From: Candidatus Margulisiibacteriota bacterium
Lineage (GTDB): Bacteria; Margulisbacteria; Riflemargulisbacteria; GWF2-35-9
Length of the DNA: 47,611 nucleotides
Assembly (NCBI GenBank): GCA_028715625.1
Contig: JAQURL010000011.1
Location: 1-47,611 of the forward strand
Reading direction: 5' to 3'
Shown: one piece after another, positions 1 through 47,611 of the stretch
Position numbering within the stretch: position 1 is the first letter of the stretch
How the letters are laid out: each line of letters opens with the position of its first letter
Program-made: the position numbers and the translations under genes
The notes under the pieces: model-generated
What the model saw: only the letters and a program-made list of their open reading frames with translations
Told to the model about the DNA's origin: nothing
The model's database searches: none

Positions 1-335
1 TTTTCTCCTTTTTTTGAGCTTAATGATTTTTCCAACAGATTAATAATAGCTTCAATCCTCTGTTTTTTTATCAGCAATAATTTTTTTTGTTCCTGCAAAG
101 CCTTTTTCCTGTCAAAGTTAGGATTGTTTAATATTTGTTTTATATTTTGCAAACTGAATCCCAGCTCTTTGTAAAACATGATCTGTTGAAGTTTTTCCAG
201 ATCATTGTCGGAATACAATCTGTAGCCTGACTTTGTACTGTCCGCTGCTTTCAGTAGTCCTATCTGGTCATAATAGTGCAATGAACGCACGCTTATACCT
301 GCCAATATTGCCAATTCTTTAACTTTATATGCCAT
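1..335 (-). CDS. MerR-family transcriptional regulator (C-terminus off the window)
   Basis: Reading the minus strand from ATG at 335 gives an open frame to the window edge (about 111 codons seen). It starts with a helix-turn-helix of MerR type (MAYKVKELAILAGISVRSLH, then YYDQIGLLKA and SGYRLYSDNDLEKLQQI). The stretch MFYKELGFSLQNIKQIL and a charged dimerisation helix follow. This is the TipA/multidrug-regulator branch by resemblance; any ligand-binding domain lies beyond the window. MerR proteins activate promoters with over-long spacers by twisting the DNA, and such a promoter (19-bp spacer) sits directly upstream, so autoregulation is likely. No Shine-Dalgarno is evident. Family sure; ligand unknown. 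Confidence 0.88.
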   Translation of the reverse strand, partial: MAYKVKELAILAGISVRSLHYYDQIGLLKAADSTKSGYRLYSDNDLEKLQQIMFYKELGFSLQNIKQILNNPNFDRKKALQEQKKLLLIKKQRIEAIINLLEKSLSSKKGE

Positions 336-354
336 AATTTGTGCCTTTAATAGT

Positions 355-385
355 ATCATAAACTATTACGTTACGTTAGAGTCAA
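355..385 (-). promoter_or_regulatory. MerR-type promoter/operator with 19-bp spacer
   Basis: On the minus strand, -35 TTGACT (380-385) and -10 TATGAT (355-360) are separated by exactly 19 bases. The spacer region carries a dyad (GACTCTAACG / CGTAATAGTT, 7 of 10 positions symmetric around TAA). The long spacer plus dyad is the hallmark of MerR-activated promoters. It drives the regulator at 1-335. The half-site ATAAACTATTACGTT (358-372) recurs almost unchanged at 391-405, which could be a second binding half-site facing the gene at 483. Confidence 0.75.
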
Positions 386-482
386 TCAAAATAAACTATT
401 ATGTTTTTAATGCTTAAATTTGTTATAATAAGCAGTCAGATTCTTATCAGATAAGATCAGGCTTGGAAAAGGGGTAATTATT

Positions 483-782
483 ATGGAATATCAAACTAGG
501 GATGACATAAAAAAACATGTTGATAATGCTGCGGATATATCAGAGGTAGAAACTGAATGTCTATTGGCCATTCAAAAACAAAATATTGATACTGAAGTTA
601 TTTTAAAGAAGGATATTGAGTCCATAAACATGGTCCAGAACGAATTGCTCAGACGGCTCATGAAAGAATCATTTGAACAGTCTAAAGAATCTTCCCTTTT
701 GGCTTTAAGGATTGCCTTGATGTCCTTTATTATTTCTCTGATTGTACTTGGTCTATTAATAGTTAATATTATTCAGCATTAG
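483..782 (+). CDS. small hypothetical membrane protein, 99 aa
   Basis: The ATG at 483 follows a purine-rich stretch (GGAAAAGGGG) and gives 99 residues. Residues 1-70 are charged and predicted helical, rich in Glu, Lys and Gln. Residues about 74-97 form one hydrophobic segment (LRIALMSFIISLIVLGLLIV), so the protein is probably tail-anchored with a cytoplasmic helical head. I recognise no family. It is divergent from the MerR-type gene across a 147-bp gap, with a TATAAT at 424-429, and may belong to that regulator's regulon. The stop lies 6 bp from the 3' end of the convergent VOC gene. Confidence 0.65.
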   Translation: MEYQTRDDIKKHVDNAADISEVETECLLAIQKQNIDTEVILKKDIESINMVQNELLRRLMKESFEQSKESSLLALRIALMSFIISLIVLGLLIVNIIQH

Positions 783-788
783 ACAAAA

Positions 789-1157
789 TTACTGGATAAA
801 TTCGATTTCAATACCATTGGGGTCCTCAATAAAAAACATTTTCGGACCGCGTTCGGGCTGCAGGAATTCCCGGGTGATTTTGACTTGCCGGTCCTGCATT
901 TTTTTATATATGGCTTCTATGTCAGCTACCTGTATGCCAATGCTTACATGCGAACAGCAGTTATGACCCTCTGCAGCCGGCTGTTTTTTATTTTCAATCA
1001 GCTCAATCTGCCCTGCGCCTTCGCCCTGCAGGAAAACAATGCGCAGGAAAGATGCAGGACTAAAATCCCGAACTACCCGCAGTCCCAGAGTGTCGCGATA
1101 AAATGTTAATGAAGGTTCGATAGCGGACAAATAAAGAGTAAAAAAATTTATATTCAT
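789..1157 (-). CDS. VOC/glyoxalase-superfamily protein, 122 aa
   Basis: The frame can open at 1184, but ATG at 1157 (MNINFFTLYLS) has a good Shine-Dalgarno (AGGAG, 8 nt upstream), so I choose it. The chain is one beta-alpha-beta-beta-beta double module: SAIEPSLTFYRDTLGLRVVRD, a central HVSIGIQVADIEAIYKKM, and the closing FFIEDPNGIEIEFIQ. The last is the classic glyoxalase/bleomycin-resistance end motif, with its metal-ligand Glu. Substrate cannot be told; lactoylglutathione-lyase-like and dioxygenase-like members share this pattern. The first His ligand of true GloA is not obvious, so an enzymatic assignment is unsafe. Confidence 0.85.
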   Translation of the reverse strand: MNINFFTLYLSAIEPSLTFYRDTLGLRVVRDFSPASFLRIVFLQGEGAGQIELIENKKQPAAEGHNCCSHVSIGIQVADIEAIYKKMQDRQVKITREFLQPERGPKMFFIEDPNGIEIEFIQ

Positions 1158-1314
1158 GGCATTCTCCTTTTCTGATTCAGGCATATTATAACATAATGCT
1201 CAAGTTAATTTATTTCATCAGTATGATTGATTCAAAAATATACATGCATGTGACATTGACATTGAACGTCTCTAATAGTAATTTTTGAGTATATCGTATT
1301 TAGGAGGAGACATA

Positions 1315-2064
1315 ATGGGAAAAATTAGAGTTTTGATTTGTTTGGGTGTAATGCTGTTCGGACTGGCACTTGCGGAAGATATAAAAATCGGTTCGGGCTC
1401 TGCTCCGGCTGAAAATATATTTAAACCCGTGAAAAGCGCTTTCGAATCAGCCACATCTATTGTGGTAAGCATCAATTCATCAGGCCCCAAACAGGCTTTT
1501 CTTGATCTGGATAAAGGTATTATTGATATGGCGGCAGCCGGACTTTCTTATAAGGACTGGCTCAAGTTTATGGAAACAGAAGGAGCGAAAGTGGCAAATC
1601 CTGATGCCTATTCTGCTCAAGTAATCGGCAATGACAAGATTAAAGTTATTGTAAACAAGGCCAATAATGTTAAAGCATTAAGCAAAGATCAGCTTAAAGA
1701 CATTTTTACAGGGAAGGTGTTTAACTGGAAGGATGTAGGAGGGAATGACGCGCCTATAGTTGTCGTAGTTGCCAAATTAACAGCGGCTAACAGCTTTTTT
1801 TACGGCAGAATATTGGATGGAGAGCCTCCGCTAAAGGACTTCGAAGAAGTCCAGACTGTAAATGATCTGAAAAAATTAATTCAGACAACTCCGGAAGCCA
1901 TTGGCATCGGCCCGGTTTCAGTTGTGGATGATTCGGTAAACAGTGTGCAGATACCTATCATTGCCAGGTCTATTACCGTAATAACCAAAGGCAAACCGTC
2001 AGCTAAAGTACAGAAGTTTCTTGATTTCATCAAAGGCGACGGACAGAAGCTGATTAAGAAGTAA
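1315..2064 (+). CDS. PstS-like phosphate (anion) binding protein
   Basis: Translation most likely starts at ATG 1315, 6 bases after AGGAGG; an upstream in-frame ATG at 1285 lacks a site. The N-terminus is a signal peptide (KIRVLICLGVMLFGLALAED). The mature part is a type II periplasmic-binding-protein fold of the PstS family: KIGSGSAPAENIFKPV, the oxyanion-type SSGPKQAFLDL, and LSKDQLKDIFTGKVFNWKDVGG, which is very typical of PstS-like proteins, followed by a C-terminal KPSAKVQKFLDFIKG. At 249 residues it is short for full PstS and has no pstCAB genes beside it. It may be an orphan sensor or binding protein. A TTGACA at 1256-1261 is a possible -35; a clear terminator follows. Confidence 0.85.
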   Translation: MGKIRVLICLGVMLFGLALAEDIKIGSGSAPAENIFKPVKSAFESATSIVVSINSSGPKQAFLDLDKGIIDMAAAGLSYKDWLKFMETEGAKVANPDAYSAQVIGNDKIKVIVNKANNVKALSKDQLKDIFTGKVFNWKDVGGNDAPIVVVVAKLTAANSFFYGRILDGEPPLKDFEEVQTVNDLKKLIQTTPEAIGIGPVSVVDDSVNSVQIPIIARSITVITKGKPSAKVQKFLDFIKGDGQKLIKK

Positions 2065-2091
2065 GGTTTTAGAATAAGATTGATGTATCAG

Positions 2092-2121
2092 AAAAAAGGC
2101 GTTGGGGGTAGCGCCTTTTTT
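2092..2121 (+). terminator. intrinsic terminator after the PstS-like gene
   Basis: A run of A, the stem AAAAAGGCG paired with CGCCTTTTT across a G-rich loop, and a terminal T-run begin 28 bases after the stop codon at 2064. The A and T tracts extend the stem and make it potentially active on both strands. Confidence 0.85.
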
Positions 2122-2223
2122 GGTTAATCGGTTCTGGGCTCGCTGACCTGAGACTCTCAGCAATCTTGAGGCCTGCTAACATAATATGATCGTAGGTTTT
2201 CCGGGCCGGGTAATGTCTAAGTT

Positions 2224-2460
2224 CTATTTATAAAGACTATCATAATCAAAATTAAGTTCTTCCAGCCTTTTGTCAAACCAATTTTTAGCATGATCCAGAC
2301 CTTTATTGTAAAAAGCTTTTGAAAGTTCCTCCACAAAGAAGTCTAATATTTTTTCCGCTGCGATAACTCCCAATTTTTCATCTCGCTCCTCGTTAAAAAA
2401 ATGTTGAGTTTTTTCTATTAATCTTTGTTTTTCTTCTTTGATTAATTCGATTTTTAGCAT
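2224..2460 (-). CDS. DUF2164-like small protein, 78 aa
   Basis: ATG at 2460 follows a strong Shine-Dalgarno (AAGGAG) on the minus strand. The protein is all-helical and charged. The pattern LIKEEKQRLIEKTQHFFNEE, RDEKLGVIAAEKILDFFVEE, then YNKGLDHAKNWFDKRLEEL resembles DUF2164 proteins, in which a degraded-looking but conserved core IxxYFxEERDExIGxLAAExLLDFF is followed by YNxGxxDAK. The function of that family is not known. It stands alone, with no partner gene nearby; the 500 bases beyond its start hold repeats and no protein gene. Confidence 0.75.
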   Translation of the reverse strand: MLKIELIKEEKQRLIEKTQHFFNEERDEKLGVIAAEKILDFFVEELSKAFYNKGLDHAKNWFDKRLEELNFDYDSLYK

Positions 2461-2604
2461 TTTAACTCCTTAAATGTAGCGGTATTTTTTATTCTGGGAT
2501 TAAAGTTCTTAATTATATCATAATAAATTGATGTATATTATGTTTTTCGATACATCAAACAAAGAAAATAGTGCCGATTATAAAATATGGTTTTTTAAGG
2601 GATT

Positions 2605-2905
2605 CCCTGCCTACGCCAAAGGCTTCGGCGGGCAAGCAAAGGGAAGATAAACCCCCTCATAGCGCAAAGCGCTAAGGATTCAGTCCCGAGCGACAGCGAA
2701 AGGACGTCGAAGGGGACGTAGTCCCCTTGAAGAACATGGATTGCAGCGTGGATATTGGAGCGGGAAAAGGCGGGGTTCGTCGGCTCCTCCCGTTCGCCAT
2801 CGCCACTCGCTCACTTCCGCCCGCTTCCAGCGGGCTCATCCTCGCACATTCTCGGCGTTCGCTCGGTTGCGCATCGCCCTTTGGGCTCGCTCACCCACGA
2901 CCATT
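2605..2905. repeat. GC-rich mosaic of short palindromic repeats, no gene
   Basis: This stretch is visibly much richer in G and C than its AT-rich flanks and is packed with dyads. GCCTACGCC/GGCGGGC lies at 2609-2633, GCGC-aaa-GCGC near 2660, AAGGGGAC-gta-GTCCCCTT at 2710-2728 (perfect 8-bp arms), and GCCCGCT-tcc-AGCGGGC at 2819-2835 (perfect 7-bp arms). Words such as GCTCGCTC and GAGCGACAGCG recur. Two short open frames run through it, but they have no ribosome site, contain repeat-derived sequence and look like by-products. The module at 2609-2633 matches 18 of 25 positions of 26909-26933 inside another repeat of this window. Confidence 0.7.
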
Positions 2906-2934
2906 AATTACCTAGCTGAAGTCAATAAAATTTA

Positions 2935-2963
2935 TTTAAATATCAATAATTCCATAGTATAAT
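2935..2963 (+). promoter_or_regulatory. putative tRNA promoter
   Basis: TTTAAA (2935-2940), a 17-base spacer, and TATAAT (2958-2963) lie 18 bases before the interrupted tRNA-Gly copy and 164 bases before the intact gene. It is the best sigma-70-type promoter in this stretch. Confidence 0.5.
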
Positions 2964-2981
2964 TGGCACTCGAAGCATAGA

Positions 2982-3095
2982 GCGGGAATAGCTCAGTTGT
3001 CCCGAAAAACCAGAAATCTTTGATTTCCTTGTTTCTCGAGGATCCTCGAAATTTCAGCGAAAGCATAGCTTTCGGAAATTTCGGGAGTAGAGCAT
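2982..3095 (+). pseudogene. 5' fragment of tRNA-Gly split by an 87-bp palindromic element
   Basis: Bases 2982-2999 are identical to positions 1-18 of the intact tRNA-Gly at 3128. Bases 3087-3095 (GTAGAGCAT) are identical to positions 19-27. Between them lies an element of 87 bp. After position 27 the match stops, so this copy lacks anticodon arm, T arm and acceptor 3' strand and cannot make a tRNA. It is either a decayed tandem tRNA copy or a partial 5' duplication. Confidence 0.8.
3000..3086. mobile_element. 87-bp palindrome-rich element inserted in the tRNA-Gly copy
   Basis: The ends are perfect 8-bp inverted repeats, TCCCGAAA (3000-3007) and TTTCGGGA (3079-3086). Inside are a perfect 14-bp palindrome TCGAGGATCCTCGA (3036-3049), the hairpin GAAAGC-ata-GCTTTC (3059-3073) and two copies of GAAATTTC (3048-3055, 3075-3082). 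It carries no coding capacity. It sits exactly between tRNA positions 18 and 19. The form suggests a non-autonomous, hairpin-type repeat; no target-site duplication is evident. Confidence 0.65.
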
Positions 3096-3127
3096 AAGCA
3101 TTTTTGATAAAATATGTTTGTTTTAAG

Positions 3128-3203
3128 GCGGGAATAGCTCAGTTGGTAGAGCATCAGCTTCCCAAGCTGAGGGCCGTGGGTTCGAACCCCATTTCCCGCT
3201 CCA
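3128..3203 (+). tRNA. tRNA-Gly (anticodon CCC)
   Basis: This is a 76-nt cloverleaf. Acceptor GCGGGAA pairs with TTCCCGC (3193-3199), discriminator T is followed by encoded CCA (3201-3203). The D arm contains AGCTCAGTTGGTAGAGC, the anticodon stem is TCAGC/GCTGA with loop TTCCCAA (anticodon at 3161-3163), and the T arm has the GGTTCGAACCCC pattern. A CCC anticodon reads GGG codons. Confidence 0.96.
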
Positions 3204-3250
3204 TAATTACGGTAATCTAAAAAATACAAAAAAATAAATGGTGGTATACA

Positions 3251-3278
3251 AATGATAGTATCATATGATACTATCATT
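3251..3278. promoter_or_regulatory. 28-bp perfect palindrome at the fic start (putative operator)
   Basis: The sequence is perfectly self-complementary over 28 bases. It consists of two back-to-back 13-bp near-palindromes, ATGATAGTATCAT and ATGATACTATCAT, plus flanking A/T. It lies 4 bases before the chosen fic ATG (3283) and directly after a -10-like TATACA (3245-3250), so it would cover the transcription start. It looks like a repressor site; the C-terminal winged-helix-like part of the Fic protein is a candidate binder. Confidence 0.6.
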
Positions 3279-3282
3279 AACT

Positions 3283-4245
3283 ATGAGCCCACCTTTTGAA
3301 CTTACTTCTAAGATACTAAATCTAACTGCTGAGATTTCTGAATTATTAGGCCGGTTTAGAAGTTTAACCAGTGTAAAACCAGAACCTAAGCTAAGAAAGC
3401 AGAATAAGATCAAAACTATTAAGTCTTCTCTGGCTATTGAAGGCAACTCCTTTACTGAAGAACAAATTACAGCCATATTAGAAGGGAAACGTGTTATTGG
3501 TCCTAAACGTGAAATCATAGAGGTTAAGAATGCTAATTTACTTTATGAGAACCTTCTTGATTACAGTCCTTATGATTTAAAAAGCTGTTTAAAAGCACAT
3601 CACATTTTGATGAACGATTTAGTGGAATCTGCTGGCTCTTGGCGAAATAAGAATGTAGGTGTTTTAGATGGTACAAAAGTAAAGCATATTGCCCCAAAGC
3701 CTGACTTTGTTCCCAAGTTGATGCATGATCTATTCCAATGGCTGAAAAATGATAAGGATACCCACTACTTAATTAAAGGGGCTATTGTTCATTATGAAAT
3801 GGAGTTTATTCATCCCTTTGAAGACGGCAATGGACGAATGGGGCGTTTCTGGCAGACCTTATTGTTAGCAAAGAATATGCCCATCTTTGAGTATATCCCT
3901 ATTGAGTCTCTGATTGAAAAGAAACAAAAAGACTATTATTTGGTCTTGGAAAAATGTGACAAGGCTGGCAAATCAACTATGTTTATTGAGTTTATGCTGT
4001 TGATAATTAAACAAACTTTAGAAGATTATTTTAAGGATATTAAGGACGCAACCATAACGGTATCTGATAGACTGAATAGTGCCAAAGGGTCTTTTAAGAA
4101 TGGTTTGTTTTCCAGAAAAGATTATATGCTTATCCATAAAACTATTTCGTCAGCTACTGCCAGTAGAGATTTGAAGGTTGGCTTAGATCAAGGATTGCTC
4201 AGTAAATCTGGCGATAAGAACAATACAAGATATAACTTCATTTAA
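3283..4245 (+). CDS. Fic-domain protein, class II, with C-terminal winged helix
   Basis: Fic proteins usually transfer AMP from ATP to target proteins. The catalytic motif HPFEDGNGRMGR is complete, with the catalytic His at residue 177. Upstream, SSLAIEGN at residues 48-55 fits the (S/T)xxxE(G/N) inhibitory helix (Ser49, Glu53), placing it in class II, where an N-terminal helix blocks ATP. The last 60 residues (KGSFKNGLFSRKDYMLIHKT, then LKVGLDQGLLSKSG) look like a winged helix, as in many stand-alone Fic proteins of about 320-380 residues. An in-frame ATG at 3265 lies inside the palindrome; neither start has a Shine-Dalgarno. It sits just 3' of a tRNA gene, a common landing site for acquired DNA. 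Confidence 0.92.
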   Translation: MSPPFELTSKILNLTAEISELLGRFRSLTSVKPEPKLRKQNKIKTIKSSLAIEGNSFTEEQITAILEGKRVIGPKREIIEVKNANLLYENLLDYSPYDLKSCLKAHHILMNDLVESAGSWRNKNVGVLDGTKVKHIAPKPDFVPKLMHDLFQWLKNDKDTHYLIKGAIVHYEMEFIHPFEDGNGRMGRFWQTLLLAKNMPIFEYIPIESLIEKKQKDYYLVLEKCDKAGKSTMFIEFMLLIIKQTLEDYFKDIKDATITVSDRLNSAKGSFKNGLFSRKDYMLIHKTISSATASRDLKVGLDQGLLSKSGDKNNTRYNFI

Positions 4246-4272
4246 AGCACAGATTTTCTCAGTAAGAATTTG

Positions 4273-4485
4273 CTATTTTTTACCAGAATATTGCCGGTCC
4301 GCAATTCTGTTATATTTCTCAACTATAGCTTTTAGCAAAGTATATGCTTGCCGTACCTCAGCGGGAATTATTACCCTGCTGATAAATTTTTCACCCTCAG
4401 GTCCATAGCAAAGGATGACAGCCATTTCAATTTTAAGCCTTATCCGATTCCGGGTAAACCTGTACACGGTGCTGTTCAAAGGCAT
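4273..4485 (-). CDS. hypothetical protein, 70 aa
   Basis: A minus-strand frame starts at ATG 4485 with no clear ribosome site. The product is basic, with alternating hydrophobic residues (IRLKIEMAVILCYGPEGEKF, then SRVIIPAEVRQAYTLLKAIV), suggesting a beta-hairpin followed by a helix. I do not recognise a family. Its start abuts the promoter region of the SatP gene in divergent orientation. It may be genuine because no other gene explains these 250 bases, but it could be chance. Confidence 0.4.
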   Translation of the reverse strand: MPLNSTVYRFTRNRIRLKIEMAVILCYGPEGEKFISRVIIPAEVRQAYTLLKAIVEKYNRIADRQYSGKK

Positions 4486-4490
4486 ATAAT
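4461..4490 (+). promoter_or_regulatory. putative promoter of the SatP-type transporter
   Basis: TGTACA (4461-4466), an 18-base spacer and a consensus TATAAT (4485-4490) lie 32 bases before the satP-type ATG. The -35 matches the consensus at four of six positions. Confidence 0.45.
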
Positions 4491-4522
4491 AAAATTAATG
4501 TGATACTCATAAGGAGGAAAAT

Positions 4523-5098
4523 ATGCCAGCAATAAATAAAAAACTTACCGAATCTGCAGGAGCGATAATTGATAATATCGCGAACCCTTCACCATTAGGT
4601 TTATTTGGGTTTGGGATGACCACAATTTTACTGAATGTTCATAATGTCGGGCTCTTGGGCTTTGACTCCATGATCATGGCCATGGGCATTTGCTATGGCG
4701 GTATTGCTCAGGTTATTGCCGGGATTTTTGAATTTAAGAAAAAGAATACATTTGGCGCGACCGCGTTTACCTCCTATGGTTTTTTCTGGCTGTCACTGGT
4801 TGTATTGATTATTCTGCCAAAACTGGGACTCGGCGCTATGGCCACAGACCAGGCTTTAGCTATGTATCTTTTCCTTTGGGGAGTTTTTACAACCGGAATG
4901 TTCGCGGCAACAATGCGCTCGGCCATGGAACTTCGTTGGATTTTTGCGACGCTGGCCATCCTTTTTTTCATGCTTTCATTCGCTGATTTCACAGGGATTG
5001 CTGTGGTCAAGACATTTGCCGGCATAGAAGGTATTGTTTGCGGTTCTTTGTCCGTGTACTATGGGTTTAAGCAGATTTATCTGGAAACCTATAAATAG
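4523..5098 (+). CDS. satP: GPR1/FUN34/YaaH family acetate transporter
   Basis: The ATG follows a strong AAGGAGG 7 bases upstream. The family signature NPSPLGLFGFGMTT is present at residues 21-34. Six hydrophobic segments follow (for example VGLLGFDSMIMAMGICYGGI and TFGATAFTSYGFFWLSLVV). FTSYGFFW and the length (191 residues) match the acetate/succinate proton symporter SatP (YaaH) and its relatives. The protein acts in the inner membrane and would import acetate or succinate; the exact substrate is inferred from family. It is a single gene with its own promoter and no acs or ackA beside it. Confidence 0.9.
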   Translation: MPAINKKLTESAGAIIDNIANPSPLGLFGFGMTTILLNVHNVGLLGFDSMIMAMGICYGGIAQVIAGIFEFKKKNTFGATAFTSYGFFWLSLVVLIILPKLGLGAMATDQALAMYLFLWGVFTTGMFAATMRSAMELRWIFATLAILFFMLSFADFTGIAVVKTFAGIEGIVCGSLSVYYGFKQIYLETYK

Positions 5099-5210
5099 TA
5101 GTTTGTAACGCTATTTTGCAGTATTATTTCGACACAAGAAAGTAGACAGTAAGCATAAAAAATTCGATATTTGAAAGATTCTAAAATTAAATTTCAGGCT
5201 TGAGCAGCTA

Positions 5211-6869
5211 TTATCTTTTTTGTTTAACTTTCGGCACAGCTTTTTGATTAAACCATTCCTTTAAAAATTGCAAAGTTGCGTCATCAGCAATATATTCTAC
5301 GATCCCCTTACCTTTTTTATCTTTTACAGTCACATCCGCACCCGATTCCAATAATAATTTAATGATCGGTATGTTCCCGACGTAAACAGCCCAAAGCAAT
5401 GGGGTTGCCCCGGTATTATCCTTTACATTTACTTTGGCTCCGGCTTTTATTAAAGTTCTTACTTTATTTATGTTTTCTACACATATAGGTAATAGTAACA
5501 AGCTGCCGTTTCCGGTATCCGGGAAAAACTTTAATAACGCTTCATACTGCTCACGTATTTGTACTGCTAATTCCTGATTTTCTCCCTTAAATTGATCAGT
5601 TGCTTTTTGTATCCCCTTTTTCACGGTTTCCTTACTGGGAGTCCGTGCATTTATATTGGCTCCTGCCTTAATAAGCTCTTCAAACATTTGATCGCTGGAA
5701 TTAATAGCAGCTGTAACTATTGCACTCATTCCTGTAATATCAATCAGGTTTACATTAGCTTTTGCCTTAATTAATAAATGAGCAACGTCATCGTGATGTC
5801 CTCTCAAAGCTAACATTAATGCACTTTGTCCCAGACTTTCCTGAAGGTTCAGATCGGCCTTAGCTTGTATAAGAAGCTCAGCTATTTCAGTATGCCCGCA
5901 GTTTATTGCGAGCATCAGGGGTGTATACCTGTTATCATCTGCCTGGATATTCGGGTTAGCACCTGAGGAGATTAGTGTGCGGATGCAATCTAAATTTCCG
6001 GCTGCTGCGGCCCTGTGTAAAGCCGTTGCTCCCCATTGGTCTTTTAAATCCAGTTTAGCCTTGTGCTGGATTAGAATTTTTAAAATATCATTATTATTCT
6101 TATGAGCCGCTGCGCTAAGCGGAGTAAATAATTGTTTGTTCGGTTTGTTGATATCTGCGCCTAATTCCAGCAGAAGATTGACGACTTCAATCTTGTTGTC
6201 GCGTGCTGCTGTAAACAAAGGGGTAAACCCTTCGTAATGGGACATATTTATATCCGCTCCTTTTTGGACAAGCAAGCGAATAAGCTCCAAATCATTATGA
6301 TCACAGGCGCCTAGCAGGGCCGAGTTATTATCCAGGTCCAGTACATTCAGATTTACGCCTGAGTCGATTAGTTTTTTGGCGATTTCCTTGTTATTAGCGT
6401 ATATCGCAATTATCAAGGGGCTTTGTCCCCAGCGGTCAGTGTGATTTAGATTTGCGCCCAGAGAAATCAGTTGGTCCATAATGCCCGAATTTCCTGTGTA
6501 TGCAGCCGCCATGGTCGGGGTTACTCCGAATTTGTCAGGTTTCGAACAATTTTCCTGGGTCAACAATCCTTTGGCTTTAATTCCATTCCCGCCGAGAATA
6601 GACTCTACAATTAAACCTTGAATATCCTGCGCAGAAGGAAACGTATATGACTCAATTTTTAAACCCTTGAGCAATTGCTGTTCGATATTAAAATGTTCTT
6701 CATCGGAAAAGTTTTGAGGTATAAAACCCTGAACTCCCTTTTCGATTAGGACATTACGCAATAATTCATCTTTTTCAACGCGGGTATCGATCAAGGCGTT
6801 TTTATTATGATCTGCTGGCATAAATAGTCTGTAAGTTGCAACCGGGGCGTCAATTATACGTATGGTCAT
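5211..6869 (-). CDS. ankyrin-repeat protein, 552 aa
   Basis: Translation starts at ATG 6869 (MTIRIIDAPV), 6 bases after AAGGAG on the minus strand; a longer frame to 6899 lacks a site. Residues 1-105 are a non-repeat head. Eleven ankyrin repeats follow, each about 33 residues with the TPLxxAAxxGxxEIxxLLxxxGADxN pattern: nine in a row, a roughly 50-residue helical, Lys/Glu/Gln-rich insertion (KETVKKGIQKATDQFKGENQ and on), then two more. The C-terminus is basic (VPKVKQKR). There is no signal peptide or membrane segment, so it is probably cytoplasmic. Ankyrin repeats bind proteins; the partner is unknown. Confidence 0.9.
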   Translation of the reverse strand: MTIRIIDAPVATYRLFMPADHNKNALIDTRVEKDELLRNVLIEKGVQGFIPQNFSDEEHFNIEQQLLKGLKIESYTFPSAQDIQGLIVESILGGNGIKAKGLLTQENCSKPDKFGVTPTMAAAYTGNSGIMDQLISLGANLNHTDRWGQSPLIIAIYANNKEIAKKLIDSGVNLNVLDLDNNSALLGACDHNDLELIRLLVQKGADINMSHYEGFTPLFTAARDNKIEVVNLLLELGADINKPNKQLFTPLSAAAHKNNNDILKILIQHKAKLDLKDQWGATALHRAAAAGNLDCIRTLISSGANPNIQADDNRYTPLMLAINCGHTEIAELLIQAKADLNLQESLGQSALMLALRGHHDDVAHLLIKAKANVNLIDITGMSAIVTAAINSSDQMFEELIKAGANINARTPSKETVKKGIQKATDQFKGENQELAVQIREQYEALLKFFPDTGNGSLLLLPICVENINKVRTLIKAGAKVNVKDNTGATPLLWAVYVGNIPIIKLLLESGADVTVKDKKGKGIVEYIADDATLQFLKEWFNQKAVPKVKQKR

Positions 6870-7007
6870 GCTTAGCTCCTTATTTAAATTGAATTTCAAT
6901 TAATTATCGGAAGCGGAATATAAACATTTCAGTTATTTAACTACTAATTTTTTCGATATTTTTTTGGGGTGTTGGGGTGATGCATACTTTAAGAAACTAA
7001 TTAACTA

Positions 7008-7778
7008 TTAAACTTTTCTAAATACCGGTACTTTGCGGCAGAACAAAGGTTTCCAGGGCAGGGGATGCGAAATACAGCGGAAGCCGTTACTTTCGAACCA
7101 GAGGATGGCAGCATGCTGGTCCAGACAATTAATAGCGTCGGAGTCAGCTGTCCAGTATTTGTCATAGGATGGTTTGAGCTTGCCTCTGGGCATTGTCCGG
7201 TACTTTTTACCGGTTAAGAATAATAGATGCCTCAGCAGACGTTTACTGAGTATTAAGCTATATTTAAAAACAAAATTTTTTCTTAAAGGGATGGATAGTT
7301 TTACTAATTTTCCCCAGATATTGAAATCGGAAAAAGGCCGCACTTCATAGCCTTCAGCTGCCCATTTGTTGCACTGCCAGGCCGGATTGAACAACACAAC
7401 TCCTCCGGGCTTTAATACCCTTTTCAGTTCATTTAATGCCAAATTCAGGCTTTCTATATGTTCGTGTGTGTTCCATGTCCAGATGGCGTCAAAGGTATTG
7501 TCCGGCAAAGGATAGTAGCCGTCCACTGCAACTGTAACATAAGGTTTGTGATAATATTTTCGCAGGTTTTCTGCCACATCCATTCCGGTATAATCCTCAA
7601 CCATATCCTGATAAAGCCCCTTGCCTGATCCGATTTCCAGACATTTTTTCTTTGTTAACTGGAAATCATTGATGAATTTTTCAATATAGGGCAGGGCATC
7701 GTGGTTTTGCAGGTCTCCTGTTGTGTAATGGGTTTCTCTGTTAACCTGCTCGTAAAAATCATGAGCTTTTTTTGGCAT
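7008..7778 (-). CDS. SAM-dependent methyltransferase (class I)
   Basis: The protein has 256 residues. The SAM-binding motif I is CLEIGSGKGLYQDMV (residues about 45-59). A DxAENLRKYY segment follows, then motif IV DNTFDAIWTWNTHEHIESL and motif VI ELKRVLKPGGVVLFNPAW, the standard Methyltransf_11 order. The C-terminal half is basic and contains the unusual YDKYWTADSDAINCLDQHAA. It starts 3 bases after the stop of the glycosyltransferase upstream, so the two are co-translated; a lipid-linked sugar or surface-polymer substrate is a reasonable inference. Substrate not determined. Confidence 0.85.
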   Translation of the reverse strand: MPKKAHDFYEQVNRETHYTTGDLQNHDALPYIEKFINDFQLTKKKCLEIGSGKGLYQDMVEDYTGMDVAENLRKYYHKPYVTVAVDGYYPLPDNTFDAIWTWNTHEHIESLNLALNELKRVLKPGGVVLFNPAWQCNKWAAEGYEVRPFSDFNIWGKLVKLSIPLRKNFVFKYSLILSKRLLRHLLFLTGKKYRTMPRGKLKPSYDKYWTADSDAINCLDQHAAILWFESNGFRCISHPLPWKPLFCRKVPVFRKV

Positions 7779-7781
7779 GGT

Positions 7782-8531
7782 TTATAAAATGGAATATTTT
7801 TTTAATTTATGTTTGTGAAACATAAATTTTCCCATAACCAGAAGAATGGATAACCCGTATTTCAAACTTTTACCGAACCCGATTTGTGACGCGTCGTCAA
7901 AATATCTTGTTTCTATGGGTATTTCATAAATTTTAAGTTTATTATGAATTCCCTGCACAATAATTTCCGTATCAAAAACAAAATCATTGGAATTTTTTTG
8001 AAACTTTATGGTCTTCAAATATTTGGCCGAATAGGCCCTTAGGCCTGAATGGCATTCGGTCAGGAACATTCCCAGCACAATATTTTCGATAGCAGTCAGG
8101 AACACATTGGCTATAAATTTCCAGCGGGGCATTCCTCCCTCAAAAAATTCTCCTCCCAGCATTCTGGAGCCGAATACCGCGTCGCATTTGCCATCCAGAA
8201 TGGGTGTGATAAGTTGCGGTATATATTTGGGACTGTATTGATGGTCCGGGTGGATCATGATTACTATGTCAGCGTCTATTTTTAAAGCTTCTTTATAGCA
8301 GGTTTTCTGATTGGCGCCGTAACCGCCGTTATTTTTATGCTCAATTACCTTTAAATTTAAGCTTTTTGCCAACTCCACGGTATTATCTTTACTGGCGTCA
8401 TCCACCAGAATAATTTCGTCGACATATTCTTGCGGTATATCGTTGTAGGTGTTCCGCAGAGTTTTTTCCGCGTTAAACGCCGGCATTACCACAACTACTT
8501 TTTTTTCACCGTTTTTATAGGAGATGGACAT
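7782..8531 (-). CDS. GT2 glycosyltransferase, polyprenyl-phosphate sugar synthase-like
   Basis: The GT-A fold is plain: VVVVMPAFNAEKTLRNTYND at the start, EIILVDDASKDNTVELAKSL for UDP/GDP binding, IVIMIHPDHQYSPKYIP carrying the DxD-like acidic motif, and GSRMLGG. Length (249 residues) and pattern match dolichol/undecaprenyl-phosphate sugar synthases of the DPM1 group. No long C-terminal membrane pair is present, only a weakly hydrophobic LKYGLSILLVMGKFMF. It forms an operon with the methyltransferase at 7008. A role in making a lipid-linked sugar donor, perhaps for the GT-C-like protein encoded divergently, is inferred. Confidence 0.87.
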   Translation of the reverse strand: MSISYKNGEKKVVVVMPAFNAEKTLRNTYNDIPQEYVDEIILVDDASKDNTVELAKSLNLKVIEHKNNGGYGANQKTCYKEALKIDADIVIMIHPDHQYSPKYIPQLITPILDGKCDAVFGSRMLGGEFFEGGMPRWKFIANVFLTAIENIVLGMFLTECHSGLRAYSAKYLKTIKFQKNSNDFVFDTEIIVQGIHNKLKIYEIPIETRYFDDASQIGFGKSLKYGLSILLVMGKFMFHKHKLKKYSIL

Positions 8532-8601
8532 GAGCTAAGGTTTCCTAATTTTTTGCTAATAGTGTATAATTTTAATAATTTTTTGGCTAGGGGTCTTTTA
8601 G

Positions 8602-9057
8602 TTGTTTAAACGTTTTCTTCTTATAATCCTTTTGTTTTCTCTATTTTTCGTATCTGTTTTGCATACACCTAAGAAAAAAATTGATTCCCCGTTTTTTCAG
8701 GAATTATGGGTGGCCGGTTATATACCGACCATGGAACAATCCTATTATGAATGTTTGAATATGCCGGATGTGAACAGCCAGCACATGGTTGTTTTCGGGT
8801 TAAAAGCTCCGACTGCGGATACATCCGTTACTTTGAATTTCGATATTATTAACCTTTCCACTGGCAAGGTTCTTTTTACCAGTCCCAAGAATAAAATTCA
8901 GCTGGTAAAAAACAAACCTTTGAACAGCGGCTTTCGTTTAAATATGCCTTCATCTCTGGATCACGGTTTTTATTATGTGCGAATGTATATTAATGATGAA
9001 TTTATCAACTATAAAAATTATAATCAATGCGCCGGCAACATGATAGTTTATAAATAG
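8602..9057 (+). CDS. exported hypothetical protein, 151 aa
   Basis: The start appears to be TTG at 8602, preceded by AGGGG about 9 bases upstream; there is no ATG in the right place. Residues 1-21 (MFKRFLLIILLFSLFFVSVL) are a signal peptide or anchor. The rest is beta-rich (TSVTLNFDIINLSTGKVLFT, then FYYVRMYINDEF), like an Ig-type or jelly-roll fold, and has two Cys. I know no family. It is followed 8 bases later by the GT-C-like gene and probably works with it. TATAAT at 8565-8570 is a possible -10. Confidence 0.65.
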   Translation: MFKRFLLIILLFSLFFVSVLHTPKKKIDSPFFQELWVAGYIPTMEQSYYECLNMPDVNSQHMVVFGLKAPTADTSVTLNFDIINLSTGKVLFTSPKNKIQLVKNKPLNSGFRLNMPSSLDHGFYYVRMYINDEFINYKNYNQCAGNMIVYK

Positions 9058-9065
9058 GAAAAAAC

Positions 9066-10352
9066 ATGACAATTTCCAAGGATAGAAAGAAGAAAAAGAA
9101 TTATCAGAAAAAAATTGAAGAAAACAGTACCTACCATTATGGCAATGAGTTTTCCATAATCAATCTGATAAAAAAAATTTTCAGGAAAATAGTCAGTTAT
9201 TATAAAAATAACAAAATAGCGTTTTATTATTTTTATTTATCGGTTCTGATCAGGTTTGTATTCCATTTTATGCCGATTACATCCAACGGTGATTTGGATC
9301 AATTCAAGTACCATCAGATGGACCTATTTTATCACGGGATCGGTTACTGGTCTGAAAATTGGTCTTTTGCCATGCCGTACCCGAAACTGATCTATGTAAT
9401 TTTCTATCCCTTTTTTGTTTTAACAGATTTGCTGGGGTTACAGTTCCCTGTAAGAAATGTGATACGCAAAGCCTTGATGGCTGTTGCTGTAGAACTAATT
9501 AACAGCCTGAATGTTTTTGTATTTTACGAATTTGCCAAAAGATTTTTTAAAAGCAAGGTTATAACTCATGTCACAGTTCTCACTTTTATTTTTTCGCCGC
9601 TAATGTTCATAGCTCTGGCGCAGTGGGGCGGGCATTATCTGATAGGTGATTTTTTGTTTAATATCGCTCTTTGCTGCTCCATGTTTTATATTTTCAATAA
9701 ACCGGTTATCAATAATAAATTCACACTTTTTCTGACTGTTCTTGCCATGGCCCTGAGTATCAATACACACTTGAAAGAACTCGTTTATTATATCTATTTT
9801 ATGGTTTTTCTTTTTTTATGGTTTATTTTTGACGGTTCGGTACGCAAAAAAATTTTTCCGGTTTTTATCAGTTTATTTTTTGTCGGGGCTTTATCTTTAT
9901 TTTTATATTGGATACCCGCTCATAATGTAGAATTATTGTATCTGGAATTGACCAACAACCTTATGCCAAATACCAAAATTCTTTTTGCGCCGAAATTTTT
10001 GTGGGAATATACCCGTCTGGGTTTTTCATTTTCCATAATATTTTTTCTTTATGTTATCATCCGATACATAATTGAGGGTAATAAGCAGCCCAAGATCATC
10101 AGGGTTTATATGTTCCTGGCATTTTTATTTCTGCTTCTTTTTTTCTATGTAAATGATCCTCTGGGGTATTACGCTATGCATTTTATAGTACCTGTAATCA
10201 CCGGTTACGCGTTTTCCAAAATGAACTTTAAATATGCGTATATTTTGCTTGCGCTTTTATTTATATTTTTTGATTCCAGATTTTTACTCATTATGTACCA
10301 GCAAAACGGTGTACACGGGAATCGCATATATTCTTCACACAGATATAAATAG
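9066..10352 (+). CDS. multi-pass membrane protein, GT-C glycosyltransferase-like
   Basis: This is a 428-residue protein with about ten hydrophobic segments after a very basic 45-residue N-terminus (DRKKKKNYQKK). The first outside loop contains acidic residues in NGDLDQFKYHQMDLFYHG, followed by PYPKLIYVIFYPFF; an acidic pair in the first loop is typical of GT-C enzymes such as the PMT/ArnT/mannosyltransferase groups. Later loops include ALAQWGGHYLIGDFLFN and NDPLGYYAMHFIVP. No exact family is recognised. With the GT2 enzyme encoded divergently, it may transfer a polyprenyl-linked sugar to a surface acceptor. That link is inference. Confidence 0.6.
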   Translation: MTISKDRKKKKNYQKKIEENSTYHYGNEFSIINLIKKIFRKIVSYYKNNKIAFYYFYLSVLIRFVFHFMPITSNGDLDQFKYHQMDLFYHGIGYWSENWSFAMPYPKLIYVIFYPFFVLTDLLGLQFPVRNVIRKALMAVAVELINSLNVFVFYEFAKRFFKSKVITHVTVLTFIFSPLMFIALAQWGGHYLIGDFLFNIALCCSMFYIFNKPVINNKFTLFLTVLAMALSINTHLKELVYYIYFMVFLFLWFIFDGSVRKKIFPVFISLFFVGALSLFLYWIPAHNVELLYLELTNNLMPNTKILFAPKFLWEYTRLGFSFSIIFFLYVIIRYIIEGNKQPKIIRVYMFLAFLFLLLFFYVNDPLGYYAMHFIVPVITGYAFSKMNFKYAYILLALLFIFFDSRFLLIMYQQNGVHGNRIYSSHRYK

Positions 10353-10409
10353 CTGGCGTTTTGGCGAATATATTTGTAGAATATGTATTATATGTTAAGG
10401 AGGTCCAAA

Positions 10410-10571
10410 ATGGCAGCACAATCTGGAGTTTACGGACTTGCTTTTATAGGAGCGCTGGTTTATTTTATCCAGCACGCTACTACCTTTTGGGGTGGAGTAG
10501 TGGGAGTTTTCAAGGCTCTTCTCTGGCCGGCGTTTCTCATCTACAAAATGCTTGAATTTTTACATATGTAG
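10410..10571 (+). CDS. small membrane protein, 53 aa
   Basis: The ATG at 10410 follows a near-perfect Shine-Dalgarno (AAGGAGGT) and decides the start; the frame also opens at 10383 without a site. The 53 residues start MAAQSGVYGLAFIGALVYFI and continue with QHATTFWGGVVGVFKALLWP and a short tail ending in MLEFLHM. Two hydrophobic helices are joined by a tight turn. The strong ribosome site and clean composition argue that it is real. Similar 50-60-residue proteins are widespread, but I know no function. Confidence 0.7.
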   Translation: MAAQSGVYGLAFIGALVYFIQHATTFWGGVVGVFKALLWPAFLIYKMLEFLHM

Positions 10572-10612
10572 ATATTTACCGGTTAAGGTTATTTCCTACT
10601 GTCATAATAAAC

Positions 10613-11797
10613 ATGAAACTTAAGGATAATAATATTGATATTTTTTGCCAGGTTGTTGATAATTATGGGGACGCTGGATATTCATACAGACTCGCCCGCG
10701 CTCTAAAGCTCCATCGAACTGATCGCCAGGTAAGACTGTTCATTAATGAACTACATACGCTTGCTCAATTACTGCCCGAGTTGGATGTTACCCGGGCACA
10801 GCAGAATATTGAAGGCGTGGATATAATTATTATTAATGACCAATTGGTCAAACGCATTCAACATCTGCAATTCGCTTCACTGATCATTGAATCTCTGTCC
10901 AGTCCGGTTCCGGAAGTATTTCGTAAACAGGTTTACAGTCAGTCGCAGTTAATTTTTATCCTTGAACATCTTACCGCCGAACCTGCGTTTGAAGCCATGC
11001 ACGGCCTATCTGCACCTACAGGCTATGATATACCGCGCTATCTGATTGCCCAGGGCTTAACCGCTAAAAGCGCGGGCATTTTGATTGAAGCCAATCTTCC
11101 TGAAACAGTGCGAGCAGCTTCCGGTAAACAATTGAAATGGCGACAAAAATGGCTTAAGCCCTATGCCGATATTCTACCTTTTGAACCGGAAACAGCAAAA
11201 ACAGGCAGCTTGTTTTCCTATGACCATGATTTTTCTTCATTATTGTGTGTTTTACAGAAAGAAATAGAAACTTACGTATTGTTCATACTGGGAGATTTAT
11301 CCCAGCAGGTAATGCGTGAAGCTCTTAATCAGGAAAAGGCCATTTGGTTGAGGCCTGACGCGGCCAATCTGGGCAGTATCTATATATTATTCCCGGAAAT
11401 GTTTTCGCAGCAGGACTATGACCTGTTGTTGTTTACTATGGATTTTAATATGGTACGGGGTGAGGACTCACTGGCCAGAGCTATTCTTTCCGGTAAGCCT
11501 TTTTTATGGCAGGCCTATGATCAGGGGGAGAATTATCAATTGGTAAAGGTAAACGCGCTAATGCAAGTACTGGAAAATTATGCTGAAAATTCCTTGGTTT
11601 TCAAGAATTACGCAGAGCTGACACGTGCTTATAATTGGCGCTTTTCCATTACTCATTGTGAACAGCCTCAGGAAAACTACTGTTATTTTTTTAAAAATTT
11701 TGCTACAATACAGCGTTGGCTGAATCGTTTACGTGGTGATTTGTTGGCCCAGGGAGGCATCATTCCAGCTATGGAACGGTTTGTCGAATCTTTGTAA
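10613..11797 (+). CDS. earP: EF-P arginine rhamnosyltransferase EarP
   Basis: EarP transfers L-rhamnose from dTDP-rhamnose to a conserved Arg of elongation factor P, which relieves ribosome stalling at proline runs. The N-terminal signature IFCQVVDNYGDAGYSYRLAR (residues 10-29) carries the two Asp (16 and 20) conserved in EarP. The C-terminal donor-binding signature FNMVRGEDSLARAILSGKPF contains the conserved Glu (residue 284), followed by LWQAYDQGENYQ. Length, 394 residues, is normal for the family (DUF2331). The decisive context is efp 13 bases downstream, whose product has Arg at the modified position. No Shine-Dalgarno is visible; CATAAT sits just 5' of the ATG. dTDP-rhamnose genes are not in this window. 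Confidence 0.93.
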   Translation: MKLKDNNIDIFCQVVDNYGDAGYSYRLARALKLHRTDRQVRLFINELHTLAQLLPELDVTRAQQNIEGVDIIIINDQLVKRIQHLQFASLIIESLSSPVPEVFRKQVYSQSQLIFILEHLTAEPAFEAMHGLSAPTGYDIPRYLIAQGLTAKSAGILIEANLPETVRAASGKQLKWRQKWLKPYADILPFEPETAKTGSLFSYDHDFSSLLCVLQKEIETYVLFILGDLSQQVMREALNQEKAIWLRPDAANLGSIYILFPEMFSQQDYDLLLFTMDFNMVRGEDSLARAILSGKPFLWQAYDQGENYQLVKVNALMQVLENYAENSLVFKNYAELTRAYNWRFSITHCEQPQENYCYFFKNFATIQRWLNRLRGDLLAQGGIIPAMERFVESL

Positions 11798-11810
11798 TGG
11801 AGAGTGGAGT

Positions 11811-12371
11811 ATGAAGTTAGCTCAGGATTTAAGATCAGGAAATATTATTAAAGTCGGTAAAGACCTTTATGTCATTATCAAAACCGAATATTTCAGGGCC
11901 GCAAGATGTAACGCGGTCATGAAAACCAAATACAAAAATATGTCTACCGGTTCAGTAAGTGAAGTTATTTTTAAAATTGACGATAAGCTGGAAGATATAC
12001 GCCTGGATAAAAGGGCTATGCAGTTCCTTTATGAATCTGACGGTATGTATGCGTTTATGGACCAGGAAACATTTGACCAGATTGAAATTCCAAAAGAAGA
12101 CCTGGGTGACAATGCCAATTATATAAAAGAACAGGATATAGTTGATATTCTTATTTATGAAGGACGGCCTTTAAGTGTGGAGCTTCCCAGGACCGTTGAG
12201 CTGGCAATTACATACACTGAACTGGGTTTGCGCGGGGATACTTCCGGCAAGGTTTTAAAGCCGGCTACCCTGGAAACCGGTTACGTGGTACAGGTCCCGA
12301 TTTTTTGTAATACGGGAGATAAACTGAGAATAGATACTACCACCGGTGAATATGTTGAACGCGTAAAATAA
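11811..12371 (+). CDS. efp: elongation factor P
   Basis: EF-P enters the ribosomal E site and speeds peptide bonds at consecutive prolines. The start is ATG 11811 (MKLAQDLRSGNIIKVGKDLY), after GGAGAGTGGAG; the frame remains open upstream only because it overlaps earP. The 186 residues cover the three beta domains: N-terminal KOW-like, OB (YAFMDQETFDQIEI), and C-terminal with TGYVVQVPIFCNTGDKLRID. The loop tip reads FRAARCNAV with Arg32, the residue that EarP rhamnosylates, rather than the Lys used by EpmA systems. Co-transcribed with earP. Confidence 0.96.
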   Translation: MKLAQDLRSGNIIKVGKDLYVIIKTEYFRAARCNAVMKTKYKNMSTGSVSEVIFKIDDKLEDIRLDKRAMQFLYESDGMYAFMDQETFDQIEIPKEDLGDNANYIKEQDIVDILIYEGRPLSVELPRTVELAITYTELGLRGDTSGKVLKPATLETGYVVQVPIFCNTGDKLRIDTTTGEYVERVK

Positions 12372-12392
12372 ATTTTTTACATAAAAAGTTTT

Positions 12393-12962
12393 TTAATTAA
12401 CAAAAATTTCTTCAATGGTATCCTGAGTATAAATTTCTTTTAAGGAAAAACTTTTTTTATCTGTATCAAAAATAACGACCGTAGCCAGAGAATTTGTGTC
12501 TCTCGGTACTGCCGGAGATCCGGGATTAATATAGATCGTGTTTTCTATAATTTTCAGACTATAAATATGAGTATGTCCTGAAATAATCACTCTTGATTTG
12601 GTCTCAAAAGCAAGATTTTTAAACTGGCCTTCTTTTTCAAACAAATGACCGTGAGTAACGCAAATTTTCAGTTTATCGAAATCTTTTATTACAAAAGGTT
12701 CATGGATCATATATTCCTTAAATTTGGAATAATCATCATATCCGTCACAGTTCCCAACATAATACTCAACAGTTTTCTCTTTGTAATTCATGAGCGAGTT
12801 CATTATCTGCTCTGAATTTTGTCTGGAAGTTTCATCTTTATTATAACTAAAGAAAATATCTCCCAGACACCATATCTGATCAGCAGTCTTGAAGTATTTT
12901 TCCATTAACAGGTTAAAAACTTTGAGGTTGCCGTGCAGATCAGAAAAAATGAGTATTTTCAT
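12393..12962 (-). CDS. yfcE: YfcE-type metallophosphodiesterase
   Basis: The calcineurin-like fold motifs are all present in order: SDLHGN (Asp8, His10), LGDIF, GNCD, THGH and GHTH, then NPGSPAVPRD. These are the two-metal site residues, and the last motif is typical of the MJ0936/YfcE phosphodiesterase family. Length is 189 residues. The enzyme cleaves model phosphodiesters; its physiological substrate is not settled. The ATG at 12962 is 5 bases after the apt stop, so the two form an operon, convergent with efp. Confidence 0.9.
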   Translation of the reverse strand: MKILIFSDLHGNLKVFNLLMEKYFKTADQIWCLGDIFFSYNKDETSRQNSEQIMNSLMNYKEKTVEYYVGNCDGYDDYSKFKEYMIHEPFVIKDFDKLKICVTHGHLFEKEGQFKNLAFETKSRVIISGHTHIYSLKIIENTIYINPGSPAVPRDTNSLATVVIFDTDKKSFSLKEIYTQDTIEEIFVN

Positions 12963-12967
12963 GGTTT

Positions 12968-13480
12968 TTAGTAATGTATTAAAGAAACAATTTTTTTACA
13001 ACTTAACTTCGACCTGCCTTTTAAGAAATCAAGCTCCATTAAAAAAACTATAGCCTTGGTTTGAGCATTGGTAAGCTGCAAAAGTTTTTCTATAGCATGA
13101 ATTGTTCCACCTGTAGCCAGAACGTCATCCACTACTACCACCTTGTCCTTTTTGGTTAACGCGTCCTTATGGATTTCCAGAATATCTTTACCATATTCCA
13201 GATCATATTCCATGGAGTGGACCTCATGGGGCAGTTTGTTTTTCTTTCTGATCGGGACAAAACGTTTTTTGCATTTATAGGCCAGCGCTGCTGCAAAAAT
13301 AAAACCGCGCGATTCGACTCCGGCTATTACGTCGAAATCCACCTTATTAAGTGCATCAGCCATTTGTTTTATTGTGCTGCGGAAGGCTTTGGCATTGTTA
13401 AGTAAAGGTGTAATGTCTTTGAATATGATACCTTTTTTTGGAAAGTCAGGGATATCTCTTACCCATTTTTTTAAGTCCAT
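12968..13480 (-). CDS. apt: adenine phosphoribosyltransferase
   Basis: Apt makes AMP from adenine and PRPP in purine salvage. The sequence begins MDLKKWVRDIPDFPKKGIIF, which is highly typical of Apt, and contains GVESRGFIFAAALAYK, the flexible-loop region RKKNKLPHEVHSMEYDLEYG, and the PRPP loop VVVVDDVLATGGT (residues 114-126). Length of 170 residues is normal. The ATG is preceded by GGGAGGAC on the minus strand. It is first in a two-gene operon with yfcE. Confidence 0.95.
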   Translation of the reverse strand: MDLKKWVRDIPDFPKKGIIFKDITPLLNNAKAFRSTIKQMADALNKVDFDVIAGVESRGFIFAAALAYKCKKRFVPIRKKNKLPHEVHSMEYDLEYGKDILEIHKDALTKKDKVVVVDDVLATGGTIHAIEKLLQLTNAQTKAIVFLMELDFLKGRSKLSCKKIVSLIHY

Positions 13481-13746
13481 ATTGTCCTCCCTTATTTATT
13501 TTAATGACCAAAGGTTAAAGTTTATTCGGTTCAGGGCAGTTTTTTATTTGATAATTGTAACATAGAAATTCAATAATTCAGATGATTTGCTGAAAATATT
13601 TTGTAAGTTCGCAGGATATTTTCAAGACTGAAGGAGAAATAAAAAAAATTAACGAAAATCATTTGCCAAACTCTGTATTTTTTTGAATTATTCGTGATAT
13701 TATTGAAATAACAAAAATAATAATGACTTAATTGGGGGGTCATACC

Positions 13747-15792
13747 TTGCAGGAAAAAATCGATCAGCTAGCTTTAGACGTAAATTTTTTGGACGCCAGT
13801 GATATTCAAACTATCAAATGTGTTCATGATGATCTTGTGGACGTTCGTCGTGATATAGGGTCAAAAAATGAACTTATCGACAAGCTGCTGGCAACTGTTA
13901 TCAATTTTGTCAGTGGAGTGATCGAAGGTAGTATTTCTTTCGAATCGCTTGAAGACAGAGTTTCATCCTTAATTAATATACTGATCCTAAATGAAGGTGA
14001 GTTAACCACAAAAAAGAAAAAAATAGCATTATCTGCTGAACTTGAGAATAATATTCGACAGGTAATTGAAAAATTTACCTTGAATGAAACAGGTATGAGC
14101 AGTATTCGGGAAACTGAAAAAAAGGAAAGTGATCAGAAAGCGAGCGTAGATGACGGCATGGACTTCATTAATGATAAACAGCTGTTTATCGATTTTATTG
14201 TAGAAGCAAGGGATCATTTGGCGGTTATTGAAGAAAGCATTCTGGGCCTGGAGGAAAATCCACATGACAGCGGCAAAATTGACGCGATTTTCAGGGCTTT
14301 TCATACGATTAAAGGTGTAGCCTTATTTTTAAGGCTCAAACAAATCGGGGAACTGGCTCATAAAACCGAAAGTGCTCTGGATAAGGTAAGGAATAAAGTT
14401 GTCCCTTTCAGTTCTCATGTGGCTGATGTTATGTTTAGCGTCCGCGACAAGATTATTTCGATGATGGATGCTTTGGAACAAAACCTCGCCAAAGATTTAT
14501 TGAAAGAAAGCGAATTTGAACTGTTTGATATATTGAACGATGTAGATAATATTTTTAACATAAAAGCTGAGGCTGATAAATCTCCGGAGTCTAAAAGTGA
14601 GGATATTGTTAAAAAGAATGACCATACTTCCAATATTGATAATTCCATAAAAGTTGATTACTTAAAAATAGATCATTTAATAAATTATACCGGGGAATTG
14701 CTTATAGCTCAGTCTTTATTGTGGAATAATAACTATATTCTGGGTAATAATGATCAGAAATTTTTAAATATAATAGAACAAATCAAACGAATATCATCAG
14801 AGCTGCAAAAAATCAGTTTAAGCATGAGGATGGTACCGATTAAACAAACATTTTCCAAAATGCAGCGGATTGTTCGGGACTTGTCACACAAACTGCAAAA
14901 ACAGGTAAAAGTAGTGCTTATCGGTGAGGACACCGAACTGGACAGGTCTCTCATCGAATCTATTAATGATCCGTTGGTACATTTGGTCAGAAACTCAATT
15001 GATCATGGTCTGGAAAACCCGGAGGAGAGGAAAAAATCCGGCAAACCTGAATTCGGGACCATTCACCTTAAAGCTTATCATCAGGGTGGCAGTATTGTAA
15101 TCGAAGTCAGCGACGACGGGAAAGGTCTGAATAAAGAAAGAATTCTGGCCAAAGCCCTTGAAAAAGAGCTGATAAAAGATTCTACCGGTATGAGCGATCA
15201 GTCCATCTGGCAGCTTATTATGGAGCCGGGTTTTTCTACTGCGGAAAATCTAACGGATGTATCCGGCAGGGGTGTGGGTATGGATGTCGTCAAATCTAAT
15301 GTCGACAAACTGCGCGGGCGAGTAGATATTTATTCGAAAAGCGGCGAGGGCACCACCATGACCTTACGTATACCTTTAACGCTGGCGATAATCCTTGGTA
15401 TGATTGTAACCATAGGCGGTGAGTACTATATAATTCCTTTACAAACGATTATGGATATTTTACGGCCTCAACCCGGACAAATTCATTCAGTGGAACATAA
15501 GAATGAGGTGCTGCTGATGAGAGGGGAAACAATCCCTATCATCAGATTATACAAGATGTTAAATATTGAAAATGCCCGGACCAATCCTAATGATGCTCTG
15601 CTGATTGTAGTTGAATTCGAGGGCAAACATAAAGCTCTGATGGTTGATGATATTCTGGGGCAACAGGAAGTTGTAATAAAATCTATTTATGAAAGCCTCA
15701 ATGAAAGAAAGTTTTTCTCAGGTTGTTCTATATTAGGGAATGGTAAAGCAAGCTTAATTTTGAATATGGGAAGATTTTTTTCTCTGGAATAG
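13747..15792 (+). CDS. cheA: chemotaxis histidine kinase CheA
   Basis: I choose TTG at 13747, 7 bases after GGGGGG; an earlier in-frame TTG at 13732 lies at the edge of that site. The first 140 residues are a helical region that is not part of standard CheA. A phosphotransfer domain follows with FRAFHTIKGVALFL (phospho-His 186). Next come the dimerisation helices (SSELQKISLSMRMVPIKQTF), the kinase ATP site (N box HLVRNSIDHGLENPEERKKS, G1 VSDDGKGL, G2 GRGVGMDVVKSNV) and the CheW-like domain. There is no obvious P2 domain to dock CheY/CheB; an acidic linker takes its place. It heads a five-gene chemosensory operon. Confidence 0.95.
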   Translation: MQEKIDQLALDVNFLDASDIQTIKCVHDDLVDVRRDIGSKNELIDKLLATVINFVSGVIEGSISFESLEDRVSSLINILILNEGELTTKKKKIALSAELENNIRQVIEKFTLNETGMSSIRETEKKESDQKASVDDGMDFINDKQLFIDFIVEARDHLAVIEESILGLEENPHDSGKIDAIFRAFHTIKGVALFLRLKQIGELAHKTESALDKVRNKVVPFSSHVADVMFSVRDKIISMMDALEQNLAKDLLKESEFELFDILNDVDNIFNIKAEADKSPESKSEDIVKKNDHTSNIDNSIKVDYLKIDHLINYTGELLIAQSLLWNNNYILGNNDQKFLNIIEQIKRISSELQKISLSMRMVPIKQTFSKMQRIVRDLSHKLQKQVKVVLIGEDTELDRSLIESINDPLVHLVRNSIDHGLENPEERKKSGKPEFGTIHLKAYHQGGSIVIEVSDDGKGLNKERILAKALEKELIKDSTGMSDQSIWQLIMEPGFSTAENLTDVSGRGVGMDVVKSNVDKLRGRVDIYSKSGEGTTMTLRIPLTLAIILGMIVTIGGEYYIIPLQTIMDILRPQPGQIHSVEHKNEVLLMRGETIPIIRLYKMLNIENARTNPNDALLIVVEFEGKHKALMVDDILGQQEVVIKSIYESLNERKFFSGCSILGNGKASLILNMGRFFSLE

Positions 15793-15861
15793 TTTAAAGT
15801 GAGAAAAAATTAATATAGAATATAAGTATATATAAATTATAATTAAGAAGGGGAGTGCTAT

Positions 15862-16392
15862 ATGACAAAACAATATACCGAGACACTTGTAACCTCCAAT
15901 AGTACCAAAGTATTGGAAGGGAAATATTTGTCCTTCAGAGTAGGAGAGGAAGAATATGGTATACCTATAAAAAAAGTTATCGAAATTTTAAGCATGATGG
16001 ATATTACTCATATACCGCATACTCCTGACTATGTTAAAGGTGTAATTAACTTGAGAGGCAAGATTATTCCCGTTATGGACCTCAGGCTGAAATTCGGTCT
16101 GTCTCAGCAGGAATATACTGAAAGGACCTGTATTATTGTTGTTGATGTGGATACTCCTAAAGGTAAGGCCTTAATGAGCATCGCTGTTGATTTTGTTTCC
16201 GAAGTGATTGACGTTTCAGCAGGAGATATCAGCGAAGCGCCGGATTTCGGCCAGGCTGTGAAGACAGACTACATTTTGGGTATAGCGAAATTTCAAAATA
16301 AAATCAAGATTTTGCTCAGCATTGAAAAAGTCCTTAATGATGAAAACATTATCAGTATTATGGAAAATGTTCAGCAAATGAAAGATGGTTGA
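15862..16392 (+). CDS. cheW: chemotaxis coupling protein CheW
   Basis: CheW links receptors to CheA. The 176 residues contain the canonical pattern: YLSFRVGEEEYGIPIKKVIE, ITHIPHTPDYVKGVINLRGK, IIPVMDLRLKFGL and SIAVDFVSEVIDV, with the receptor-binding region VINLRG intact. A good ribosome site (AAGGGGAGTG) precedes the ATG. An N-terminal Ser/Thr-rich extension of about 20 residues is slightly longer than usual. It follows cheA by 69 bases and overlaps cheR by 8. Confidence 0.95.
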   Translation: MTKQYTETLVTSNSTKVLEGKYLSFRVGEEEYGIPIKKVIEILSMMDITHIPHTPDYVKGVINLRGKIIPVMDLRLKFGLSQQEYTERTCIIVVDVDTPKGKALMSIAVDFVSEVIDVSAGDISEAPDFGQAVKTDYILGIAKFQNKIKILLSIEKVLNDENIISIMENVQQMKDG

Positions 16393-17212
16393 ATTTTTCG
16401 CTCCCCCTCAGTTAGAGAAGGAAACATTCCAGAAATATAAAGAACTAATTTATGAGAAAGCCGGCATCACTCTCAGTAATGAAAAAACAGAATTTTTAAA
16501 AGGACGTATATACAAAAGGCTGCGTCGTTTAGGTATCAATAATTTTGAGGATTATTTTAAACATATAACAAATCCTGGAAACGTCGATGAATTTACCGAA
16601 TTTCTGAATGTAATCTCAACCAATGTTACTCATTTTTTTAGAGAAAACCAGCATTTTGATTTTTTGAAAAATGAGGTTATTCCTAAATTCTTGGACCAAC
16701 CGGAAATAAATATCTGGTCTGCCGGCTGTTCAAACGGAGCTGAGCCTTATTCCTTAAGCATCACATTTATGGAATATTTTATTGGCAAAGCAAAGAAGCC
16801 TCATATTAATATTTACGCCTGTGATTTATCTCACGATGTTTTGCATGATGCAATTCTGGGTGTCTATGATGAGGAAATATTAAGGAATGTGCCGGAGAAT
16901 CTTTTAAAAAAATATTTCAAGACAGGCGTCAATGAAATGAAGGGTAAATACAAAGTGCAGGAGATACTCAGAAAGTCAGTAAAATTTTACCAGCATAATT
17001 TGTTGAATCCCTTTCAGGTAGGGGTTAAGTTCGATATTGTTTTTTGCCGTAATGTGATGATATACTTTGATAATACAGTAAAGACGCAGGTTGTGCGTAA
17101 TATCTTCAATGTATTAAAAGAGGGCGGCTATTTTTTTACCGGACACTCGGAAAGCATGATTGGACTAGCTAATAAAAGACCGGTAGCGCCTTCTGTATAT
17201 TTAAATGACTGA
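16385..17212 (+). CDS. cheR: chemoreceptor methyltransferase CheR
   Basis: CheR methylates glutamates of chemoreceptors using SAM. The N-terminal helical domain (TFQKYKELIYEKAGITLSNE, KTEFLKGRIYKRLRRLG) is followed by the family marker NVTHFFRE and the SAM site WSAGCSNGAEPYSLSI. ACDLSHDVLHDA, DIVFCRNVMIYFD and GYFFTGHSES follow. Length of 275 residues is standard, with no TPR tail. It overlaps the 3' end of cheW, suggesting coupled translation. Confidence 0.95.
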   Translation: MVEFFAPPQLEKETFQKYKELIYEKAGITLSNEKTEFLKGRIYKRLRRLGINNFEDYFKHITNPGNVDEFTEFLNVISTNVTHFFRENQHFDFLKNEVIPKFLDQPEINIWSAGCSNGAEPYSLSITFMEYFIGKAKKPHINIYACDLSHDVLHDAILGVYDEEILRNVPENLLKKYFKTGVNEMKGKYKVQEILRKSVKFYQHNLLNPFQVGVKFDIVFCRNVMIYFDNTVKTQVVRNIFNVLKEGGYFFTGHSESMIGLANKRPVAPSVYLND

Positions 17213-17232
17213 CAGGAGCGGTTCAGGGAATA

Positions 17233-18291
17233 ATGGAAAAAGAAATTCGATTATTGATTGTGGATGATTCTCCGGTCGTCAGGAAAATCCTCACCAAAGC
17301 ATTAGACAATAAATACGGTATACATGTTGTCGGTTCAGCTGAAGACCCATACCAGGCCAGAGACATGATTGTAAATTTAAAACCGGATGTAATCAGTCTG
17401 GACGTGGAAATGCCAAAAATGGACGGCCTAACATTTTTGCATAAAATTATGACATACTTTCCGGTACCAACGATAATTGTCAGCTCTATTACACAGGAAG
17501 GAAGCAGTAACGCTTTAAAAGCCCTTGATCTGGGAGCTATAGCAGTTGTGGCCAAACCTGATCAGAATTCGGTTGGAGACTCCGTAATTGAAGAATTAAT
17601 TCATAATATTCATCTGGCATCCAAAATAGACATACATCAGTTTAAGAAAAAAAACGCCAAGAAACAGGACGTAATACCGTCGAAGTTAAGCTACGCGTCT
17701 ACGCCTTCTATTCCCAAAATTATCGCTATCGCTTCCTCAACAGGTGGTGTGGAAGCGCTGCGGGTAGTTCTTCCTCAGTTCCCGGAAAATTCTCCGGGAA
17801 TTCTGGTAGTTCAGCATATGCCGCCTGTATTTACCAAATCCCTGGCCAATACTCTCGATCAGATATGTGCATGCCAGGTGAAAGAAGCCGAGAACGGTGA
17901 TATAGTTAAGAATGGTCATATCTTTATTGCTCCTGGAGATTTTCATATGTTATTAAACAAGAGTGACAACGGTGGCTATTTCGTATCTTTGAAGCAGGGG
18001 CCCCCTGTTTGTTATCAGCGTCCTGCGGCTGATGTGCTTTTTCAATCGGTAGCCAGGGCTGCCGGTAAATATGCTGTCGGTGTTGTGCTGACCGGAATGG
18101 GTTCCGATGGAACAGCCGGTTCCAAAGCCATGAAGGAATGCGGGTCGGTGATTATCGCACAGGACGAACCTACATCCGTTGTCTACGGCATGCCCAAATC
18201 GGTTTTTGAGTCCGGAGTGGTTGATAATGTGTTACCACTACAGGACATCCCTAAAAAAGTTTTGGAAACCTGTGCGCAGATAAGAAATTAG
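17233..18291 (+). CDS. cheB: chemotaxis response regulator methylesterase CheB
   Basis: CheB removes methyl groups from receptors and is activated by CheA phosphorylation. The receiver domain has LLIVDDSPVVRK, phospho-acceptor Asp57 in VISLDVEMPKMDGL, and Lys in VAKPD. The methylesterase domain carries IASSTGGVEALR (nucleophile Ser in the S168-S169-T170-G171-G172 motif), VVQHMPPVFT with the catalytic His, and VLTGMGSDGTAGSK with the catalytic Asp. Length of 352 residues is typical. A linker of about 35 residues between the domains is Lys-rich. Confidence 0.95.
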   Translation: MEKEIRLLIVDDSPVVRKILTKALDNKYGIHVVGSAEDPYQARDMIVNLKPDVISLDVEMPKMDGLTFLHKIMTYFPVPTIIVSSITQEGSSNALKALDLGAIAVVAKPDQNSVGDSVIEELIHNIHLASKIDIHQFKKKNAKKQDVIPSKLSYASTPSIPKIIAIASSTGGVEALRVVLPQFPENSPGILVVQHMPPVFTKSLANTLDQICACQVKEAENGDIVKNGHIFIAPGDFHMLLNKSDNGGYFVSLKQGPPVCYQRPAADVLFQSVARAAGKYAVGVVLTGMGSDGTAGSKAMKECGSVIIAQDEPTSVVYGMPKSVFESGVVDNVLPLQDIPKKVLETCAQIRN

Positions 18292-18296
18292 AAATT

Positions 18297-18668
18297 ATGA
18301 CTAAAAGAACAGTATTGATAGTTGACGATGATAATACTCTGGTAGACGTTCTATCTTTGACTTTAACTATTCTCAGGGATATTAATGTGGAGAAGGCTTC
18401 ATCTGGAATAGAAGGTATTCAAAAGGCTGAAGCCATAATTCCGGACCTTATCATAATGGATTACAAAATGCCCGGTATGAACGGATGGGATGCGGCCGCG
18501 CAGCTTAAAAACAATCCCAAGACCAGTCATATACCTATTATCGGTTATACTGCCTGGGCGGGGAAAGAGGATATTCAACGTGGTATACGTCTTGGTCTGA
18601 ACGAAATAATCACCAAACCGGTTGATCTGGATATCTGGGAAGTTAAACTAAACCATTATTTAAAATAA
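18297..18668 (+). CDS. stand-alone receiver (CheY-like) response regulator
   Basis: The 123-residue protein is a single receiver domain: VLIVDDDNTLVD, phospho-acceptor Asp55 in LIIMDYKMPGMNGWD, Thr in IIGYTAWAG, and Lys in IITKPVD. It begins 5 bases after the cheB stop, so it is the last gene of the operon and the likely CheA output. It resembles receivers from polar-differentiation or sensory clusters as much as the flagellar CheY, so motor control is not assured. Its 3' end overlaps the convergent barrel gene by 9 bases. Confidence 0.9.
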   Translation: MTKRTVLIVDDDNTLVDVLSLTLTILRDINVEKASSGIEGIQKAEAIIPDLIIMDYKMPGMNGWDAAAQLKNNPKTSHIPIIGYTAWAGKEDIQRGIRLGLNEIITKPVDLDIWEVKLNHYLK

Positions 18669-20822
18669 AATTTCTTCTTTATTGAAGTAATGTTCAAAAA
18701 GAATTTCCAGTTGCCCGGTCCTCATCATCCATTGTAAAAATTCCTGTCTGGTAACAAAAGTTGTCAAAACATATTGTTTATCACCGGGCAGAATGAATCC
18801 ATGTTCCACAAAATAATTAACATATTTCAAGTAGGGATTGTCCAAAGTTATATTCTGAAAAAAAGTACTTTCTTTAGAAGATGAATAAATATCAAGACTT
18901 AAAGCCTGTGCGATTACTTCCATAGCGGTTTTCCTGGTTATTATCTGATAATCATCACGTTTTTCAATCCATTTATTAGTGAGAGCGAATTGATAAGCAT
19001 CATTGATCCATTCTCTGTTATCCTCGGAATGTGGCAAAACGATTTCTTTAAATTTTGTCAGCCAGGTGATGATATCTTTCTGCGACACTCTGCCTAACGG
19101 ATTAAAATGGTCGGAGCGGTCAAGAACTCCTATAGTGGCCAGTTTGTCCAGATTCTCACTATCAATATCCTTATAATGGAAGAGGCGAATTATGTAAAAG
19201 TGGTAATTTATTTCTCCGTCCTCGAGAGTATTGGTAAAAACGATCCTGTTTTTGCCATATTGCAAGGGTATAATTTGTTCAAATTGACCTATCTTTCTCA
19301 TTTTGGCTACGTTATAAAATCCTGTGGTCTTGTTGCTGATTGTGAGTTGCGAAAGCCGGTCGGCTACTCCATTGAAAGAAAGCTCATCTTTATATGTAGT
19401 CAGGGAATCCTGCTCGGGCCTGATAAAATCCATAAAAGCATTATTTACATTAAGTATCGATTTGTTCCCGGCCATATCGTAGGCTTCCAGACTGAAATTT
19501 TTTTTAATCAGACTGACCGGATATTCAATAGAAAAGCTGTTGTTCAGGAACTGAATATGTTCTTTTTTTTGATTTTCATCGGTTAGCCTGGCCCCATCCT
19601 GTCTCAATATTTCGTTGGCTTGCAGATATAATTTGATGGTTTTGTTAAATACATGACCGATAAAGGAAAGTCTGGGCTTTTTGTCGTCCAGCACTATTTG
19701 AACAGTTTTGGAAAAGTTGCTGGATTTATTGTCCAGCAGAGAAAAACTTTTGGTTTTTACATTATTAATATCCGAGTTTAAAGGTATTATGATTTCCCAT
19801 TGGCCGTTTTGATTGGTCTGGGCTTTTTCTACCGGAGCTTCATTCACATAGGCCCAGATCAAAGAGTTTTTTGGCCCCCAGCCGGAAATCGCTACCTTTT
19901 TTTGATTGGTGAAGCCGGGATACTGATAAATAAGCGGAGTTTGCATTTTTTCCAGTTCCTGCAGCGATATGGAAAAGTAAGAAATAGGGTTGTAAATATT
20001 ATCTGCGATCGGTAACTGGTAAGTGTAATCAATATATAGGCCCATGTTCATATCAAAAGGACTGTAAAGTTTGTCATAAAATAACCCTATGCCGAATGTA
20101 TAGAAACGACTTTCAACTCCTGTGCGTAAATGCAGATATTTGTTAGCATCATAATTTATTCCTAACTTAAAAGAGTTGTTACTGTAATCCGCTTCCAGTT
20201 GATAGTCTGTGTTTTTATAATTTACCCCGCAACCCAGATAGTTTTTGTCCTGATTGATGTCATAAGTAAGTCCCAGATAAATATTTTGCAGCCAGTAACT
20301 GGACATCAAGAGTCCGAACCTGTGAAATGTATCCATTTGACTATCAAATGAGTATTGCTGCAGACCCAGTGAGTACCCGCAGTCAAAATCTTTAAAGATA
20401 AAAAAATCATTTATTTTATTGCCTATACCGAATCGAGCCTGGTTTATAGACGCGGAAAAGTCACCGTTGGCCCTTATCCTGTCATCGATGAATTGGGTAA
20501 TAGGTATACCGTTCATATATTGCGAAAAGAACGAAAATGACAAAGAAAAATTAGGAAACGGATAGGTAAAATTTATATGGGTATTATTCAATTCGTTTTC
20601 AAAAACCAGATTGTACCAATAAAAAGACATACAGTCGCTGTGGCCCAGCAGTGCCGGGTTTAGCACAGAAGCGAAGATATTGTCCTTGTAGGCAATTCCG
20701 GAATTGCCCATGCTGCCTAGCTGCGGATGATAGAAGGAATTGATAATATCCCATTCCTGAGCAAATATCAAAGAGCCCAGAAGCAGGCTAGAGAACAATA
20801 AATTTTGTAATACTTTTAACAT
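18660..20822 (-). CDS. outer-membrane barrel-like protein with SLH-like C-terminus, 720 aa
   Basis: A signal peptide (residues 1-21, MLKVLQNLLFSSLLLGSLIF then AQ) is followed by a region like PorV/PorQ/FadL-type barrels: HPQLGSMGNSGIAYKDN and NPALLGHSD at the start, then alternating aromatic beta-strands to about residue 300. Residues about 310-560 look like Ig-type beta modules. The last 150 residues contain three stretches resembling S-layer homology repeats (LATIGVLDRSDHFNPLGRVS, AYQFALTNKWIEKRDDYQII, YVNYFVEHGFILPGDKQYVL). A barrel with an SLH-like tail is unusual. Its start overlaps the end of the 1299-residue gene by 35 bases. Exact family not recognised. Confidence 0.7.
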   Translation of the reverse strand: MLKVLQNLLFSSLLLGSLIFAQEWDIINSFYHPQLGSMGNSGIAYKDNIFASVLNPALLGHSDCMSFYWYNLVFENELNNTHINFTYPFPNFSLSFSFFSQYMNGIPITQFIDDRIRANGDFSASINQARFGIGNKINDFFIFKDFDCGYSLGLQQYSFDSQMDTFHRFGLLMSSYWLQNIYLGLTYDINQDKNYLGCGVNYKNTDYQLEADYSNNSFKLGINYDANKYLHLRTGVESRFYTFGIGLFYDKLYSPFDMNMGLYIDYTYQLPIADNIYNPISYFSISLQELEKMQTPLIYQYPGFTNQKKVAISGWGPKNSLIWAYVNEAPVEKAQTNQNGQWEIIIPLNSDINNVKTKSFSLLDNKSSNFSKTVQIVLDDKKPRLSFIGHVFNKTIKLYLQANEILRQDGARLTDENQKKEHIQFLNNSFSIEYPVSLIKKNFSLEAYDMAGNKSILNVNNAFMDFIRPEQDSLTTYKDELSFNGVADRLSQLTISNKTTGFYNVAKMRKIGQFEQIIPLQYGKNRIVFTNTLEDGEINYHFYIIRLFHYKDIDSENLDKLATIGVLDRSDHFNPLGRVSQKDIITWLTKFKEIVLPHSEDNREWINDAYQFALTNKWIEKRDDYQIITRKTAMEVIAQALSLDIYSSSKESTFFQNITLDNPYLKYVNYFVEHGFILPGDKQYVLTTFVTRQEFLQWMMRTGQLEILFEHYFNKEEILF

Positions 20823-23800
20823 AATTTTTCTTTCCGGATTCGTGGATCACAATTTTTAATAAATATAAACCTTTATGCAGCAATTCACCGTTATTTAATA
20901 TTCCGTTAAAGGAAACCAGTTTGTAACCGAAATCGCTGTAGTCCTGTGCATAATCCCATACTGTACTTCCCAGGCTGTTAAACAGGTAGAGGTCTACGTG
21001 ACATGGCTTGCTTAGAAGAAAGCCTATTTTCATCGGATCGGCCTGTATATTCAGCGGATTAACTTTGGTCGGATAAACTAAAAAATTACTCACAAAAAAA
21101 TCATTATTGCTGAAGAATGTTATATCTGCTGTAGGGTACTGGTTTTTAGCGGTATCGTAAGGAACAATTTTTATTGTCCCCTGATTGGCATTCAGCGGAC
21201 CTATTTTCAGTACGCCTTGATCAGGATCGCTAGCAACTGCAGGAACCGAGAAGGGTGTTAACATAACATCATTGAAATATGTTTGCGTCAGGCTTAAATC
21301 TACTTCGCGGCCGTTACGAATGAAATAAACAAGCAGGTAATCACCATTTTCAATAATTTCACCGTTGCGAAAATTAGAAGTAATTCCGAAGGATTGTCTT
21401 TCCACTTTTTCTATATATTCAGGAAATTCCAGGAAGAAAATATCCTGAGTAGGGATACTTATTTTTGTCGAACTGTTACCGGAGGTTGTACTTTCCCAGT
21501 TAAATGCTTTTACACGTCTGAGGTCTATATTTTTTCCCAGATAACGGTAACGCAGAAAACCATCGACAAAAAGACTTTCCGGTACAAAAGACTGATTGGG
21601 TGAGGCGATATAAAAAATATCCAGTGAAGCTTTGGAAGCAAGAGTGACCGGAAAAGACTGAGTTGTTACAAACTCATAAAGGTAGGATACATTCAGACTG
21701 CTGAGGTTTTGTTCATAAAATTGCGGGTACATGTCCTTTATGGATATGGCAGAACCAAAATCATTATGGACCCTGAAAGAAAGATAAATTTGTTTAGTTA
21801 TCACATCATGCAGTACGGATGGAGTTACACTTATTAATTCCAGACTTACCTTGTTTTCCGTAAGGGAAATTAAGCCGTCAGGTTTGGGAAGCGGGAACAT
21901 TGCGGCGATATTAATTGAACTTGTTGCAGCACTTTTATTGATATTTATTCGCAGGTAATCACTCATGTATTGCGCCTGCGGGATCTTCATCCCTATATCG
22001 AAGAGTATCAGAAAATTATAATCACCATGTGTATTGGATAGTTGTTTTAGGGTAATATCAGCCGTTGTTTTACTGCTGAAACTTACAATCGTACTCTGAA
22101 GTATGTCGGAAAGTGAATATTGGTCATTATTATCTTCATCCTGTACAACTGTAATTTTTTTGATTCCCAGATCATCACCGGTAAACAATACCAGGTTATT
22201 ACTGATCTGGATGTTTAATGTCGAAACGTTTTCAATCGCTTTTACGTAAAATTTCAGGACCGGCGACAGCACTTCTCCCAGAATGCTTACCGTGCTTACT
22301 AAAAAATTGCTGCTGCTGATAAAAATATCAGCTTTTCCGGTCGTAAAGTCTACGGTCGGGGAACTTTCGAGAACACTTTTTAATGTATGATTATTACCGA
22401 ATAATGATTCGCTGTAGTTTAAATCCGTTAGATGTCCCAGGGCTTTTTTATTTGTTTCCGTACTTTGGGCAAGCACATAGTTAATAAAAAAAAGTTTTTC
22501 CTGAGAAATATCATTAAAAGTAGTAAGAACCTGATTAAGGGTAAGCACTATTTCTTCATTCGGCGAGATATAAACATAATTGCCTCTCTGGATATTTAAA
22601 AGTTGAGGATCAACAAAATCCCAGATATTGTTGGTATTGGTATCCCTATAAACGGTTACGCCCTCAATACGACTGTTATCGGAAAAATCATTCAGGAATT
22701 TCAGATCGGCGTTGTTACGTAATTTTATGCTGTTAACTGTGGTTGTGCAGAAATATGATTTTAACCTGAAGGCCAGTAAAGGTACTTCCATACCCCCGAT
22801 AAATATCGAGTTCTGTATATTGCTGTTTATATCAATGCGCACACCGCCCAATAACAGGTTGCAAGTCGGCATAGTTTCAAAGGCGTTTATGGCGAAGTTT
22901 GAAAAAATACCTCTCACCGAAACTCCGGTTATTGCAAAATTTATACTGATACCTGCCTGCATACTGCCTGTGGGGAGATAAGCCAGACTATAGTTGTAGG
23001 TTGTACCCAGAGCCATATCCGCAGTAGGTAACGTTAACGTGTTATCTCCTATCAGTATATCGGCAGTAATTTTTTTGTTACTGTCATCATTTGAATAAAG
23101 TATCAACTTGCTTCCGTCCAGGGACTGATTGCTTTGCACATTGCAGACCACAGTGAATAGCTTTGAAGGTTCTATAAAAGGCTGCGCATGGATACCGAAA
23201 ATTGGTAATGATGAATTGTCATTAAAGCTTAGTATGTTCGGGGTAGAGTTGTAAAATGCCTTTAGCGCTGTTACTGTAAACGTTTTTGCCAGATAGTCAC
23301 CTGTGATGGAAGTTGTTACAGGCGAGAAAATACCGCCGAAGTTACTGCGTCCTTCTATAGCGTCCAGAGTCAGATGAATTACTTCATAGCCATAGTCTAT
23401 AGTTGGAGCCAGGTTCATTACCAGATAATAATTTTTTGGGTTTGTGATAAACAAAGACTGTGGTATATCCAGAGTAATACGATTATTACTGACAACACCA
23501 GGAGACAGTATAAATTGGTTTTGATCATTTAGATTTGTGGGGCCGCCGGTGTCTTCGTATAATTTGAAGTCAATCTGGTTCAGGCTTACAGTTCCGGATA
23601 TCTGAAATCCCAGACGATCGCATAGCAGCTGATCGGCAATATTACTGCCATCCTGATAAATTTGCAGATGATATATAATATTTTTTTGCGAACCCTGAGG
23701 TAAAAAATAGTTAATGGTCAATGTCAGCGATTTTAAGGCCAGAATTGTATCTGTAGGCACTGCAGACTGACTGACAACCATTATATTTAAGGATGGCAAA

Positions 23801-24687
23801 GGGTCAAAAGTATATATGCTGGTATTGGAATTCGCGCCGAGGACATTTATTGAAGCAATCGTAATATCCAGGCTTGTACCATCCGCTATGCTGGGATCGG
23901 ATTGATAAGCGAGAGTGAAATTGTAGGATGTAGGCCCGGTCATTGTTGCATCTGTTATCATTTGAATTGTGTTAAGCCCCTGGGCCAGGCTTATCGAGCT
24001 TGTTGGACCATTTAGAGAAAACAGGACGATTGAACCCAGATTGGAACCATGGTTGGCAGCAACATTAATGATAACGGATAACTGGTCTGAAAAGTCTATG
24101 GTCGGTGATACATCAAAATTGAAAAAAGTGACAAACTGATTGTTTGTGCATTGGAAATTGGAGCTTATTGTATTATCGGAATACAAGGTTGAAATCGAAA
24201 AATTTTTTAACATACTGGTGCCAGGCATAAAACAGGGTACCGGGGAACCACCGCCGTCTGTAGCTTCTATTGCATTTAGTGATAAAAGCAACTGACTATT
24301 CCCCACATTAGCGGAAGAAGCAATGTCAATCGCGATCATATAATTTTTGGTAGTAGATATCTGGTTGGTGGACAAGAGATTTAATGTCGTATGATTGTTG
24401 GTAATAGTATATGAAATGGGTAATTGACTGCCATTAGGAACATTACTGCCGTCTACCGGATATATGGAAAATTTTATATGATCAGGATTTATATTGCCTG
24501 ATACGGTAAAGTCAACTGCCCGCCAGTAATCGAAATTACCGGATGGTGAAAGATTAAAATAATAAGCAGGGTTACGCACCGAGCCTCTGGGAATTATCAA
24601 AGAGATTGTGCCTGCGTTGTTATTCAGCACAATGTCACTAAATGATAAAGCACAACATAAAAGCAGAAAAGTTAAAATCTTTTTCAA
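20788..24687 (-). CDS. large secreted beta-rich protein, 1299 aa, FlgD-Ig-like end
   Basis: The N-terminus is a signal peptide (KKILTFLLLCCALSFSDIVL). Residues about 60-310 and 365-610 appear to be a tandem duplication: compare NYMIAIDIASSANVGNSQLL with NYYLVMNLAPTIDYGYEVIH, and SLNAIEATDGGG with TLDAIEGRSNFGG. Two later segments hold Asp/Asn-rich, calcium-site-like stretches (YRDTNTNNIWDFVD and VQDEDNNDQYSLSD). The last 90 residues resemble a FlgD-type Ig domain (VDLYLFNSLGSTVWDY to GLYLLKIVI), a common C-terminal surface-sorting neighbour. It is translated together with the barrel gene. I do not recognise the whole protein; a cell-surface role is inferred. Confidence 0.7.
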   Translation of the reverse strand: MKKILTFLLLCCALSFSDIVLNNNAGTISLIIPRGSVRNPAYYFNLSPSGNFDYWRAVDFTVSGNINPDHIKFSIYPVDGSNVPNGSQLPISYTITNNHTTLNLLSTNQISTTKNYMIAIDIASSANVGNSQLLLSLNAIEATDGGGSPVPCFMPGTSMLKNFSISTLYSDNTISSNFQCTNNQFVTFFNFDVSPTIDFSDQLSVIINVAANHGSNLGSIVLFSLNGPTSSISLAQGLNTIQMITDATMTGPTSYNFTLAYQSDPSIADGTSLDITIASINVLGANSNTSIYTFDPLPSLNIMVVSQSAVPTDTILALKSLTLTINYFLPQGSQKNIIYHLQIYQDGSNIADQLLCDRLGFQISGTVSLNQIDFKLYEDTGGPTNLNDQNQFILSPGVVSNNRITLDIPQSLFITNPKNYYLVMNLAPTIDYGYEVIHLTLDAIEGRSNFGGIFSPVTTSITGDYLAKTFTVTALKAFYNSTPNILSFNDNSSLPIFGIHAQPFIEPSKLFTVVCNVQSNQSLDGSKLILYSNDDSNKKITADILIGDNTLTLPTADMALGTTYNYSLAYLPTGSMQAGISINFAITGVSVRGIFSNFAINAFETMPTCNLLLGGVRIDINSNIQNSIFIGGMEVPLLAFRLKSYFCTTTVNSIKLRNNADLKFLNDFSDNSRIEGVTVYRDTNTNNIWDFVDPQLLNIQRGNYVYISPNEEIVLTLNQVLTTFNDISQEKLFFINYVLAQSTETNKKALGHLTDLNYSESLFGNNHTLKSVLESSPTVDFTTGKADIFISSSNFLVSTVSILGEVLSPVLKFYVKAIENVSTLNIQISNNLVLFTGDDLGIKKITVVQDEDNNDQYSLSDILQSTIVSFSSKTTADITLKQLSNTHGDYNFLILFDIGMKIPQAQYMSDYLRININKSAATSSINIAAMFPLPKPDGLISLTENKVSLELISVTPSVLHDVITKQIYLSFRVHNDFGSAISIKDMYPQFYEQNLSSLNVSYLYEFVTTQSFPVTLASKASLDIFYIASPNQSFVPESLFVDGFLRYRYLGKNIDLRRVKAFNWESTTSGNSSTKISIPTQDIFFLEFPEYIEKVERQSFGITSNFRNGEIIENGDYLLVYFIRNGREVDLSLTQTYFNDVMLTPFSVPAVASDPDQGVLKIGPLNANQGTIKIVPYDTAKNQYPTADITFFSNNDFFVSNFLVYPTKVNPLNIQADPMKIGFLLSKPCHVDLYLFNSLGSTVWDYAQDYSDFGYKLVSFNGILNNGELLHKGLYLLKIVIHESGKKNYVKSITKFIVL

Positions 24688-24732
24688 CGAAAATTACTCC
24701 CCAATTCAAGCACACTTAAAAGCATATTCAGG

Positions 24733-24789
24733 CTGTCCGAAAATATGTGTTTTGTCATTGCGAGGAACAAGGTCTTCATTTTCGGACAG
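24733..24789. repeat. 57-bp hairpin repeat with 12-bp perfect arms
   Basis: CTGTCCGAAAAT (24733-24744) and ATTTTCGGACAG (24778-24789) are perfect inverted repeats. The loop contains GTCATTGCGAGGAAC, a word found in dispersed small repeats of many bacterial genomes. It lies between the divergent large secreted gene and accD, in a 245-bp intergenic region that holds no other feature except the accD promoter. Confidence 0.75.
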
Positions 24790-24895
24790 ACATAACAAAA
24801 TATAAATCTTCAACTTATGAAATTATTCGTTTCATTAATTTATATTATATATGTATATACGGTCTTTCTGAATATTTTCTGCATATTATTTTTGT

Positions 24896-24924
24896 TTTTC
24901 ATTATAAAAACGTTATGTTATGAT
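24896..24924 (+). promoter_or_regulatory. accD promoter, apparently giving a leaderless mRNA
   Basis: TTTTCA (24896-24901), a 17-base spacer, and TATGAT (24919-24924) end 8 bases before the accD ATG (24933). Transcription would start at or next to the ATG. No Shine-Dalgarno is present. Confidence 0.5.
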
Positions 24925-24932
24925 ATAAGCCT

Positions 24933-25841
24933 ATGTCGATTTTAGACTGGTTTGCCAAAAAGAACGATAATGTTGTCGTAGAGCGCGAAAAGCTTGATAT
25001 CCCCGGTAATTTATGGGTTAAATGTATCTCTTGCGGTGGCGTGTTATATAGTAAAGAACTGGAAGAAAACCTTAAAGTCTGCAATCACTGCGGGCACCAT
25101 TTTCGTCTCACCAGCAAAGAACGTTTGTTTATTACGGTGGATGCCGATTCTTTTGAAGAAATTAATCCCGGCATGGAGCCGGTAAACAGTCTTGGTTTTA
25201 CAGATACAATTTCCTATGATGATCGCATTAAACAGGCCAAAAAGAAGTCCGGTATGAAAGAAGCTGTTATAACCGGCACAGCTAAAATCGAAGGTTATGC
25301 TGTTGCCGTTGGCATTATGGATTTCAGTTATATGGGCGGCAGCATGGGTTCGGTTGTCGGTGAAAAAATAACCCGTCTTATAGAAACAGCAATTGAAAAA
25401 AACCTTCCGGTTATTATTTTTTCAGCATCCGGAGGCGCCAGAATGCAGGAAGGTATTTTATCCCTGATGCAGATGGCCAAGACCTCAGGAGCTCTTTATC
25501 GTCTGAAAGAAAAGGGTTTATTGTATATTTCCGTTATGACCGACCCGACGACCGGTGGTACGACAGCATCTTTTGCCATGCTTGGCGATTTGCATATAAC
25601 CGAGCCCAATGCCTTGATAGGTTTTGCCGGTCCCAGAGTTATAGAACAAACCATCAGACAAAAATTACCCAAAGGGTTCCAGCGCAGTGAATACTTGCTG
25701 GAGCATGGTATGATTGATTACATTTCCCCTAGAAAAGAGCTAAAGAAGTTATTAAAATCTTTATTGGAATTTACGCAGTACAACAAATTAATTGTTGCGG
25801 ATAAAAATGAGAGCAACGAAAAAGCGCAGGATGATGAATAG
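24933..25841 (+). CDS. accD: acetyl-CoA carboxylase carboxyltransferase subunit beta
   Basis: AccD with AccA moves the carboxyl group from biotin to acetyl-CoA, the first step of fatty acid synthesis. The N-terminal zinc ribbon is complete (Cys31, Cys34, Cys50, Cys53, in CISC and CNHC). The crotonase-like core includes [50 protein letters not shown] and [20 protein letters not shown]. Length of 302 residues is normal. It overlaps accA by 8 bases; the two subunits are needed in equal amounts, which fits coupling. The start is leaderless-looking. Confidence 0.97.
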
Positions 25842-26790
25842 AAACTATCTGGATTTTGAAAAACCTATTTTTGAACTGTATAACAAAATTGAGGAGCTGA
25901 AAAAATTGTCCGGCAGCAAAAAAAATATGGATGAAGATATAAAAAAGATAAAAGATAAGGCTGAACAGCTCAGGGACAAGATTTTTACCCATCTTGAGCC
26001 CTATCAGATTGTACAGATTGCACGTCATCCGGACAGGCCTCTCACCTCAGATTATCTGGAAAATGTTTTTACCGATTTTATAGAATTGCATGGTGACAGG
26101 CTTTATGGAGATGACAAAGCCCTGATTGGCGGATTTGCCAAACTGGATAACAGGCCGGTTATGGTTATCGGTCATCAAAAAGGTAAAGACACCAAACAAA
26201 ATATTTATAGAAATTTTGGCATGCCACATCCTGAAGGCTACAGAAAAGCCTTACGTTTGATGAAGCTTGCTGAAAAGTTTTCTTTGCCGGTTGTCGCTTT
26301 GGTCGACGTGCAGGGAGCATATCCTGGGCTGGGTAGTGAAGAAAGAGGCGTAGCCGAAGCTATCGCCAAAAATTTGCAGGAAATGATGGGGCTTAAGGTT
26401 CCGATAATAGTAATCATAACAGGTGAGGGTGGCAGTGGCGGAGCTCTTGGTGTGGCTATCGGCAACAAAGTAGCCATGCTAACATATTCGGTTTATTCGG
26501 TTATCAGCCCGGAAGGGTGTGCGGCAATACTCTGGAGAGACTCATCTATGGCTTCTGTAGCTGCTGAAAACCTTGGCATTACTGCTCCCAAACTTTTGGA
26601 AATAGGTGTAATAGACGAAATTATTGAAGAACCGCAAACAGGGGCGCATAGTGATCCGCAAAAAGTGTATAAAAAAGTCAAAGTTTTTTTGAAAAAAGAA
26701 CTAAAACGATACAGCCAGTATCCGCTTGATAAATTACTGGAAGAACGTTATCAAAAATTCAGAGTGCTGGGGAAATTTACTGAAGCTTAA
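25834..26790 (+). CDS. accA: acetyl-CoA carboxylase carboxyltransferase subunit alpha
   Basis: I start at the second ATG of ATGATG (25834), giving [20 protein letters not shown], the usual AccA beginning and 318 residues. An upstream in-frame start at 25792 would add a basic tail encoded inside accD. Core motifs are [56 protein letters not shown], the oxyanion region [15 protein letters not shown], and [15 protein letters not shown]. It forms the alpha2beta2 carboxyltransferase with AccD. Biotin carboxylase and carrier genes are not in the window. Confidence 0.97.
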
Positions 26791-26815
26791 ATGCTCGTAT
26801 TTTTTATAATGATAC

Positions 26816-26964
26816 TCGACGCAAAATGGAATTGCAGCAAGGAGCCGTGGAGCGAGCTGCGGAGGTGTGCTTATGCACATTGAGAAAGCGAGCGACAAAG
26901 GCAACCCAGGCTATGCCGGAGGCTTCGCCGAGGCGAGCGCAGCCGCAAACCATTTTACTAAGAG
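26816..26964. repeat. interspersed repeat, copy A (149 bp)
   Basis: It starts TCGACGCAAAATGGAATTGC and ends CCGCAAACCATTTTACTAAG plus AG. The same start, end and core recur in copy B at 27393-27510. GCAAAATGG and CCATTTTAC are near-perfect terminal inverted repeats, extended inward by GCAGC/GCCGC. The core GGAGGTGTGC-TTAT-GCACATTGAG forms a small hairpin. Relative to B, copy A has about 33 extra bases (26909 onward) that match the module at 2609-2633. It lies between a TATAAT (26805-26810) and the body of the thioesterase gene. Confidence 0.8.
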
Positions 26965-27349
26965 TATAACTACTCGTGTACGTTATCAGGAAACAGACAA
27001 AGGCAATCGTGTTTATCACGCTCAGTATCTTGTCTGGCTGGACATGGCCAGGACAGAATATTTACGCTCCCATGGTATTGATTATGCCAGGTTTGAGGAA
27101 GAAGGATATTTCCTGGTTGTGAAAAAAGTTGAGGTTGATTATCACTTTCCGGCACAATTTGATGATCTTATTGATATTGTTATTAATAGAATAGAACGGC
27201 AAAAAATCAGGGTTGACTTTTATTATGATATCGTACATAATTCCTCAAAGAAGCTGCTGGCTTCTGCGTATACTCAGTTAGTATGTATAAATAAAAAGGG
27301 TAAGCCGATTAAAATTCCAGAAAAAATGATTTCGATTTTGAGTGATTGA
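26873..27349 (+). CDS. ybgC: acyl-CoA thioesterase, YbgC/4HBT family; start inside repeat A
   Basis: The hotdog-fold family signature RVRYQETDKGNRVYHAQYLV then WLDMARTEYLRSHGID is clear, with the catalytic Asp in ETDK. The domain normally begins within a few residues of the N-terminus. Here about 32 extra residues (MHIEKASDKGNPGYAGGFAE and on) precede it, and all but the last two or so come from repeat A. The only plausible start is ATG 26873, 7 bases after GGAGG, both inside the repeat; GTG 26867 is an alternative. YbgC-type enzymes hydrolyse acyl-CoA or acyl-ACP thioesters. It follows accA, so lipid metabolism is a sensible context. Confidence 0.88.
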   Translation: MHIEKASDKGNPGYAGGFAEASAAANHFTKSITTRVRYQETDKGNRVYHAQYLVWLDMARTEYLRSHGIDYARFEEEGYFLVVKKVEVDYHFPAQFDDLIDIVINRIERQKIRVDFYYDIVHNSSKKLLASAYTQLVCINKKGKPIKIPEKMISILSD

Positions 27350-27392
27350 TTTTATATTCTAGTAGAATAGTTTGCGGAGTTTATGAATGTGT

Positions 27393-27510
27393 TCGACGCA
27401 AAATGGAATTGCGGCGAGACGCCAAGGAGCGAGTCCCGGAGGTGTGCGAATTGCACATTGAGGAGGCGAGCGACGAAGGGCAACAAAGCCGCAGACCATT
27501 TTGCTAAGAG
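27393..27510. repeat. interspersed repeat, copy B (118 bp), ending at tRNA-Leu
   Basis: The ends are TCGACGCAAAATGG and CCATTTTGCTAAGAG. GCAAAATGG (27398-27406) and CCATTTTGC (27496-27504) are perfect 9-bp inverted repeats, extended by GCGGC/GCCGC, so the whole element can fold into one long hairpin. The internal hairpin TGTGC-gaatt-GCACA is the counterpart of TGTGC-ttat-GCACA in copy A. Its last base is directly before the first base of tRNA-Leu, so any tRNA promoter must lie upstream of, or within, the repeat. Confidence 0.8.
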
Positions 27511-27598
27511 GCCGAAGTGGCGGAATTGGTAGACGCGTTGGTCTCAAAAACCAATGGGCTTTTAGTCCATGCCGGTTCGATTCCGGCCTTCGGTACCA
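27511..27598 (+). tRNA. tRNA-Leu (anticodon CAA)
   Basis: This is an 88-nt type II tRNA. Acceptor GCCGAAG pairs with CTTCGGT (one G-U), discriminator A is followed by encoded CCA (27596-27598). The D arm is TGGCGGAATTGGTAGACGCG, the anticodon stem TTGGT/ACCAA has loop CTCAAAA (anticodon 27545-27547), a long variable arm TGGGCTTTTAGTCCA is present, and the T arm contains GGTTCGATTCC. It reads UUG codons. Confidence 0.96.
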
Positions 27599-27644
27599 GT
27601 CTTCGCTTCGCGACGAGCGAAGTGAGGAGCGTTAGCGAAGACTG
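27597..27644. repeat. hairpin repeat fused to the 3' end of tRNA-Leu
   Basis: CAGTCTTCGCT (27597-27607) and AGCGAAGACTG (27634-27644) are perfect 11-bp inverted repeats around a GC-rich loop containing GAGCGAAGTGAGGAGCG. The left arm begins with the last two bases of the tRNA CCA. There is no T-run, so it is not a standard terminator; it resembles the GCGAGCG-type repeat sequence of copies A and B. Confidence 0.7.
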
Positions 27645-27665
27645 TCGCGACGTAGCATTAGCCTG

Positions 27666-27693
27666 GGCGGACAAGTAGTTTTTAGTTGTCGCC
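27666..27693 (+). promoter_or_regulatory. stem-loop in the rho leader
   Basis: GGCGGACAA pairs with TTGTCGCC (one bulge) across GTAGTTTTTAG, 75 bases before the rho ATG. No T-run follows. A TAAAAT-like -10 lies closer to the gene. A regulatory role (rho is often autoregulated in its leader) is only a possibility. Confidence 0.25.
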
Positions 27694-27767
27694 AAGATAG
27701 GACTCGGCAAACCAGTTAAATAAGTGTTACTGAACCGAGAGATTTTAAAATTCTTTAGGAGGAATTT

Positions 27768-29159
27768 ATGGTAGAAAAAAAGTATTCAGGTAAAAGGGAG
27801 GATGATATGTCCGTCAAAGAAACAGCAACTGTACAGGTACCGGTTAATACGTCCGTTCCTACTGAAATGAAAGGACAAGCTGCTGCTCCGCGTACCAGTG
27901 ATAAAGATAAAATTGACCAGACGTTGAATATTGTTCATTTGCAACACCTGGAGCTTGATCAGCTTTATGCCAAAGCCGAAGAATTGGGTTTGGAGAATTA
28001 TCGCTTGTTTGCCAGAAATGACCTGATTTTCAAGATTCTGGAAGCGAACACTGCTAAAAACGGATTTATTTTTGCTGCTGGAATACTGGAAATTTTATCG
28101 GAAGGTTATGGTTTTTTAAGAATAAATAATTATTTACCCGGTGAAGATGATATCTATGTTTCGCAAACCCAGATTAAACGTTTTATGTTGAACACCGGCG
28201 ATTATGTCAGCGGACAGGTAAGACCTCCCAAAGAAGGCGAACGTTATTATAGCCTTGTCAGGGTTGAGGCAATAAATAATAAGGATCCTGAACTGGCCAG
28301 AAAAAGAACTTTATTTACCAATTTAATTCCTGTATATCCTTCCAAACTTTTAAGAATGGAAAATAAAGCCAGCAATATCACAGGTCGCATAATAGATATG
28401 GTTACACCTATAGGCAAAGGACAAAGAGGTCTTATAGTGTCGCCGCCTAAAGCCGGTAAGACAACTATATTAAAAGATATTGCCAACAGCATTACCATGA
28501 ATAATCCGGAAGTAATCATTAAGGTTCTTTTAGTGGACGAACGTCCTGAAGAAGTTACGGATATGGCCAGAAGTATTCAGGGTGAAGTTATCAGTTCCAC
28601 TTTTGACGAACCGCCCGAGAGGCACGTCAGGGTCGCGGAACTTGTTCTGGAAAGCGCCAGACGTCTTGTGGAATGTGGAGAAGATGTTGTCGTTCTTTTA
28701 GATAGTATTACCCGTTTGGCCAGAGCCTATAACCTGGTAGTGCCGCCCAGCGGACGTACTTTGTCTGGTGGTTTGGACCCAAGCTCGCTGCATAAACCTA
28801 AACGTTTTTTCGGGGGCGCCAGGCAGATTGAACACGGCGGCAGCCTGACAATCCTGGCAACAGCCCTGGTAGACACCGGTTCCAGAATGGATGATGTTAT
28901 TTATGAAGAATTCAAAGGTACAGGTAATATGGAATTGCATCTGGACAGGAAACTGGCCAACAGACGTATTTATCCGGCCATAGATGTGGTAGCTTCTGGT
29001 ACAAGAAAAGAAGAATTGCTGCTTTCCGAAGAAAATCTGAAAAAAATCTATATGTTGCGTAAAAATATCGATTCCGATAACGCGGTGGAAGAATTGATCA
29101 AACTTCTCAAACAGACAAAAAGTAATGAGGAGTTTTTGAACTCAGGGATTTTCAACTAG
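27768..29159 (+). CDS. rho: transcription termination factor Rho
   Basis: Rho is the hexameric RNA-dependent ATPase that ends transcription. ATG 27768 follows AGGAGG by 5 bases; a second ATG at 27807 (MSVKETATV) also has a good site, so two starts are possible. After a non-conserved N-terminus come the Rho N domain ([20 protein letters not shown]), the RNA-binding domain ([20 protein letters not shown]), the Walker [10 protein letters not shown] (residues 225-233), Walker [18 protein letters not shown], and the R-loop region [20 protein letters not shown]. Length is 463 residues, with no large insertion domain. Confidence 0.97.
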
Positions 29160-29164
29160 CTTTT

Positions 29165-29335
29165 TTAAATATTTTTCTTTTCTTTGAAATACTGACAATC
29201 CATGGTTGAAATCTTTTTTACTTCAATTGCTGGATATTGTTTGCATTTAAAGTTTAGTGCCTTGCAACCGTAAGGGAATTCTTTGTCCCAGGTTATATAG
29301 TAGAATTGACAATCAAGACATAGATTACGGGCCAT
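29165..29335 (-). CDS. small Cys-rich conserved protein, 56 aa
   Basis: Minus-strand ATG 29335 to stop at 29165 gives 56 residues. It begins MARNLCLDCQFYYITWDKEF and continues PYGCKALNFKCKQYP, ending near MDCQYFKEKKNI. Cys6, 9, 24, 31 and 47 suggest a small metal or disulphide knot. I recall similar uncharacterised proteins of 50-70 residues with the W-D-x-x-x-P-Y-G-C-K pattern in diverse bacteria. Its ATG lies 3 bases after the stop of the RsbW-like gene, so translation is probably coupled; it has no ribosome site of its own. Confidence 0.7.
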   Translation of the reverse strand: MARNLCLDCQFYYITWDKEFPYGCKALNFKCKQYPAIEVKKISTMDCQYFKEKKNI

Positions 29336-29338
29336 TAT

Positions 29339-29755
29339 TTACTTGATTTTTTTACTCATATACAAAACCGTATAATGGCCGGATGAAAAAATATAGGATA
29401 CATCGTCCATTATGGTTTTTATCAGATAGATTCCACGTCCGCCACGACCCCAATCCTTTTTTAACGTAATTCGTTCATAATATTCAGGATTGAATTCTTT
29501 ACCTCCATAATCTTTGATAATAATAATAAAGTCTTTATTCTTCACCATGAAATCAATATCTATATGCATTTTTTTATTATTCGAGGAACCATGCGCGATG
29601 GCGTTACTGATCCCCTCATTGAGGGCAAGCTCGACATTGACCAGGTCTTCGTCATTAAAGGAAATATTTTTACAGAAATCTTTGAGTATTTTTCTGATAT
29701 CCTTTATTAGCTTTAAATCGCAGGCAATTTGTATATGTAAATGTTGATCTTTCAT
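29339..29755 (-). CDS. RsbW-like anti-sigma/serine kinase ATPase
   Basis: The 138-residue protein is a GHKL-type ATPase of the RsbW/SpoIIAB group. N box is ELALNEGISNAIAHGS, the G1 region is IIKDYGGKEFNPEYY, and the G2 loop is WGRGGRGIYLIKTIMDDVSY. The family binds sigma factors or phosphorylates anti-anti-sigma (STAS) proteins. No sigma or STAS gene is nearby, so its target is elsewhere. It follows the degenerate kinase gene by 12 bases and probably receives a signal from it. The ATP motifs are intact by eye. Confidence 0.85.
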   Translation of the reverse strand: MKDQHLHIQIACDLKLIKDIRKILKDFCKNISFNDEDLVNVELALNEGISNAIAHGSSNNKKMHIDIDFMVKNKDFIIIIKDYGGKEFNPEYYERITLKKDWGRGGRGIYLIKTIMDDVSYIFSSGHYTVLYMSKKIK

Positions 29756-29767
29756 TATTTTCTCCGT

Positions 29768-31489
29768 TTATTCCACAGGCAGGTTCATATTATAAAAGGT
29801 CCCTTTATTATTTGATTCAATAGAAAATGTCCCGCCATGCGATTTGGCGATGTGGTTAACAAAGGCAAATTCCAGATTAAGGTCTTCCAGTTTCTGGTCG
29901 CTTTGCATGAATTTTTCCAATTGAACGCTTTTTTTGGTTAGTTCCAATAGTTCCATGCTATCAAATAAATAGTTGTAATGTATAATCTGAACAAGCAGAT
30001 TTTTTTCCTCTGTAAGAAGAGATGTTTTTATATCCACAGTTTTGAATAACAGATTGCCTCCGGCGATTTTGACAATAAAACTGAGTATGGTATTAATGGA
30101 TTGTTCCATTCTGTCCGGGTCCAGCATATTCTTTTCGATTTGTTTATCAAGTACCATATTCATTTTGAACTGGTTCTTGTTGAAAACTGCCCCCATAGAA
30201 TCTATAACTTTTTCCACTATATAGTTTATGTTACAGGGCTTTTTGGCAAGCCGCATGGGGCCTGATTCTATTTCAGTATAGAATATCAGTTTGTTCATCA
30301 GGTTAAAGACAAGATTTATATTGTTGGACAATTGTTCTTCAATCTCAGGTTCATTGGAAAATTTAAACAATTCTTTGGTTTTTTTGATACTTAGCAACGG
30401 TGTGTACATTTTTGTGGCCGTAAGGAACAATATCTCGGATTTTTCTCTCTCCTTTTGTTTGGTTTCAGTAATATTTCTGAAGGATATAATATATTTATCG
30501 ATATCTCCTTTATGATTGAATATCTCGGAAATTTTGCCAAGGAGCACAACACGTTCTGGCTTGAATAAGACCATATTTATGTTGGGATTGGATGGAGATT
30601 TTAGCAGTTCATTGATAAGTATATCTTTTTTTATAGGATTTAAAGAAAATAAATCTCTGGCCGCAGGATTTTCCATAATGATTTTTTGATTGGTGTCGGT
30701 AATTATTATTCCGTCGGAAATGTTATTAATAATGGAACTCAATCTTTCTGAAGCCACTTTTTCTTCTTCGATAATCGATATAATTTTCAGTTGATTGGCA
30801 ACAGCCATGGAAATGGTTTTGCCGACTTCCTGGTCGTACTCATCAAAGTCGTTCCGGTTACTTTTATTAATGATTTGAATGATGGCAGTTACTTTGTTAT
30901 CAACGGTAATAGGGATTTGCAGCAGATTATATGTAATGGAGATATCATCAGTAAAAATCAATTCACGTTCTTCCGGCAGAAAATAGTTTTTAGTTAAACC
31001 TTTATCCCAGCGCTCCAGATTTATATCAGCTCCTAAAGGTCTGGAGAAGAAACGCGGGAATTTTTTGCTTATTGACTGATAAATTGTTGCAATATGTCCA
31101 TTGTCCTGTTTGGTGATGATCTGGACAATTTCTACTCTAAATATCCTGAATGAATATTCCAGGGCAAGCTTCATTATCTCCTCAAATGAATAAATAGTAG
31201 GAATAGTAAGAAAGAATTTTATATATTGGTACATAAGAATATTTTTATCTTGCAGTTTATTAACGGTTAACTCTGTTTCCGCCGAAAGGATAGACAGTAC
31301 TTCATTGGTTTTTTCGCCCACGCGTGAAAATATGTTTTTGCCTTTTCCGGAAAAACGGGCCAGTGTGTTGCCGGTGATTATTTCGTTAAGGAATTTGACC
31401 AGGTTTCTGGAAGCAAGGATAAGAGAAAGCTGATAGAGAACAAAAACAAAAACTATGCCTGCAAAAATTAATATAGAGAGATTATGCAT
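29768..31489 (-). CDS. membrane sensor with GAF-PAS and degenerate histidine-kinase domain
   Basis: Residues 5-27 form one membrane segment (LSILIFAGIVFVFVLYQLSL). A coiled region, a GAF-like domain (about 95-245) and a PAS domain (about 255-340, SSIINNISDGIIITDTNQKI, FRNITETKQKERE) follow, then a kinase-like tail. The dimerisation helix reads EILFLTATKMYTPLLSIKKT, where active kinases have SHELRTPL; the phospho-accepting His is absent. The N box (RMEQSINTILSFIVKIAGG) lacks its key Asn, and no DxGxG box is visible, although a final SHGGTFSIESNNKGTFYNM remains. It is probably a non-catalytic sensor for the RsbW-like partner. Confidence 0.8.
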   Translation of the reverse strand: MHNLSILIFAGIVFVFVLYQLSLILASRNLVKFLNEIITGNTLARFSGKGKNIFSRVGEKTNEVLSILSAETELTVNKLQDKNILMYQYIKFFLTIPTIYSFEEIMKLALEYSFRIFRVEIVQIITKQDNGHIATIYQSISKKFPRFFSRPLGADINLERWDKGLTKNYFLPEERELIFTDDISITYNLLQIPITVDNKVTAIIQIINKSNRNDFDEYDQEVGKTISMAVANQLKIISIIEEEKVASERLSSIINNISDGIIITDTNQKIIMENPAARDLFSLNPIKKDILINELLKSPSNPNINMVLFKPERVVLLGKISEIFNHKGDIDKYIISFRNITETKQKEREKSEILFLTATKMYTPLLSIKKTKELFKFSNEPEIEEQLSNNINLVFNLMNKLIFYTEIESGPMRLAKKPCNINYIVEKVIDSMGAVFNKNQFKMNMVLDKQIEKNMLDPDRMEQSINTILSFIVKIAGGNLLFKTVDIKTSLLTEEKNLLVQIIHYNYLFDSMELLELTKKSVQLEKFMQSDQKLEDLNLEFAFVNHIAKSHGGTFSIESNNKGTFYNMNLPVE

Positions 31490-32081
31490 TGGGTTGTTTT
31501 ACCGTATATAAAAGTCTTACCCTCTTCATTTTTATTATATCAACTTTAAGTAGCTGTGAGAATAATTCTTTCATATTTATTTGTTTGTCTGCGGTATTTT
31601 TCACTTTCAGATATAACTGAGTTTGGTTCAGGCAGCCATATTTTATTATTTCCGGGATTTTTTCCAGCATGGGAATGGCTTTATTCAAAGATTTATTATT
31701 ATTAAATTGAACCATATACTCAATGGCGTATTTATGTTTGTTATACCACTTTGCCGGATATTTGGTAGAAACTATTTTTTTGATAATAATACCTCTGGGG
31801 CAAATAGTTTGTAGTTTTTCCGATATTATGTGGGCGGGAACATTTTTTTCAAGTGTGATATGGATTAGCTCATGCACTCCTTCCACACCTAACCCGAGTG
31901 GTTGAATAAAATTTATTTTCATATTCCTTTGAGTTTTCAGATTATAAGCCAGAGGCAAATCAGCAATACGTAGCAGTCTTTCCCAAAGGTTTATGTAATC
32001 GAGATGTCCCAGATAAAGCATGGAATCTGTTTTTTGATGAACAATTATGTAGTAAAACTCTTCTGAACCCTGTACGTTCAT
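31482..32081 (-). CDS. DUF2344 / TIGR03936-type radical-SAM-linked protein
   Basis: The 199-residue chain matches the DUF2344 pattern: YIIVHQKTDSMLYLGHLDYI, NLWERLLRIADLPLAYNLKT, MKINFIQPLGLGVEGVHELI and ICPRGIIIKKI. These proteins are usually encoded next to, or fused with, a B12-binding radical SAM protein and are of unknown function. Here no radical SAM gene is adjacent; the gene instead heads the operon with the degenerate kinase, which it overlaps by 8 bases. The ATG lies 9 bases from a -10 box and has no Shine-Dalgarno. Confidence 0.8.
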   Translation of the reverse strand: MNVQGSEEFYYIIVHQKTDSMLYLGHLDYINLWERLLRIADLPLAYNLKTQRNMKINFIQPLGLGVEGVHELIHITLEKNVPAHIISEKLQTICPRGIIIKKIVSTKYPAKWYNKHKYAIEYMVQFNNNKSLNKAIPMLEKIPEIIKYGCLNQTQLYLKVKNTADKQINMKELFSQLLKVDIIKMKRVRLLYTVKQPNA

Positions 32082-32090
32082 ATTCTATAT

Positions 32091-32119
32091 ATTCTAGTTA
32101 AGATTCGGGAATTGTCCAA
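32091..32119 (-). promoter_or_regulatory. promoter of the DUF2344-kinase operon, leaderless
   Basis: On the minus strand TTGGAC (32114-32119), exactly 17 bases, then TAGAAT (32091-32096). The ATG begins 9 bases further on (32081), about where transcription should start. Confidence 0.6.
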
Positions 32120-32149
32120 TAACTATCAAAAAGTAATGATAAAAAATAC

Positions 32150-32178
32150 TTGCGCTTTTTTTTTGCTTATATTATATT
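32150..32178 (+). promoter_or_regulatory. groESL promoter
   Basis: TTGCGC (32150-32155), a 17-base spacer and TATATT (32173-32178) lie directly upstream of the CIRCE element, which would then overlap the first transcribed bases. This is the usual arrangement for HrcA repression. Confidence 0.65.
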
Positions 32179-32186
32179 ATGTATGC

Positions 32187-32213
32187 TTAGCAGTCGGGCA
32201 CGTAGAGTGCTAA
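32187..32213 (+). promoter_or_regulatory. CIRCE operator (HrcA binding site)
   Basis: TTAGCAGTC - 9 bases - GAGTGCTAA. The consensus is TTAGCACTC-N9-GAGTGCTAA, so there is one mismatch in the left arm and none in the right. It lies 20 bases before groES and implies HrcA-controlled heat-shock repression. hrcA itself is not in the window. Confidence 0.93.
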
Positions 32214-32233
32214 TAAAAAAAGGAGGTAAGATT

Positions 32234-32515
32234 ATGTTGAAACCACTAGGTGACAAAGTTATAGTAAAACCTAGCAAAGGAGAAGAAAAAACGAAAAGTG
32301 GAATAGTGCTCCCTGATTCTGCTAAAGATAAGCCGAACGAGGGAGAAATAGTAGCAGCAGGTCCCGGTAAAAAGACCGATGACGGTAAGGTAATCCCTTT
32401 GGATGTTAAAAAGGGTGATGTTGTTGTATATACAAGTTATTCCGGAACAAAAATTAAAATTAATGATGAAGAGTATTTAATTATTTCGGAAAGCGATATT
32501 TTAGCGAAAAAATAA
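32234..32515 (+). CDS. groES: co-chaperonin GroES
   Basis: ATG 32234 follows AGGAGG; the frame is open upstream through the promoter and CIRCE, which cannot be coding. The 93 residues ([20 protein letters not shown]) include the mobile loop [20 protein letters not shown], the roof-loop [20 protein letters not shown], and the closing [13 protein letters not shown]. GroES caps GroEL to form the folding chamber. Operon with groEL, 17 bases apart, under CIRCE. Confidence 0.97.
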
Positions 32516-32532
32516 ATTAAGGAGGTTAAAAT

Positions 32533-34185
32533 ATGGGTGGCAAATTATTATCTTATAACGAAGACGCTTGGAAGAATCTCAATACCGGCGCTAAGGCCGT
32601 ATATGATGCCGTTAAAGTAACTCTGGGCCCCAGAGGACATAACGTTGTCATAGAAAAAAAATGGGGTTCCCCTACAATTACTAAAGACGGTGTAACCGTT
32701 GCCAAAGAAATCGAACTGAAAGAACCGTTTGAAAACATGGGCGCGCAATTGGTTAAAGAAATAGCTTCTAAAACCAACGATGTTGCCGGTGACGGTACAA
32801 CAACAGCTACGGTTCTTGGTTATGAAATATTTAAAGAAGGCCTGAAAATGGTAAACCGTGGAATGAACCCGGCTTCTTTGAAAAAAGGTATTGATAAAGC
32901 TGTGGAAGCCGCAATTAAAGATATTGCCGGCAGAAGCAAAAAAGTGGAAAAGAAGGAAGCTATTTCTCAGGTAGCCGCTATATCCGCTAACAATGATTTC
33001 GAAATCGGTAATCTCATAGCAGAAGCTATGGATAAAGTTGGTAAGGATGGTGTTATTACTGTTGAAGAATCAAAAGGGATAGAAACATCTCTTGATGTGG
33101 TTGAAGGTATGCAGTTTGATAAAGGTTATGTATCTCCTTATATGATTAATGACAGTGAAAGAATGGAAGCGATTCTTGATGATCCTTATATTCTTTTAAC
33201 TGACAAAAAAATATCTTCAATAAAAGATTTACTGCCAATTTTAGAGAAAATTGTAAACGTAGGCAGACCGTTGTTAATTATAGCCGAAGATCTGGAAGGT
33301 GAAGCGCTGGCGACTCTGGTTGTCAATAAACTGAGAGGCACGCTGAATGTAGTCGCTGTAAAAGCACCTGGTTTCGGAGACAGAAGAAAAGCCATGCTGC
33401 AGGATATCGCTATACTTACAGGTGGAACGGTAATTTCCGAGGAAACCGGTTCTACACTGGAAAATATCGATATTGAAATGCTGGGCAAAGCTAAAAAAGC
33501 TAAAGTAAGCAAGGAGTTGACTACTATAGTTGAAGGCGCAGGGACTCAGGAAGATATTGATGCGCGTATCGGCCAGATTAAAAAAGAACTGGAATTGTCC
33601 GATTCTTCTTACGATAAGGAAAAATTACAGGAAAGATTGGCCAAATTATCCGGCGGAGTAGCCGTGGTAAAAGCCGGAGCTGCGACCGAGACCGAGCTTA
33701 AAGAAAAGAAACACCGCATTGAAGATGCATTATCCGCGACCAGAGCGGCTGTAGAAGAAGGCATTGTTTCAGGCGGAGGAGTAACATTAATCCGCGCCAT
33801 AAAAGCTATCGAAAAAATGGAAAAGGATGTAACCAATCCTGATGAAATGGCCGGAGTGCTCATTGTAAAAAAAGCTCTGGAAGCTCCGTTAAATACAATT
33901 GCTTCAAACGCAGGTCTGGAAGGAGCTGTTGTTGTTGAAAAAGTCAAAGAGCTTAAAGACAATGAAGGATTTAACGCTTTGACACTTAAATATGAAGATC
34001 TGTTTAAAACAGGTATTGTTGATCCTGTTAAGGTAGTTCGTTCTTCTTTGCAGAATGCAGCCAGTATCGCTTCTATGCTTCTTACAACTTCAGTATTAAT
34101 AGCTGAAGAACCTGAAGAAGAAAAAGCGTCTGCTGGTGCCGGTATGAACCCTGGAATGGGTGGCGGCATGGGCGGAATGATGTAA
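32533..34185 (+). CDS. groEL: chaperonin GroEL
   Basis: The 550-residue 60-kDa chaperonin has all hallmarks: [20 protein letters not shown], the ATP-binding [34 protein letters not shown], and the equatorial [19 protein letters not shown]. The C-terminus ends in the Gly-Met tail [14 protein letters not shown], as in chamber-type GroELs. A strong ribosome site (AAGGAGG) precedes ATG. Only one groEL is seen here. An intrinsic terminator follows 20 bases after the stop. Confidence 0.98.
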
Positions 34186-34205
34186 TTAGTTAGAGGAGAA
34201 AAATA

Positions 34206-34238
34206 AAAAAAGCCCGCTACTGACAGCGGGCTTTTTTT
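34206..34238 (+). terminator. groESL intrinsic terminator
   Basis: AGCCCGCT (34211-34218), loop ACTGAC, AGCGGGCT (34225-34232), preceded by an A-run and ending in a T-run. The stem is 8 perfect pairs, extended by A-T pairs. Its loop and right arm contain the -35 box of the next promoter. Confidence 0.93.
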
Positions 34239-34248
34239 ATTTTATAAT
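34220..34248 (+). promoter_or_regulatory. promoter nested in the groEL terminator
   Basis: CTGACA (34220-34225, five of six consensus bases) lies in the loop and first base of the terminator's right arm. The spacer is exactly 17 bases and TATAAT is at 34243-34248. The next ATG is 11 bases further (34259), with no Shine-Dalgarno. Confidence 0.6.
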
Positions 34249-34258
34249 AACAACCGAC

Positions 34259-36250
34259 ATGACTTTTATCCAGTTTGTTCGAGATAATTTGTTCCTTCTT
34301 GAAATAATAATTGTTTCCGCATTGTTTTGTTTTTATTACCTTGTGGAAACAAAGGTTCCACCTTTGAAGCGAGCCATAAACGGCTTGCTGCTGGTGCTGA
34401 TTTTCGGCATTCCTATTTTTTTTACATCGGTTACCAGAAGCGTTTTTGAAGTAAATAAACTGCTCTTGCTCAGGTTTACGACTATTCTTATCGGTATGCT
34501 CTGGGTAACCAAGGCTTTGCTTGTAGATTATGAACAAAAAGAAGAGGATGAAGCGCATAAAGGTAAACCCTATTACAATTTTTTGGGGTTGCGCTGGTAC
34601 AAAACAGGGCTGGAAATTCCTATCGTTTTATGGCTTATACTTAACTTTATATCCACCCTGGTCAGTAGAAATATCTATGTATCCATTATAGGTGCTTATG
34701 ATCGCTGGGAAGGCATAATGACAGTAATCAATTATGCGTTTCTGGTCCTGATTTTTGCCAAAATGGTAGATTCTATAAGATTATTTTACTGGATTTTTTT
34801 CTCTTTTATTATTTCAGCTTCCATGAGCGCCATATATGGTATTTTCCAAAGTGCCGGCATGGACTTCATGCAATGGTCCGCGGATGCCACAGCCAGAGCT
34901 TTCGGCAGCATAAATAATCCTGTACATTATGGGCCTTATATCGGCATGATGATCACCTTGGCTTTCGGTTATATGCTGCAAGTCAAACATTTCCAGGATA
35001 AAATGAAACCCATCCTTTATCATATTTTATATTATGTCTCATTTGTTCTGACCATTGTTATTTATTACGCTATGTTTTTATCCTGGGGCAGGGGAACATG
35101 GCTGGGTTTTCAGGGAGCACTAACATTCTTCCTGCTGTTTATTACCAAACTGTTTGATTCCAGCGATAAAAAAAGTTTTTTTATGGATTTTATTTTTACC
35201 ATTCTGATAGTTGCCGTTACTTATGTGGTTGTTTTGTTCAAAGTTTATAAAGTAATGCCAATTATTATACTGCCAGCTGTCTTCGCAGTTTTTGCATTCT
35301 ATTATTATTGGATAGTCAAAATCTGTAAGAAATCACCACTGAACTTTGTAGAACGTATAATAATCATCATTTTAGCTTATCAAATACAGCAAATATCCAT
35401 AAGTTTTATATATTTTCTATATTATATGTTATGTTTGGCAATCCTCTTTTTTATTCATATCAAAGTCCACAAAAAAGAAAGCATTTTTTTACAGAACAGA
35501 CTGGTTATGGTCGTATTATTCAGCTTTGGGTTCATTCTGATAGCGCCGACAGTAACGGATTTCCTTATTTATCTGTTTTTTCTCTGCTCAGGCTACATTT
35601 TGACCCTGTTTTATTCCTTGATAAAAGATAAATCGGCTGTAATTGTGGGTGGTGGAGTAATAATTATTATTTGTCTGATAATTCTTGTTCCCCAGCATTC
35701 TTTGTTTCAGAAAATTCTGGAAGCCAAAAAAGGTAATACCAGTCACGTTATAGATACTGCCACAAACAAAATCAATTCGTATAAAACAGAAGCCATCTCC
35801 GGCAAGTCAGCGCGTATGAGCATGTGGAAAAGCGGTATTGTCTGGGGTTTGAAGAATCCTCTATTCGGTACCGGCCCGGATACGGTTAAGGAAATGTATC
35901 CTTTTTATCGTAGGGTTGAATACGCCAGGCTGGAAGGAGGCCATAATCTTACTCCTGACCGTTTGCATAACGAATATGTCAATACTCTGGCCACCACAGG
36001 CGTAACGGGCTTAATTTTGCGTTACATAGTTTTTATAGGGGTTTATTTATTTTTGATTGTCAGTTATCTATATAAAAATTTGAAAAATCCCTCATATTAT
36101 TTAATATTAAGCACATTGACCGGATTTATTTTTTATCAGGGCCAGGTGTTGTTTAATTTCGGAGTGGTTGCCACCGCTTCTTTAAATTACATGTTAATGG
36201 GCCTTGGACTGGCCATAGGTTATTATAATTTGGGTAATAAAAATGAATAA
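34259..36250 (+). CDS. O-antigen ligase/polymerase (WaaL/Wzy-type) membrane protein
   Basis: A 663-residue protein with about 13-15 membrane segments. Family features are the region SRNIYVSIIGAYDRWEGIMT, NNPVHYGPYIGMMITLAFGY, SWGRGTWLGFQGALTFF, and the large outside loop with FGTGPDTVKEMYPFYRR and DRLHNEYVNTLATTGVTGLI. The last carries the conserved His-Asn-x-Tyr motif of O-antigen ligases. It would join or polymerise polysaccharide units on the periplasmic face. It starts a run with a TPR protein and an undecaprenyl-phosphate sugar transferase. Ligase versus polymerase cannot be decided. Confidence 0.87.
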   Translation: MTFIQFVRDNLFLLEIIIVSALFCFYYLVETKVPPLKRAINGLLLVLIFGIPIFFTSVTRSVFEVNKLLLLRFTTILIGMLWVTKALLVDYEQKEEDEAHKGKPYYNFLGLRWYKTGLEIPIVLWLILNFISTLVSRNIYVSIIGAYDRWEGIMTVINYAFLVLIFAKMVDSIRLFYWIFFSFIISASMSAIYGIFQSAGMDFMQWSADATARAFGSINNPVHYGPYIGMMITLAFGYMLQVKHFQDKMKPILYHILYYVSFVLTIVIYYAMFLSWGRGTWLGFQGALTFFLLFITKLFDSSDKKSFFMDFIFTILIVAVTYVVVLFKVYKVMPIIILPAVFAVFAFYYYWIVKICKKSPLNFVERIIIIILAYQIQQISISFIYFLYYMLCLAILFFIHIKVHKKESIFLQNRLVMVVLFSFGFILIAPTVTDFLIYLFFLCSGYILTLFYSLIKDKSAVIVGGGVIIIICLIILVPQHSLFQKILEAKKGNTSHVIDTATNKINSYKTEAISGKSARMSMWKSGIVWGLKNPLFGTGPDTVKEMYPFYRRVEYARLEGGHNLTPDRLHNEYVNTLATTGVTGLILRYIVFIGVYLFLIVSYLYKNLKNPSYYLILSTLTGFIFYQGQVLFNFGVVATASLNYMLMGLGLAIGYYNLGNKNE

Positions 36251-37340
36251 CAAGGTTTTGGCTAAAGATACACGGTATATTATTTTAACCGTCCTTTTGT
36301 TTTTAGGTTGTGTGGGATTATGGCAGAGTCTTCTTCCCTGGCTTGCGGAATATAATTACCGTGCAGGCTTTGTCGCCAATACTTATAGAAAATTTCCGGA
36401 ATCGATCGGATATTTGGATAAGGCCTTTAAATACGCACCCTGGGAAACTTATTATCTTATAACCCAGGTCAAGAATTACGAAGAAATGTCCAGGATTGTC
36501 GACCCTTTACCGGAAAAAGTAGCCTGGTTAAATAAGGCAAAAAGTATGTATAATTATATGCTCAGGATAAATCCGACGAATCCTTGGTACTACAACGGGT
36601 TAGCCTCTATTGATCTGGCTCTGTTCAATTTAAGCCAGACTGTTGAGGAAAGAAAAAAGTTTTTTGAAGAGGCTGGTGAAGCTTATAAAAAGGCTGCTAA
36701 TATTGATACAAAGAACCCCTTGTTTCAAATGTCTCTGGCTTATTATTATCACCGTTCCGGTAAGATTGATGAGGCCTATAAACTTTATCAGAAATGTGTC
36801 AAGCTTGATGACTGGTTCGTTGAGGCTTATTACAATATGGCAGAAATAGATTTAATGCGCAACAATGTAGAAAGCGCCATTAGGAATTTTGAAGGCATGG
36901 CTGCTGCCGACAGAGCAAATTATGATGCCGAGAACAAACGGTACGGCGAATGGGTTAAAGGCGGAAATTTTAATAACTACCGGGCAAAATTGGCAGAAAT
37001 TTATTTGAGCCAGAAAAATTTTCCCAAAGCCATTGAATTTTTTAAATGGGCCGCTGAAGCCAGACCTGACGATCCAAAAATCTGGAGAGGACTAGGTGTC
37101 TCATATCATCAGGCTGGTCAGCTGGAAATGGCTATTTACGCTTATAAACAGGCAATAACCTTTGACCCGGAACTGAACGATATTTATAAATATTTGGGTT
37201 ACCTTTACTACAATGTGGGTCTTTTCAACAGCAGCATAGAGAATTTAAGAAAATATCTGAGCGTCAACCCAGGTGACGAAAAAGCCCGGATGGATTTAGG
37301 CAGGATTATAGCTGTTTCCAGCCGTTTCAAACCCAATTAA
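36243..37340 (+). CDS. membrane-anchored TPR protein
   Basis: An N-terminal hydrophobic segment (ILTVLLFLGCVGLWQSLLPW) anchors 365 residues with about six tetratricopeptide repeats between residues 115 and 355. Examples are FQMSLAYYYHRSGKIDEAYK, VEAYYNMAEIDLMRNNVESA, IWRGLGVSYHQAGQLEMAIY and IYKYLGYLYYNVGLFNSSIE. TPRs are protein-docking scaffolds. It overlaps the ligase gene by 8 bases; many O-antigen ligases carry a C-terminal TPR region, so this may be the split-off equivalent of that part. Confidence 0.88.
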   Translation: MNNKVLAKDTRYIILTVLLFLGCVGLWQSLLPWLAEYNYRAGFVANTYRKFPESIGYLDKAFKYAPWETYYLITQVKNYEEMSRIVDPLPEKVAWLNKAKSMYNYMLRINPTNPWYYNGLASIDLALFNLSQTVEERKKFFEEAGEAYKKAANIDTKNPLFQMSLAYYYHRSGKIDEAYKLYQKCVKLDDWFVEAYYNMAEIDLMRNNVESAIRNFEGMAAADRANYDAENKRYGEWVKGGNFNNYRAKLAEIYLSQKNFPKAIEFFKWAAEARPDDPKIWRGLGVSYHQAGQLEMAIYAYKQAITFDPELNDIYKYLGYLYYNVGLFNSSIENLRKYLSVNPGDEKARMDLGRIIAVSSRFKPN

Positions 37341-37345
37341 CCGAG

Positions 37346-38764
37346 ATGCTTAATATTTCTTTCGGAATAGTCATCGATCTGATCATTATCAATCTTTCCT
37401 ACATAATTGCTTATATTATAAAATTTAAATTAAAATTTACCTCTTTTTTTATTATTCACTGGGGTAATTATTATCCTCATGCCCAGCTAGAACCTTATTT
37501 ACAGTCTTTATATATTATCAGTATTATCTGGATAATCTCACTGGTATTTTTTAAAGTTTATGAAGAAAGAAGTGGCATTCTGGCCGGTATTGAAGAATTT
37601 TTAAAAATATCCAAAGCCGGTTTTATGGCAACATTTTTTGTTTTAGCCAGTATGGTCATTATCAGTTACTTCCCCAAGTCTCGTTTTGTTTTGTTCTACG
37701 CCTTGTTCATAAATATTGTTTTCATGACAGCCGCGCACAGTATCTTGTTTTATATGTTTCATCATGTCTTTATAAAAAAAGATACTTTAAAAAAAGTATT
37801 AATAATCGGAACTGATGAAACAGCTCAGTCATTATATGAAAGACTGGTTTTGGACAAAAAACATCATTATGAAGTTATAGGAGCAATCGGTGAGAAACCA
37901 AAAAAGCTTTTATACTCCGTAGAAAAAACCTTTGTTCATCAGGGTTCATATGAGCAACTCTGGGAAATTATTGAAAAACGGCAGATAAGTGATGTTTTTA
38001 TTGCCAGCACAGGTTTGAGCCGCAAAGAAGTGTCGGATATAATTGATCCTCTCATCGATAAAGGTTTGAGTATCAGGATAATTCCTTCTTTTTATGATGT
38101 GGTATCCAATAAAATAGAAACAACCGATGATATCGGTATTCCGTTATTTTCTGTAAAGTCAAACGCCTTGAAACCGAGTCAATCTGTTGAAAAACGCATA
38201 TTGGACGTTGTTTTGTCTGCACTTTTTTTGGTTATATCCAGTCCGCTTTTTCTGCTTATCAGCATCTTGTTGAAACTGGAAAACAAGGGTCGGGTTATTT
38301 ATAAACAGGAAAGAGTCGGTAAAAATGATAAAATTTTTATTATGTACAAATTTCGTTCCATGCCCGAAGGAACTGAAAAAGAAACAGGGCCGATAATACA
38401 GACAACCGACCATATTGACCGCTCCACAAAGTTAGGGAAATTTATTCGCCGCACATCTCTGGATGAATTGCCGCAGTTCTGGAATATTTTAAAAGGTGAA
38501 ATGAGTCTTGTTGGGCCCAGACCGGAAAGACCTTTCTTCGTTGACCAGTTCAAAAAGGAGATACCGGACTATGACAAACGCCATAAAGTACTGCCGGGAC
38601 TGGCCGGCTGGGCTCAGGTAAACGGTAGGGCCGCGCTTTCCACCAGAACAGATGAGAAATTGATGTATGATTTGTATTACATCAATAACTGGTCTCTGAG
38701 CTTTGACATAAAAATTTTAATCAGGACTATGCTATATGTGATCACATGGCGCGGCGCATACTAA
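37346..38764 (+). CDS. undecaprenyl-phosphate sugar phosphotransferase
   Basis: It has the full polyisoprenyl-phosphate hexose-1-phosphate transferase layout: four N-terminal membrane helices, a Rossmann-like domain (KKVLIIGTDETAQSLYERLV), another membrane hairpin at KRILDVVLSALFLVISSPLF, and the catalytic C-terminal domain. The last has YKQERVGKNDKIFIMYKFRS, IRRTSLDELPQFWNILKGEM, SLVGPRPERPFF and LPGLAGWAQVNGR. Length of 472 residues is typical of WbaP/WcaJ/EpsE-type initiators. It would transfer a sugar-1-phosphate to undecaprenyl phosphate, starting a polysaccharide unit. The sugar is unknown. Confidence 0.92.
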   Translation: MLNISFGIVIDLIIINLSYIIAYIIKFKLKFTSFFIIHWGNYYPHAQLEPYLQSLYIISIIWIISLVFFKVYEERSGILAGIEEFLKISKAGFMATFFVLASMVIISYFPKSRFVLFYALFINIVFMTAAHSILFYMFHHVFIKKDTLKKVLIIGTDETAQSLYERLVLDKKHHYEVIGAIGEKPKKLLYSVEKTFVHQGSYEQLWEIIEKRQISDVFIASTGLSRKEVSDIIDPLIDKGLSIRIIPSFYDVVSNKIETTDDIGIPLFSVKSNALKPSQSVEKRILDVVLSALFLVISSPLFLLISILLKLENKGRVIYKQERVGKNDKIFIMYKFRSMPEGTEKETGPIIQTTDHIDRSTKLGKFIRRTSLDELPQFWNILKGEMSLVGPRPERPFFVDQFKKEIPDYDKRHKVLPGLAGWAQVNGRAALSTRTDEKLMYDLYYINNWSLSFDIKILIRTMLYVITWRGAY

Positions 38765-39426
38765 TACTTTTACTTATCATTTCATTCTGTTTTGCCTTTG
38801 ATTATGAAGTAATCAAGAACAGACAGAACCAGGATGACATCACTACAATTTATTTAAATAATAAAGAGGTTTTATCCCTGATGGGGGCTGATGTGGTATC
38901 TTTGAAGAAAGCTTATTCGTTTATAGCCAGGCTTATGCAGTTTGATCAGTTAAATTATGACGAAAAAGATATTACGGTAAGAAAAATCCAGGCAAATCAG
39001 TATATTATTCTCTGGAGTGATCAGAAACTTTTAAGCTTTAATGAACAGGACAAGCTTTTAAATGATGCCCGCGGAAATAGTCTGGATAAACTCCGGAAGT
39101 TTGTAGAATCAATTAAAACAAGCGACAGGCCGGCCCAAATAATATTACCGCAAAGGAGTTTTAATATCCGTCAGATAACTCAGATCAAAGAGATAAATAT
39201 TAATATGCCCAAAGACAGCAAATTTTTTCCTGCTGTCCATCCCTCATTGCCTTTGGGCACAAAATTAAGGGTCTTGAATCCCTCCAAAGACTGGAGTATA
39301 GTGGTGCAAATTGTAAAAAATGATAATCTGGGTTTAGAAAACAGCCTGGGATTGAATGCCAGGGCAATAAGTGCTTTAGGATTTGATAATCAGGCTGTTC
39401 CGGTGATAAGGACACAACTTTTATGA
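38746..39426 (+). CDS. exported protein with RlpA-like double-psi beta-barrel
   Basis: The signal peptide RRILILLLIISFCFAFDYEV starts a 226-residue protein. The C-terminal 75 residues (AVHPSLPLGTKLRVLNPSKD then WSIVVQIVKNDN and LGLNARAISALGF) follow the RlpA/DPBB pattern: a small-residue LPLGTKLRVxN, a VVVxIxD-like strand and the final alpha segment ending in LG. In active RlpA the DPBB holds an acidic catalytic residue; here the expected Asp-Arg-Gly-Pro is replaced by KNDNLGLEN, so lytic activity is doubtful. It overlaps the sugar transferase by 19 bases and gltX by 4. Confidence 0.7.
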   Translation: MARRILILLLIISFCFAFDYEVIKNRQNQDDITTIYLNNKEVLSLMGADVVSLKKAYSFIARLMQFDQLNYDEKDITVRKIQANQYIILWSDQKLLSFNEQDKLLNDARGNSLDKLRKFVESIKTSDRPAQIILPQRSFNIRQITQIKEININMPKDSKFFPAVHPSLPLGTKLRVLNPSKDWSIVVQIVKNDNLGLENSLGLNARAISALGFDNQAVPVIRTQLL

Positions 39427-40865
39427 ATAAACAGGTTAGAGTCAGGTTTGCGCCAAGCCCCACGGGAAATCTGCATATCGGCAGCGCCCGTACAGCTCTT
39501 TTTAATTTTTTATTTGCCAAATATAAAAAAGGAAAGTTTATTCTGAGAATAGAAGACACAGACCTGCAAAGGTCAAAAAAGGAATATGAAGAAGATATTT
39601 TGGCCGGGCTTAAATGGCTGGGTATAGAGTGGGATGAAGGCCCGTTAGTGGGCGGAGATTATGGCCCTTATTATCAAAAAGAACGTTGGCAGCAAGGTAT
39701 ATACAAAAAGTATGCGGACGAACTGGTAAGGGAGGGGAAGGCTTACTATTGTTTCTGTGAACAGCAGAAGGAACAGGATAAAGATGATAACGAAGAACAG
39801 CACCAGGTTATGAAATACAGCGGTCATTGCCGAAATTTGTCTGAGCAGGAGGTAATAACCAAACTGGCGCAACACAAGCCCTATGTAGTTCGTTTTAAAG
39901 TTCCGGAAGAAGTTCTTACCTTTCATGATCTGGTTAGAGGCGATATCAGTTTTGATATGGCTTTACAGGGAGACATGGTCATACTGAGGTCCGGAGGCAT
40001 GCCTACATATAATTTCGCTGTGGTTATCGATGATCTGGAAATGCAGATTACACATATTGTCAGGGGAGAAGACCATATCAGCAATACTCCTAAACAAATT
40101 CAGCTCTATCAGGCGTTAGGTCATAAGGAACCTGAGTATGCTCATTTATCAATAATCCTTGGGCCGGACAGGGCCAAGCTCAGCAAACGTCATGGCGCTA
40201 AATCTGTAAGTGAATTTAAAAATGAAGGGTTTTTAGCTGAAGCTGTGTTCAATTTTTTGTCCGTATTGGGGTGGTCGCATCCTTCGGATAAGGAAATTCT
40301 TTCCAGAGAAGAATTATATTCCGGTTACACCCTGGAAAGGGTGAGTAAGAGTAATTCCATTTTTAATCTGGAAAAGTTAATTTGGATGAACGGACAGTAT
40401 ATCCGGGCTTTGGCAAATGACCGGTTGTTTGCGGAGCTTAAACCTTTTATAAAATATAAAATAGATAAATATAATAATGAGCAGTGGTTATCTATCGTCG
40501 ATTCTGTGAAGGAAAAACTGAGTCTGCTGACTGACATTAACGAACAGATAGCTGTTTATTTTGAAGAAAACATCAGTTATCAGAATGAACAGCATGATGT
40601 GGGTGTCCTGGAAATACTCAGTGACTATATGGACCTGCTGGCAAAAAGTTCTTTCACTATCGAAGAGTTAACTCAAATAACCAATGATTTTGTAAAGGAG
40701 CGAAAAATCAGTAAAGGCCAGCTTTTTCATGGGTTACGCTATGCTGTTACCGCGCAACCTAAAGGCCCGGCCCTTTTCAAGCTTCTACATGTTCTCGGTA
40801 AGGATATTACCTGCAAAAGAATTAAGGAATTTTTGAGCTATGCCCAAAGTAATTCTCGGACTTAA
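39423..40865 (+). CDS. gltX: glutamyl-tRNA synthetase
   Basis: Class I synthetase charging tRNA-Glu. The HIGH motif is in FAPSPTGNLHIGSARTALFN (residues 9-28) and the KMSKS equivalent is KLSKR (252-256). Other family marks are FILRIEDTDLQRSKKEYEED, GGMPTYNFAVVIDDLEMQIT and RGEDHISNTPKQIQLYQALG. Length of 480 residues is standard. Overlap of ATGA with the preceding gene implies coupled translation. It could be discriminating or not; this cannot be settled from sequence alone here. Confidence 0.97.
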   Translation: MNKQVRVRFAPSPTGNLHIGSARTALFNFLFAKYKKGKFILRIEDTDLQRSKKEYEEDILAGLKWLGIEWDEGPLVGGDYGPYYQKERWQQGIYKKYADELVREGKAYYCFCEQQKEQDKDDNEEQHQVMKYSGHCRNLSEQEVITKLAQHKPYVVRFKVPEEVLTFHDLVRGDISFDMALQGDMVILRSGGMPTYNFAVVIDDLEMQITHIVRGEDHISNTPKQIQLYQALGHKEPEYAHLSIILGPDRAKLSKRHGAKSVSEFKNEGFLAEAVFNFLSVLGWSHPSDKEILSREELYSGYTLERVSKSNSIFNLEKLIWMNGQYIRALANDRLFAELKPFIKYKIDKYNNEQWLSIVDSVKEKLSLLTDINEQIAVYFEENISYQNEQHDVGVLEILSDYMDLLAKSSFTIEELTQITNDFVKERKISKGQLFHGLRYAVTAQPKGPALFKLLHVLGKDITCKRIKEFLSYAQSNSRT

Positions 40866-41556
40866 TATAGATCATGTTGCTACTCTGAGACAGGCCAGAA
40901 AAGGCTTTGAGCCTGATCCGCTGGAAGCTGCGCTTATCGCGCAAAAAGCGGGCGCTGATCTGATAACAATTCATTTAAGAGAAGACCGTCGGCACATTCA
41001 GGATAATGATGTCCTGAGGATTAAGCAAGCTATATCCGTTCCCCTGAATCTGGAAATGGCCCCTGTACCCGAAATTGTGGACATTGCTTTAAAAGTTAAA
41101 CCCCATAAAGTGACGTTAGTGCCGGAGAAAAGGCAGGAGCTGACTACCGAAGGTGGCTTGGATGTGGTAAAAAATTTTGAGAAAATAAAAAAAATTAACA
41201 GCAGGTTCCAGAAGGCCGGGATAATCGTGAGCCTGTTTATTGAGGCGCAGAAAAAGCAGATAAAGGCTTCCAAAGATAGCGGCGCTCCCTCAATTGAATT
41301 GCACACAGGCCGATATGCGGAAAGTTCCGGGCTGAAACAGCAAAAGGAACTGGAAAAATTACAAGAAGCTGTAGCTTATGCTCAAAGTATAGGTCTGGCA
41401 GTGCATGCAGGCCATGGACTGAATTATGAAAATACAGCCGCGGTTGCCGCGATTAAAGGGATTGAAGAACTTAATATAGGTCATAGTATTATTTCCAGCG
41501 CGGTTCTGCTAGGCTTGCCTCAGGCCATAAAAAATATGAAACAAAATATGCTATAA
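40840..41556 (+). CDS. pdxJ: pyridoxine 5'-phosphate synthase PdxJ
   Basis: PdxJ condenses 1-deoxyxylulose-5-phosphate with aminoacetone phosphate in the DXP-dependent vitamin B6 pathway. The start [17 protein letters not shown] is diagnostic, followed by [68 protein letters not shown] and [10 protein letters not shown]. Length is 238 residues. It overlaps gltX by 26 bases. Its stop codon is part of the -10 box of the next gene. Confidence 0.97.
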
Positions 41557-41557
41557 T
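41552..41557 (+). promoter_or_regulatory. -10 box before the clpC-like gene (leaderless start)
   Basis: A consensus TATAAT overlaps the pdxJ stop codon and ends 7 bases before the ATG at 41565. No Shine-Dalgarno and no convincing -35 are visible, so support is partial. Confidence 0.4.
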
Positions 41558-41564
41558 TAGATCC

Positions 41565-44240
41565 ATGATTTGCCAAATTTGTAATAAACGTCCTGCCACA
41601 ATAAATATTTCCACTTCGGTGAATAATGTCAACAAGTCCATGTTTGTCTGCGAGCAATGTGCCAGAGAAAAGAACCTGGTTTTTTTTCCCCCGCAAATGC
41701 TGGATTCTTTTGCCAAACAGAACCTGCCACCTATTATTGATTCTCTGCTCAAGCAATTTAGTCAGCCATCATTTGACAGAATATATGAAATGTTTAGCGA
41801 ACACGCTAAAAAGGTTATGTATCTTGCGCAGGAGGAATGTAGAAGACTGGGCCATCCTCTGATTGATACAGGGCATTTGCTGCTTGGCCTTATCAAGGAA
41901 GAGGGTGTGGTGTACAAGATGTTGCAGGACCAGGGCCTGAACATAGTTGAGTTTTTTTCCGAGTTGGAAAATTCTATAGGCAGGGGAGACGCGGTAGGTG
42001 ATTTGAACAAGGAAATAAACCTGAGCCCGCGAGCTAAAAAGGTCCTGGAATTGGCACATTCCGGCGCCAAGGAATTTAAAAGCAAATATGTAGGTCCTGA
42101 GCATATTCTAATCGGGCTGCTCAGGGAATCCGAAGGCATAGCCAGCATCTTTCTTAATAAAAAAGGCATCCATCTGGAGCAGGTGCTGAATATTTTTTCC
42201 AGCACCACAAAAAAAGAAGAAAAAGAAGATGATGTTTATCAGATGTTCGGTGATTTGCTTTTTGACTCCCAGGAAAAAACTGCGGAAATGAAAGATATTT
42301 TCGCCCAGTTCGGACGCGATTTGTCCAGATTGGCCGCAGAAAATAAACTGGACCCGGTTATCGGACGCGAAGCAGAGATTAAAAGAATTATTCGTATCCT
42401 GTCGCGTCGTACCAAGAATAACCCTGTTCTTATCGGCGATCCGGGGGTTGGGAAAACAGCCGTGGTGGAAGGTCTTGCGCAAGCCATAGTGAATGGCGAA
42501 GTGCCGGAAAATCTCAAAAATAAACGGGTTATTGATTTACAACTGTCATCTATTATAGCCGGGACACGTTTTCGTGGCGATTTTGAGGACCGTCTGAAGA
42601 AGCTCATCGATGAAGCCAGTAATAAAAAAAGTAATATAGTATTATTTATCGATGAACTGCATACTATTATCGGCGCCGGTTCTGTAGGAGATAACGCTAT
42701 GGACGCGGCCAACATTCTCAAGCCTGCGCTGGCTCGTGGCGAGTTGCAGTGTATAGGCGCCACAACCATTGATGAATACCGCAAGCATATAGAAAAAGAC
42801 GCTGCCCTGGAAAGACGTTTCCAGAAGGTAGACGTGGCCGAGCCCGGTAAAGATGAGACAATTCGTATTCTTCAGGGGCTCAGAGACAAATATGAGGCTT
42901 ACCATTGTGTAAATATAGATGATGATGTGATTAATTATTCTGTAGAGCTTTCATCCCGATATATTACTGACCGTTTTTTGCCCGACAAAGCTATTGACCT
43001 CATTGATGAGGCGGCGGCAATGGTGCGTCTGGAGTCCATTTCGCTTCCGGATGAAATAAAGCATGCTCAAAAAGAATTGTTATCTGTTAAAAAAGAAGAA
43101 GTAGCTGCTGTAAAAAATCAGGAATATGTTAAGGCCGCAGCCTATCGGGAACAGATTGAATGGCTGGATAAACATATTCTGGAAGAAAAGGAAAAATGGA
43201 CAGCCAGCAGGGGGACAAATATTATAAAGGTCACCAGAAACGATATCGCCAGCGTAGTATCGGACTGGACCAAAATTCCTATAACTTCTCTGACCGAAAA
43301 CGAATTAGCCAGGTTTGTGAACATGGAAGACCACCTCAAAGCCCGTATTGTCGGACAGGAAGAAGTTATCCATGAAATTTCTCGCGTTCTGAAAAGGGCC
43401 AGGTCCGGGCTCAAGGACCCTGAAAAACCTATCGGCGCCTTTATTTTCGCCGGTCCCACAGGTGTAGGTAAAACTGAAACAGCTAAAGTGCTTACCGAGT
43501 ACCTGATGGGAGATAAAAATAAACTAATCCGCTTTGATATGAGCGAATATATGGAAAAGTTCAATGTTTCCAAACTGATCGGTGCGCCCCCCGGTTATGT
43601 AGGTTATGACGAGGCCGGTCAGCTCACCGAAAGAGTACGTAGAAACCCTTACTCGGTTATTCTGTTTGATGAAATAGAAAAAGCCCATCCGGAAATATTT
43701 AATATATTGTTGCAGATTTTAGACAGCGGAATTCTAACCGATAGTCAGGGCCGTAAAGTTGATTTTCGCAATACAACGATAATAATGACCACCAATATTG
43801 GGTCATCAGAGAGCAAAGGTATAGGTTTTTCCCCGAACGATGAAAAATTGAATTATGAGTCTTTTAAACAAAACGTACAGGCAGAAATCAAGAAAAATTT
43901 CAGGATTGAATTTCTTAACAGACTGAGCGGCGTTATTGTGTTTAAGCCGCTTACCAAGGAAAGTATGAGCCGGATTTTTTCGCTTCTGCTACAGAATATC
44001 AAAGACCGGCTGAAAGAAAAGAATTATGAGATTAAAATTTCCAAAAAAGTGGAAGATTATCTGATTGAACAAAGTAATTACAAGGAATACGGAGCACGCT
44101 CTCTATCCCGTATAATTGAAAAAGAGATTGAGGATTTTATTGCCAACAAGCTTCTGGCCGGAGATATAGCAAAAAATACAGAGTTTTCTTTGCAGCTGAC
44201 CAAAAATAACCTTATCACCGTGGGAGTCAAAAAAAATTAA
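41565..44240 (+). CDS. clpC: ClpC-type AAA+ unfoldase with N-terminal ClpE/McsA-like zinc finger
   Basis: A double-ring Clp ATPase of 891 residues that feeds ClpP. Residues 1-32 form a zinc finger (Cys3, Cys6, Cys29, Cys32), as in ClpE and McsA. A full Clp N domain with two repeats follows ([25 protein letters not shown]-like [25 protein letters not shown]). D1 has GDPGVGKT (291-298) and the UVR segment [20 protein letters not shown] lies in the middle domain. D2 has GPTGVGKT (630-637) and ends [15 protein letters not shown]. ClpE lacks the N domain and ClpC lacks the finger, so this is a hybrid layout. No ctsR, mcsA or mcsB is adjacent. Confidence 0.94.
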
Positions 44241-45118
44241 TGTATGAGGATGTGCTGAACTCTTTTTGCAGGTATTTAATTATTGAAAAAGGTTATTCAA
44301 CCAATACCTCAAACAGTTACCGTTCAGACCTGGAACAATTTTTTAAGTACACCAAAACAACATCATTGAAAGAGCTTGGTATCAGCAGTATAAATCAGTA
44401 TTTATTAACACTCAAAAAACGGGAATTTCAGAAGTCTTCAATGAATAGAAAGCTGGCTGCGCTGAGTTCATTTATAAAATATCTGTTAAGAGAAAAATTG
44501 ATAACCGAGAATATTGCTGTGCATATTGAATTTCCCAAGTTCAGGAAAAGATTGCCCAAGACCCTCAGTAAACAAAGTATCACCTCTTTGTTAAAAGAAA
44601 AAGAAGCTCTGGAAACAGAAGCTGACACTTTGCACGTCAGGGACAAGGCAATGCTCGGCCTTTTATATTTTTGCGGTTTGCGGGTATCGGAAGTCATAGA
44701 ACTGGATATTCGAGCTGTAAATTTGCCTGAAGGTTATATCCGGGTAAGAGGTAAAGGCAACAAAGAACGTATGGTACCCTTGAACCAGGAGATTATCGGG
44801 CTTTTGGAAAATTATCAGAAACTGTGGCCGGATCTGGACAAAAAATATTATTTCAGTAAAAAGAATGGCAAACCTCTTACTCGTCAGCGAGTCTGGGAAA
44901 TACTTAAAAAATGGGGAGTTCAGCATGCCGTCAAAGAGAAATTAAGCCCGCACAGGTTGCGGCACACCTTTGCCACCAACCTTCTGGAAAATAATGTAGA
45001 TTTAAGGTATATACAGGAAATGCTCGGTCATAGTAATATATCAACGACAGAAATTTATACCGCGGTGAGCACCAAACGTTTGCACGAAATTTATGACAAA
45101 GCTCACCCCAGGGCCTGA
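44240..45118 (+). CDS. xerD: tyrosine recombinase XerC/XerD-type
   Basis: The 292-residue protein has an N-terminal SAM-like core-binding domain (NSFCRYLIIEKGYSTNTSNS) and the catalytic domain with all active residues: Arg148 (GLRVSEVIEL), Lys in VRGKGNKERMVPL, His238-x-x-Arg241 (SPHRLRHTFA), His264 (MLGHSNIST) and nucleophile Tyr273. Size and lack of an extra arm-binding domain fit the housekeeping chromosome-dimer resolvase rather than a phage integrase. The ATG shares its A with the stop codon of the clpC-like gene. XerC versus XerD is not certain. Confidence 0.9.
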   Translation: MYEDVLNSFCRYLIIEKGYSTNTSNSYRSDLEQFFKYTKTTSLKELGISSINQYLLTLKKREFQKSSMNRKLAALSSFIKYLLREKLITENIAVHIEFPKFRKRLPKTLSKQSITSLLKEKEALETEADTLHVRDKAMLGLLYFCGLRVSEVIELDIRAVNLPEGYIRVRGKGNKERMVPLNQEIIGLLENYQKLWPDLDKKYYFSKKNGKPLTRQRVWEILKKWGVQHAVKEKLSPHRLRHTFATNLLENNVDLRYIQEMLGHSNISTTEIYTAVSTKRLHEIYDKAHPRA

Positions 45119-45123
45119 AATCT

Positions 45124-45834
45124 ATGATCTTATTGTATTATTCAATAAACGTGGTTGCTTTGATTGTGTCGGTTATTTTTCATGAACTGGCACATGGTTA
45201 CGCGGCTTTATATTTTGGTGACGATACTGCCAAAAATGCCAAAAGGCTCAGCCTCAATCCGGTTAAACATCTGGACCCCATCGGTTCTGTTCTGCTACCG
45301 CTAATCCTGTTGGCTATCCGTTCACCTTTTTTGTTTGGCTGGGCCAAACCTGTTCCCATTAATTACAGCAAAATGAGAAATCCCAAAGTCAATATAGTTT
45401 TTGTGTCGCTTGTAGGCCCTCTGGTCAATATCCTGTTTATTATTCTGGGGTTTGTTTGCCTGAAAACAGTCAGCAATTATATAACTCATTTTTATTCTCA
45501 TGATATTTTCCAGTATTACTTGACGCTTACACCGGACCTGAAAATGAACGTTTTAAAAAGTGAACACTTGAAATATTATTTTCTGGCTGCCGAATTTTTT
45601 ATCCAGTTAATACTTATCAACTCCATACTGGCTTTTTTTAATTTAATACCCATACCGCCATTAGACGGCTCCAGATTACTAATACCTTTCCTTTCTCCCA
45701 AGATGGAAGCAGTCTATTATTCGCTGGAAAGATACGGCGTAGTACTGATTTTCGTTTTGTTATATTTCAACGTTTTTGATAGTATCTTCGGTTTTATCCT
45801 TAATTTTTTTGTAAGGCTTATTTTTAGTTTGTAA
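45124..45834 (+). CDS. site-2 protease family (M50) membrane metalloprotease
   Basis: Intramembrane zinc protease of 236 residues. The HExxH site is His20-Glu21-xx-His24 in FHELAHGYAALYFGD, and the third ligand is Asp181 in NLIPIPPLDGSRLL. Five or six hydrophobic segments, no PDZ or CBS domain, and the motif NPVKHLDPIGSVLLPLI place it with the short YwhC/FtsH-like uncharacterised S2P group rather than RseP. It starts 5 bases after the xer gene. Substrate unknown. Confidence 0.9.
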   Translation: MILLYYSINVVALIVSVIFHELAHGYAALYFGDDTAKNAKRLSLNPVKHLDPIGSVLLPLILLAIRSPFLFGWAKPVPINYSKMRNPKVNIVFVSLVGPLVNILFIILGFVCLKTVSNYITHFYSHDIFQYYLTLTPDLKMNVLKSEHLKYYFLAAEFFIQLILINSILAFFNLIPIPPLDGSRLLIPFLSPKMEAVYYSLERYGVVLIFVLLYFNVFDSIFGFILNFFVRLIFSL

Positions 45835-45843
45835 CAAGTACAG

Positions 45844-45872
45844 TTCTGTCATTTCACGGCCTGTGTTATAAT
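45844..45872 (+). promoter_or_regulatory. putative trxB promoter, near-leaderless
   Basis: TTCTGT (45844-45849), 17 bases, TATAAT (45867-45872). The trxB ATG begins 11 bases later at 45884, with no Shine-Dalgarno. The -35 is weak. Confidence 0.4.
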
Positions 45873-45883
45873 TACTTCTAGCT

Positions 45884-46807
45884 ATGCAAACAGATATTTT
45901 AGTCATTGGCGGAGGCCCCGCAGGCCTTACAGCCGGGATTTACGCGGGAAGAGCCAAACGCTCGGTTCTCATTCTGGAACGGGCTATTGTCGGAGGTCAG
46001 CAAGGGCTCACAGAAAAGATTGAAAATTATCCGGGCACAGGTAAAGAAGGCAAAAGCGGATATGAACTTAGCCGTTTAATGGAAGAACAGGCCACAACTT
46101 TTGGGGCAAAAGTTTTGAATGACGGAGTAAAAACCGCGGATTTGGCCGGAAACCTGAAAAAAATTCAAACTAATTTTAATGGGCAGATAGAAGCGAAAGC
46201 TGTCATTATTGCTACCGGACGCGACCCCAAACATATAGGTATTCCCGGTGAAGAAGAATTCCGGGGCAAAGGCGTTTCTTATTGTGCGGTTTGTGACGGT
46301 GCTTTTTTCCGGGAAAAAAAAGTAGCGGTTATCGGTGGTGGCAATAGTGCGCTGGAAGAAGCTTTGTACCTTACCAAATTTGCTTCTAAAGTGATTATCA
46401 TTCATCGGCGCAAGGAATTCAGGGCGGATAAAATTGTGCAGGACAAGGTCAGGCAGCATCCCAAGATTGAGCTGCTCCTGGAATATGTTCCGGAAAAAAT
46501 TCAGGGCAAAACCGTGGTTGAGTCTCTGGTCCTGAAAGACGTGAATTCAGGAAGTTCTAAAGAAATCAATGTTCAGGGAGTCTTTATTTATGTAGGTAAC
46601 ATTCCCAATACGGATATGTTCAAGCCCGATCTGGCCCTGGATAATAACGGCTATATTGTTACTGATGAAGACATGCATACTAACCTGGAAGGTGTTTTCG
46701 CGGCCGGAGATGTGCGGCAGAAATCATTACGGCAGGTAGTAACTGCAGTTGCGGATGGGGCAATCGCCGCTATTGAAGCGGATAAATATCTGGAAAAGGA
46801 AGGGTAA
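45884..46807 (+). CDS. trxB: thioredoxin reductase
   Basis: FAD/NADPH flavoprotein that reduces thioredoxin. The FAD-binding start is DILVIGGGPAGLTAGIYAGR, the redox centre CAVCDGAFF has Cys134 and Cys137, the NADPH site is VAVIGGGNSALEEALYLTKF with HRRKEFRADK, and the end has GVFAAGDVRQKSLRQVVTAV with the FAD-contacting ADGAIAAIEA. Length of 307 residues is normal for the low-molecular-weight type. The HRRKxFR motif indicates NADPH preference. It precedes rpiB by 1 base. Confidence 0.96.
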   Translation: MQTDILVIGGGPAGLTAGIYAGRAKRSVLILERAIVGGQQGLTEKIENYPGTGKEGKSGYELSRLMEEQATTFGAKVLNDGVKTADLAGNLKKIQTNFNGQIEAKAVIIATGRDPKHIGIPGEEEFRGKGVSYCAVCDGAFFREKKVAVIGGGNSALEEALYLTKFASKVIIIHRRKEFRADKIVQDKVRQHPKIELLLEYVPEKIQGKTVVESLVLKDVNSGSSKEINVQGVFIYVGNIPNTDMFKPDLALDNNGYIVTDEDMHTNLEGVFAAGDVRQKSLRQVVTAVADGAIAAIEADKYLEKEG

Positions 46808-46808
46808 A

Positions 46809-47252
46809 ATGAAAATAATCATCGGCGGAGATCATTCATCTGTTGCTCTGAAAGAAGCTATTGGCGATTACATCAAGAAAAATTATAAATTTAAGGTTAA
46901 AGATATCGGCACGCATAAAAATGATTCTGTGGATTATCCTGATTATGGCTACAAAATAGCTCAGGAAGTAGCCAAAGGAAGTGCGGATAGAGGAATAGTC
47001 ATCTGCGGTACGGGAATAGGCATTTCCATTGCCGCCAATAAAGTAAAAGGAATACGAGCTGCCATGTGCTATGACGCTTATACCGCGATTATGTCCAGAA
47101 AACATAACGATGCCAATGTTTTGGCCATAGGGGCCAGAACTACGCTTTTGGAAAACGCTTTGATAATAGTGGATTTATGGTTAAAAACCGAGTTTGAAGG
47201 CGGCAGACACCAGAAAAGGGTAGAACTTTTAAATTCTTACCCTTCGCGATGA
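46809..47252 (+). CDS. rpiB: ribose-5-phosphate isomerase B
   Basis: RpiB interconverts ribose-5-phosphate and ribulose-5-phosphate. ATG 46809 (MKIIIGGDHSSVALKEAIGD) directly follows the trxB stop and has GGAAGGG upstream; the longer frame from 46749 lies in trxB. Family motifs are GTHKNDSVDYPDYGYKIAQE, GIVICGTGIGISIAANKVKG, the active-site Cys in ICGTG, RAAMCYDAYTAIMSRKHNDA and NVLAIGART. Length of 147 residues is normal. Its 3' end overlaps a small convergent ORF by 16 bases. Confidence 0.95.
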   Translation: MKIIIGGDHSSVALKEAIGDYIKKNYKFKVKDIGTHKNDSVDYPDYGYKIAQEVAKGSADRGIVICGTGIGISIAANKVKGIRAAMCYDAYTAIMSRKHNDANVLAIGARTTLLENALIIVDLWLKTEFEGGRHQKRVELLNSYPSR

Positions 47253-47365
47253 GCTTTCATATCCATTAATTCGCTGATCACGTCATCTGTAGCGCCCAGG
47301 AGTTTCATCAATTTAATTTCCGCGTCAAAACTGAGTGTGTTACTTTCGAAGATTTCATTAGCCAT
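47237..47365 (-). CDS. small acidic hypothetical protein, 42 aa
   Basis: ATG 47365 has a very good Shine-Dalgarno (AAAGGAGG, 5 bases away) on the minus strand, and this is why I believe in it. The 42 residues begin MANEIFESNTLSFDAEIKLM and continue with KLLGATDDVISELMDMKAHR. It is acidic and helical, with no recognised family. The frame continues upstream to 47458 without a ribosome site. It overlaps the 3' end of rpiB in convergent orientation. Confidence 0.55.
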   Translation of the reverse strand: MANEIFESNTLSFDAEIKLMKLLGATDDVISELMDMKAHREG

Positions 47366-47465
47366 AAATGCCTCCTTTTGAATTTGTTTTATAATAAGTA
47401 TTCCCTGAAACCGGGATTTGAAACATATATCAGAGAAAAAGAATATATGCCGCCTCACCCCCTAA

Positions 47466-47489
47466 CCCCTCTCCACGAGTGGAGAGGGG
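47466..47489. repeat. 24-bp palindrome (11-bp perfect arms)
   Basis: CCCCTCTCCAC-GA-GTGGAGAGGGG, embedded in CACCCCCTAACC text. This kind of C-rich 'CCCCTAACCCCTCTCC' repeat is common in intergenic DNA of many bacteria. No T-run follows, so it is not a classic terminator. Confidence 0.75.
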
Positions 47490-47543
47490 GAAAACGTAAC
47501 TGCTACAGCAATGGCACCGAGAAATGCGGAGATACAAAAAAGA

Positions 47544-47579
47544 GCATGTCATACTGAGCCTGTCGAAGTATAGACATGC
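47544..47579. repeat. hairpin repeat with TGAGCCTGTCGAAGTA core
   Basis: GCATGTC-ATACT pairs with AGTAT-A-GACATGC (one bulged base) around GAGCCTGTCGA. The core is a well-known type of dispersed repeat word. The last 246 bases of the window outside the small gene's start hold only this and the preceding palindrome. Confidence 0.65.
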
Positions 47580-47611
47580 GGTTGCCAATAGTTCTACGAC
47601 GCTCCGGCAAT

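Follow-up and report, generated by a model that had tools for sequence, protein, structure and literature searches.

The accA-thioesterase locus

The window, meaning all 47,611 nucleotides analysed, corresponds to contig C11 in the draft genome of an uncultured member of the Margulisbacteria (2.63 Mb, 127 contigs). The gene order is accD, accA, thioesterase, tRNA-Leu, rho. The main features are as follows.

25834-26790, + strand: accA (acetyl-CoA carboxylase carboxyltransferase alpha), the neighbour upstream of the thioesterase; Pfam ACCA at 473 bits, stop codon TAA at 26788-26790
26812-26967, + strand: palindromic repeat element of 156 bp, ATACTC...GAGTAT; genome-wide BLAST and covariance matches, a 15-copy alignment and covarying pairs
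26873-27349, + strand: YbgC/FadM-family acyl-CoA thioesterase, 158 aa; TIGR00051, 4HBT_2, AlphaFold2 and a match to 1s5u
27389-27513, + strand: second member of the repeat family seen at 26812-26967, immediately before tRNA-Leu(caa) at 27511-27598; covariance model at 120.7 bits, ARAGORN

The repeat would encode residues 1-31 of the thioesterase, and residues 32-158 are the old protein. Its nearest named relatives, 62-67% identical, come from Candidatus Margulisbacteria GWF2_35_9 and from Marinamargulisbacteria MAGs. The last 3 bases of the second repeat copy are also the first bases of tRNA-Leu(caa), and the usual GAGTAT end has become GAGGCC there. A copy on contig C27 (L139) likewise adjoins a tRNA-like sequence. 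Directly 3' of tRNA-Leu, at 27603-27650, there is a further GC-rich inverted repeat (cttcgcttcgcgacgagcgaagtgaggagcgttagcgaagac) that appears to belong to a different family.

The palindromic repeat family

The element is bounded by two terminal inverted repeats, both located by pattern search and alignment.

26812-26829, + strand: left terminal inverted repeat, ATACTCGACGCAAAATGG
26950-26967, - strand: right terminal inverted repeat, the reverse complement, ATACTCTTAGTAAAATGG

Copies start with ATACTCGACGCAAAATGG and end with CCATTTT(A/G)CTAAGAGTAT. The repeat named in the original prediction is real and dispersed. BLAST gives 26 matches in the genome, and a covariance model built from 15 aligned copies finds 29 genomic places, 25 of them scoring at least 59 bits. 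The fold has compensatory changes, with 16 of 35 arm pairs changing on both sides. In the true register 93% of cells pair, against 30-45% in slid controls. Among 23 copies analysed only the thioesterase copy lies within a gene, and the rest are intergenic. Two other genomes of the same family (G003 and G004) also carry the repeat, while G028, a distant genome of the phylum, has weak matches only.

Several properties are those of a miniature inverted-repeat element (MITE). The repeat is short (84-157 bp, where MITEs stay under about 400 bp), dispersed in about 25 clear copies, and has no transposase gene. MITEs carry inverted repeats at their termini, in many cases with a terminal TA, and here ATACTCNNNGCAAAATGG or near variants bound most copies on either side. 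As regards a target site duplication, the dinucleotides flanking the copies are mostly AT/AT, but AT also belongs to the inverted ends and the two sides of several copies differ. Filled and empty sites speak for mobility: the site is filled here and the same junction is empty in same-family relatives, which are of different genera rather than strains. A pattern search of the draft genome for a parent transposon with the same ends gave only end pairs at element distance and no IS-sized pair. A REP moved by a RAYT was rejected, as the genome is without a Y1 (RAYT-type) transposase and has no PF01797 match. A known structured RNA was rejected as well, since Rfam gives no match at E<=1. A search for the repeat in phages or plasmids returned none, and in the open-licence literature we found no report of this element family.

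Some copies deserve mention in their own right. An orthologous copy lies upstream of an apparent uvrC in G003 (contig C53, L165 at 1500-1625) and in G004 (contig C169, L178). Its core is conserved between the two species, while the outer arms differ and stay palindromic (AACCTC../..GAGTAT versus ATCAAG../..CTTGAT). This hints that the structure is under selection. Because both genomes have the copy, setting G003 against G004 gives no empty site for it. In the flanks of four copies (L146, L148, L150 and L151) a second small palindrome of the type TAAACCAATTTGGTTTA sits directly outside the ATACTC end. On contig C27 (G000, 14482-14841; L002 and L003) a run of N splits two near-identical copies, which probably reflect duplication during scaffolding.

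Insertion behind the old start codon

The relatives are informative about the ancestral junction. In four Margulisbacteria genomes of the same family (G001-G004) the accA-thioesterase junction has neither the repeat nor the N-terminal extension. In these and in two genomes of the same order (G005 and G006) the thioesterase starts at the accA stop codon or within a few bases of it. The junctions are TAAATG, TAATG, TAAGTGATG and similar, and the N-terminus reads M-F-S-I-T-T-R-V-R-Y or nearly so. Alignments of the best matches in the relatives set in at residue 27-33 of the window thioesterase. A set of 102 homologues spanning several phyla places the nearest start no more than 17 codons ahead of the RxRY motif; in the window gene the distance is 34 codons. 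Examining the locus in relatives without the insertion was the check proposed with the original prediction, and none of the four same-family and two same-order genomes has the extension. On sequence comparison, the repeat at the 5' end of the thioesterase is thus shown to be a derived insertion, because the relatives are without both the repeat and the extension. The gain that had been predicted, about 30 residues, agrees with a net gain of 24-30.

The old start is still there. An ATG at 26791 directly follows the accA stop TAA (26788-26790), as it does in G003 and G004, and a second ATG at 26809 is in the same frame. The old frame now runs into the repeat and ends there.

26791-26883, + strand: relict leader frame of 30 codons, from the old ATG to TGA 26881-26883 inside the repeat; filled- and empty-site translation, start position in relatives

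When 26814-26967 (ACTC...GAGT plus one AT) is removed in silico, the old ATG reads MLVFFIMITTRVRYQETDK... and continues into the domain. The reconstructed protein, MLVFFIMITTRVRYQETDKGNRVYHAQYL..., has 134 residues with the domain in frame, and it retains the isoleucine of ITTR in the conserved ITTRVRY. This reconstruction assumes a 2-bp target duplication that was chosen because it restores the frame; the flanks of other copies fit AT/AT without proving it. The net gain is 154 bp. This is not a multiple of three, so the old starts are now out of frame. The repeat is shown by this comparison to have inserted just behind the old start, which was kept but is out of frame. Because the 154-bp net length displaces the retained start, the insertion is a frameshift, apparently rescued by the repeat's own start.

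The original prediction placed the insertion elsewhere, between a promoter and the original start. That is not supported, since both old ATGs are present with the repeat behind them and no promoter is predicted. The TATAAT it took for a promoter does exist at 26805-26810, but it has no -35 partner and a promoter scan of 26500-27200 predicted nothing. The motif shares bases with the ATG at 26809, and in the reconstructed empty site it belongs to the coding sequence of the old N-terminus. Stop-start junctions in the relatives, such as TAAATG, make a promoter before the thioesterase unexpected in any case. Donation of a promoter by the repeat was rejected on the same grounds, together with the lack of a sigma-70-like site near 26800.

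One can imagine that all of this is an assembly or binning artefact, a repeat copy misjoined into the accA-thioesterase junction. The genome is a draft in 127 contigs, assemblies fail at repeats, and contig C27 holds the duplicated copy beside the N run. However, the window copy is unique: even the best other copies match just part of it, at 86-87%. Both flanking sides agree with the conserved gene order, and the frame returns once the element is taken out. We find a misjoin very hard to credit.

The putative new start inside the repeat

If the old start no longer reads the domain, another one must be sought. The repeat offers the following.

26861-26865, + strand: Shine-Dalgarno sequence GGAGG, supplied by the repeat; sequence and the 16S rRNA tail of this genome
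26864-26881, + strand: apical hairpin GGTGTGC-TTAT-GCACATT holding the start codon; RNA fold, helix 5 of the consensus with compensatory changes
26873-26875, + strand: putative start codon ATG, supplied by the repeat; the sole in-frame start with a well-spaced Shine-Dalgarno sequence

That the Shine-Dalgarno sequence and start lie within the repeat was predicted originally, and GGAGG-7-ATG (26861-26875) is indeed the only usable start. The 16S rRNA of this genome ends in ATCACCTCCTTT, whose CCTCC matches the GGAGG. After the last stop in the domain frame (TGA 26810) the only ATG, GTG or TTG codons are GTG 26867 and ATG 26873. Both are in the repeat, which bears out the claim that no start exists between the repeat and the domain. 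The distance claimed there, about 5 bases, is wrong: the repeat ends with GAGTAT at 26967 and the first T of TTRVRY is ACT at 26969, a gap of 1 base. The ATG was also said to lie in the hairpin loop. Only its A and T lie in that loop, which has 4 bases; the G (26875) is the closing base of the 7-bp stem GGTGTGC/GCACATT. Compared with the L139 copy (loop TTATA, ...GTGTGCTTATAGCACA...), the loop of the window copy is one base shorter, which joins TTAT to the stem G and creates the ATG.

GGAGG occurs at the equivalent place in 7 of 22 copies, and is accompanied by a nearby ATG in three (the window copy, L138 and L140). The L138 copy (1562 onward) stands before a gcvH-like gene and has the same GGAGG-7-ATG, followed by a 27-residue frame and a stop, MAHRGASDKGNKVANHFAKSILRKGSV. 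Such a frame may possibly be a free-standing repeat peptide. Two other copies were considered as start donors and rejected: the likely signal-peptide start of the ORF at L146 and the usual start of the Obg-like ORF at L150 are both downstream of the copy.

A different start could be proposed for the protein: GTG 26867, some non-standard codon close to the domain, or frameshifting from the old leader. GTG 26867 is in frame, and 20 of the 33 long ORFs in the window have no clear Shine-Dalgarno sequence, which suggests that weak starts are tolerated in this organism. However, GTG 26867 is just 1 nt from the GGAGG, and there is no ATG, GTG or TTG from 26875 to the domain. Slippage on the T6 run near 26800 was rejected as a rescue because stops at 26807 (TAA) and 26810 (TGA) block the frame it would lead to. 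A start elsewhere than ATG 26873 therefore seems highly improbable, and we infer that translation starts at 26873.

The state of the thioesterase

The most serious rival is that the insertion killed the gene. The remnant would then be a young pseudogene whose frame is open back into the repeat by chance. The insertion broke the old frame, and some open in-frame start arises by chance in 51.8% of shuffled repeats. When the RNA folds unassisted, GGA of the GGAGG and AU of the AUG stay unpaired, and the final GG of the Shine-Dalgarno sequence and the G of AUG are paired in the 7-bp apical hairpin; such partial pairing suits a dead gene.

The gene itself argues otherwise. Its 127 domain codons have no stop or frameshift, and the catalytic-region residues (YQETDKG..YHAQYLVWLD) are retained. 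dN to relatives in the family is 0.28-0.33, similar to that among the relatives and not raised, with synonymous sites saturated. Chance seldom yields a well-spaced GGAGG-ATG in the frame needed: of 4000 shuffles of the repeat that preserved doublets, 0.7% had GGAGG and a start from which that frame stays open to the end, a figure that is no test of function since a retained gene would be selected for exactly such a start. We regard a pseudogene as improbable, although it is the main rival.

The product is a recognizable enzyme. It scores 89.1 bits against TIGR00051 (YbgC/FadM family acyl-CoA thioesterase; cut-off 68.7) and 62 bits against Pfam 4HBT_2. Its 93.5 bits against the YbgC tol-pal equivalog TIGR02799 fall below the cut-off of 141.35. 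AlphaFold2 gives residues 1-27 a pLDDT below 50 and most of the remainder above 90, in a confident hot-dog fold closest to E. coli YbgC (1s5u). The boundary of the disorder at residue 27 is near the end of the repeat-coded part. No second thioesterase of this kind was found in the genome. A start in the repeat agrees with the intact hot-dog fold and its disordered 27-residue tail, with the matching anti-Shine-Dalgarno sequence and with normal divergence.

A broken gene probably rescued by what broke it

We argue that the probable history is a MITE-like insertion that broke the old frame of a gene which then survived through the GGAGG-7-ATG of the repeat, at the price of about 31 new residues. 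The thioesterase would once have been read through coupling to accA, with a stop codon followed directly by ATG. A MITE-like palindromic element would then have inserted just behind the thioesterase start codon, and its 154-bp net gain should have killed the gene by shifting the frame. The gene would have survived because this copy carries GGAGG-7-ATG, in an apical hairpin, in the open frame of the domain. The added N-terminal residues would be disordered.

The partial pairing of the Shine-Dalgarno sequence and ATG also counts against this history, and here the leader frame may matter. It passes through the Shine-Dalgarno sequence, and its TGA at 26881-26883 overlaps the new ATG by 11 nt. Setting a ribosome on the leader stop in the fold model leaves most of the Shine-Dalgarno sequence and the ATG unpaired. 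Ribosomes leaving the leader frame probably help the new start. Those that end the 30-codon leader at TGA 26881 would open the hairpin or re-initiate, and the old coupling to accA would thus be partly kept. As a reasoned proposal, the geometry of leader and new start would amount to translational coupling by unfolding or reinitiation (PMC12548453). It must be said that Huber et al. take -8 to +10 nt as the predictive range for termination-reinitiation (PMC10666635), and the 11-nt overlap is just outside it.

A bolder idea is that the apex of these repeats is a coupling cassette in itself: some copies have GGAGG there, the hairpin loop can accommodate an ATG, and a TGA commonly follows a few bases later. 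An insertion behind a start codon would then swap stop-start coupling for hairpin-gated coupling through a leader frame. If true, the downstream gene would stay tied to accA expression. We offer this tentatively and consider it rather doubtful.

The apparent rescue by the repeat's own start has wider meaning. It would be a clear case of a selfish palindrome that broke a conserved gene and simultaneously gave it the ribosome binding site and start that apparently keep it alive. It would show a one-step route to new N-termini and leader peptides. There is a warning in it too, since gene-calling programs will label repeat DNA at the 5' end of the thioesterase as part of the protein.

Comparison with known systems

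Rickettsia palindromic elements (RPEs) were reportedly described by Ogata in 2000. The likeness, compared by description, is that of a short palindrome with terminal inverted repeats in a conserved gene. RPEs (105-146 bp) lie inside conserved protein genes and are translated as an extra stretch (PMC2229807, PMC10969869). They keep the host frame and often sit in ORFs, whereas the window repeat breaks the old frame and supplies the start itself. The frequent in-frame gene insertion with a conserved peptide that marks RPEs is not seen here, with 1 of 23 copies in a gene.

Translational coupling by termination-reinitiation or RNA unfolding (PMC10666635, PMC12548453) shares with this locus an upstream frame that ends a few bases from the start, and a Shine-Dalgarno sequence and start partly hidden in a hairpin. 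Those systems favour spacings of -1, -4 and -8, whereas the overlap here is 11 nt and the coupling is proposed from its geometry.

Pneumococcal large BOX elements are a further parallel. There the repeat gives an ORF its start codon, the ORF ends beyond the repeat, and the transcript was found by RT-PCR (PMC3049150). BOX ORFs match no known conserved protein, whereas the downstream part of the window ORF is a conserved enzyme. None of the QMITEs of Coxiella was found to alter the 5' end of a gene whose function is known (PMC5896051), and here a repeat does. In open-licence papers we found no description of a repeat whose insertion shifts the frame of a conserved gene and whose own start then rescues it.

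The element also resembles the bacterial MITEs (ERIC, YPAL/RU-2, Correia and RUP), with which it shares the size range (about 125-156 bp), inverted-repeat ends with TA, a stable hairpin and mostly intergenic dispersal; they differ in that no parent transposase with these ends was found for the window element. Some MITE ORFs fuse to host ORFs, as in YPO1552, whose signal peptide is partly formed by a Yersinia repeat (PMC2229807). Fusions of MITEs and genes are already known; a repeat that donates a start to a conserved gene, at its 5' end, is a rarer form of them.
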